The translations under genes and the position numbers were made by a program. From IMG/VR virus record IMGVR_UViG_3300023174_000411, positions 1 to 34,228 of that record: a stretch of DNA of 34,228 nt; one strand, 5' to 3'. Below are positions 1-34,228 of this stretch, one piece after another (within the stretch, counting starts at the first letter, position 1; each line of letters begins with the position of its first letter). Source of the stretch: a virus. The notes under the pieces are model-generated. The model saw only the letters and a program-made list of their open reading frames with translations. It was not told where the DNA came from and searched no databases.

Positions 1-119
1 GGTACTTCAAGAACTAAAGTATCTTGGTTTGTTTCTGTTTCAGTTTCAGTTTGAACTCTAGCTTGTGGCTTTTCATCAAAGTGTTCTTCTCTAATTGTAT
101 GAATAATTTTTCTATACAT
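1..119 (-). CDS. Partial hypothetical protein, N-terminal 39 residues
   Basis: The reading frame opens with ATG at 119-117 and runs off the left edge of the window, so only the N-terminus is visible. It begins MYRKIIHTIREEHF and then becomes rich in Thr/Glu pairs (TETETETN). An AGG about 6 bases upstream of the ATG can serve as ribosome binding site. It follows the 63-residue gene by 7 bases and is probably co-transcribed with it. I do not recognise the family and no function is proposed. Confidence 0.6.
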   Translation of the reverse strand, partial: MYRKIIHTIREEHFDEKPQARVQTETETETNQDTLVLEV

Positions 120-126
120 AATTTAC

Positions 127-318
127 CTACCAAATTTGTGTTGGTGAGAATACTTGATTTACTCCCGCCATAGTTCCAGTGTTAATTAAACTTTGATTAG
201 CAATTTGACTTTGAAATGCATTTACACCAAAGTTATAATTAGAAAATCCGCCATATGCTCCTGCTTCAAATGGATAAGAATACGGATTTATATAGCTATA
301 ATAAGGAAATCTAAACAT
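127..318 (-). CDS. Small Tyr/Gly-rich protein sharing a C-terminal module with two neighbours
   Basis: This 63-residue protein has an aromatic N-terminus (MFRFPYYSYINPYSYPF) followed by AGAYGGFSNYNFG and then VNAFQSQIANQSLINTGTM. The segment from YGG to the end aligns with the C-termini of the two tandem proteins at 502-1059 and 1069-1629 (VNAFQSQ, NTGT, G, Q, SPT or TPT). It therefore looks like a shortened paralogue that kept only the tail module. A strong AAGGAGG lies 5 bases before the ATG. The family is unknown to me; small virion or tail-associated proteins are possible, but that is inference only. Confidence 0.75.
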   Translation of the reverse strand: MFRFPYYSYINPYSYPFEAGAYGGFSNYNFGVNAFQSQIANQSLINTGTMAGVNQVFSPTQIW

Positions 319-333
319 AAATCCTCCTTGAGA

Positions 334-353
334 ACCGGGCCCGTAGGCCCGGT
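334..353 (-). terminator. GC-rich intergenic hairpin, possible terminator or processing site
   Basis: ACCGGGCC (334-341) and GGCCCGGT (346-353) form a perfect 8-bp stem closed by a 4-base loop. It lies between the 41-residue gene and the 63-residue gene, just upstream of the latter's ribosome binding site. No U-run follows on the minus strand, so it may be an RNA-stabilising or processing hairpin rather than a classic intrinsic terminator. Confidence 0.5.
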
Positions 354-366
354 GTTCTAGCTTAAA

Positions 367-492
367 TTAATAGTAGTATGGACATCCGCAATAATTATTA
401 AATCCACCCCAATATGGATATCCGCCATAACCGCCAAACCCAAAGTAAGGATACATGTATGGGCGACCAAAACCATATAATGGCATTAACAT
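367..492 (-). CDS. 41-residue Tyr/Gly-rich mini-protein
   Basis: ATG at 492-490 is preceded by AAGGAG at good spacing, and the frame ends with TAA at 369-367. The product is almost entirely Gly, Tyr, Phe, Pro and Trp (for example YFGFGGYGGYPYWGG) and ends CGCPYYY with two cysteines. The composition resembles the N-terminus of the neighbouring 63-residue protein. It is the third product of the same leftward run (1629 to 119). No function is known. The strong ribosome binding site is the main reason to believe it is translated. Confidence 0.65.
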   Translation of the reverse strand: MLMPLYGFGRPYMYPYFGFGGYGGYPYWGGFNNYCGCPYYY

Positions 493-501
493 TATAGCTC
501 C

Positions 502-1059
502 TTATGCGCCGACGCGTGTTGGTGTTGAAGTTTGTGCTGTTCCATTCATTGTACCGGTATTAACAATACCTTGTGTATCAATTTGACTTTGGAAAGCATT
601 TACAGCACTACTAACATTTGCTGCTTGATAGGCTGTATTAAGACCACCATAAGCTAAGCCTAAACCACCATAAGCAACACCACCAGCAGTTAATGCTGTA
701 TTAGTATTGATTAGTGCTGTATTTAGGTTTTGCGTATTTAGAGCATTAATTAAGCAACGAGTACGTTCGCCTTCTTCCATAATTAGACGTTGAGTCATCA
801 TTGCTGTTGCGCCAATTTGGCCATCAGTCTTTGCAGAAGAAATCATGGCTTGTAATGTGCCATTTTCTACTGCTTGTTTGAGGTCTGCAAATGCTGAAGT
901 ATCATGTAATGCAACTTGCATTGCACGATTATTGATATCATTAGTTTGCGCAACTTGAAGCTTATAATTTTCAAAAATGCTATCAGCTACTTTAGTTTTT
1001 GTTGATTCAATCTCTTGTGATAGCGCATAGAATGGGTCTGCGACAAATGAGTCTGCCAT
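502..1059 (-). CDS. Duplicated phage protein of unknown function, copy 2
   Basis: The 185-residue protein is a close tandem paralogue of the upstream gene at 1069-1629. Both share DPFYALS, the block SIFENYKLQVAQTNDINN, RAMQVALHD, NALNTQNLNTALINTNTAL and the C-terminal VNAFQSQ...NTGT tail. The middle is predicted to be mostly helical and the C-terminal third is rich in Gly/Ala/Tyr (AYGGLGLAYGG). AAGGGGG precedes the ATG. No signal peptide or membrane segment is visible. I do not recognise the family. Position downstream of a structured leader, with a tail module shared among three neighbours, suggests an abundant structural role, which is inference. Confidence 0.85.
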   Translation of the reverse strand: MADSFVADPFYALSQEIESTKTKVADSIFENYKLQVAQTNDINNRAMQVALHDTSAFADLKQAVENGTLQAMISSAKTDGQIGATAMMTQRLIMEEGERTRCLINALNTQNLNTALINTNTALTAGGVAYGGLGLAYGGLNTAYQAANVSSAVNAFQSQIDTQGIVNTGTMNGTAQTSTPTRVGA

Positions 1060-1068
1060 ATTGCCCCC

Positions 1069-1629
1069 TTAGGCTACTGAAGTAGGTGTTGAAGTTTGGG
1101 TATTACCGTTAGCAGTGCCAGTATTAACGAAACGTTGGCTGGTTAATTGGCTTTGAAAAGCATTAACTGCACTGTTTACATTAGCTGATTGATAGGCAGT
1201 ATTAAGACCGCCATATGCTAAGCCCAAATTTTGATAACCTAGTCCACCCGCAACTAATGCAGTATTGGTATTGATCAATGCTGTATTTAAGTTTTGAGTA
1301 TTTAGAGCATTAACAAGACCGCGAGTGCGCTCAGCTTCTTCCATTGTTAGGCGCTGAGTTGCCATAGCAGTTTGACCAACAGCAGCATCTGTGCGAGATG
1401 CAGCTAGCATAGCTTGAAGCGTACCATTTGATGTTGCTTGCTTGAGATCAGCTAATGCTGAAGCGTCATGCAATGCGACTTGCATAGCGCGATTATTAAT
1501 GTCATTTGTTTGTGCAACTTGAAGTTTGTAGTTTTCAAAAATGCTATCTGAGACTTTTGTCTTAGTAGCCTCTACTTCTCTTGAAAGAGCGTAGAATGGA
1601 TCCATCACGAAACTTGTATAGTCAGCCAT
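1069..1629 (-). CDS. Duplicated phage protein of unknown function, copy 1
   Basis: This 186-residue protein is the first of the tandem pair and lies 10 bases upstream of its paralogue at 502-1059. The two are nearly identical between residues 10 and 60 and again in the Asn/Thr-rich stretch around residue 115. They diverge most around residues 60-90, as expected of an old duplication. A good ribosome binding site (AAAAAGGAAAT) precedes the ATG. The leader also carries CAATAACAATAATAAAAAGG, similar to the leaders of the Dps gene (29017) and of homospermidine synthase (3314). Function unknown. Confidence 0.85.
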   Translation of the reverse strand: MADYTSFVMDPFYALSREVEATKTKVSDSIFENYKLQVAQTNDINNRAMQVALHDASALADLKQATSNGTLQAMLAASRTDAAVGQTAMATQRLTMEEAERTRGLVNALNTQNLNTALINTNTALVAGGLGYQNLGLAYGGLNTAYQSANVNSAVNAFQSQLTSQRFVNTGTANGNTQTSTPTSVA

Positions 1630-1670
1630 TTTATTTCCTTTTTATTATTGTTATTGAAATAATAAAGGCT

Positions 1671-1806
1671 GGTGCAGGGGGTTTCAGTCCGGCTACACCG
1701 CTCCTTTATGCTCTAGACACATTGCATGCCTAAAGACTAACGGTGTACGTCGCCGCTACCGATATGGGTGGATCCCATATTCCCTTCGAACCTCTTCTTG
1801 GGTTCG
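1671..1806 (-). ncRNA. Structured intergenic RNA / leader upstream of the duplicated genes
   Basis: The 245-base gap between homospermidine synthase and the duplicated genes holds a G+C-richer stretch with several perfect helices. They are 1787-1792 with 1801-1806 (CGAACC/GGTTCG), 1762-1768 with 1774-1780 (ATATGGG/CCCATAT), and 1695-1700 with 1741-1746 (ACACCG/CGGTGT). The last encloses 1704-1707 with 1732-1735 and 1708-1711 with 1724-1727. On the minus strand, 1693-1699 can instead pair with 1671-1677 (7 bp, one G-U), so two pairings compete for the same bases. I recognise no known riboswitch class. It could be a regulatory leader or a free small RNA. Confidence 0.5.
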
Positions 1807-1874
1807 TTTTGCTTTGTACTACATTCTATATATACAAGATTTTATTTCACATGCACATTTTTTTAAAAATTATT

Positions 1875-3314
1875 TTAAGTCCATACTCTAAAATTTTCAA
1901 ATTTGCATGGATTACTTTCATCATATGGTTTATAGAATAAACTATTTACATCTTTGTTTGGTGTCCAATTACAACCCACACTAGCTAAAGGTGCCCAATA
2001 CATATCAGCAATCTCAAGAATTTGTTCAAATGGCATATATTCTGGTTCTATATATCCCATTTTTGGATTCTCTATCATCCAAACTATTGCTGCTAACATA
2101 GATCCTGCAACTTGAACTGATGTTGCACTTTCACCTGGAATTAATTTACGTGCATCATCAATACTCATTTGAGATCCATGCCACCAACAAAAATTATCAC
2201 CAATTAATAATACACCTAATTCATCTATGCCAGAAATGATTTCTTCTTTAATTACACGATACTTATTTTGAAAGCCAAGTTCTTTTCCTCGCATTTCATG
2301 AATAGATGTTATTGCAGCATCGCAAGGTTGGTAAACATAATATACTGAAGGTCTAAATGATCCATCTTCTGTTTCAAAATATTGTGAAATAGTAATTGAT
2401 TCAGAATGCTGTACACAAAATCCATTATATTGACCACCCATAGGCACCCAGGATTTCATTAAAACTGATACTCCCGGTTGATACAGGAATGCCCCAGTTG
2501 ATTGCGTTTTTCCATTAAATGGATTCTTATCTTCATGCGTTCCCCAACCCATTTCTGCTGGAGCTCTACCTTCTGCCCAAAATCCTTCACATGACCAAGT
2601 ATTTACAAACTCTCCTTTTTCTTTTGGCTCATCAATTATTTGCGTATCTCTTTCTGCAACATGGACTACTTTAACACCAAGTTTTTTCATAAGTTGTGCC
2701 CAACCTTCTCTGGTTGAAGGTGTTTTAACTTTCATACGTCTAAACTTTGCTATATCAAGTAGTGCACGTTTAGTTAAATGCGATACATAACCTGGATTTG
2801 CTCCATGTGCAACTACACATGTTGCAACATTTTTTCTTCCAGATACTTGTTTTCGTAAAACTTTATGTGTATGATATAAAGTTCTATCAGCAAGATTTGG
2901 TATATCTTCATCTTGATGGTCATCCCATCTTTCAAGTGAAGTATCAATTTGCATGACATCATTGTCCATGCACCAAACTAGTAGATCATTGCAATCTATA
3001 TTTAAACTGCAATTTACAATGAGGCCGCCGGATCCAACATATTTTGGAAGTTCAGTTTTATAGTTTGTTTTAACTATATCTTTCTTAACATATTGTATGC
3101 CAGAATCTTTGTGTCTTTCATTAAAGATGTATTTATGATCATCTTTTTCTAACACAGTAATTAATGCTGGATTTACATCAATATGTCTTAGTATTAATGG
3201 TAAAATGGCCTGACCTACACTGCCATAACCAAGAATTAGTATTCTACCATTAAATGAGGCATACTTAGTATGTATGTCAACTTGTTCAATTAAAAAATCT
3301 TTAAATTTCTTCAT
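1875..3314 (-). CDS. hss: Homospermidine synthase with capsid-targeting-like N-terminus
   Basis: The 479-residue protein matches bacterial homospermidine synthase, the NAD-dependent enzyme that makes sym-homospermidine from two putrescines (or putrescine plus spermidine). Visible features are the Rossmann motif GYGSVGQ (about residues 30-36), GANPG (about 172), AERDTQ with the active-site Glu, VNTWSCEGF with the conserved Trp, and ELGWGTHE-type and ELGVLL signatures further on. Length matches the family (about 480). An extra leader MKKFKDFLIEQ precedes the domain. It resembles the N-termini of the ATPase at 31377 and the protein at 32992, and the T4 capsid-targeting sequence. A possible TATA-rich late-type promoter and an AAGGG-type site lie upstream. 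It may supply polyamine for DNA condensation, possibly inside the head. Confidence 0.9.
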   Translation of the reverse strand: MKKFKDFLIEQVDIHTKYASFNGRILILGYGSVGQAILPLILRHIDVNPALITVLEKDDHKYIFNERHKDSGIQYVKKDIVKTNYKTELPKYVGSGGLIVNCSLNIDCNDLLVWCMDNDVMQIDTSLERWDDHQDEDIPNLADRTLYHTHKVLRKQVSGRKNVATCVVAHGANPGYVSHLTKRALLDIAKFRRMKVKTPSTREGWAQLMKKLGVKVVHVAERDTQIIDEPKEKGEFVNTWSCEGFWAEGRAPAEMGWGTHEDKNPFNGKTQSTGAFLYQPGVSVLMKSWVPMGGQYNGFCVQHSESITISQYFETEDGSFRPSVYYVYQPCDAAITSIHEMRGKELGFQNKYRVIKEEIISGIDELGVLLIGDNFCWWHGSQMSIDDARKLIPGESATSVQVAGSMLAAIVWMIENPKMGYIEPEYMPFEQILEIADMYWAPLASVGCNWTPNKDVNSLFYKPYDESNPCKFENFRVWT

Positions 3315-3360
3315 ATATACCCTTATTGTTTTTATTGTTTGGGTATTTTATATATACGAC

Positions 3361-3380
3361 AAGAGGGCTTAAGCCCTCTT
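3361..3380 (-). terminator. Perfect palindromic hairpin between small operon and hss
   Basis: AAGAGGGC (3361-3368), loop TTAA and GCCCTCTT (3373-3380) form a perfect 8-bp stem. It lies 22 bases past the stop of the 49-residue gene and before the hss leader, a position that fits a terminator of the upstream operon. On the minus strand the following bases are GTCGTATATATAAAATA, without a U-run, so the efficiency is uncertain. On the plus strand it is followed by TTTTA. Confidence 0.55.
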
Positions 3381-3402
3381 TTACCGGGTTTACATTATGA
3401 AA

Positions 3403-3552
3403 TTAATCTGTATTACTTACAAAAATTTCATGTGGTACTTCAAATTCGAAAATTTGATTGATCCATTTATTAACAAATTCAACACAATCATCAGACTCAA
3501 TAAACATTTGGTGCATTTGTTCTTCAAACATATATTGATCTGAACTGTTCAT
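3403..3552 (-). CDS. 49-residue acidic small protein
   Basis: ATG at 3552-3550 with AAAGGAAAT upstream; TAA at 3405-3403. The product starts MNSSDQYMFEEQMHQMF and has aromatic and acidic residues throughout. It begins one base after the stop codon of the preceding membrane protein gene, which indicates translational coupling. It is the last gene of the operon that starts at the promoter near 4355. Unknown function. Confidence 0.6.
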   Translation of the reverse strand: MNSSDQYMFEEQMHQMFIESDDCVEFVNKWINQIFEFEVPHEIFVSNTD

Positions 3553-3553
3553 T

Positions 3554-3697
3554 TTATTTCCTTTGATCCAAAATCATTAAAATATTTCCAGCAGTTAGCA
3601 AAACAAAAATTACTGAATAATAAACATCAGATTTTGCTGTAAAAAATAAAAAGCAAATAGCGCAAATAATTGTAATTAGATATTGTGCATATATCAT
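3554..3697 (-). CDS. 47-residue small membrane protein
   Basis: The frame runs from ATG at 3697-3695 to TAA at 3556-3554. It encodes one or two hydrophobic segments (YLITIICAICFLFF and VIFVLLTAGNILMIL) and a charged C-terminus DQRK. A GGTGG motif lies upstream. Its ATG overlaps the stop of the preceding gene (ATGA) and its stop nearly abuts the next start. It is probably an inner-membrane mini-protein. Small phage membrane proteins can act in lysis or superinfection control, but nothing here decides it. Confidence 0.6.
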   Translation of the reverse strand: MIYAQYLITIICAICFLFFTAKSDVYYSVIFVLLTAGNILMILDQRK

Positions 3698-3792
3698 AGA
3701 CCACCTACTCCAAATACAATATAGCTAAACAAAAAACCTGCAACAAAATATAGTGCTGCTGCTACAGCCTTATCACCATTACTCAATTCCAT
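3694..3792 (-). CDS. 30-32-residue membrane mini-protein overlapping its upstream gene
   Basis: The frame overlaps the 3' end of the 72-residue gene. It can start at ATG 3792-3790 or at the in-frame TTG 3786-3784. The AAGGAG motif is too close to the ATG (1 base) but lies 7 bases from the TTG, so the TTG may be used. The product contains AVAAALYFVAGFLFSYIVFG, a single membrane helix. The stop TGA overlaps the next ATG as ATGA, which argues that this is a real coupled gene. Function unknown. Confidence 0.5.
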   Translation of the reverse strand: MELSNGDKAVAAALYFVAGFLFSYIVFGVGGL

Positions 3793-3997
3793 TCTCCTTT
3801 TTGTAATTATCTAGCCATGCACGTGCATAACTATAAGTAGTACTAGTATTGCCATGTTCAGAATGAATCACTTTACCAACTTGACGTTTTTTTGAATCAA
3901 TTTTTGAATCAATTGGGTTACGATGTTCACCCCATTCAATTACATCCCATCTAGACCAACGGTCTGGATCTTCAAAAAGTTCAATTGTATATTTCAT
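3779..3997 (-). CDS. 72-residue hypothetical protein
   Basis: AAGGG lies about 6 bases upstream of the ATG, and the gene starts 2 bases after the stop of the YodL-like gene. The product begins MKYTIELFEDPDRWSRWDV and contains a Trp-rich N-terminal half. It ends in a basic helix (YARAWLDNYKKENGIE) that looks like the C-terminus of a small soluble protein. No domain is recognised. Second gene of the operon from the promoter near 4355. Confidence 0.7.
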   Translation of the reverse strand: MKYTIELFEDPDRWSRWDVIEWGEHRNPIDSKIDSKKRQVGKVIHSEHGNTSTTYSYARAWLDNYKKENGIE

Positions 3998-3999
3998 TT

Positions 4000-4320
4000 T
4001 TAGCCCTTAAAGCAAACTTCACCAAAACCAATCTTATCAACAAACTTACAGGCACCATCTTCACAAAGAATTACATCACCAACAGATACTGAATGCATTG
4101 GAGCCTTACGGGTAATACGTTCTTCAGGACCGATGTTACCAATTTGAAAGACGTCTTCAAAATCATTAGCTTCAACTTCAGCTACTTCTTTATAAAAGCT
4201 CTTCATCTTAGAAATGATTTCGGCATCGGGTTTAAACATAATTTCACAAACCTGATCTTGGATAAACGGATTATTCAATTCATTTTCGCTAAGATTGATT
4301 TGGTAGACGGAGAACTTCAT
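4000..4320 (-). CDS. YodL-like domain protein
   Basis: This 106-residue protein starts MKFSVYQINLSENEL and contains YKEVAEVEANDFEDVFQIGN, GPEERITR and MHSVSVGDVI, then GFGEV near the end. That order of motifs is familiar from small YodL-like proteins of phages and plasmids, whose biochemical function is not established. It is the first gene after the promoter at 4355-4383 and has a purine-rich GGAAAGAAAAGAA leader. Hence it is probably expressed early and strongly. Confidence 0.75.
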   Translation of the reverse strand: MKFSVYQINLSENELNNPFIQDQVCEIMFKPDAEIISKMKSFYKEVAEVEANDFEDVFQIGNIGPEERITRKAPMHSVSVGDVILCEDGACKFVDKIGFGEVCFKG

Positions 4321-4354
4321 TTCTTTTCTTTCCTTGTTGATTGACTGTAGGATA

Positions 4355-4383
4355 ATTATATCTAATTAGTCAATTAATGTACA
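4355..4383 (-). promoter_or_regulatory. Early-type promoter P1 (TGTACA-17-TATAAT)
   Basis: On the minus strand, TGTACA (4383-4378) is followed by exactly 17 bases and TATAAT (4360-4355). The predicted start A is at 4348, in the context CCT-ACAG. It is one of eight matching sites in the window and stands just upstream of the YodL-like gene. Confidence 0.85.
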
Positions 4384-4402
4384 TAGGTAAGATAAAAATA
4401 TT

Positions 4403-4479
4403 TGGCCTGCCGAGAGGGAATTGAACCCCCAACCCCGAGCTTAGAAGGCTCGTGCTCTATCCGATTGAGCTATCGGCAG
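4403..4479 (-). tRNA. tRNA-Arg (anticodon TCT)
   Basis: On the minus strand the acceptor CTGCCGA pairs with TCGGCAG. The D-arm GCTC/GAGC, the anticodon loop CTTCTAA between CGAGC and GCTCG, and the T-loop TTCAATT are all present. Discriminator G and CCA are encoded. TCT reads AGA/AGG, codons common in A+T-rich phage genes. It lies immediately downstream of the 43-residue gene. Confidence 0.95.
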
Positions 4480-4611
4480 TTAACTTTGACGTAAGAGTCT
4501 AATAACCTCTTGCTTTTGTTGTTTACGTTGTGCTTTATTAGTCTTAGTATGGGCACCAGCTTTTCTAAGATGAGCATGCACAACAAGATAATTTCTTGGT
4601 TTAGTATTCAT
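4480..4611 (-). CDS. Small basic conserved phage protein next to tRNA-Arg
   Basis: The 43-residue product contains MNTKPRNYLVVHAHLRKAG, then AHTKTNKAQRKQQKQE. The KPRN start and the RKAGAHxKxNKAxRR-like core are familiar from tiny phage proteins often encoded beside tRNA genes. The role is unknown; the strong positive charge suggests nucleic-acid binding. The stop codon abuts the 5' end of tRNA-Arg, so both are probably on one transcript. ATG at 4611-4609 has no clear ribosome binding site. Confidence 0.65.
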   Translation of the reverse strand: MNTKPRNYLVVHAHLRKAGAHTKTNKAQRKQQKQEVIRLLRQS

Positions 4612-4642
4612 AATGATATTTTATACCAAAAAAGAATTTTTG

Positions 4643-4650
4643 TATAAATA
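4643..4650 (+). promoter_or_regulatory. Rightward T4-type late promoter box
   Basis: TATAAATA on the plus strand is identical to the T4 late-promoter consensus. It stands 4 bases before the ATG of the only rightward gene. The expected transcription start, 6-7 bases downstream, falls on the start codon, so the mRNA would be leaderless or nearly so. In A+T-rich DNA a chance match is possible. Confidence 0.5.
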
Positions 4651-4654
4651 ATTA

Positions 4655-5119
4655 ATGAAAAAATTTCTATTCAGTGTTCTTTTTTTATTGTGCGCTCCTT
4701 CCTATGCACAAACAGAGTACATTGAATCTTTAATTAAAGAAACTTATAGTCTTTATAATGGGACTGCACCATATAAAGAACCAATTATTAAGTTTGTAAC
4801 TGACCAAGAAATTGATCAATTTGTTTGCGATGGTAAGTGCCCATTTAATGTTATTGGCATTTATATCAATGATGTGATTTATATGCGCAATAACTGGGAT
4901 GCTGATAGTGACATCCAGGCATCATATTTTGTACATGAAATGGTTCACTTTCTTCAACATGAAAATAACAAGTTAACTGGTTCAGAAACTTGTGTAGAAA
5001 GACATACTTTAGAATTTGAAGCGTATAGAATACAAAATCTTTGGTTATTGAAAAGAAACAAGCAAATCCCATATATTTTGCTTTTAAGACTTACTGACTT
5101 ATCTTCTCATTGTAATTAA
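4655..5119 (+). CDS. Exported zincin-like metallopeptidase (HExxH), only rightward gene
   Basis: The 154-residue protein has an N-terminal signal peptide (MKKFLFSVLFLLCAPSYA, cleavage after about residue 18). The motif HEMVHFLQH around residue 95 fits a zinc-binding HExxH, with a downstream Glu in LEFEAYRIQ that could be the third ligand. Four cysteines (VCDGKCP, ETCVER, HCN) fit an exported, disulfide-containing protein. It lies head-to-tail against the leftward tRNA cluster and converges on the structured RNA at 5120-5576. This suggests an acquired accessory (moron) gene. It might act in the periplasm or envelope; the substrate is unknown. No ribosome binding site is visible. Confidence 0.8.
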   Translation: MKKFLFSVLFLLCAPSYAQTEYIESLIKETYSLYNGTAPYKEPIIKFVTDQEIDQFVCDGKCPFNVIGIYINDVIYMRNNWDADSDIQASYFVHEMVHFLQHENNKLTGSETCVERHTLEFEAYRIQNLWLLKRNKQIPYILLLRLTDLSSHCN

Positions 5120-5148
5120 AGTCCGGTTGCGCTACTAGCTTCGCACAC
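5115..5148 (-). other. tRNA-like sequence fragment at the 3' end of the structured RNA
   Basis: On the minus strand the stretch GTAGCGCAAC-CGGACTTTAAT closely resembles the D-arm to anticodon part of the tRNA-Lys gene at 5668-5743 (GTAGCGCAAC-GGACTTTTAAT), with small indels. No tRNA 3' half follows. It overlaps the stop codon of the rightward gene. It could be a recombination scar from a tRNA gene, or part of the structured RNA that looks tRNA-like. Confidence 0.4.
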
Positions 5149-5576
5149 AATCGATGGCGCCTCGTTGTGTGAACTCTGAAGAGCTTCACCTGCTTTCGTC
5201 CCTGGCATCTGCCTCGCACCCATTATACCGGAAGGTATGGGGCGTGTCCTTGACAGTAGTAACTACTATGGATATCACCTGTGGGGGAGGGCATTCCATT
5301 TCGTATCATACACTACTGTTTCGTCTCCTGAAGACTCGTCAGAAGGACTGTTATAGGTGCCAAGCCATTCCTTACCAGGGAACCACTTGACCGGGAGGTT
5401 ACTCCGACCACGTCTAATAACGCTTAGACGAGAACGCTTAGAGTATTCGATCTCTAAGAATCGCTAGTCATATGGTGGATCTAGGCACCTGAGAGTTTTG
5501 GACACTATCTGGCCAATAGTGCTGTGATATAACACAAACTCACACCTCTCCTAAACCCAAGGAGACACGGGGGTTT
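5120..5576 (-). ncRNA. Large structured non-coding RNA carrying a hammerhead ribozyme
   Basis: This 457-base stretch has no credible gene and is richer in G+C than its surroundings. It begins at the base after the encoded CCA of tRNA-Pro. Perfect helices (plus coordinates): 5571-5576/5553-5558, 5536-5541/5493-5498, 5516-5521/5503-5508, 5452-5457/5438-5443, 5424-5429/5412-5417, 5234-5238/5225-5229 and 5165-5171/5144-5150. A 7-bp long-range helix 5484-5490/5355-5361 closes a multi-hairpin domain. The hammerhead follows at 5246-5348. I see no RNase P, tmRNA or group I signature. Large phage RNAs near tRNAs such as GOLLD or ROOL are candidates to test, but no assignment is made. Confidence 0.75.
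5246..5348 (-). ncRNA. Type I hammerhead self-cleaving ribozyme
   Basis: Read on the minus strand: stem I GTCCTT (5348-5343), core CTGACGA (5342-5336), stem II GTCT/AGAC (5335-5332 with 5326-5323), and core GAA (5322-5320). Stem III is ACAGTAGT (5319-5312) paired with ACTACTGT (5260-5253), then C (5252) and stem I AAGGAC (5251-5246). Both 6-bp stem I and 8-bp stem III are perfect. CUGAnGA, GAA, A15.1-U16.1 and the GUC triplet are all present. Cleavage is expected between 5252 and 5251. The strand enters and leaves through stem I, so it is type I. Stem III carries a 51-base apical insert with its own 5-bp helix (5295-5299/5268-5272). Confidence 0.92.
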
Positions 5577-5653
5577 TGGTCTCGGTGGCAGGGTTCGAAC
5601 CTGCGACCTCCTGCTCCCAAAGCAGGCATTCTACCAGACTGAACTACACCGAG
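5577..5653 (-). tRNA. tRNA-Pro (anticodon TGG)
   Basis: Acceptor CTCGGTG/CACCGAG is perfect. Anticodon stem CCTGC/GCAGG encloses TTTGGGA, and T-arm GCAGG-TTCGAAC-CCTGC is perfect. Discriminator A and CCA are encoded (5579-5577). The structured RNA starts at the next base, so tRNA 3' processing would define its 5' end. Confidence 0.96.
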
Positions 5654-5667
5654 AAAACTATTAAACG

Positions 5668-5743
5668 TGGTACGAGTGGCGAGACTCGAACTCGCCACCA
5701 GCGGATTAAAAGTCCGTTGCGCTACCAACTGCGCCACACTCGC
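5668..5743 (-). tRNA. tRNA-Lys (anticodon TTT)
   Basis: Acceptor GCGAGTG pairs with CACTCGT (first pair G-U). D-stem GCGC/GCGC, anticodon loop CTTTTAA inside CGGA/TCCG, and T-arm GCGAG-TTCGAGT-CTCGC are present. CCA is encoded. Its 5' half resembles the fragment at 5115-5148. Confidence 0.96.
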
Positions 5744-5748
5744 ATATT

Positions 5749-5824
5749 TGGCTCCCCGACCTGGGCTCGAACCAGGGACACACGGATTAACAGTCCGTTG
5801 CTCTACCGACTGAGCTATCAGGGA
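5749..5824 (-). tRNA. tRNA-Asn (anticodon GTT)
   Basis: Acceptor TCCCTGA/TCGGGGA, D-arm GCTC/GAGC, anticodon loop CTGTTAA within CGGA/TCCG, T-loop TTCGAGC. Discriminator G and CCA are encoded. Only 4 bases separate it from the next tRNA. Confidence 0.95.
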
Positions 5825-5828
5825 ATAA

Positions 5829-5902
5829 TGGTTGCGGGTAATGGAATCGAACCACTCTGTATAGCTTATGAGACTATCGGCCAGCCACTGGCCCAACCCG
5901 CG
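5829..5902 (-). tRNA. Initiator-like tRNA-Met (anticodon CAT)
   Basis: The acceptor CGCGGGT against ACCCGCA leaves a C1-A72 mismatch, the hallmark of bacterial initiator tRNA, and CCA is encoded. The anticodon loop CTCATAA sits in an A+U-rich stem ATAGT/GCTAT. It lacks the three consecutive G-C pairs of the initiator anticodon stem. It is thus initiator-like only at the acceptor end. A second CAT tRNA lies at 7243-7317, so one of the two could also read isoleucine AUA after lysidine modification. Confidence 0.88.
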
Positions 5903-5923
5903 ATTAATTTATTAAAGAACATT

Positions 5924-6014
5924 TGGCGGAAGAGGGGGGAGTTGAACCCCCAAGGCGCTATTAACACTCAACTGTTTTCAAGACAGGTACCGTCGCCAAT
6001 CGGTTTGCTCTTCC
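5924..6014 (-). tRNA. tRNA-Ser (anticodon TGA)
   Basis: Perfect acceptor GGAAGAG/CTCTTCC, anticodon stem CTGT/ACAG with loop CTTGAAA, and a long variable arm between anticodon and T arms as expected for serine. T-arm GGGGG-TTCAACT-CCCCC, then G and CCA. Total 91 bases. Confidence 0.95.
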
Positions 6015-6029
6015 ACACTTCCTAAATTA

Positions 6030-6260
6030 TTACTTAAAATACTTTTGCAATTCTAGATTAATTTGAGTCATAGCAATTTGCCAACCTAGATGAGTATCCA
6101 TATTAAATTTAACTTCACCTGGTTCGTTTTTTTGCATTTCTTCAAAAGTCTTTACAAGATCATTGAGCATAAGTCTACCAAAAATTTCTGCAAATTGTTC
6201 GGGATTACGAACTGTTACCTTTTCTGCAGATACTTTTAATTGATATAAACGCTTATTCAT
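6030..6260 (-). CDS. 76-residue hypothetical protein within the tRNA cluster
   Basis: Start chosen at ATG 6260-6258 (MNKRLYQLKVSAEKVTV). A longer frame would begin at TTG inside the tRNA-Ala gene and is implausible. The product is helical and amphipathic (FAEIFGRLMLNDLVKTFEEM, then WQIAMTQINLELQKYF). The ribosome binding site is weak. It sits between tRNA-Ala and tRNA-Ser on the same strand, probably on the same transcript. No family recognised. Confidence 0.7.
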   Translation of the reverse strand: MNKRLYQLKVSAEKVTVRNPEQFAEIFGRLMLNDLVKTFEEMQKNEPGEVKFNMDTHLGWQIAMTQINLELQKYFK

Positions 6261-6269
6261 TTTATTTAG

Positions 6270-6345
6270 TGGTGGAGGCAAGGAGGATCGAACTCCTGAC
6301 CTATGGCTTGCAAAGCCATCGCTCTCCCAGCTGAGCTATGCCCCC
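6270..6345 (-). tRNA. tRNA-Ala (anticodon TGC)
   Basis: Acceptor GGGGGCA/TGCCTCC (one G-U), D-arm GCTC/GAGC, anticodon stem ATGGC/GCCAT with loop TTTGCAA, and T-loop TTCGATC. Discriminator A and CCA are encoded. Confidence 0.95.
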
Positions 6346-6353
6346 AAAAATTT

Positions 6354-6512
6354 TTAGTGAATCTTTGTTGAAAGTTGTGCATCAGCCCAGAGGCGCACGG
6401 CCTCGACCTCGGCGATGTATTCTTGATAGGATAACTCGTTACCCATATACTGACGATCGATGCGATCGAACCACTTCTCAACAATCACTTCAATTTGATG
6501 TTCACTCATCAT
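6354..6512 (-). CDS. 51-52-residue small phage protein
   Basis: The frame opens with ATGATG at 6512-6507; the second ATG (6509) is better spaced from AGGA. It ends with TAA at 6356-6354, 8 bases before tRNA-Ala. The product starts MSEHQIEVIVEKWFDRIDR and continues with QEYIAEVEAVRLWADAQ, an acidic helical protein. It is the first gene after the promoter at 6545-6573, so it is probably early-expressed. No function recognised. Confidence 0.7.
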   Translation of the reverse strand: MMSEHQIEVIVEKWFDRIDRQYMGNELSYQEYIAEVEAVRLWADAQLSTKIH

Positions 6513-6544
6513 TAATTCCTTTGTTGTTTATTTACTGTAGAATA

Positions 6545-6573
6545 ATTATACAATCAATTATAATTAAAGTACA
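6545..6573 (-). promoter_or_regulatory. Early-type promoter P2 (TGTACT-17-TATAAT)
   Basis: TGTACT (6573-6568), 17 bases, TATAAT (6550-6545), predicted start A at 6538 followed by CAGT. It lies directly after the stop of the 73-residue gene and drives the 51-residue gene, probably together with tRNA-Ala and the tRNAs downstream of it. Confidence 0.85.
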
Positions 6574-6578
6574 CAACT

Positions 6579-6800
6579 TTATTGAATTTTTTCATGATCT
6601 TTAAGATACAAAATGCTAGATGATGATACATCAACAACTTCTGCGTCATTCATTAATACAATATTGCTATATCCTTCAGGTTCGCGTGAAAGATATTCAT
6701 TAGTTTTTTCATACACTTTTAGTAGAGGTACAACTTTACCAATATGATTATGATACCACATAACTGAATTAGAACAACTTTTGATCAATAGTGCTTTCAT
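6579..6800 (-). CDS. 73-residue conserved-type small phage protein
   Basis: The product starts MKALLIKSCSNSVMWYHNHIG and contains SREPEGYSNIVLMNDAEVV. This pattern (REPEGY followed by a hydrophobic strand and acidic residues) is familiar from unassigned small phage proteins of similar length and looks like a compact beta fold. It lies between tRNA-Thr and the promoter at 6545. No ribosome binding site stands out. Function unknown. Confidence 0.7.
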   Translation of the reverse strand: MKALLIKSCSNSVMWYHNHIGKVVPLLKVYEKTNEYLSREPEGYSNIVLMNDAEVVDVSSSSILYLKDHEKIQ

Positions 6801-6821
6801 AATATATTGCTTTATATAAAA

Positions 6822-6897
6822 TGGTGCTGCCTGTCGGATTCGAACTGACGACCTACTGATTACAAATCAGTTGCTCTACCAACTGAGCTAAGGCAGC
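6822..6897 (-). tRNA. tRNA-Thr (anticodon TGT)
   Basis: Perfect acceptor GCTGCCT/AGGCAGC, D-arm GCTC/GAGC, anticodon stem CTGA/TCAG with loop TTTGTAA, T-loop TTCGAAT. A and CCA are encoded. Confidence 0.96.
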
Positions 6898-6913
6898 ATT
6901 AAACTAAAAAACT

Positions 6914-6921
6914 TATTTATA
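6914..6921 (-). promoter_or_regulatory. Possible leftward late promoter box inside the tRNA cluster
   Basis: TATAAATA on the minus strand lies between tRNA-Leu and tRNA-Thr, 17 bases upstream of the latter. It matches the T4 late consensus exactly and could keep part of the tRNA cluster transcribed late. A chance match cannot be excluded. Confidence 0.4.
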
Positions 6922-6930
6922 CATAAACTT

Positions 6931-7018
6931 TGGTGCCCGGGGCCGGAATCGAACCGGCATGCCTGATTAGGGCGACAGATTTTAAGTCTGTTGTGTCTAC
7001 CTATTCCACCACGCGGGC
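6931..7018 (-). tRNA. tRNA-Leu (anticodon TAA)
   Basis: Acceptor GCCCGCG against CCCGGGC has one C-C mismatch (position 6-67). The anticodon stem CAGA/TCTG encloses CTTAAAA, a long variable arm is present, and T-arm GCCGG-TTCGATT-CCGGC is perfect. CCA is encoded. TAA reads UUA/UUG, common in A+T-rich genes. Confidence 0.93.
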
Positions 7019-7023
7019 TTAAC

Positions 7024-7233
7024 TTAATCTTTTACTACAAAATTCTTATCGTTGGTTAAACTAATCCATCTAGAAAACTTCGAGTTAGGTGAAGGGTCAC
7101 TTGCAGGGGCAATTAACACACCGGGTCCATTCAAAGAACATACAAAGTCTCTTTGTTCTAAAATTACAACATCGGTGGTAAGACCCTCGTGGATTCTGTT
7201 CTTACCTTTTTGTGAAATTGGTATAAGTTTCAT
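7024..7233 (-). CDS. 69-residue hypothetical protein
   Basis: Start chosen at ATG 7233-7231 (MKLIPISQKGKNRIHE), because a longer frame would begin inside tRNA-Met. The product looks like a small beta-rich protein (TTDVVILEQRDFVCSLNG, then SRWISLTNDKNFVV). It lies between tRNA-Met and tRNA-Leu, 5 bases before the latter. No family recognised; no clear ribosome binding site. Confidence 0.65.
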   Translation of the reverse strand: MKLIPISQKGKNRIHEGLTTDVVILEQRDFVCSLNGPGVLIAPASDPSPNSKFSRWISLTNDKNFVVKD

Positions 7234-7242
7234 ATGTATTTT

Positions 7243-7317
7243 TGGTGGACCCAGCTGGGATCGAACCAGCAACCAAGGAATTATGAGTTCCACGCTCTAC
7301 CATTAAGCTATAGGTCC
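7243..7317 (-). tRNA. tRNA-Met or tRNA-Ile2 (anticodon CAT)
   Basis: Acceptor GGACCTA/TGGGTCC is fully paired (one G-U), anticodon stem GGAA/TTCC encloses CTCATAA, and T-arm GCTGG-TTCGATC-CCAGC is present. A and CCA are encoded. The first base pair is G-C, so it is not an initiator. Elongator Met versus lysidine-modified Ile cannot be decided by eye. Confidence 0.93.
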
Positions 7318-7324
7318 GAAAATC

Positions 7325-7690
7325 TTAAACAGCTAAAGTCTTCTTCACAGTTCCATATGGAACGTTTAGCATGTAATCCAAATACTCATTATCACCGTTA
7401 GTGTTATGAGCTTCATGCAACCAATGAATGGCCATTTCCTTAGACTTAGCACCAAGGTGCATCATTGAAGCTAAAGTATTTTCAAACCTAACTACAGCTT
7501 CATCTTGAATTTCACGCTCGAGTTCAAGATTACGTTCAAAGGTATCACACATGCTATCCCATACTGATTGTTTCTGATCATCTGAAGCGGTGCTCCAATA
7601 AGTCCAAAAGTTTTCCTTTGGACGAAACCCGTATGCATCCTTATGTAGATCAGAAACGGTGTCTTCGCAGAATGTGTAGGTTGCTTGCAT
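7325..7690 (-). CDS. 121-residue conserved-type phage protein
   Basis: Start chosen at ATG 7690-7688 (MQATYTFCEDTVSDLHKDAYG). An upstream start at 7726 would lie at the -10 box of the promoter. The protein contains DAYGFRP, FWTYWSTASDDQKQSVWD and a long acidic helix, then IHWLHEAHNTNGDNEYLDY. This layout (CEDTVSDLHK...DDQK) recurs in phage proteins of unknown function. It is the first gene behind promoter 7725-7753, with AGAAAAGAA as leader, so early expression is likely. Confidence 0.75.
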   Translation of the reverse strand: MQATYTFCEDTVSDLHKDAYGFRPKENFWTYWSTASDDQKQSVWDSMCDTFERNLELEREIQDEAVVRFENTLASMMHLGAKSKEMAIHWLHEAHNTNGDNEYLDYMLNVPYGTVKKTLAV

Positions 7691-7724
7691 TTCTTTTCTA
7701 TCTCTCTTAATTGACTGTAGAATC

Positions 7725-7753
7725 ATTATATCAATATTGCTAATTAAAGTACA
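7725..7753 (-). promoter_or_regulatory. Early-type promoter P3 (TGTACT-17-TATAAT)
   Basis: TGTACT (7753-7748), 17 bases, TATAAT (7730-7725), predicted start A at 7718 in CT-ACAGTCAAT. It drives the 121-residue gene and, by read-through, tRNA-Met and tRNA-Leu. Confidence 0.85.
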
Positions 7754-7770
7754 CAGCTTTAATGATATTT

Positions 7771-7962
7771 TTAATCAACTTCGGTGCTTTGGTCTTTTAC
7801 GTCTAACCATTTGCCAATAGGACAAGATGAATTAGAAAACTTTACTTTACCTGGCATAAAACAAGAGCAGATTGAACACAAATTAAGTGTATTAAGATGT
7901 TCACATTCTTTACAAATTGAATATCGTTGATCTGCAATTTGTTCAGGGGCTAGTATAGACAT
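7771..7962 (-). CDS. Cysteine-rich zinc-binding small protein
   Basis: The 63-residue product has the cysteine pattern ICKECEHLN, LCSICSCFMPGK, SCPIGKW. That gives six cysteines that can bind one or two zinc ions. Short proteins with CxxC..CxxCxCFMxxK..CPxGKW are common in phages, with no assigned function; protein or nucleic-acid binding is likely. It is the last gene of the operon from the promoter at 8378. No clear ribosome binding site. Confidence 0.75.
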   Translation of the reverse strand: MSILAPEQIADQRYSICKECEHLNTLNLCSICSCFMPGKVKFSNSSCPIGKWLDVKDQSTEVD

Positions 7963-7971
7963 TATTTGTAA

Positions 7972-8127
7972 TTAATTATTACTTTGTACTGAAGATAGTA
8001 ACGCAAAAAGAGCCTTGTGCTGATCTCTTTCAGTTTTCAAATATTCTACTTCTTTCTTTAGTTTTTCATTTTCAGAAAGAAGTCGTTCGTATTGTAATCG
8101 ATATTCTAATGGAGATAGTTCAGTCAT
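7972..8127 (-). CDS. 51-residue coiled-coil protein
   Basis: ATG at 8127-8125 follows the stop of the previous gene by 2 bases; TAA at 7974-7972. The product MTELSPLEYRLQYERLL continues with a heptad-like charged helix ENEKLKKEVEYLKTERDQH, which indicates a short coiled coil. It lies in the same leftward operon as the flanking small genes. Function unknown. Confidence 0.65.
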   Translation of the reverse strand: MTELSPLEYRLQYERLLSENEKLKKEVEYLKTERDQHKALFALLSSVQSNN

Positions 8128-8129
8128 TG

Positions 8130-8345
8130 TTAAACCATTTCAGCAGCTGCTTGGCGAAGTGTACGTCGAGTAGTCTCTTCTTCGATTGAAGCCATCAACT
8201 TAGTCATTTGCTCTTCAGTCAAATTAAAGTCCATAAAACCTAGAATCTTTCCAAGCACTAGTGCTCGACCAAGATCCTTGTCATGAAAAACTTTAACATA
8301 ATTATCTACTGCTTCTGTAAACTGATCAAATACTGGATTCATCAT
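8130..8345 (-). CDS. 71-residue hypothetical protein
   Basis: The frame begins ATGATG at 8345-8340 after AAGGAAATATATC. The product has two helices, FDQFTEAVDNYVKVFHDKD and LTEEQMTKLMASIEEETTRR. It is the first gene behind promoter 8378-8406. No recognised domain. Confidence 0.7.
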   Translation of the reverse strand: MMNPVFDQFTEAVDNYVKVFHDKDLGRALVLGKILGFMDFNLTEEQMTKLMASIEEETTRRTLRQAAAEMV

Positions 8346-8377
8346 GATATATTTCCTTGTTTATTGACTATAGGATA

Positions 8378-8406
8378 ATTATATCAATAATGCTAATTAA
8401 TGTACA
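8378..8406 (-). promoter_or_regulatory. Early-type promoter P4 (TGTACA-17-TATAAT)
   Basis: TGTACA (8406-8401), 17 bases, TATAAT (8383-8378), start A at 8371 in CCT-ATAGTCAAT. It precedes the 71-residue, coiled-coil and Cys-rich genes. Confidence 0.85.
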
Positions 8407-8420
8407 TAGGTTTGTTCATA

Positions 8421-8930
8421 TTAGCTCCCACAGAATCCATCTTGATAATAACTAACCAATCGAACTGCTTCATCAGCGATCTCAAGTTGACGATTAAAAG
8501 CTTCTTGTTCCCAAGGAAGATTACGGTATTCCTTATAATTCTTAGGATTAAAGCTTTTAAAAACTTGATTATTCCAAACTGGTTGGTTACCGTCTTTGCT
8601 CAATCGGCCTTGATGATGTTGTTCAGCATGAACTAGTTCATGACTAAGGACTTCAAGTGTTTCTTCCCATTTACAAGAAAGTTCAACAACCTTTGATTCA
8701 GGCAAGTATCTTCCTGCAGTAGTTTTTTTACGAATAGGGCAAATGCGAACTGCTACATCTTCTGCAACGTCAAGTTGTTCCTTGATAGCATCGATATGTT
8801 TAAGAACAATTTCAACCATTGCTTCACTGTTTTCGGCATACTTCTTGCCGTACATGGCACCCATTGAAACCCACATGTTCTTTGCAACTTGAACATCAGT
8901 TTTGCGGATTGCTAAACGACCTGCTTTCAT
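8421..8930 (-). CDS. Cytoplasmic zincin-like metallopeptidase (HExxH)
   Basis: The 169-residue protein carries LSHELVHAEQHHQG around residue 95, a zinc-binding HExxH with additional histidines. Further on, WEQEAFNRQLEIADEA could supply the third ligand Glu. It has no signal peptide, unlike the exported zincin at 4655-5119. It resembles SprT-type or similar small metalloproteases of phages; substrate unknown. A single gene follows the promoter at 8959-8987, with AAGGAG 7 bases before the ATG, so strong early expression is predicted. Confidence 0.8.
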   Translation of the reverse strand: MKAGRLAIRKTDVQVAKNMWVSMGAMYGKKYAENSEAMVEIVLKHIDAIKEQLDVAEDVAVRICPIRKKTTAGRYLPESKVVELSCKWEETLEVLSHELVHAEQHHQGRLSKDGNQPVWNNQVFKSFNPKNYKEYRNLPWEQEAFNRQLEIADEAVRLVSYYQDGFCGS

Positions 8931-8958
8931 TGTATAACTCCTTAATCACTATAGAGTC

Positions 8959-8987
8959 ATTATACAATGAAAGTAAATTAATGTACA
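8959..8987 (-). promoter_or_regulatory. Early-type promoter P5 (TGTACA-17-TATAAT)
   Basis: TGTACA (8987-8982), 17 bases, TATAAT (8964-8959), start A at 8952 in TCT-ATAGTGATT. It drives the metallopeptidase gene after a short leader with AAGGAG. Confidence 0.85.
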
Positions 8988-9001
8988 TACGTTAAAGCAA
9001 A

Positions 9002-9388
9002 TTAATATCCTGCCATGCCACGTTGACGAGCATTAAAGATTTCTTGTTCACGCTGATTACGAAGATATTCAATTCTTCCACGGCAATAAGATTGAGCTAG
9101 TTGTGGGTCATATCGACCTTCATAATACAATTCATTGAAGCATGGGTTTGTAAACATTCCAGACTGATTGTGCCCTTGGTTATAGTTTAATCCATAACCC
9201 GGCGTTGATCCAGCGCGATAGCCAATTACTGCACCAAGTGCAGACATTGCCGCTTGTCCAGACCCAGAACCAAATTGACTACCAATTACACCGCCAATAA
9301 CGGAACCAAATAATGGCGATAGATCATCTGCTAGCACTGGTGTAGAAGTTAAAGCAAGAAAACATGTAGCAATAATAGACTTTTTCAT
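9002..9388 (-). CDS. Exported glycine-zipper protein
   Basis: Start chosen at ATG 9388-9386, giving a classic signal peptide (MKKSIIATCFLALTSTPVLA) and a 128-residue product. Residues 22-55 form a glycine-zipper segment (FGSVIGGVIGSQFGSGSG, then ALGAVIGYRAG) like the 2TM domain of outer-membrane 17-kDa-antigen-type proteins. The C-terminal part has two cysteines and ends in a charged helix (RGRIEYLRNQREQEIFNARQ). It may insert in the envelope of the infected cell and alter it, or be an acquired host lipoprotein-like gene. Whether the Cys near position 13 marks a lipobox is doubtful. Confidence 0.8.
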   Translation of the reverse strand: MKKSIIATCFLALTSTPVLADDLSPLFGSVIGGVIGSQFGSGSGQAAMSALGAVIGYRAGSTPGYGLNYNQGHNQSGMFTNPCFNELYYEGRYDPQLAQSYCRGRIEYLRNQREQEIFNARQRGMAGY

Positions 9389-9390
9389 TT

Positions 9391-9507
9391 TTATTCCCAA
9401 TCGAATATTACTCTAAAGAAACCTAGCTCTAGTAAAATAGCATCATCTTCAAAAAAGAACTCAACCCCAATAACAAACCCCTGAATTAATTCGAATCTAA
9501 TATTCAT
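9391..9507 (-). CDS. 38-residue hypothetical protein
   Basis: ATG at 9507-9505, TAA at 9393-9391, directly upstream of the glycine-zipper gene. The product MNIRFELIQGFVIGVEFFF plus EDDAILLELGFFRVIFDWE alternates hydrophobic and acidic residues like a small beta protein. AAAGAT lies upstream as a weak ribosome binding site. Tight packing supports translation; function unknown. Confidence 0.5.
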   Translation of the reverse strand: MNIRFELIQGFVIGVEFFFEDDAILLELGFFRVIFDWE

Positions 9508-9547
9508 AATTTTATCTTTAAATTTAAAATTTTGTTTATAATCGAAT

Positions 9548-10066
9548 TTAGCTTATGAGGCTTTGGCCAATTACTTTTCGTGGACGACCCCGCTTCGGAG
9601 CAGTTGACACTGTTTTTTTTACTTCCTCCAAAGCGGTATCTACTTTTTTTGGTAATTCCTGCGGAGGAATAGTAATAAATCCATGCTCATAAACAAACTT
9701 GTGCGTAATATTATTGTATAACTTATCAATACATTGATCTTTTACTGCAAGCAAAAGCTTTGCTTCTGATGGATGAATGCTTTCCAATAATTGGATAAAC
9801 AAATCTTCACGTCGTACTGCAGTTAAATCAGCTCGACAAAATACATACAATCGACGAAGTTCTTGTTTAAGAATTGCTGGAGACATTCCAATTGGGCCTG
9901 CATCTGGCTTATAAGGAGGATCTCCTTCAGGTAAAATAAACTTTTCTGCTGGGTCAAATGCATGCTTAAATAGTAGCTTTAAAGCTCCATCATCCTTATA
10001 CTTGCTAATGCTTAAAGGATTATTATTAATCTCTTCAAGAATTTCTGGAAGATACTTATTTGCCAT
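9548..10066 (-). CDS. DUF6433-like protein with C-terminal AT-hook
   Basis: The 172-residue protein starts MANKYLPEILEEINNNP and contains LKLLFKHAFDPAEKFILPEG, DPPYKPD, LRRLYVFCRADLTAVRREDLFIQLLES and LLLAVKD. This arrangement fits a family conserved in T4-type phages (I believe DUF6433) of unknown role. The C-terminus has KRGRPRK, an AT-hook-like minor-groove-binding motif. That suggests contact with A+T-rich DNA. It lies one base downstream of rnh in the replication gene cluster. Confidence 0.75.
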   Translation of the reverse strand: MANKYLPEILEEINNNPLSISKYKDDGALKLLFKHAFDPAEKFILPEGDPPYKPDAGPIGMSPAILKQELRRLYVFCRADLTAVRREDLFIQLLESIHPSEAKLLLAVKDQCIDKLYNNITHKFVYEHGFITIPPQELPKKVDTALEEVKKTVSTAPKRGRPRKVIGQSLIS

Positions 10067-10067
10067 A

Positions 10068-10973
10068 TTAAAAATCCTCTAATTCATTTAGCAACAATCG
10101 GCATTTGTTTTTAATGAGATAATTCATAATTGAATTCTTATCACCATTGATCTTTTTGTTTAGAAATTCATTTACAATAGAATTTTGAATTTCTTCTGGA
10201 ATGAAATCAAAATTTACAAGAGTTTGATTACGATGCCAGTTTCTACGTTCAACATCATTTTGACAAGCATTAAAACCTTTTTCCAAAAACAAACTTAGTT
10301 TCTTTGTAGTTACGGAGGGGGCTTTGCCATATTGATCCTTATTTACAAAAAAATCATCTTCACAATAAATCGATGGAATACCATCTCCTGAATCACCACG
10401 AACAGTGTGTTCAATTACATATTCGACTGGATTGTCTTGCTTAATAAACTTCTTTTGCATTGGCGACCATTGCCGAACATTGTTATATTTTTGCAATTGG
10501 CCAAAATCATGGTCAGATGAAACAATAAGAATAGGTTTAGGATTTTCAATGATCCCTAATTGATCTAGATCATTAGTCTGTGACCATTTGGTGATCACTG
10601 CAATGATATCATCAGCCTCGCACTTATCAATATTAATAACTTTATATGGGAAGTATTTTTCTAAATCATCCTTAAGCAAAGATAGATTATCAAAAACCAT
10701 TCCCCAATCTAAACCAGATTTTTCTCGTGCCTTAGCTCGGTTTGCTTTATAATGAGAATAAAAATCACGACGCCAATAATTTGGGCCGTCACACGCAATT
10801 ACAATTTCTCCATATTCTTGACCGAACTTTTTACGATAAGACTTAATAGTAGATAGTACAGTATGCCGAATAATGTTTTCAGCATTCTTTGCATCACTAT
10901 TATTTGTCTTTAGTTCATTTTGGAACATAAAGATATTTGATATTGCTACTTGCGAGTAGTCGATAATAATCAT
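10068..10973 (-). CDS. rnh: RNase H / 5'-3' exonuclease of the FEN family
   Basis: The 301-residue protein fits T4 RNase H, which removes RNA primers from Okazaki fragments. Motifs in order: MIIIDYSQVA with the first acidic metal ligand, CDGPNYWRRDFYSHYKANR at the helical arch, CEADDIIAV, SSDHDFGQL, and GDSGDGIPSI, the helix-hairpin-helix/metal motif. The C-terminal part resembles the T4 helical subdomain. The gene overlaps the upstream 370-residue gene by ATGA. In T4, rnh also lies next to dsbA, which is found here at 12160. Confidence 0.92.
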   Translation of the reverse strand: MIIIDYSQVAISNIFMFQNELKTNNSDAKNAENIIRHTVLSTIKSYRKKFGQEYGEIVIACDGPNYWRRDFYSHYKANRAKAREKSGLDWGMVFDNLSLLKDDLEKYFPYKVINIDKCEADDIIAVITKWSQTNDLDQLGIIENPKPILIVSSDHDFGQLQKYNNVRQWSPMQKKFIKQDNPVEYVIEHTVRGDSGDGIPSIYCEDDFFVNKDQYGKAPSVTTKKLSLFLEKGFNACQNDVERRNWHRNQTLVNFDFIPEEIQNSIVNEFLNKKINGDKNSIMNYLIKNKCRLLLNELEDF

Positions 10974-12082
10974 TTAAATGCTGCCACAATAATTATGTCT
11001 TGATTGATTCGACCATTTGGTGTTGATGGCTTTGAATTAATGGCTTTAAATGCAGCATTAAATGGGCGCTTACCAATTTGAGTCTTAAAGAATTCTTCCG
11101 GTTTACGCAAAGTCTTAGCCTCTGATGTTACCGTATCATAATTCAAAATAGTTGTTCCACGCACTGATAGTACAGGACCATTCTCACCTCGATATACAAT
11201 CATCTTTCGAGTCTTAGTATTATATACCCAAACTTCATCAGCTTTAATGATTTCAGTTGGATTAATACTTTTAAGACTAAGTTCAGGAAACTCAAACATA
11301 TACTTCATCTTTGAGACTAGAAGACCTGGAGCTTTTTCTTTTTTGGCTCGCGGTGCTCGATTAGCTTTAGCACGAACTACTTGTTGTGTACAATCAGACA
11401 CAATACTTTCAATAAATGAAATAAACTTTTTCAGTTGTGCCTTACTAAAGTTTGAATAACCTTCAGTAAGTTGTTCATCTTTTTCTGCTAATGCATCATT
11501 AAGTTCGTCAATCATTGGAATATAAAATTCACCAATTTTCTTAGCTACTGCACCTGACACATTATTTTGTGCTAGAAATGCTTTAGTTGAAAAGTTTGAA
11601 CTTTTATTAATAATAAACTCGTCAATCTCCGCATCAATTTCTGCAGCATGTAGCTTTGCTGATTCTAGAACACGATCTTGAATACTAATAACTGGAGCTT
11701 TTGACTTTTCTTCTACTTTGATTTCTTCTTGAATAAAAGTATACTTATTCTTGATTTCTTCAAGCTTAGTATCAATCAAAGCTAGATGTTTAAAATCTAG
11801 ATATTGTTGTCGTTGAGCAAGCCGCATCAAAATAGAAATTTGATTGGTTTCCCAATCAGCCGCTTCAGAAAAAAACTTGACATATTGCGTCTTATTATTT
11901 TTCTTAAGGTATTCTAGACCATACTTAGTAAGAGTTCTAGGCTCTTCGTTTGAACGATACCAGTTCAAAGCACTCATGATATCAATATCATAATGATCTT
12001 GACGAATCAATGGTTCACCGACACCTTTATACGATTGCTGTGCCCGTTCAATTCGAGCAAGACGCTTTTCAGTATTAGACAT
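10970..12082 (-). CDS. 370-residue conserved-type protein between rnh and dsbA
   Basis: The protein begins MSNTEKRLARIERAQ and has a charged helical N-terminal 130 residues. A long helical middle follows (KLHAAEIDAEIDEFIINK and an EKDEQL coiled-coil-like stretch), with a basic segment ANRAPRAKKEK near residue 245. The C-terminal beta-like domain contains ADEVWVYNTKTRKMIVYRG and VRGTTILNYD. I do not recognise a named family. Its position in the replication/late-transcription cluster and the ATGA coupling to rnh suggest a nucleic-acid role. It is the first gene behind promoter 12120-12148. Confidence 0.8.
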   Translation of the reverse strand: MSNTEKRLARIERAQQSYKGVGEPLIRQDHYDIDIMSALNWYRSNEEPRTLTKYGLEYLKKNNKTQYVKFFSEAADWETNQISILMRLAQRQQYLDFKHLALIDTKLEEIKNKYTFIQEEIKVEEKSKAPVISIQDRVLESAKLHAAEIDAEIDEFIINKSSNFSTKAFLAQNNVSGAVAKKIGEFYIPMIDELNDALAEKDEQLTEGYSNFSKAQLKKFISFIESIVSDCTQQVVRAKANRAPRAKKEKAPGLLVSKMKYMFEFPELSLKSINPTEIIKADEVWVYNTKTRKMIVYRGENGPVLSVRGTTILNYDTVTSEAKTLRKPEEFFKTQIGKRPFNAAFKAINSKPSTPNGRINQDIIIVAAFK

Positions 12083-12119
12083 TTGTATCCCAGTTATTTG
12101 TATTAATCACCATAGAATA

Positions 12120-12148
12120 ATTATATCAAATTAGCCAATTAATGTACA
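12120..12148 (-). promoter_or_regulatory. Early-type promoter P6 (TGTACA-17-TATAAT)
   Basis: TGTACA (12148-12143), 17 bases, TATAAT (12125-12120), start A at 12113 in TCT-ATGGTGATT. It separates dsbA from the 370-residue gene and should drive that gene, rnh and the DUF6433-like gene. Confidence 0.85.
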
Positions 12149-12159
12149 TACCTTTAAAA

Positions 12160-12420
12160 CTATTGTTCAGTTTTTGTTTGGGTAATTTCTTGGTATAAAA
12201 TGCCTAGTTGTTGGAATTCACGCGTCTCTTCATTGAAATTTTGCTTATGATAAATCCTTGCTAACTTATTGATAGTTTTCTTTGGAAGTTCAAATTCTTC
12301 AACAAGATTATTGACTACATCTTTAATAAAATCTTTTTCTGCTTCAACACGTGTAAAACTATTTGAAATTTCTTGCAACGCATCTAAAAATTTCTTACGA
12401 TCGGTTACATTACTGATCAT
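12160..12420 (-). CDS. dsbA: DsbA-like double-stranded DNA-binding protein
   Basis: Start chosen at ATG 12420-12418 (MISNVTDRKKFLDAL), with AGGA well placed, giving 86 residues against 89 in T4 DsbA. The core DFIKDVVNNLVEEFELPKK, TINKLARIYHKQNF and LGILYQEI aligns with T4 DsbA (I-K-D-I, LALYHKDN, VELYD). In T4 this protein binds double-stranded DNA at late promoters and sits beside rnh. Here it is separated from rnh by one 370-residue gene. It overlaps the preceding basic gene by 11 bases. Confidence 0.8.
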   Translation of the reverse strand: MISNVTDRKKFLDALQEISNSFTRVEAEKDFIKDVVNNLVEEFELPKKTINKLARIYHKQNFNEETREFQQLGILYQEITQTKTEQ

Positions 12421-12556
12421 TATTATCCTTTTGCTTTTTTTCAATAGTCTTTGATGTTTTATTTTTACGAGTATTTTGCTTCTTTATTTTAACTTTAGTT
12501 TCTGGCGCAGAAGTTAAAATTTTAACCATACTATCAAATAGGTGTTGGTTATGCAT
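12410..12556 (-). CDS. 48-residue Lys-rich basic protein
   Basis: Start chosen at ATG 12556-12554, six bases from GGAG; another ATG at 12560 leads straight to a stop. TAA at 12412-12410 lies inside dsbA. The product begins MHNQHLFDSMVKILTSAPE and then turns very basic (VKIKKQNTRKNKTSKTIEKK). Nucleic-acid binding is plausible from charge alone. No family recognised. Coupling to dsbA is suggested by the overlap. Confidence 0.6.
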   Translation of the reverse strand: MHNQHLFDSMVKILTSAPETKVKIKKQNTRKNKTSKTIEKKQKDNNDQ

Positions 12557-12565
12557 TCATTTCTC

Positions 12566-12868
12566 CTATTCAATTACAAATTCAAATGATTTAAGTGAAT
12601 CCCACCTAAATGATCTCCATTCTTGCTTTTCTAAATCAAAAACTCTACAGGACGCTTTAGAAGCATTGGAATTTGCTTCTTGCTTTTCGGTTCCTTCTTT
12701 ATAACTTGAATTTGATTTTGGTTTCTTTTCAGCGGGGATGACGGATTCATTAAGAGTACACAGCATTCTTCTAATTGAACCGTCTTTTTTGGTGAATTCA
12801 AGTGAAATTTCCTTTTCTGTTTTCAATAGACTAATAATGTAATCATTACAGAATTGTTCAGATTCCAT
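12566..12868 (-). CDS. WYL-2/Sm-like fold protein (DUF2693 type)
   Basis: Start chosen at ATG 12868 with AAGGA upstream, giving 100 residues. The C-terminal signature CRVFDLEKQEWRSFRWDSL, preceded by KKDGSIRRMLCTL, is typical of the small Sm-like/WYL-2 proteins (DUF2693) found in many T4-type phages. A low-complexity linker (residues about 45-75) interrupts the two halves. The fold suggests nucleic-acid or ligand binding; function not established. Its ATG overlaps the stop of the upstream gene (TGATG). Confidence 0.75.
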   Translation of the reverse strand: MESEQFCNDYIISLLKTEKEISLEFTKKDGSIRRMLCTLNESVIPAEKKPKSNSSYKEGTEKQEANSNASKASCRVFDLEKQEWRSFRWDSLKSFEFVIE

Positions 12869-13044
12869 CAAGCATCCTTTTCAATAGGAGCCTTTCCTGA
12901 TAGCATACGCTTTTTTGCTACAGCTTGATCTAATTCAAATGCAATAATAATCTTTTTAAACATTGCTTTATTATCACCATCACGCATATTTGATAGCATA
13001 ATCTTAGCATCCTTAGACATCTTATAATTTGAATCAGGCTTCAT
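12868..13044 (-). CDS. 58-residue basic hypothetical protein
   Basis: ATG at 13044-13042 is preceded by AAGGAG, and TGA at 12870-12868 overlaps the next ATG. The product starts MKPDSNYKMSKDAKIMLSN and ends QAVAKKRMLSGKAPIEKDA, rich in Lys and Met and probably helical. The KPDxNYKMSKxxKxML start resembles other small phage proteins that I know only as hypothetical. It overlaps the 3' end of the 71-residue gene. Confidence 0.65.
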   Translation of the reverse strand: MKPDSNYKMSKDAKIMLSNMRDGDNKAMFKKIIIAFELDQAVAKKRMLSGKAPIEKDA

Positions 13045-13249
13045 TTAAACTCCTTTGCTTAACAAAAAAATTAACTAATTGTTCATAGCTAGCTTTAGTC
13101 ATAAAAGACTCAACTTTACTAGAAACATCATTAAATACAACGTCATTTGATTCAATTACAACTAGAACCATATCTTCATTATTGTTAGAAGTTTCTACCG
13201 AAACCTTGAATTCTACATTGTCTTGTTTAATAACTAATTGATTATTCAT
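13034..13249 (-). CDS. 71-residue hypothetical protein
   Basis: The product starts MNNQLVIKQDNVEFKVSVE and looks like a beta-rich N-terminal half followed by a helix (MTKASYEQLVNFFVKQRSL). It overlaps the preceding membrane-protein gene by 4 bases and the next gene by 11 bases. Unknown function; retained because of the tight operon structure. Confidence 0.65.
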   Translation of the reverse strand: MNNQLVIKQDNVEFKVSVETSNNNEDMVLVVIESNDVVFNDVSSKVESFMTKASYEQLVNFFVKQRSLNEA

Positions 13250-13467
13250 ATGATTAATCCTATGATATAGATTATTAGCAAACCGCCATTTACTACAATC
13301 ATTGCATTATCTTTAATGCGTATAGACCAAATTAAATAGACTAGTGCGCCTAAATTTAAGACATAGATATTGTATGGATATAGATTCATACTAGTGCATA
13401 GCGCACCAATTAAAACTAAAATGGTACCAGCCCACTTTATTTTATCATTAAAAGATATATTTTTCAT
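13246..13467 (-). CDS. Small membrane protein, possibly from a leaderless mRNA
   Basis: Start chosen at ATG 13467-13465 (MKNISFNDKIKWAGTILVL), giving 73 residues. Three hydrophobic stretches are visible (GTILVLIGALCTSMNL, IYVLNLGALVYLIWSI, VVNGGLLIIYIIGLI). The arrangement recalls the small integral-membrane family DUF6552 of phages. The -10 box at 13479-13474 places the transcription start on the A of this ATG, so no ribosome binding site can exist on that transcript. It is the first gene of its operon. Confidence 0.75.
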   Translation of the reverse strand: MKNISFNDKIKWAGTILVLIGALCTSMNLYPYNIYVLNLGALVYLIWSIRIKDNAMIVVNGGLLIIYIIGLII

Positions 13468-13473
13468 AGTAGG

Positions 13474-13502
13474 ATTATACACTAATCAATAATTAATGTA
13501 CA
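13474..13502 (-). promoter_or_regulatory. Early-type promoter P7, predicted leaderless start
   Basis: TGTACA (13502-13497), 17 bases, TATAAT (13479-13474). By comparison with the other copies the start A is at 13467, which is the A of the ATG of the membrane-protein gene. It precedes the run of small genes ending with dsbA. Confidence 0.8.
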
Positions 13503-13508
13503 ATACAA

Positions 13509-14267
13509 TTACCAATCTGATAGGTTACCCTTAGATGATTCTAAAGTGCTAAGGCTTTTTGGTAAATTAGGAGAAAAATTTATACCAGTTTTAGCTTCAA
13601 TCTCTTGAATTGTGGTAATGTATTTTACAGGATCATTACTATCTACTGGTTTATTTGGCACAATAAATGCTATTGACTTTTTACGATTATCATCAATAAC
13701 AATTTTAAAGGTATAAGATGGAATGCTAACTGTACTCATTAGATTTGGCTTATCATCATAAATCGTTCCAGTAATAACATACAACTTTTTATTTTTATCT
13801 AATGAGGTTCTAACTAGTTCCTCAATTGACTTCCAAACTCCTCTATTAATATTTGGAAGCTGTGGTACCATATTTGAAAGTAAAAATGATTCAGACATAA
13901 CATTTGCATCATATGCAAAATCACCAGCAGGAGCCATATGACCGCGATCATAACCACTAGCAGAATAATCTTTTAGTGTTGATCGATACTTTTCTGGGAT
14001 ATTTGTATCTTCTCTAAAATCATTTTTTCGTGATACTTTTTGTGCAGTAAACTTACTTATATCCAATAACTCTACGGCATAATCTAAAGTTTTATGTGTA
14101 TAGTTATAATTTATTGCATAAGCAGTTTTACACATATATTGTCTATTAGATTCTACTTTTACCTTAGGTGCACCCCAAATTACAAATTGTGGGCAAGTAT
14201 CATCAATATAATTTGCATAAGTTAAATTAGAAAAAAGTACTAATAAACAAAATAAGATTTTATTCAT
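13509..14267 (-). CDS. Exported DNA/RNA non-specific endonuclease (NucA/EndoG family)
   Basis: The 252-residue protein has a signal peptide (MNKILFCLLVLFSNLTYA) and the family motif DRGHMAPAGDF around residues 106-116, whose His is the general base. LSNMVPQLPNINRGVWKSIE follows, with the metal-binding Asn. Another conserved part is LYVITGTIYDD. Such ββα-metal nucleases cut single- and double-stranded DNA and RNA. Export would place it in the periplasm, where it could degrade incoming DNA of rivals or release nucleotides, while sparing cytoplasmic phage DNA. It overlaps the upstream membrane-protein gene by ATGA. Confidence 0.9.
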   Translation of the reverse strand: MNKILFCLLVLFSNLTYANYIDDTCPQFVIWGAPKVKVESNRQYMCKTAYAINYNYTHKTLDYAVELLDISKFTAQKVSRKNDFREDTNIPEKYRSTLKDYSASGYDRGHMAPAGDFAYDANVMSESFLLSNMVPQLPNINRGVWKSIEELVRTSLDKNKKLYVITGTIYDDKPNLMSTVSIPSYTFKIVIDDNRKKSIAFIVPNKPVDSNDPVKYITTIQEIEAKTGINFSPNLPKSLSTLESSKGNLSDW

Positions 14268-15235
14268 GGTGTAATTCTCCGTCCAAGTGAATCATAATAA
14301 ACATTTTTTGATTGGAGTTCGTCTACTTCTTCACTTATAGTTTTTTGCTGTTCTAAATTAATTTCATCAATAGGTTCTTCTTCATCTTCTAAGATATCAT
14401 CCCAAACTTGTTCATCGGAAATTTCATCTTCAAATGAAACCGGTGTAGTAGGATTAGTTTCTTTAAAAATATCTTTACTTGGAAATGCCTTTTGTTCTTT
14501 TAATGACCAATTAGCACCAATAAGCATTAATACTGCAAGAGGATCAAAGACAATAACAATCATTATAATTACAATTCTTACTGCTGATTCTAATAGATTT
14601 TGATCTATTGCATTTCCATATATTAGTGCAGCAATATACTTAATTGGTCCTACTTCCGCTTCAACTTTTCTTACTTGTGCTCTAAGCGGAGCATTACTTT
14701 CATTGATGTTATTAATTTCTTTTTGATTGGCTTCAATTTGCTTCTGTAAACTATTTCTTTCAGATTGCTGTGATTTCCGTATAAAAATTGATCTTTCCGC
14801 GCCCTTTTCCGAGTCACTGCGACCCATGACTTGATCTACCTGTTCATCAAGTTGTTTAAGAGCTTTACGGTTAGCATCAATATTTTCCTTTAATATTTTA
14901 ATCTTTTCATCATAAACTGCTACTTTAGCTAGGACATCACCACTTATTAAAGATTGATCACTATGTGCTTTACTTAAAAAGCCAAAAATACCAAGGCTTG
15001 TTAGTGTCATAAGAATGACTACAGCAAAAACATAATATGATTTAAGTAATTTTGGAACACCATTCCAATTACGATATAACCAAGATGCAAGAACTAACTT
15101 AGCTACTTCTAAACTAGATCCCATAATCATAATTGGAATTGCTGCTGCAGAAAAGATTGTTACTAAACCAGCGATTGAATAGTATGCAGCACAAGCACTT
15201 AGTGCAATAGCTGAAGCAAACATTAAATATATCAT
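14264..15235 (-). CDS. Conserved phage membrane protein with central coiled coil
   Basis: The 323-residue protein starts with hydrophobic segments (MIYLMFASAIALSACAAYY, VTIFSAAAIPIMIMGSSLE and FAVVILMTLTSLGIFGF). A coiled coil of roughly residues 105-200 follows (YDEKIKILKENIDANRKAL and onward). Another membrane helix lies around 218-242 (VRIVIIMIVIVFDPLAVLML), then an acidic tail that ends YYDSLGRRITP. I recognise the N-terminal pattern from uncharacterised proteins of T4-type marine phages. It is probably inner-membrane with a cytoplasmic or periplasmic rod. Genetically coupled to the exported nuclease downstream. Confidence 0.8.
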   Translation of the reverse strand: MIYLMFASAIALSACAAYYSIAGLVTIFSAAAIPIMIMGSSLEVAKLVLASWLYRNWNGVPKLLKSYYVFAVVILMTLTSLGIFGFLSKAHSDQSLISGDVLAKVAVYDEKIKILKENIDANRKALKQLDEQVDQVMGRSDSEKGAERSIFIRKSQQSERNSLQKQIEANQKEINNINESNAPLRAQVRKVEAEVGPIKYIAALIYGNAIDQNLLESAVRIVIIMIVIVFDPLAVLMLIGANWSLKEQKAFPSKDIFKETNPTTPVSFEDEISDEQVWDDILEDEEEPIDEINLEQQKTISEEVDELQSKNVYYDSLGRRITP

Positions 15236-15242
15236 ATTAGTT

Positions 15243-15638
15243 TTATAGTTTTATATGATTTCTGTGAACTCTACATGATACAATAGCATTGTACCACTCG
15301 TTTGGTTTTTCTAATACTTCATTAAATAGTTGTAGCTTAGCTTCCAAATAAGAAGCTGTACCTTTGTTTTTACACAAATGTAATATTTCTCGTTTAAAGT
15401 TTTCTTTGCCTAATTTGGCAACATCTGCTTTTAATTCTTCAGAAGAAGACCAGTAATCTTTCCAATCAGATTCTTCTTTGATTTTTTTTCTTTTGCCTTT
15501 TAGTGTCTTTGTTTTAGTAAAGACAAATAACTTTTTACCTATATATTTTCTACCATCAATAAGATTAGTAATTTGATATACAAAAGAGGTATAGCCTTCC
15601 GGAATAGAATCTAGGTGTTGACCATTATGTTCCCACAT
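15243..15638 (-). CDS. GIY-YIG-like nuclease
   Basis: The 131-residue protein contains SFVYQITNLIDGRKYIGKK, a variant of the GIY-YIG core (FVY in place of GIY, then YIG at the usual spacing). Next come DYWSSSEELK and KENFKREILHLC, and YLEAKLQ with a candidate metal-binding Glu. Such single-domain proteins are common in T4-type phages as putative homing or repair endonucleases. There is no obvious DNA-binding module, so it is small for a homing enzyme. Its ATG overlaps the stop of the zinc-ribbon gene (TAATG). Confidence 0.75.
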   Translation of the reverse strand: MWEHNGQHLDSIPEGYTSFVYQITNLIDGRKYIGKKLFVFTKTKTLKGKRKKIKEESDWKDYWSSSEELKADVAKLGKENFKREILHLCKNKGTASYLEAKLQLFNEVLEKPNEWYNAIVSCRVHRNHIKL

Positions 15639-15787
15639 TATTCATCATCCGCAAAATCTTCCTCTTCATAGATATCAGCAGCACAGACTGGACAACATAC
15701 TAAATCTTCTAATCTAGTATTTTCGTCTTTTATAATTATTTTACCGCGAGTTCCACAATGCTCGCATTCAAAATACTTAGTGACCAC
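15638..15787 (-). CDS. 49-residue zinc-ribbon protein with GTG start
   Basis: No ATG is available; GTG at 15787-15785 stands 4-5 bases after AGAGGT and gives MVTKYFECEHCGTRGKIII. The CEHC near the N-terminus and CCPVC near the middle form a zinc ribbon, followed by an acidic tail (YEEEDFADDE). Similar tiny zinc ribbons occur in many phages without known role. The start lies inside the end of the upstream gene and the stop overlaps the next ATG, so coupling on both sides supports it. Confidence 0.65.
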   Translation of the reverse strand: MVTKYFECEHCGTRGKIIIKDENTRLEDLVCCPVCAADIYEEEDFADDE

Positions 15788-16028
15788 TATTACCTCTTAA
15801 TTTTAAGTTAAGAATAAAATTTTCAACAGTTAACTTAGTTATAACTGCTAACATAGTTAATTTTGAATTTTCATCATTTACATTTAAATGATTAATAACA
15901 TTTAATGTGATTAAACGATATGCAGCATCTTCATCAATGTTTACCATCGCCCAATCAATTGGATCTTCAGTTTCAACTTCTTTTGCTAATTCAACTATTT
16001 GATTTATATATTCTTCTAAATAATTCAT
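15777..16028 (-). CDS. 83-residue hypothetical protein downstream of nrdB
   Basis: Start chosen at ATG 16028-16026 (MNYLEEYINQIVELAKEVE), immediately after the nrdB stop. A longer frame would begin inside nrdB. The product is acidic and helical (DEDAAYRLITLNVINHL and LTMLAVITKLTVENFILNL). No family recognised. Same operon as the ribonucleotide reductase genes. Confidence 0.7.
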   Translation of the reverse strand: MNYLEEYINQIVELAKEVETEDPIDWAMVNIDEDAAYRLITLNVINHLNVNDENSKLTMLAVITKLTVENFILNLKLRGNSGH

Positions 16029-16029
16029 A

Positions 16030-17010
16030 TTATGCCCATACGTCTTGCCAAGATCCATTTAATGCACCCTTTGCATAATCAGTAACTCTATTTTCAAAGA
16101 AGTTACCATGCACTGGCGCATTAATCATTTCCTCTACCCATGGGAGAGGATTTTTCTTCCGTTTGAAAATACCCTTCATACCCAAAGAAATCAATCTTCT
16201 ATCAGCAATATATCGGATATATTCTTTTACTTCTTCTGGCTTTAGATTACGCATTTCTGTACCAGCAAATGATAGATCAATAAACTTATCTTCTAATTCT
16301 ACCATTTTTTCTGCAATACTATAGATGTTTGCCTTTAGTTCATCATTCCAAATTTCAGGATTTTCTTTAACATATTCTTTAAATAGTTTAATCATTGATT
16401 CAGCGTGTTGAGTTTCATCAACAATACTCCATGTTACGATTTGTCCCATACCTTTCATTAAACCATTACGTGGGAAATTCAATAACATAATGAATGAACT
16501 AAATAGTTGCATCCCTTCAGTAAATGCACTAAATACTGCAATGTGTTCTGCAGTTGATTGCTTTGTTCCATTCTTTGATGAAATAGATGTAACAAAGTCA
16601 TGCTTATCACGCATTTCCTTATACTCAAGGAATTCATTATATGTGCTTTCAGGCATGCCAAGAGTTTCAATCAAATGGCTATATGCTGCAATATGTAATG
16701 CTTCACGCGCAGCAAATCCAAGAAGCATCATTCGAACTTCTGGTTGGGGAAAATATGGAATATAATTATTTACATATCCACCAGCAACGTCAATATCGCC
16801 TTGAGTAAAGAAACGAAAAATATTAGTAAGAAATTGCTTTTCTTGCGCCGATAACTTCTTTTTCCAATCTTTAACATCTTCTGCCATTGGGACTTCAGTA
16901 TGAAGCCAATGTGACTGCTCATGAGTTAACCAAGAGTTATATGCCCAAGGATAACTGAACGGCTTAAAGTAATTACGTTCATCGATAAGTTTTAATTTTT
17001 GCTTAACCAT
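16030..17010 (-). CDS. nrdB: Ribonucleotide reductase class I, beta subunit
   Basis: The 326-residue protein is the radical-generating subunit that reduces ribonucleotides together with NrdA. The diiron ligands and radical site are visible: Asp in the QGDIDVAGGY region, REALHIAAYSHLIE (Glu, His and the radical Tyr in ExxHxxxY), the Glu in FTEGMQLF, and VDETQHAESM (Glu and His). Length matches the short phage/bacterial R2 forms. The C-terminal end ...SWQDVWA provides the tail that docks on NrdA. It follows nrdA after the small FmdB-type gene, as part of the nucleotide-supply operon. Confidence 0.95.
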   Translation of the reverse strand: MVKQKLKLIDERNYFKPFSYPWAYNSWLTHEQSHWLHTEVPMAEDVKDWKKKLSAQEKQFLTNIFRFFTQGDIDVAGGYVNNYIPYFPQPEVRMMLLGFAAREALHIAAYSHLIETLGMPESTYNEFLEYKEMRDKHDFVTSISSKNGTKQSTAEHIAVFSAFTEGMQLFSSFIMLLNFPRNGLMKGMGQIVTWSIVDETQHAESMIKLFKEYVKENPEIWNDELKANIYSIAEKMVELEDKFIDLSFAGTEMRNLKPEEVKEYIRYIADRRLISLGMKGIFKRKKNPLPWVEEMINAPVHGNFFENRVTDYAKGALNGSWQDVWA

Positions 17011-17018
17011 ATACCCTC

Positions 17019-17201
17019 TTAATATTTACCGCATGTCTTCATCCAACCTTTGCCTTTATATTCGACAATTGGCGGTGAAGTAAAAGTTCTTTCTAATCCA
17101 AATACATTACATTTTGGGCATTGTGTTGGATGTGGATCCTTTATAGATTTATTAATTTCTACAAATTCGCCACATTGATTACATTTATAATCAAACAACA
17201 T
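17019..17201 (-). CDS. FmdB-type zinc-ribbon protein
   Basis: The 60-residue product MLFDYKCNQCGEFVEINKS has CxxC, then QCPKC, and FTSPPIVEYKGKGW, the standard layout of the FmdB/zinc-ribbon-8 family. Family members are putative regulatory or accessory proteins; the function in phages is not known. Placement between nrdA and nrdB is reminiscent of small redox or accessory proteins of reductase operons, which is inference. Confidence 0.85.
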   Translation of the reverse strand: MLFDYKCNQCGEFVEINKSIKDPHPTQCPKCNVFGLERTFTSPPIVEYKGKGWMKTCGKY

Positions 17202-17207
17202 TATAAC

Positions 17208-19001
17208 TTACCCTTCACAAGCCAAACAAACTTCATCATTACTAGCAAGTGCCTTTAAATCAATTTCTTGAATTACTTCACGTTCAATCTTTTTAGCAAC
17301 TTTATCTGCCTTTGCAATTTTGTCTGAACGGCAATAATAAAGAGTCTTCAGTTTATTTTTCCAAGCCATAAAATGTACTGCATGGATATATTTAATATGA
17401 CTGTCTGGCCTAAAGAATAGATTTACACTTTGAGCTTGATCAATGTATTCTTGGCGATCAGAAGCATGTTGAATAATCCAACGTTGATCAATTTCCATTG
17501 CAGTTTTAAAAACTTCTTTAGCATTTTCATCTAACCAATCTAAATGCTGTACTGATCCATCATTTGCAATGATAGAAGACCAAACTTCGTCATACCAACC
17601 GTCTTTCTTATCCTTAGCTTGTTCTTTAATGATCTTATCTAAATAACGATTTTTATTCATATAAGAACCAGATAAAGTATCTTGACGATATGCATTTGCG
17701 CGATATGGTTCAATACTTGGGCTAGTATTACCCATAATAATTGAACTTGATGCATTTGGCGCAATTGCTTGGCAATGTGAAAAACGTAAGCCTGTGCCAG
17801 CTGCATCTAGTGCTTCACCTCGTTCTGCACCTAGTTCTTTATTTGCCTGGTCAAGTTTAGTCTTTATATGAGAAAAAATATTTCGGTTTAAGCTTGTTGC
17901 TAGTGCTGATTCCCATGGGAGATTTTTCTTTTGTAATAAAGCATGCCATCCCAAAGCACCAACACCAATGCTACGCTCACGCATAGCAGAATACTTAGCA
18001 CGAGAAATATGTTCTGAAGCATTATTAATAAAATACTCAAGAACATTGTCCAACATTTCTGCAACATCTCTAAGAAATAATTCATTATTTTTCCATTCAT
18101 CATAATATTCTAGATTAAGAGAGGATAAACAACAAACAGCAGTTCTATTTTCGTCAGTAGGAAGTATTATTTCTGAACATAAGTTTGACTGATTAATTTT
18201 TAATCCACGATCCTTTAACCATTGTGGCATTTTACGATTTGACTCATCAATAAAATGCAAATATGGCTCACCAGTTGTCATACGAAGCTCAAGAATTTTT
18301 TGCCATAATTCTTTAGCAGAAACTGTTTCACGAACTTCATTAGAATGTGGATCAATTAATTCCCATGAATCATTATAATTTGGATCAATCATGCATTTTT
18401 CAATAATATCCATGAACTTATCAGAGATATTAATACCATGATGCATATTTAAAGTCCGGAGATTTTGATCACCGGTTGGCTTACGCATCTCTAAGAAAGG
18501 AATAATATCAGGATGATCAATGGAGAGATAAGCAGCGTAACTACCACGACGAGTACGACCTTGACGATACGCCAAAGAAGAAGCATCATAGATTTTAAGG
18601 TGTGGCATAACGCCAGTAGACTTATCGCCGGCAGACCTAATACCAAAACCAATACCCACACCACCACCGAGCATAGAAAGCCAATTAGTTTCTGATAAAT
18701 TATCAACTAATCCCTCCGCTGTATCCTGGATGTAATTAAGGAAGCAAGAGATAGGAAGCCCGCGGCTAGAACGACCAAAAGAAAGAATGGGAGTAGAATA
18801 ACTAAGCCAATGATTGCTAGAATATTCGTATAAACGCTGGGCGTGTTCTTGGTTAGAGCTAAAAGTCTTTGAGACATATGCAAACCTTTGTTGTGGGCTT
18901 GTTTCGCTATCAAGCATATAAGATTCTTTTAATCTCGTAATACCTAATTCATCAAATAATTCATCTCGTGAAAGATCAATATTAATACCTAAATATTCCA
19001 T
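17208..19001 (-). CDS. nrdA: Ribonucleotide reductase class I, alpha subunit
   Basis: At 597 residues this is shorter than typical class Ia NrdA (about 760). The N-terminus starts directly in the alpha domain, so no ATP-cone (activity-regulating domain) is seen. Catalytic features: LPISCFLN (redox Cys), NQSNLCSEI (Asn, thiyl-radical Cys and Glu), TAVCCLSSLN (second redox Cys), KTLYYCRS (the Tyr-Tyr radical path) and the C-terminal CLACEG thiol shuttle. Loss of the ATP-cone would remove dATP feedback inhibition, which suits a phage that needs high dNTP supply. Operon order nrdA, zinc ribbon, nrdB. Confidence 0.95.
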   Translation of the reverse strand: MEYLGINIDLSRDELFDELGITRLKESYMLDSETSPQQRFAYVSKTFSSNQEHAQRLYEYSSNHWLSYSTPILSFGRSSRGLPISCFLNYIQDTAEGLVDNLSETNWLSMLGGGVGIGFGIRSAGDKSTGVMPHLKIYDASSLAYRQGRTRRGSYAAYLSIDHPDIIPFLEMRKPTGDQNLRTLNMHHGINISDKFMDIIEKCMIDPNYNDSWELIDPHSNEVRETVSAKELWQKILELRMTTGEPYLHFIDESNRKMPQWLKDRGLKINQSNLCSEIILPTDENRTAVCCLSSLNLEYYDEWKNNELFLRDVAEMLDNVLEYFINNASEHISRAKYSAMRERSIGVGALGWHALLQKKNLPWESALATSLNRNIFSHIKTKLDQANKELGAERGEALDAAGTGLRFSHCQAIAPNASSSIIMGNTSPSIEPYRANAYRQDTLSGSYMNKNRYLDKIIKEQAKDKKDGWYDEVWSSIIANDGSVQHLDWLDENAKEVFKTAMEIDQRWIIQHASDRQEYIDQAQSVNLFFRPDSHIKYIHAVHFMAWKNKLKTLYYCRSDKIAKADKVAKKIEREVIQEIDLKALASNDEVCLACEG

Positions 19002-19016
19002 TTTTACCCCAATTTA

Positions 19017-19433
19017 TTATTTATTCGTTTTTTCAACTACGAGACTTCTTAATAATGATGATGAAAATCTATGATCTCTTTTATTAAAATATAACTGAAT
19101 TCCTCTCTTTTTACAGATATCTTTTCCTGTAAAATCCTTATTTCGATATTCATCACCTAAAATTCTAATATCAATATGAAACATTTGTAATATATCTTCT
19201 AAATCACTTTCAGTTTCATATACAATAATTTCATCAACATATTTTACTGCAGACAATTGAACTTGCCGTTCAACAATAGTTTGAACAGGTGAATTCTTTT
19301 CTTTTCTATCTACAGAAGGATCTGTTTGTAATCCACAAATTAAATAATCACATTGATCCTTTGCTTCACGTAACATTGCAATATGACCTGAATGTAAAAG
19401 ATCAAATGTTGAACACGTAAATCCTACTTTCAT
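19017..19433 (-). CDS. Cytidylyltransferase-like nucleotidyltransferase (TagD/RfaE type)
   Basis: The 138-residue protein begins MKVGFTCSTFDLLHSGHIAML. It has the HxGH nucleotide-binding motif and continues through ERQVQLSAVKYVDEII to the C-terminal RFSSSLLRS, a variant of the (I/R)SST motif. The size equals glycerol-3-phosphate cytidylyltransferase. It should activate a small phosphorylated substrate with CTP or ATP; the exact substrate cannot be read from sequence. It is coupled by ATGA to glf and lies in the sugar-nucleotide cluster, which hints at a sugar or polyol phosphate. Confidence 0.85.
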   Translation of the reverse strand: MKVGFTCSTFDLLHSGHIAMLREAKDQCDYLICGLQTDPSVDRKEKNSPVQTIVERQVQLSAVKYVDEIIVYETESDLEDILQMFHIDIRILGDEYRNKDFTGKDICKKRGIQLYFNKRDHRFSSSLLRSLVVEKTNK

Positions 19434-20443
19434 AAACCACCATTAATAAAACGCTTAGACGTAGCAAGAGAAGATGCTATAGCCATGTGCATATCCAAAT
19501 ACGCATAAAGCCCAGTTCGGCCAATAAATTCCATATTTTTTGGCACCATTTCTCTGTACATCTTATATATATCTCGATTTTTATTTTCAAGGTCTTTTAC
19601 TGGATAATATCTTTCCATATTATTATCAGTATAATCGCATGGTTCTTCATATGTAATTGTTGTCATACAATTATTAATACCATGGCCTGGAATATTTTTC
19701 CATTCAGTCATTCTAGTATAAGGACCATCGTGAGTAAAATTTACAGTTGCAGTTGGAAGAAGCTTTGGTGCTGGAATATTTACATGATGAAACTTAATAG
19801 AACGATAAGGTAATTCGCCATGACAAAAATCAAAATATTGATCAATTGGCATAGAATTAAAAATAAAGTCGTATTCATTTTCGATTGACTTATCAAAATT
19901 AGTATTTACATTAACATTAATATTTTCATGATCAAAAATCCTTTCAAAGATCTTTGTATACCCATCTTTTGGCATTAATTGATATTCATCATTTGGAAAA
20001 TAATATTCATTGTAATCATCTCTAATAGGTACACGCTGAAGAATAGTTGGATCTAGTTCTTCAATGTCTTTATCCCACATCTTTTTTGTATATGGTCTAA
20101 TAAAAATATCTACAACATTTTCTTCGCCAACAATTTCCTTAGTTTCTTTATTTACGGGAAGAGTTACATATCTACCATCATTAAGAATAGCTTTTACCTT
20201 ATGCTTATAAGGTAACCATTCAGTAAATTTAGATAACCAATCTACAACGTCCTTATTATTGGTATGGAATAAATGTGGGCCATACTTATGAACACGAATG
20301 CCATATTCATTTTCAAAATCATAAGCATTACCGCCAATATGATCTCGCTTATCAATTACTGTAACAATATGGCCTACTTCTGCTAGTTCTCGTGCAATTA
20401 CTGCACCAGAAAATCCAGCTCCAACAATTAGGATGTTAGACAT
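19430..20443 (-). CDS. glf: UDP-galactopyranose mutase
   Basis: The 337-residue flavoprotein interconverts UDP-galactopyranose and UDP-galactofuranose (some relatives act on UDP-arabinose). Features: GAGFSGAVIARELAEVGH with the FAD-binding GxGxSG, IGGNAYD, GPHLFHTNN, FIRPYTKKMWDKD, RDDYNEYYFPND, MTEWKNIPGHG and the C-terminal GRTGLYAYLDMHMAI with conserved Arg and Tyr. Length is slightly below the usual 360-390. It overlaps the upstream glycosyltransferase-like gene by 16 bases and the next gene by ATGA, and so belongs to one translationally coupled cluster. Confidence 0.93.
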   Translation of the reverse strand: MSNILIVGAGFSGAVIARELAEVGHIVTVIDKRDHIGGNAYDFENEYGIRVHKYGPHLFHTNNKDVVDWLSKFTEWLPYKHKVKAILNDGRYVTLPVNKETKEIVGEENVVDIFIRPYTKKMWDKDIEELDPTILQRVPIRDDYNEYYFPNDEYQLMPKDGYTKIFERIFDHENINVNVNTNFDKSIENEYDFIFNSMPIDQYFDFCHGELPYRSIKFHHVNIPAPKLLPTATVNFTHDGPYTRMTEWKNIPGHGINNCMTTITYEEPCDYTDNNMERYYPVKDLENKNRDIYKMYREMVPKNMEFIGRTGLYAYLDMHMAIASSLATSKRFINGGL

Positions 20444-21462
20444 GCATTCAACTCCTGTTTTTGAATGTCTTTATTTAGTGGATGGTTTTTATACAAAGCA
20501 ACTTTTTGTTCACTTGCTAATTCTTCAAGCATAGAATCAGACATATTAGTGATATCAGATGCTTTAACATTTGCTAGTCGTTCATCATTATAATATAAAA
20601 TCATTTCTTTTGGATCACCAATAAGAATTGATCTAGCATCTGCTACTTGCAATGGGCGAGCTCGCCACCACCCTGACCCAGCATGGAAATATCCTGGCAT
20701 TAGGATGCCCCATTGCTGTGAATAAATGGTAACCATTACATCTTCAGTAACTCGATCTTGTCCATCTTTTCGTGAACCATATTGCTTTAGCGGCCAAGAT
20801 GTCTTGTCAATTCCTTGATTCTTTAACCACTTCTTAGTCTTATCTTGTACTAGACCAGCAAAGTTAAATACTTTTTCTTTTTCTGGTGAATCATCAAAAA
20901 TACTAGTTGTAGGTTGACGATTAAGATGATAAGGATTTGGATTATATGCAAATAGTAAATCCTTAGGATAATCAATTAATAGTGAAAGATCTCCGCCACT
21001 AAATGCTGAAATTAGCATTCGATTAGTTTTTGATTCAATCTTTTCAATAGACGAAACAAGTACATCCTGATATGAGTCAATATTTTCAGGAATATTTTGA
21101 TGTCCATCTTTAACGTATTCTCTAAATAATTTTGATGGATCTTTTAGTGTCAATAGACCATCATAAATTGAATCTACTTGCCAATCGTCAAACGCAAGAA
21201 CAGCATTTGGCTTTTTATGAATAGCCCATAGTGCATTATAAACAAACCCAGCAAATCCCGATGGATTATGAATAAACACAATTACTTCATCAAATTCTTC
21301 AAGAGATTCACCAATTACAACTGCTCGTTGTGTTACGGTATGTCCCATATCTTCAAGACAACGAATAAGTGAATAGTGTGATGGTACTACTTGAAGTTGT
21401 TGCTGAAGATAAAAATCTTTAGTACATTGATTTTTATTCATTCCTGTAATTAGAATATTCAT
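20428..21462 (-). CDS. Putative phage glycosyltransferase
   Basis: Start chosen at ATG 21462-21460 (MNILITGMNKNQCTKDFY), with GAGG five bases upstream, giving 344 residues. The N-terminal half looks like a Rossmann-type domain (LEEFDEVIVFIHNPSGFAG, AVLAFDDWQVD). The C-terminal half has YGSRKDGQ, TIYSQQWGILMPGYFH, then GSGWWRARPLQVADARSIL, reminiscent of GT-B glycosyltransferases (Gly-rich acceptor/nucleotide loop). It lies between galE and glf. Assignment as a glycosyltransferase is inference from context and fold impression. Confidence 0.6.
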   Translation of the reverse strand: MNILITGMNKNQCTKDFYLQQQLQVVPSHYSLIRCLEDMGHTVTQRAVVIGESLEEFDEVIVFIHNPSGFAGFVYNALWAIHKKPNAVLAFDDWQVDSIYDGLLTLKDPSKLFREYVKDGHQNIPENIDSYQDVLVSSIEKIESKTNRMLISAFSGGDLSLLIDYPKDLLFAYNPNPYHLNRQPTTSIFDDSPEKEKVFNFAGLVQDKTKKWLKNQGIDKTSWPLKQYGSRKDGQDRVTEDVMVTIYSQQWGILMPGYFHAGSGWWRARPLQVADARSILIGDPKEMILYYNDERLANVKASDITNMSDSMLEELASEQKVALYKNHPLNKDIQKQELNACLTS

Positions 21463-21500
21463 ATGCACCTCATAAAAAAACATTATAATATGATGTAAAT

Positions 21501-22367
21501 TTAAAGTAAATTTCTTTTTAGCTCAGCATCATAAGCAGATTTACACATATCATCAATATTATACATTGGAACAAGACCATCAAATTGATTATCAATTGCA
21601 AGATATGCTGGATCTCCAGTACGCCTATCATGTTCTAAAACATCAAAATTAACTTTAGTAACCCGTTTCATAGTATCTATTACTTGCCTTACAGAGTATC
21701 CATTTCCAGACCCAATACATTCATATTTAGTGTTCTTTGGGCCATTAGATACTGCATATTCAATAGCTTTAGCTAAATCAACTACGTGAATATAATCCCT
21801 AATGCAAGTTCCATCAATTGTGTCATAATCTGTACCATAAATATACATCTTATCACGTTTACCTGCAGCACATTCAGCAGCAATTCTAATTAAATGAGTA
21901 GAAGGACCCCATTGTGTATTTTCACCGTCAGATCCAGCAACATTGAAAAAACGAAAAATAGTATAATTTTTTGAAAATTGCCTGATAATTTCTTCTGCCG
22001 CAATTTTTGATCTTGCATATGGCGATTGTGGATCAAATGCTCCAGCTGTTGATGCAAAAATAATATGACTATCCTTAATATTATTAAGAATATTTACAGT
22101 TCCATTTAGATTAGTATTGTAATATGAAAATGGATCTTTGGTAGATTCTTCAACAGAAATTAATCCTGCTAAATGTACAACTGCATCATACTTATCAAGT
22201 AAAGTAATATAATTAACATTTGAATCAATATACTTAGTAATATACTTTGAAATATTATTTTGGTTATTATTAATATCTAAACCATGTACTTCGTGGCCAG
22301 CATCATATAAAACTTTACAAGTATGCGAACCAATATAACCAGTTGCGCCAGTAACTAAAACCTTCAT
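21501..22367 (-). CDS. galE: UDP-glucose 4-epimerase-like SDR enzyme
   Basis: Start chosen at ATG 22367-22365 (MKVLVTGATGYIGSHTC), with GGAG in place, giving 288 residues. NAD-binding GxxGYIG is at the N-terminus, FASTAGAFD holds the catalytic Ser/Thr, and SPYARSKIAAE supplies YxxxK. RFFNVAGSDGENTQWGPSTH and GTCIRDYIHVVDLAKA are GalE signatures. It is shorter than E. coli GalE (338). Likely product UDP-galactose, the substrate of the downstream glf. A relative using UDP-xylose/arabinose is possible. Confidence 0.9.
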   Translation of the reverse strand: MKVLVTGATGYIGSHTCKVLYDAGHEVHGLDINNNQNNISKYITKYIDSNVNYITLLDKYDAVVHLAGLISVEESTKDPFSYYNTNLNGTVNILNNIKDSHIIFASTAGAFDPQSPYARSKIAAEEIIRQFSKNYTIFRFFNVAGSDGENTQWGPSTHLIRIAAECAAGKRDKMYIYGTDYDTIDGTCIRDYIHVVDLAKAIEYAVSNGPKNTKYECIGSGNGYSVRQVIDTMKRVTKVNFDVLEHDRRTGDPAYLAIDNQFDGLVPMYNIDDMCKSAYDAELKRNLL

Positions 22368-22403
22368 AATATTCTCCAAAAATATATGCTAACCTATTTA
22401 GCA

Positions 22404-22610
22404 CTATTTTTTATTAATTTTTTCTGCCCAGTTTACAATTACCCAATCTCGTATACAGCGCTTAATGCAAATTTTATTTGCTTTACCAATTTTATGCATC
22501 TGTTCAGACCAACTAGGAAAATATTCCTTAATGATATCATCATCAGAATAAATCAATGTTTTTTGTTCACTTGATCCATCTAATGGTCTTACAATTTTCC
22601 AATATCTCAT
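22404..22610 (-). CDS. 68-residue conserved-type phage protein
   Basis: The product MRYWKIVRPLDGSSEQKTL contains IIKEYFPSWSEQMHKIGK and CIRDWVIVNWAEKI. The pattern W-x-I-V-RP, EYxxxW, MxKxG, C-I-x-D-W-V-x-x-x-W-A recurs in short phage proteins of unknown function. It lies between thyX and galE, 4 bases after the thyX start region's downstream partner, in one operon. Confidence 0.75.
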   Translation of the reverse strand: MRYWKIVRPLDGSSEQKTLIYSDDDIIKEYFPSWSEQMHKIGKANKICIKRCIRDWVIVNWAEKINKK

Positions 22611-22614
22611 ATAT

Positions 22615-23280
22615 TTACCTAATAAAGTTTGTAATTAATGGAAAAATTTTAGCAATTTCTTTTGCACAATCAGTAGCTACTTCTCGATGCTCTTTTTGTG
22701 TTTCAATGCTTGTGCGAATTTCAATGTAATGTACCCAAGACCTAAGAGTACCAGACATATACATTTTCGAAACTGTATTGCCTTCAGGTAGTACACATCG
22801 AGCTTGTTCTTTTGCAATACCATTTGTAACTGCCCAAGTATAAGCTTCTTTAGCTTGACGGATTACTTGTTGTTGCTTTTCTTGCCACAGCTGCATGAGT
22901 TCTTTATCATTTGTTTCTAAAGAATTTTGTCGATTTTTTTGATCTTGAAGGCGAGCTTCACGAGTAACAAAGTCTAAATCTTTAGTTGGATCAGAATATC
23001 TTTGACTAAATTCATTAAATGAAAATGAGCGATGACGTAAAATTTGTCGTGCAATATCTCTAGTTGTTGTAATTTCTAAACATGCAGATGTTAATTCTAA
23101 TGGTGACCAATGTTTATGTCTAATAAGATAGTCAATTAATTTTTTTGAGGTTTCAGTATTATATTGGTTTGATGGATTTGAAACACGAGCGCAAAATGCA
23201 ATCAATTCCTGAACATCTGTAATACCAGAATTCAGCATTTCACTAGATGGTTGACTATAACTAATTAATTTAACTTGCAC
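22615..23280 (-). CDS. thyX: Flavin-dependent thymidylate synthase
   Basis: The 221-residue enzyme methylates dUMP to dTMP with methylene-tetrahydrofolate and FAD/NADPH. The signature RHRSFSFNEFSQRYSD (RHRxxSxNExSxRY) is at about residues 82-97. ARCVLPEGN and the C-terminal RTSIETQKEHREVA complete the domain. Length is normal for the family (200-250). It overlaps the primase gene by 11 bases. With NrdA/NrdB it provides thymidine nucleotides for phage replication. Confidence 0.96.
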   Translation of the reverse strand: MQVKLISYSQPSSEMLNSGITDVQELIAFCARVSNPSNQYNTETSKKLIDYLIRHKHWSPLELTSACLEITTTRDIARQILRHRSFSFNEFSQRYSDPTKDLDFVTREARLQDQKNRQNSLETNDKELMQLWQEKQQQVIRQAKEAYTWAVTNGIAKEQARCVLPEGNTVSKMYMSGTLRSWVHYIEIRTSIETQKEHREVATDCAKEIAKIFPLITNFIR

Positions 23281-24286
23281 ACTTCCTCCATTGATTAAAT
23301 TTAACTTGAGCAGTTAGACCTTGATATGTATGCTGATCAATAATTTCTTTAATTTCATTTGTGCTTTTACCAGATAAAATCATTTCATTAATATCTTTTT
23401 CTTTGATTTCATCTGGCCAAATACATACTGAATAACCGATATCAATATATTTTTGTAATTGCTTCATTACTTCATTGTTTCTTGGTTCATTATCAACTAT
23501 GATTGTTGCAACATCAACCATCCCGCGAACAATAGGAGTATCAAAACTTGATCCAGTGACAGCAATGGCATTAGGCAAGAATAAAGAATCGATCGGGCCT
23601 TCAACAACATACACTCGGTTTTTTGTGTCAATTCGTTCAAGACCATAGATTTTTTCCTTTTCTTCATCTAATTTAATTGTATAGTATTTTGGTGTTTCAT
23701 TACCAAATGCTCTAGCTTGAAAAGCAAACACCTTACCTTCTTCAGTAAAAAATGGAATGATTAATCTTGGATGATCATCATTTTCATTAATAAATGTATT
23801 TTTTACAGAATTGGTAAACTGTTTAAACTTTGGAACAAAATATAATCTATCCCATTTGCTCTTAGGAATTTTTCTTTTAATTACATATGATAATGCTGGA
23901 TGCGTAATAGGAAGATCATTGATATTCTGTGCATTCGCAAGAATATTATCTACATTTAGCTTTTTGGGAGGAGGTGATAGAAGTTCTTGGGCAATTTCTG
24001 GATTGCTTGAAACTTTTTCTTTATATACTTCAACAGTATATTCTGAGTGAAGAGTAGGATCTACTCTTTTTAAAAGATTGGCTAGACTACAAGATAGGCC
24101 ACAGTTATGGCATTTATAGATTAGTCCGCCTTTATGAAGGAGAACATACCCACGAGCTTTGCGCGGATCCTTCTTAGAATCACCACAAATTGGACATGAA
24201 AAGTTCCAATAATTTTGATTCTTTTGTTTAAAATTTCTTAAACGAAATGATAAAAGACCAACGTACTTTGTATCAACCCATAACAT
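23270..24286 (-). CDS. 61: DNA primase of the T4 gp61 / DnaG type
   Basis: Start chosen at ATG 24286-24284 (MLWVDTKYVGLLSFRL), 7 bases after GGAGG, giving 338 residues. The N-terminal zinc finger has CPICGDS and CHNCG. The TOPRIM domain shows RVYVVEGPIDSLFLPNAIAV with the catalytic Glu and TIIVDNEPRNNEVM with the acidic pair. PRLIIPFFTEEGKVFAFQAR precedes it. It should synthesise lagging-strand RNA primers with the phage helicase, which is not in this window. It is the first gene behind the promoter at 24308-24336 and heads the nucleotide-metabolism operon. Confidence 0.9.
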   Translation of the reverse strand: MLWVDTKYVGLLSFRLRNFKQKNQNYWNFSCPICGDSKKDPRKARGYVLLHKGGLIYKCHNCGLSCSLANLLKRVDPTLHSEYTVEVYKEKVSSNPEIAQELLSPPPKKLNVDNILANAQNINDLPITHPALSYVIKRKIPKSKWDRLYFVPKFKQFTNSVKNTFINENDDHPRLIIPFFTEEGKVFAFQARAFGNETPKYYTIKLDEEKEKIYGLERIDTKNRVYVVEGPIDSLFLPNAIAVTGSSFDTPIVRGMVDVATIIVDNEPRNNEVMKQLQKYIDIGYSVCIWPDEIKEKDINEMILSGKSTNEIKEIIDQHTYQGLTAQVKFNQWRKCAS

Positions 24287-24307
24287 ATACAATCCTCCAT
24301 ATGGAGA

Positions 24308-24336
24308 ATTATATATTATCTAGCGATTAAAGTACA
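24308..24336 (-). promoter_or_regulatory. Early-type promoter P8 (TGTACT-17-TATAAT)
   Basis: TGTACT (24336-24331), 17 bases, TATAAT (24313-24308), predicted start A at 24301, followed by TATGGAGGATT that carries the primase ribosome binding site. The downstream region differs from the other seven copies. Confidence 0.8.
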
Positions 24337-24341
24337 ATACT

Positions 24342-24779
24342 TTACAAAACTAGTTTTAAAGATGAGAAGTTACCAGTTATAAAACCAATTGTTATACCAG
24401 CACCAAGTAATACCCATCTCCATTTTTCTAATGCACTTATTCTATCAGACATTTTTTCTATTTGGCCTTCAATGTCTTCTTGTATTTTATTGTGCTGTTC
24501 AGTTGATGCAATACTAGATTGCTTTAGGCGGAGTTCAACTGTTTGTTCAATTTGATCAATTTTTTCACAAATTTCTCGTGATACTGTTGTTATACGAGAA
24601 TGTAATTCTTTAATATCATCAAGAGATCTTTCATTTGTCTTTTCTAGCGTATTGATTCTTTCATCATGTACGGCTAAAAGCTTACTGATATTATTGCTTA
24701 CTTCAGTTAATTTTTCAATTGAAAAATCTATTCTTGCCACAACAGTTTCCAGTACCTTAATTTGTGATTCAATGCTCAT
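24342..24779 (-). CDS. Coiled-coil protein with C-terminal membrane anchor
   Basis: The 145-residue product MSIESQIKVLETVVARIDF forms a coiled coil through about residue 115, then ISALEKWRWVLLGAGITIGF gives one membrane helix near the C-terminus. The ALEKWRWxLxGA... ending is familiar from uncharacterised proteins of T4-type marine phages. It could be a tail-anchored protein involved in lysis or membrane organisation; function unknown. It lies downstream of a 288-base gap that contains a late-promoter box. Confidence 0.75.
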   Translation of the reverse strand: MSIESQIKVLETVVARIDFSIEKLTEVSNNISKLLAVHDERINTLEKTNERSLDDIKELHSRITTVSREICEKIDQIEQTVELRLKQSSIASTEQHNKIQEDIEGQIEKMSDRISALEKWRWVLLGAGITIGFITGNFSSLKLVL

Positions 24780-24823
24780 GTTGCATTTCCTATATTTTAC
24801 TAATTCCTATAACACTTCAATAA

Positions 24824-24962
24824 TTATCGCGTCTTGAAGAATATAGTATTATTTGAAATAATTGCTTCCGTAAAATTACTTAATGTAGTTTCAAATTTAT
24901 CGATTAAATTCAAAATTGATGACTCTACTATTAGTAAATAGAAAGCATGAGCATCTAAATAA
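24824..24962 (-). other. Start-less open frame in the 288-base gap
   Basis: Between the coiled-coil gene and the gene at 25068 no normal gene is found. A frame of about 46 codons ends with TAA at 24826-24824 and would read ...LNLIDKFETTLSNFTEAII, protein-like and amphipathic. It lacks an ATG or GTG with a ribosome binding site; a TTG (Leu-Asn of this stretch) could start a 29-residue product. It may be a decayed gene or part of a long leader. Confidence 0.3.
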
Positions 24963-25017
24963 ATTAATTATTATGTAAATAATTTATTCATATATTTAAG
25001 GCTAGCATAATAAAATT

Positions 25018-25038
25018 AGTTGCAATTAATACGCAACT
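25018..25038 (-). terminator. Hairpin downstream of the 25068 gene
   Basis: AGTTGC (25018-25023) pairs with GCAACT (25033-25038) around a 9-base loop. On the minus strand it is followed by AATTTTATTA. It could terminate the upstream head-gene operon. Alternatively, it forms the 5' end of the transcript from the late box at 25045-25052, whose start would be near 25039. Confidence 0.45.
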
Positions 25039-25044
25039 TAAATT

Positions 25045-25052
25045 TATTTATA
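25045..25052 (-). promoter_or_regulatory. Leftward T4-type late promoter box
   Basis: TATAAATA on the minus strand, exact match to the late consensus, in the gene-free gap upstream of the coiled-coil membrane-anchored gene (24779). Predicted start near 25039. Confidence 0.5.
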
Positions 25053-25067
25053 GTAATAGCAAAATCA

Positions 25068-25598
25068 CTATAATATTGGCTTATTTCTTTTAACTAAAGA
25101 AATCACGCCGGTGTTCTTTTTCTTATATTTTTCAATATCTGATTTTGATGGAACGGCAATATCCGTAGAAACATTTGCACCAGTAACATTTGCTGGTGTG
25201 CCATCCTCATGTAATTGATCTAAAAATTTATTGACTTCAATTTCTTCTTCTACTAAAGTAACACGATCTAAATCATCGAGTAGTTTAATAAAATCTTCTT
25301 GAAATACATTAGTCTTATTTACATATGACTCTTTTACTAACCATAAAGCAGCAATCAAATTTTTAGTTTTTGATTCACCGCCTGGAAGTTTATTCAGAAT
25401 CTTTTTAATATTAAATACTAAACGATTTAAATACGTATATGCGTCACGTTCCTGTGACGTCTTAAGTTTAGACGTCTTAATTAAATTATTACCATTCTTA
25501 TCAATAATGCCTAATTTATAAGCATCAGTTTCTTCAAATGGCATAACAATCATAGATAAAATTCTATATGCTATAAGATTATCAATAATTCTAGTCAT
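25068..25598 (-). CDS. Conserved-type phage protein in the virion-gene block
   Basis: Start chosen at ATG 25598-25596 (MTRIIDNLIAYRILSMIVM), overlapping the previous stop as TGATG; 176 residues. It contains FEETDAYKLGIIDKNGN, ERDAYTYLNRLVFNIKKIL and IAALWLVKES. This IxDNLIAYRILxMLVxPFxxTxAxxLGIID layout is one I associate with unassigned proteins of T4-type marine phages. No signal peptide or catalytic motif. Probably structural or assembly related by position; unproven. Confidence 0.75.
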   Translation of the reverse strand: MTRIIDNLIAYRILSMIVMPFEETDAYKLGIIDKNGNNLIKTSKLKTSQERDAYTYLNRLVFNIKKILNKLPGGESKTKNLIAALWLVKESYVNKTNVFQEDFIKLLDDLDRVTLVEEEIEVNKFLDQLHEDGTPANVTGANVSTDIAVPSKSDIEKYKKKNTGVISLVKRNKPIL

Positions 25599-25975
25599 CA
25601 AATATTCCTTAATACTTGTATTATTGTTTCGTCTAATTTAATATCAGATAAAATTATCTTATATTCTGGGATAGTTTCTGGCATTCGTTGAAGATAGACC
25701 AAAAATGTTGTTAAAGAATCCCAACAATCTTGATCTATCTTCATATATAACATTTTAGTAGCAGCATCACCAAAAATATTATAAAGAATAATAATATGAT
25801 TAAGTATCAATCTTTCACGAAGATCACCAGTAGTTTTATATCTATTAAAAAGCTTCTTTAAATATAAAAATCGTCGTAAATCTTCTTGAAATTCCTCAAT
25901 TTCAGTACATTGAGTATTATCATAATTATTCATTGCAAAGACAACAAAATTGTCTTCAGTTAACAAACTATCCAT
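25598..25975 (-). CDS. DUF7207-like conserved phage protein
   Basis: The 125-residue protein starts MDSLLTEDNFVVFAMNNYD and contains CTEIEEFQEDLRRFLYLKKL, FNRYKTTGDLRERLILNH and IILYNIFGDAATKMLYMK. That sequence of motifs is typical of a helical family conserved in T4-type phages (I believe DUF7207). Function unknown. Located in the head/virion block and coupled to the downstream gene. Confidence 0.8.
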   Translation of the reverse strand: MDSLLTEDNFVVFAMNNYDNTQCTEIEEFQEDLRRFLYLKKLFNRYKTTGDLRERLILNHIIILYNIFGDAATKMLYMKIDQDCWDSLTTFLVYLQRMPETIPEYKIILSDIKLDETIIQVLRNI

Positions 25976-25997
25976 ATCAACCTAAATTAATTATATA

Positions 25998-26261
25998 TTA
26001 TGCATCCGCAACAACTGCATCATCATTAGCATCACCGGTCATATTGTTTAATGCAACTAATACTTCTGACTTATTACGAGTATTACCTTGGGCATCGGTA
26101 TATGTTGTATACTTTACCCAACCTGGTGTCTTAATACCCTTAGCACGATTAGAAGCAACTTCGGCTTCAGAAAGGCTTACACCATATACTGAATCCTTTT
26201 CTGTACCTTTAAGATTCTTTGGCTTACCAGCAGCATTATCTACGTTTGTCCATAAACTCAT
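25998..26261 (-). CDS. Conserved-type small virion-block protein
   Basis: The 87-residue product MSLWTNVDNAAGKPKNLKG contains YGVSLSEAEV, GWVKYTTYTDAQGNTRNK and SEVLVALNNM and ends in an acidic tail. The phrases DNAAGKPK and GWV...YTDAQGNxRxKxE are ones I know from small proteins in T4-type marine phage structural modules. It is probably virion-associated; no enzymatic motif. AGGAGAATTAAA precedes the ATG, giving a strong start. Confidence 0.75.
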   Translation of the reverse strand: MSLWTNVDNAAGKPKNLKGTEKDSVYGVSLSEAEVASNRAKGIKTPGWVKYTTYTDAQGNTRNKSEVLVALNNMTGDANDDAVVADA

Positions 26262-26288
26262 TTTAATTCTCCTATTAGGTTTTAATTA

Positions 26289-27929
26289 TTAGTGGCGAGC
26301 GCCTGACTTAGAACCCTTTGGTCTACCACGCCCACGCTTTACTTCAGGTTCAGTTGGTTTTGTTGGTTTTGTTCCTTCTTCACCTTCATGATCATCATGT
26401 TGAAGTGACCCACCATAATGTGCACCTTTTACCATTTGATTTGATGATTTAGCTTTTTCTGCTGGTTTATAATCAGGATCCCAACCATGCATAGATGCTC
26501 TTTTTACTGCCATTCTATCGCGCATATCATCAATCTTTCCTTCTTCTAACCATTCCATAAATTGACTAAATGAAATAGTACCATTTTGTTCTACTTCTTC
26601 ATATGCCAACTTTTTAGTGGCAGTGTCAATACCCTTAAGTCTCTTATCAATATGCTTTGCCATTATTTCTTTGTTGCTCTGATATTTTAGCATTCCTTGT
26701 GTAATACCCGAACGAGCAATATCTACAGCAGCTTTATTAACATAACTGTGCATTGTTGATTTGTCTAGTTCATTTAGTTCAGTTTCTTCATTTACAAAGT
26801 GTGAACGGGCAACCGCGGTTGGTGTAGAAACATGCTTCTTTGCAAGATGAATTGTATCACCGTCACGACGAGCATGAACCGTAGCATTGGTTTCATCAGT
26901 AAATGAAGTCTTTTCGCCATCCTTAAGCTTAGCAATTGCTTCTTGGTGCTCAGGGTGAAGTGGATATGAATGTGACTTACCATGATGAACTGTAATCATC
27001 TTACCCCAAGAATAATTCCGCTTACTAACATTAATCATTTCATTTAGTTCAGTTTCTTCCTTAACACCTGGAGAAACTTCTTTCCAACCTTCTTCGGATG
27101 GATAATTACCAATATTCTTACGTGGTATAGTTACGCGCTGATTAGTCTTTGAATGAACCATTATTGCATGATCTGTCATCTTTTGACCTGGAACTGGAGC
27201 AACTGGTGCCTTTTCATCTAGTTCAACTTCTTCGTCAACTGAACGGCGTGCAAGTTTGTGCGCTGCCTGTATAATGCCACCGGCTCGCTTTCTCTCTTTC
27301 TTTTGAAGATGTTCTGCATCAGAAAGTTTTCCTTGCATTGCTGCTGCGCCAGCGTGATAGGCAGAATCTCTTGCTACTTGTTGTGATTTACTAATGTATC
27401 TAGTCAAAGTTGAAGACTTCAATTCATCAATTTGTTCAACTTCTTCATTTGCCATCTTATCACGCATTTGTAATGCTGAAGATCTAGTAAGACCTTTCAT
27501 TCTTTTATCATAAAGCTTTTGAGCAAAATCTTTGTATTCACCACTTTGAGCATGGCTTGCTAGCTTTGGTAGTTCTTTCTTTACTGCACTTTGATAGCTC
27601 TTATGGGTTTCAGCTGAAATTTCATCAATTTGCTCAGCTTCTTCTTTAACCTTTTTCTTTTCATTACGTGATGCCCAAACTGCTTTACGTTGAGCATGAC
27701 TAACATAATCTTCAGCAACCTTTTTAGTTTCCTTGGTTGTGCATTTTTGATCAGCTTCTTCAACATGCTTACCTGCTCTTAAAGCAGCAAAGTCAGCTGC
27801 ATCAAGCTTATTTGGATCACCAGCTAACTTAGCAATCTTCTTTTGCTGTAAAGAAAGCTCTTGAGATTCCTTTAATGAAGTAAAGTTTTCACCAATTAAT
27901 TCAGCATATTTGTTAATTTTGTTTTCCAT
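26289..27929 (-). CDS. Modular polyprotein-like head protein with repeated protease-type sites
   Basis: The 546-residue protein starts MENKINKYAELIGENFTSL. It repeats an acidic motif EE(V/A/T)E(Q/L)(I)(D/N)E at about residues 96, 162, 233, 291 and 381, with a partial copy at 444. The spacers are basic blocks of about 58-90 residues. Two blocks are paralogous (SSTLTRYISKSQQVARDSA and KSTMHSYVNKAAVDIARSG). The (I/L)(D/N)E steps resemble T4 gp21 protease sites (hydrophobic-x-Glu). The C-terminus KRGRGRPKGSK is an AT-hook. I infer an internal head protein cut into basic DNA-binding peptides; alternatives are a scaffold or an uncut virion protein. Confidence 0.75.
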   Translation of the reverse strand: MENKINKYAELIGENFTSLKESQELSLQQKKIAKLAGDPNKLDAADFAALRAGKHVEEADQKCTTKETKKVAEDYVSHAQRKAVWASRNEKKKVKEEAEQIDEISAETHKSYQSAVKKELPKLASHAQSGEYKDFAQKLYDKRMKGLTRSSALQMRDKMANEEVEQIDELKSSTLTRYISKSQQVARDSAYHAGAAAMQGKLSDAEHLQKKERKRAGGIIQAAHKLARRSVDEEVELDEKAPVAPVPGQKMTDHAIMVHSKTNQRVTIPRKNIGNYPSEEGWKEVSPGVKEETELNEMINVSKRNYSWGKMITVHHGKSHSYPLHPEHQEAIAKLKDGEKTSFTDETNATVHARRDGDTIHLAKKHVSTPTAVARSHFVNEETELNELDKSTMHSYVNKAAVDIARSGITQGMLKYQSNKEIMAKHIDKRLKGIDTATKKLAYEEVEQNGTISFSQFMEWLEEGKIDDMRDRMAVKRASMHGWDPDYKPAEKAKSSNQMVKGAHYGGSLQHDDHEGEEGTKPTKPTEPEVKRGRGRPKGSKSGARH

Positions 27930-27947
27930 CTTACTCTCCGTTTTATC

Positions 27948-28568
27948 TTAGCAATCCCAGGCCTTTCTAGACCAATAATTTGCACTAGCTTTATTATTTA
28001 AATTTCCTTGGCCAGAAGATCTAGCACAATATGATTTCTTTCTTGCTGGATTATTCTTTTTAATTGACATATTTGGATCGCCAAATTCAACTTTTTTAAC
28101 TTTACCATCTCCATCAGCAACATAAACTTTTGACTTTTTTACGTCGCCTTTCATTGGTTTATTTAAAGTTACTTTTCTACCTTTATACATTGCTTCTTCT
28201 AATTCAGCATTATTAAGTTCTTTAATTGAAGAAAATGTTTCACCCATTAAATCAGCATATGCACTAATTCTATCGATTGAAACTTCTTCATCAACGGGGC
28301 CTTCCCCATCATTTGTTCTCATTACTCTTTTAGGTGATCTACGTGTTCTTGTTTTTCCATCAGCATCAACCCAAACACTATACTTATAGTCTGATGTTGA
28401 TGCATCTTCAGGTAATTCTTGGTCTTCTTTCATTGGTTTCTTTTTCTGCTCGGGATCAACCTCATCAGCAATGCTAATTTTACCCATTTGTTGCGCATCT
28501 TGCTCTGAACAAGAACACTTCTTTTGTTCTTCAATAAAGTTTTGCCAAGCAGAAAAAGTATAAACCAT
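27948..28568 (-). CDS. Cys-containing virion-block protein with DUF6321-like C-terminus
   Basis: Start chosen at ATG 28568-28566 (MVYTFSAWQNFIEEQKKC), with AGGAAT upstream, giving 206 residues. The first 12 residues again read F-x-x-W-x-x-F-I-E-E, similar to a capsid-targeting leader with an IEE cleavage-type step. Residues around 112-125 (YADLMGETFSSIKEL) resemble the N-terminus of the 546-residue protein (KYAELIGENFTSLKE). The C-terminal DPNMSIKKNNPARKKSYCAR plus ASANYWSRKAWDC fits a small conserved phage domain (DUF6321-like). Likely virion-associated; role unknown. Confidence 0.7.
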   Translation of the reverse strand: MVYTFSAWQNFIEEQKKCSCSEQDAQQMGKISIADEVDPEQKKKPMKEDQELPEDASTSDYKYSVWVDADGKTRTRRSPKRVMRTNDGEGPVDEEVSIDRISAYADLMGETFSSIKELNNAELEEAMYKGRKVTLNKPMKGDVKKSKVYVADGDGKVKKVEFGDPNMSIKKNNPARKKSYCARSSGQGNLNNKASANYWSRKAWDC

Positions 28569-28576
28569 TTTTATTC

Positions 28577-29017
28577 CTATCTCTTTGATGATGCCTTTAG
28601 CATCCAACCGTGTTTTCTATGCTTATCCATACGGTCAGCAGCAAAATTTGCTAAACCTTGCTCTTTAGCTGCAGTAGCTAAATCAAATACTTTACTAAGA
28701 CTTTGTAATGTTTCTTCATTATCTTTAATCAAATTAGATAGCATTTCTTCTACAGTTATAACTCTAACTGAATCTTCTAATATTGTCTTATAGTTATAAA
28801 GCTCATTAAGACTAATTGGAGCATATGCTCCTAGCTTACGAAGATTTTCAGCTAAAGGATCTATTGTATTATATAGATCAGTATAGATATCACCAAAAAA
28901 TTTATGATATTCAGAAAAGTCTCTATCTTCCACATTCCAATGATATGAATGTGTTTTAAAATACATAGTAAATGTATTTGCTAATGCTATTCTTACTGCT
29001 GCAATTAATTGATCCAT
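28577..29017 (-). CDS. Dps-like ferritin (DNA protection protein)
   Basis: The 146-residue protein starts MDQLIAAVRIALANTFTMYF. It contains THSYHWNVEDRDFSEYHKFF with the two ferroxidase histidines and DIYTDLYNTIDPLAENLRKL with the Asp/Glu partners. RMDKHRKHGWMLKASSK closes the four-helix bundle. Dps proteins form 12-mers, oxidise Fe(II) and protect or compact DNA. Encoding it in the head block suggests protection or condensation of phage DNA, or virion association. Its leader resembles those of the duplicated gene and hss (CAATAAxAAxAATAA), with AAAGAGGTAAT before the ATG. Confidence 0.9.
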   Translation of the reverse strand: MDQLIAAVRIALANTFTMYFKTHSYHWNVEDRDFSEYHKFFGDIYTDLYNTIDPLAENLRKLGAYAPISLNELYNYKTILEDSVRVITVEEMLSNLIKDNEETLQSLSKVFDLATAAKEQGLANFAADRMDKHRKHGWMLKASSKR

Positions 29018-29046
29018 TTTATTACCTCTTTTTATTGTTGTTATTG

Positions 29047-31380
29047 TTAAGGTTTTTTCGTATAACCATGATGTGACAAACGATTCGCTTCAATATTACG
29101 AACCTTTGGTGCAAGTTTCATTGCGAGACGATTAATTGTTGTTTTGCTTCTTTCAACAATTTTTTCTAATCTTTCTTTTTCTCCAATAGATAACTTGCTC
29201 AAATCTTTTTTAGCTATTCTCTTTTTCAATAAGTTAATAGCCAATCTTCTAGCACGCTTATTAATAGTAGATGAATCTGAATGGCGCTTAAGAGCTAACA
29301 TTACTTTTCTTTCTCTTTTAGCCTTTGTCTTTGCAAATCTAATTTTTGCTTTAATACGCTCCATACGTGAAAGTACTTCCATAATAACTTGTGATTCTTC
29401 TTTAAGATCTTCTTCAACCTCTTCACCAGTATCATCAATAATTGCTAATTCATGATCATTGTATGCATCAATGATATCATCAATATCATTAACAGTATCT
29501 GCTAATTTATTTAATTCAGTTTCTGAAACATTATCTAAATGATCAGTTTCTTCTGTCTCTTCACCAAAGAATGCGTCAAACTTTTTGCTTTGTGTTTCAG
29601 CTGGAAGTTTATCTTCTTTTGGCTTATATTGCTTTTTAACTTCGATATCTTTTTCTTCTGAGCGATAAGCAATTTTTCTACGGCGTAAATTATCATCTGA
29701 ATCTACATTCATAGTATGACCAGGCTTAGTATGCTCATCATCTTGATTTTCTAAAGTTTCATCTGCAATTTCTGCGGCTGGAACATTAGTAGCTTTTAAA
29801 TTATGCTGTTCTTTAATGTCGCCTTTATTCATTTTTAAAAGCTTTTGAAAATCACTATATCTAAGAACATCCTTTGCTGCATTATAGGTTGAGTTTTTAT
29901 CAATAGTAACTCTTGAGTCTATTTTATTTTTAGTATCATCTTCTTTTACTGGAACACAATTTGGCACAGTTCTACCATTTTTTTCTTTAGTACCAATTGC
30001 TTCATAACCTTTCCAGCAAGCCTTTTCTAGACCTTCTTTAATTGTATGTGGAACTAGATTAGTATCATATTCAATATGGACTTCATTTGCAAGTGTAAGC
30101 ATGCGCTTAAGCATTTCAATTGAATCTTTATTCAATGTTTTTGACTTAACTTTTCTTAGTGCAGAGTTAATTATTTGGGCTGGGTTAGACATCTGTTCAG
30201 CAGTGTCTAACCCTAAGAATGACGCAATTATCCGTGCGACCTTTAATGCATCAGATTGCTTAATGGTCTTTGTTGATAATTCTTCGTTCATTTCTTCCTC
30301 GTTTGTAATTTTAAATGTATTCCAATATTCTTTATGATATGAAAATTCATTTAATCTGTTTAATGATTCTTTTGCTTTTTCGTGTGCTTCTTTTACTAAT
30401 TCAGGGTCTGCATCAAAATCCATATATGTATCTGTTGCTTTTATAGCCATTAATACTGACATAGGATCTTGTTGGCCATGTCTTTCTATAGTACCAAGAA
30501 GTGCTTCTATTGCTTCATCTAAAAGAATATTTTTAGGATTATATCCTTTGAATACTAAACTTGTTTCTTCAACAATAGATTCATTTATATGATCTATGAT
30601 TTCACAATCCTGAATCCATTTTTTTGAAATTTCACCAGATTCATTTACTACAGTAATATAATTAGTGCCACGAGAAATAATTTCAAATTTTTGATTATTG
30701 CTACTAATAATATCACCAACTAAGAAAATCTCTTCTTTAAAATATTTTTCTCTTAATTCATCTATAGTAAATTTAATTTGTTCTTTTACTGTATCTAAAC
30801 CCATCCCATGACGAATTTCATTCATCATAAGCTTTGCATCAATCTCACGCATAGATTGAGGTACACCACGCTTAAAGGTAGAATAATCACCTTTGGCAGC
30901 AGCTGCACGCATTTTAGTAGCAGACATACCAGATGCATCATCTGAATCTGGGTCTCGTTCACCTGCTGATATTACTTGTATTGAATCAAATTGAAAGTTT
31001 TTACCATTATATTTATTCAATAATGTATTAAATTCCTGAACTCTATCTGAGCCGGCAATCATTATAATATTATTATACTTTTTATTTAATTCTTTTGCTG
31101 CTTCAAGAAATGATCTTTGTTGATCATTTGCAGCAATAAAATTAATATTAGGAAACATTAATTTAAGATAATGTAATTTCCTATCAACTGGTAAAGGATT
31201 CTTTTTCTTATCAACAGTACGTGAAACGTATACTATATGATCTGCTTTATTACTTGAGGCAACTTTTTTAATTACCTTTAATAATAATTCATGACCAATA
31301 GTTGGGGGTGAAAAGCGGCCAAATGCAAAAACTACTGTTTTTGCTGGTAATGATTCTAGAAGATTACGATAGTTAATCAT
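29047..31380 (-). CDS. 777-residue head-block protein with N-terminal nucleotidyltransferase domain
   Basis: After a short leader MINYRNLLESLPAKT, the domain at about residues 16-185 has FAFGRFSPPTIGHELLL (HxGH-like) and GMSATKMR (the SSTxxR-like motif), as in NMN/FAD-type adenylyltransferases. The rest is modular: a beta region near 220-260, helical and acidic parts, KACWKGYEAIGTKEKNGR, and a very basic C-terminal 110 residues (RIKAKIRFAKTKAKRERK, then RIAKKDLSKL). Leader step LLE fits prohead-protease cleavage. It may be carried in the virion; whether the enzyme is active is unknown. The gene overlaps the ATPase gene (ATGA). Confidence 0.8.
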   Translation of the reverse strand: MINYRNLLESLPAKTVVFAFGRFSPPTIGHELLLKVIKKVASSNKADHIVYVSRTVDKKKNPLPVDRKLHYLKLMFPNINFIAANDQQRSFLEAAKELNKKYNNIIMIAGSDRVQEFNTLLNKYNGKNFQFDSIQVISAGERDPDSDDASGMSATKMRAAAAKGDYSTFKRGVPQSMREIDAKLMMNEIRHGMGLDTVKEQIKFTIDELREKYFKEEIFLVGDIISSNNQKFEIISRGTNYITVVNESGEISKKWIQDCEIIDHINESIVEETSLVFKGYNPKNILLDEAIEALLGTIERHGQQDPMSVLMAIKATDTYMDFDADPELVKEAHEKAKESLNRLNEFSYHKEYWNTFKITNEEEMNEELSTKTIKQSDALKVARIIASFLGLDTAEQMSNPAQIINSALRKVKSKTLNKDSIEMLKRMLTLANEVHIEYDTNLVPHTIKEGLEKACWKGYEAIGTKEKNGRTVPNCVPVKEDDTKNKIDSRVTIDKNSTYNAAKDVLRYSDFQKLLKMNKGDIKEQHNLKATNVPAAEIADETLENQDDEHTKPGHTMNVDSDDNLRRRKIAYRSEEKDIEVKKQYKPKEDKLPAETQSKKFDAFFGEETEETDHLDNVSETELNKLADTVNDIDDIIDAYNDHELAIIDDTGEEVEEDLKEESQVIMEVLSRMERIKAKIRFAKTKAKRERKVMLALKRHSDSSTINKRARRLAINLLKKRIAKKDLSKLSIGEKERLEKIVERSKTTINRLAMKLAPKVRNIEANRLSHHGYTKKP

Positions 31381-32942
31381 GCAAACATCTTAACGAATTT
31401 AATCCATTCTTCTTTTGTGCCACCTTGTTGTTCAACGCCAGCTCTAGTATTTAAAGCACGAACAAGAGTACGAAGGTTTGCTGATTTTTCAGCAATTTTA
31501 CGACTACGAAGAACATCAACTACTTCTGCTCTATCTTTAGAGCTGAGTGGATGATTTACATCAAGAGGAATTTTATCTGCAATTTTAATCATAAAATCAT
31601 AAATTTCTTCATTTGTTGGATCAACATTAATAACATAACCACGAGTGCGAAGGGCACCATCAGGATCTAGCTTATTCAATGCTAGGTTACTAATGAAAAT
31701 AATTTTGCCAGTGAACTCAAAATAGCGTGGTAGTGTATCTGAATCTTCATCATCTTCATCATAATCAGCAGGATCTACGAAATTTTTACCACCTTTCATC
31801 CAAGAAATCTTACGAATTTTCTTAGTATCAGAAGCAGCTTTAAACAAATTGCGGCCTTCCTGATCAGCTAAAGCAGAATCAGAATCATCAAATAAAACAA
31901 TATCTTTACGATGGTTATAAAGAATACGATAGATACCAACTGGAGTAGCAGAACCGGTGATTTTAAAATAACCTTCGCCATCAGATTTACCGGCGCCATG
32001 AAGCATATCTTCTACGTTTTGTGTTTTACCTGTACCTCCACGGCCACCAATAAAAAGTGCATTAGTTGCATTTGCCATTAAAAGGCGCATACCTGTACGA
32101 AGAGAATCAAGTTGCTCTTCATAAGACATACGTTCAATATCCTCTTGGCTTGCACCAGGAACTTCAATTTTTTCTGGAGATCCGGTAGAAACAGAATATC
32201 CAATAACACCCTTTTCACCAAGTATTTCTGCTACTACTCGTTGAATATTAATTTTTTCAGCATTATCTTTTGAAATTATATATGCTCCACCCATTCCAGC
32301 ACGTTCAAATAATTCTGGATAAAGCTTTTTAATAGCATCCTTTACTTCATCCCATTTTGGGCCGAATCTTTTTTTTCCACCTTCAGTTTGTTGTTGGCGA
32401 AATTGCATACCCATTTTTAAAGCATGCACTGTATTAGAAACAGTTTTTGTAATATCAGCTGTAGTAAATGTGCGGGAACTTGTAAATGTAATTTCGTTTA
32501 ATACTGTATTTTTACTTTCAGTTTGTTCTTGCATATAAACATCATGTTGTATATCAACTTTACCTAAAATAAAGTCACGAACAAATGGAAGTACTGTTGC
32601 TAATGATTGATCATGTTCAAATTTAATATGATGACTTGGGTTTGGTTGTGGCATTTTTGAGCCATCCCAATAATCAGCAGAAACAATTGATGTTGATCCA
32701 CCATTTAATGACCAATTTAAACGAAATGCTTGAGCTCTACCAGTTTTTAGGTATATGCGAATACCTACCGCGCGAGCACCGCGGCTAGTAAATATTTCAG
32801 GATGTGGGTAAAAATATACTGAATTTGCACCCAAATATTTGCTTAAGTATTTTTTAATTAAACCTTGAGCTTTTGGGAAATCACTTGAAGAAATGGCCTC
32901 AATAAGGTATTCTTCATTTAAGAAGTTTTTAAATTGTTTCAT
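31377..32942 (-). CDS. Phage P-loop ATPase (AAA+ type) with capsid-targeting-like leader
   Basis: The 521-residue protein begins MKQFKNFLNEEYLIEAISS, similar to the hss and 32992 leaders, with FLNE and LIEA as possible protease sites. Walker A is NALFIGGRGGTGKTQN at about residue 300 and Walker B is RKDIVLFDDSDSALAD at about 350. IIFISNLALNKLDPDGALRTRG resembles sensor-1/arginine-finger regions of AAA+ proteins. The N-terminal 280 residues are uncharacterised (KTGRAQAFRLNWSLNGGS). It may remodel head proteins or DNA. An exact late promoter box lies 31 bases upstream of the ATG. Confidence 0.85.
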   Translation of the reverse strand: MKQFKNFLNEEYLIEAISSSDFPKAQGLIKKYLSKYLGANSVYFYPHPEIFTSRGARAVGIRIYLKTGRAQAFRLNWSLNGGSTSIVSADYWDGSKMPQPNPSHHIKFEHDQSLATVLPFVRDFILGKVDIQHDVYMQEQTESKNTVLNEITFTSSRTFTTADITKTVSNTVHALKMGMQFRQQQTEGGKKRFGPKWDEVKDAIKKLYPELFERAGMGGAYIISKDNAEKINIQRVVAEILGEKGVIGYSVSTGSPEKIEVPGASQEDIERMSYEEQLDSLRTGMRLLMANATNALFIGGRGGTGKTQNVEDMLHGAGKSDGEGYFKITGSATPVGIYRILYNHRKDIVLFDDSDSALADQEGRNLFKAASDTKKIRKISWMKGGKNFVDPADYDEDDEDSDTLPRYFEFTGKIIFISNLALNKLDPDGALRTRGYVINVDPTNEEIYDFMIKIADKIPLDVNHPLSSKDRAEVVDVLRSRKIAEKSANLRTLVRALNTRAGVEQQGGTKEEWIKFVKMFA

Positions 32943-32972
32943 GTTAGATCCATCTATAAAATGTAATACAGT

Positions 32973-32980
32973 TATTTATA
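32973..32980 (-). promoter_or_regulatory. Leftward T4-type late promoter box upstream of the ATPase gene
   Basis: TATAAATA on the minus strand, exact late consensus, in the 49-base gap between the 32992 gene and the ATPase gene. The predicted start near 32966 leaves a leader of about 24 bases. Best-placed of the four late boxes. Confidence 0.7.
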
Positions 32981-32991
32981 TATTTTTAATT

Positions 32992-34224
32992 TTATCTTTC
33001 CCAACCCTTCACTATATCTGAACTAAAATTGGCTTTAGAAAACGTCATTCTATCAACAAGTTTAACTGCATTACCTTGTTTGTCAATTGCAACAAACCCT
33101 TCTGGTGCAGTTATCTTAAACCCATTTTGAGTTTTAAGAAATGTTGAAATATGACTTGCTTTATTCATTTTATCAATAATCATATGTTTTGCTTTATCAA
33201 GCAAATTTACAAGATCATAAATCTTAACAATATGACTCTTATCATGACTCTTAAAAAATTGTAATAATCTATCACGTTTAATTATTGCAGATTGTTTACC
33301 CTTTTCAGTCTTCATGTTATTAATTTTTTCTTCAAATTTATCCCAAATATAATGGAATAAACCTGCAACATGCGCATGAGTATCAGTAATCTCTTCCCCA
33401 GCACGAACTTTTGAATTATTATAGGTCTTAACCATAACTAAAAGATCAGGATCATTCTTAATAGCATTTAGTGCCGCAGCATCAATTTGACTAAATAATG
33501 TTCCTGCTTGAGAAAGGATTGCAGTAACCTCATCTGTTTCTTGTTTTGTAAATGTTGCAGTACCTGAATAATCTTGATATGTAGCATCAATCATCCAAAC
33601 TGAACGTGTTTGGTTTAACTTATCAGTAATATTTTTACCAAACGATGCTTTCATATTCTCAAAAGAAGAACCAGAATATGTAGTATGCCAAACAACACCA
33701 ATTTGTGCGGCTTTAATTGTTCTAGCTAAATCAGTAGCATCTGGGACAGAATAAACAATTGTATTTGGATGAAATGTTACGTATCGCTTACCATTAATCA
33801 TTTCTAATTTAATAGTATCATGTGTAAACATAATATCACCTTGGTAAATACCCGAAGTAATACCAAGTTTTTTAAATTCTTTTAGGGCAATTGACATTTT
33901 ATGATTTAGATCACCAGGACCAATATCACGATCAATATCTTCTTGTGTCTTATATACTATTGGATCTTTATTAAAAACACCTTTCTTTGCAACAAAGAAT
34001 TTACCATCTCTTGGATCTATACCAGCAAAAACTGCAGGTGCACCATCCCATTTTACTGTTGCTGTAACAGAGGATAATGAATTACCAGCAAGCATATCGC
34101 GAAGATCACGAAGAAATAAAATTGCCTTTCGTGTACCATCTACGCCTTCATTAAATGGCAAATCACTTAAATGTTCCATATGAACATTTTTTTCTTCAGT
34201 AAGAAATGATTTAAGTGTTTTCAT
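32992..34224 (-). CDS. DUF6267-like protein with ligase-type KWDG motif
   Basis: The 410-residue protein starts MKTLKSFLTEEKNVHMEHL, a leader like those of hss and the ATPase. VTATVKWDGAPAVFAGIDP at about residues 58-76 resembles motif I (K-x-D-G) of covalent nucleotidyltransferases such as RNA/DNA ligases. GKFFVAKKGVF, SGIYQGDIMF (possible motif III) and IGVVWHTTY (possible motif IV/V) follow. I know similar proteins as DUF6267 in T4-type phages, without a function. Ligase-like activity is inference. The gene is complete and lies at the right edge; its promoter is outside the window. Confidence 0.75.
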   Translation of the reverse strand: MKTLKSFLTEEKNVHMEHLSDLPFNEGVDGTRKAILFLRDLRDMLAGNSLSSVTATVKWDGAPAVFAGIDPRDGKFFVAKKGVFNKDPIVYKTQEDIDRDIGPGDLNHKMSIALKEFKKLGITSGIYQGDIMFTHDTIKLEMINGKRYVTFHPNTIVYSVPDATDLARTIKAAQIGVVWHTTYSGSSFENMKASFGKNITDKLNQTRSVWMIDATYQDYSGTATFTKQETDEVTAILSQAGTLFSQIDAAALNAIKNDPDLLVMVKTYNNSKVRAGEEITDTHAHVAGLFHYIWDKFEEKINNMKTEKGKQSAIIKRDRLLQFFKSHDKSHIVKIYDLVNLLDKAKHMIIDKMNKASHISTFLKTQNGFKITAPEGFVAIDKQGNAVKLVDRMTFSKANFSSDIVKGWER

Positions 34225-34228
34225 TATG

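Follow-up and report, generated by a model that had tools for sequence, protein, structure and literature searches.

A type I hammerhead ribozyme joined to a conserved pseudoknotted RNA in phage contigs: a candidate noncoding-RNA gene that would make its own 5′ end

A 34,228-nt stretch of viral DNA (IMG/VR record IMGVR_UViG_3300023174_000411, in the following called the window) carries on its minus strand a type I hammerhead ribozyme adjoined by a conserved, pseudoknotted RNA module. Hammerhead and module occur together in more than 50 viral contigs of IMG/VR. Including the window, 51 loci have an intact hammerhead core, and 34 non-redundant members are left after dropping those more than 90% identical. 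Sequence comparison supports the anatomy of the hammerhead, its coupling to the module, the hairpin Pa, the pseudoknot and the placement in tRNA arrays. We consider it likely that the two parts form a small phage noncoding-RNA gene, in which self-cleavage would make the 5′ end and release the pseudoknotted 3′ RNA. What appears new is the setting of a known ribozyme within a new conserved composite RNA. The coordinates of all features are collected in Table 1.

A preliminary description of this DNA had claimed a complete type I hammerhead, and each of its elements lies at the position claimed. The ribozyme shows the core of the type (CUGANGA ... GAAA ... UH) and the type I order of three stems, with stem I open. 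A regular-expression search of both strands of the 34-kb window returned this as the sole type I match. That such a combination would hardly arise by chance, as had also been stated, is borne out by shuffling: when the whole window was shuffled 300 times with dinucleotides preserved, the strict motif never occurred and a lenient motif occurred once in total. Furthermore, a covariance model trained on 21 relatives, with the window excluded, recovered the hammerhead at 59 bits (E = 2.3e-18). The folding energy of the region is ordinary in plain folding (z = −0.92), so that folding energy alone would have missed it. At the level of sequence, a type I hammerhead with a predicted cut at C5252/A5251 is strongly supported.

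Table 1. Features of the hammerhead element and its surroundings in the window
Feature	Position	Strand	Details and basis
Type I hammerhead ribozyme	5348-5246 (5246..5348)	minus	sequence; motif search; model from relatives
Stem I	G5348-U5343 with A5251-C5246	minus	6 bp, perfect
Conserved core CUGACGA	5342-5336	minus	sequence
Stem II	5335-5323: GUCU 5335-5332 with AGAC 5326-5323	minus	4 bp, perfect
Core GAAA	5322-5319	minus	sequence
Stem III	5319-5312 with 5260-5253	minus	8 bp, perfect, A15.1-U16.1 included
Optional stem III extension	5311-5261 (51 nt)	minus	AUGG 5299-5296 / CCAU 5271-5268
Flanking GAA and AGUA in stem III extension	5302-5300 and 5267-5264	minus	resembles loop-E step (by eye)
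Cleavage triplet GUC	5254-5252	minus	predicted cut C5252/A5251
Conserved 3′ module, predicted 3′ cleavage product	5251-5121	minus	131 nt; ends in AACCGGAC 5128-5121; recurs 3′ of hammerhead in > 50 IMG/VR loci
Hairpin Pa	5244-5215: CGC 5244-5242 + CCCAU 5241-5237 with AUGGG 5223-5219 + GCG 5217-5215	minus	bulged U5218
Pa loop ACCUUCCGGUAUA	5236-5224	minus	sequence
Pseudoknot	UCCGGU 5232-5227 (Pa loop) with ACCGGA 5127-5122 (3′ tail)	minus	6/6 pairs in window
Small hairpin Pb	GGC 5213-5211 / GCC 5206-5204	minus	alignment + alifold
AGG directly 3′ of Pb	5203-5201	minus	candidate partner CCU 5235-5233; putative pairing
Helix Pc	CACACAA 5171-5165 / UUGUGUG 5150-5144	minus	alignment
Separate structured stretch, tRNA-Pro to hammerhead	about 5575-5355	minus	nhmmer homologue, by-eye comparison
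tRNA-Pro(UGG), nearest tRNA upstream	5577..5653	minus	ARAGORN, Rfam
Convergent ORF	4655-5119	plus	stop codon two bases from module tail in window

The Rfam hammerhead models, which the preliminary description had proposed as a check, gave no match in the window at gathering score. The best weak match at a permissive threshold was to the type III model (21.7 bits), with the wrong topology. Probably, the score of the window is lowered by the 51-nt insert in stem III. The gathering score is a score cutoff and not a structural criterion, and low scores recur among the relatives, so we do not take this result as a refutation, although the preliminary description had named it as one. For example, the relative L158 matches the type I model (RF00163, clan CL00010) at 27.5 bits (E = 6e-5), below the cutoff of 34. 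The element shares with that type the CUGANGA/GAAA/UH core, the three stems, the open stem I and the predicted cut after GUC. It differs in its fusion to a conserved pseudoknotted 3′ RNA, in a structured insert that stem III can carry, and in scoring below the gathering score. The hammerhead parts of L161 and L074 weakly match the RAGATH-1 hammerhead (RF03152), at 25.5 and 25.8 bits, respectively. However, these scores are less than half of its gathering score of 56.3, and the RF03152 model does not include the 3′ module.

The family was defined by IMG/VR scans for hammerhead cores, for the hammerhead half, for the module, and for the module with its tail. In the first relative, L074, retrieved by the hammerhead-core scan, the similarity extends far beyond the ribozyme (nhmmer 3.9e-16). 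The scan with the hammerhead half retrieved 12 new contigs, all 12 with the module, and the module-only scan five, all five with a hammerhead. There are two subfamilies by stem I, AGUCCUU/AAGGACA and UGUCU/AGACA, which share an invariant GACA in the 3′ strand. The variability of stem I cannot be read from patterns that fix one of its strands; in the initial open scan, in which stem I was left free, these two were the only stem I types found with the module. One locus, L162, is truncated by the contig end and stands outside the 51, and 12 loci from one family scan were dropped as chance matches without a hammerhead. The elements of L152 and L156 are 96% identical in unrelated flanks (35% identity upstream and 16% downstream), which indicates that the element is a discrete unit.

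Some loci depart from this pattern. L153, L154 and L155, also outside the 51, have a U in place of the core A13 (CGUAAC for CGAAAC), while their hammerhead is otherwise preserved and the module is retained; judging by this change, their hammerheads are probably slow or dead. At 8242-8353 of L210 (minus strand), a pseudoknot module without hammerhead is found directly 3′ of a stop codon, with an additional closing stem, AACAC/GUGUU, where the hammerhead would be.

Beyond IMG/VR, a blastn search of 50,697 GenBank phage records with the window element and nine relatives retrieved no hammerhead-module member. The only matches were phages OLIVR1-3, with a hammerhead but without the module. An exact-pattern search of GTDB genomes found no member either, its match L176 being a chance match within a coding sequence. 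The 3′ module corresponds to no family in Rfam 15, at gathering or permissive thresholds, and in open-licence PMC papers we found no earlier description of a hammerhead-module RNA. Phage hammerheads as such have been described by Perreault et al. 2011 (PMC3088659), and in the available excerpts of that paper none was seen with this 3′ module. In the isolated Agrobacterium phage OLIVR1 (MT234338) the hammerhead is similar, but no Pa/pseudoknot module follows it on the 3′ side. In phage contigs, more than 100 simple type I hammerheads lack the module (L112 1264-2950, L018, L013, L023, L114 and others), often with several per contig and immediately upstream of a small gene's start codon.

The 51-base insert that had been noticed in stem III is present. 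A similar extension with changed pairs lies, by eye, beside GAA and AGUA in L153 and in L154/L155; the pairs across the window, L153 and L154 are AUGG/CCAU, CGG/CCG and UGG/CCA. Compared in this way, the insert prolongs stem III by a stretch whose pairing is kept in L153-L155, and is not random filler. Most family members have a short loop in its place. Nearly identical inserts (GAGGUCUUGGUCGUUACCAGCGUAGC...) occur in L158 (1452-1477) and L178 (11707-11732), which belong to different subfamilies and have different stems I, as if stem III domains had been exchanged between the subfamilies. The stem III insert is thus optional and exchangeable.

On the 3′ side of the predicted cut, the preliminary description had expected a piece of about 130 nt, in agreement with the 131 nt of the conserved module. 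In the family consensus, the predicted product begins with AAGGACACGC, followed by hairpin Pa with the loop ACCUNNNGGUGUA, and a tail, AACCNNN, is located about 90-165 nt beyond this loop. The NNNGGU of the loop pairs with the ACCNNN of the tail in a pseudoknot. The window has the traits that define the family, namely the hammerhead, Pa with a ACCUNNNGGU loop, and a complementary AACCNN tail.

The two variable bases of the pseudoknot are perfectly paired in 28 of the 34 members, whereas 20,000 shuffles gave 8.2 on average and never more than 19. Across 34 distinct sequences, 95.6% of the pseudoknot cells are paired. The variable pairs are seen as GC, CG, AU and UA, with four pair types at one position, and all five counted pairs of Pa vary on both sides across the family. 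The covariation score was 0.596, compared to 0.185 ± 0.022 in shuffled sets (0 of 500), and no slid version exceeded 0.148, for 34 distinct sequences with the middle removed, tails picked by position and six placed manually; the count of 28 is separate from this score, on nearly the same sequences. Relatedness among the sequences inflates such covariation tests; nevertheless, the pair types recur in both subfamilies.

Helix Pc, as read from the alignment, is altered yet still paired in L150 (CAUACA/UGUAUG), L164 and L165. The AGG between Pa and Pc could pair with the CCU of the loop to form one quasi-continuous helix, a pairing that we propose tentatively because both of its sides are near-invariant. 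Plain MFE folding favours an ACC/GGU hairpin within Pa, which was rejected: being invariant, it cannot account for the covariation at the NN positions. The 3′ end of the module, GUAGCGCAACCGGACUUUAAU (window 5135-5114, minus strand), closely resembles a part of the neighbouring tRNA-Lys, GUAGCGCAACGGACUUUUAAU (tRNA-Lys 5668-5743). This likeness may be due to chance, the family consensus being similar there.

The hammerhead had been described as lying inside a larger structured RNA. Structured RNA does exist upstream, but the hammerhead forms the 5′ part of an element of two parts, and its conserved partner is the 3′ piece. The upstream stretch is absent in L150, and for this reason a single RNA running from tRNA-Pro to the tail, with a central hammerhead, was rejected. 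L154/L155 have, behind their tRNA-Pro, a homologue of the first 90 nt of the upstream stretch (nhmmer 1e-8 and 2.8e-8). The stretch is also found after tRNA-Pro in L153, and by eye a related one is present in L074 (1-80), three tRNA genes away. One of its hairpins, which could dimerise, has a loop with the palindrome UGGCCA/GGCC, and its stem pairs are changed between loci (CACUAU/GAUAGUG, CGCAAUU/AAAUUGCG, CCGCU/AGCGG). Its 3′ part resembles GGACAGGGUAACAACUCAGU, and no Rfam model matched it in the window. By comparison of the loci, the upstream stretch is probably another noncoding RNA, a separate optional unit outside the element.

In the window, tRNA-Pro is followed by this separate stretch, the hammerhead and the 3′ module. 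The tRNA-cluster setting given in the preliminary description holds for the window and many members, but the unit occurs outside tRNA arrays too. Within arrays, the hammerhead begins 1-10 nt past a tRNA in L064, L074, L150, L174, L185 and L198, and the next tRNA is located 116-141 nt past the cut, just beyond the tail, in L064, L074, L151, L153, L154, L155, L174, L185, L200 and L209. Outside arrays, some copies come after a stop codon (L081, L148, L160) and others stand by themselves. A promoter-like site is placed to start transcription at the hammerhead in L045, L165 and L166/L170 (p 0.002-0.009 each), and a U-run comes immediately after the tail in L008, L064, L183 and L194. In most family members, neither a promoter nor a terminator belonging to the element was seen, and a promoter at the hammerhead was discarded as a general rule, being seen in few members only. 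Between tRNA-Cys and tRNA-Asp of L074 (197-354) there is also a seemingly noncoding, hairpin-rich stretch.

In the mechanism we propose, the 5′ hammerhead would cut the transcript once, at the junction with the 3′ part. The cut would free a pseudoknotted RNA of roughly 105-180 nt across the family (131 nt in the window) with a 5′-hydroxyl end. In tRNA arrays, the hammerhead would separate this RNA from the preceding tRNA, and the 3′ end could be made by RNase P at the next tRNA, or by exonucleases. In stand-alone units, a promoter could start transcription at the hammerhead and a U-run could end it. Cleavage in the cell and a stable 3′ RNA are candidate steps that we infer from the sequences.

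In a type I hammerhead, the cut falls 3′ of the ribozyme core. Little would be gained by the upstream tRNA, on which the ribozyme would be left as a trailer. The beneficiary would rather be the 3′ RNA, which would gain an exact 5′ end. Self-maturation is the best reading in view of the 3′-side cut, the tight coupling of hammerhead and module, and the location among stable RNAs. Against it count the A13U loci and L210, which keep the module with a mutated core or without a hammerhead, and the same loci suggest that the 3′ RNA is the part retained when the ribozyme is weakened or lost. The scarcity of promoters and terminators also counts against it, as does the start codon close behind the tail of some members, which would suit a leader RNA.

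Alternatively, the element could be a processing device only, which cuts tRNA precursors apart and in which the 3′ module is a folding scaffold. We regard this as unlikely. The element is frequently located between tRNA genes, and the reading has an analogy in the HDV-like theta ribozymes, which are proposed to process phage tRNA 3′ trailers (PMC10879173). However, a cut 3′ of the core would leave the upstream tRNA with a trailer of 50-100 nt, and many copies lie outside tRNA arrays. Moreover, the covarying pseudoknot exceeds the need of scissors, and the more than 100 other phage hammerheads do without it. As self-cleaving motifs near phage tRNAs, theta ribozymes are nearest to the element in setting, but they are HDV-like and are proposed to act on tRNA 3′ trailers (PMC10879173), whereas here the cut is 3′ of the core. 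Instead of the HDV-like nested double pseudoknot with a cut at its own 5′ end, by which theta ribozymes are recognized, the element has a hammerhead core. No HDV-type Rfam model matched the window at gathering or permissive thresholds, and the available part of PMC10879173 makes no mention of hammerheads.

It also seems improbable to us that the element is a ligand-controlled ribozyme or leader, in which the module would respond to a metabolite or protein and adjust cleavage or downstream translation. The conserved loop (ACCU..GGUGUA) and the pseudoknot are reminiscent of the core of an aptamer, stem I is in contact with the module, and an RBS and start codon (ATG) lie close behind the tail in L150, L164, L165, L166 and L171. 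Yet no shared downstream gene was seen, the neighbours being tRNAs, unrelated ORFs or, in the window, the convergent ORF, and the module is kept in loci with a mutated core or with no hammerhead. We give little credence to an ordinary phage leader hammerhead, with 3′ conservation that would merely reflect a single genomic region inherited from a recent common ancestor. Phage contigs do commonly carry simple hammerheads ahead of start codons, but Pa and the pseudoknot covary across two subfamilies, and near-identical units have unrelated flanks. A mobile, retrozyme-like RNA element spreading between phages is hardly credible, for although the near-identical units in unrelated flanks and the insert shared by L158 and L178 across two subfamilies would fit it, there are no tandem hammerheads of retrozyme type, the flanks that were inspected by eye showed neither terminal repeats nor target duplications, and tRNA-array recombination in phages accounts for the same pattern.

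For the small noncoding-RNA gene that we favour, the nearest comparison among structured RNAs near phage tRNA islands is with GOLLD and ROOL. According to PMC12286853, their function is open, and they often occur near such islands. They are, however, much larger, many GOLLD RNAs exceeding 800 nt, and the searched text of that paper does not mention hammerheads. The GOLLD and ROOL models of Rfam gave no match to the element at gathering or permissive threshold. Tentatively, the element may represent an undescribed class of phage noncoding RNA whose 5′ end is made by a ribozyme of its own and which serves a distinct function in infection, for example in relation to tRNAs, ribosomes or host RNA decay.

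Phage tRNA arrays would thereby gain a new RNA beside GOLLD, ROOL and theta ribozymes, which have open questions of their own. The family offers a conserved pseudoknot, a transcript of ~230 nt, and natural controls in the mutated core of L153-L155 and the ribozyme-free L210. To our knowledge, the purpose of natural hammerheads in bacteria and phages is mostly not clear. Here, more than 50 contigs share a hammerhead with a specific folded RNA at its cleavage junction, and this suggests a purpose for the cut, which would be to give a phage noncoding RNA its 5′ end.
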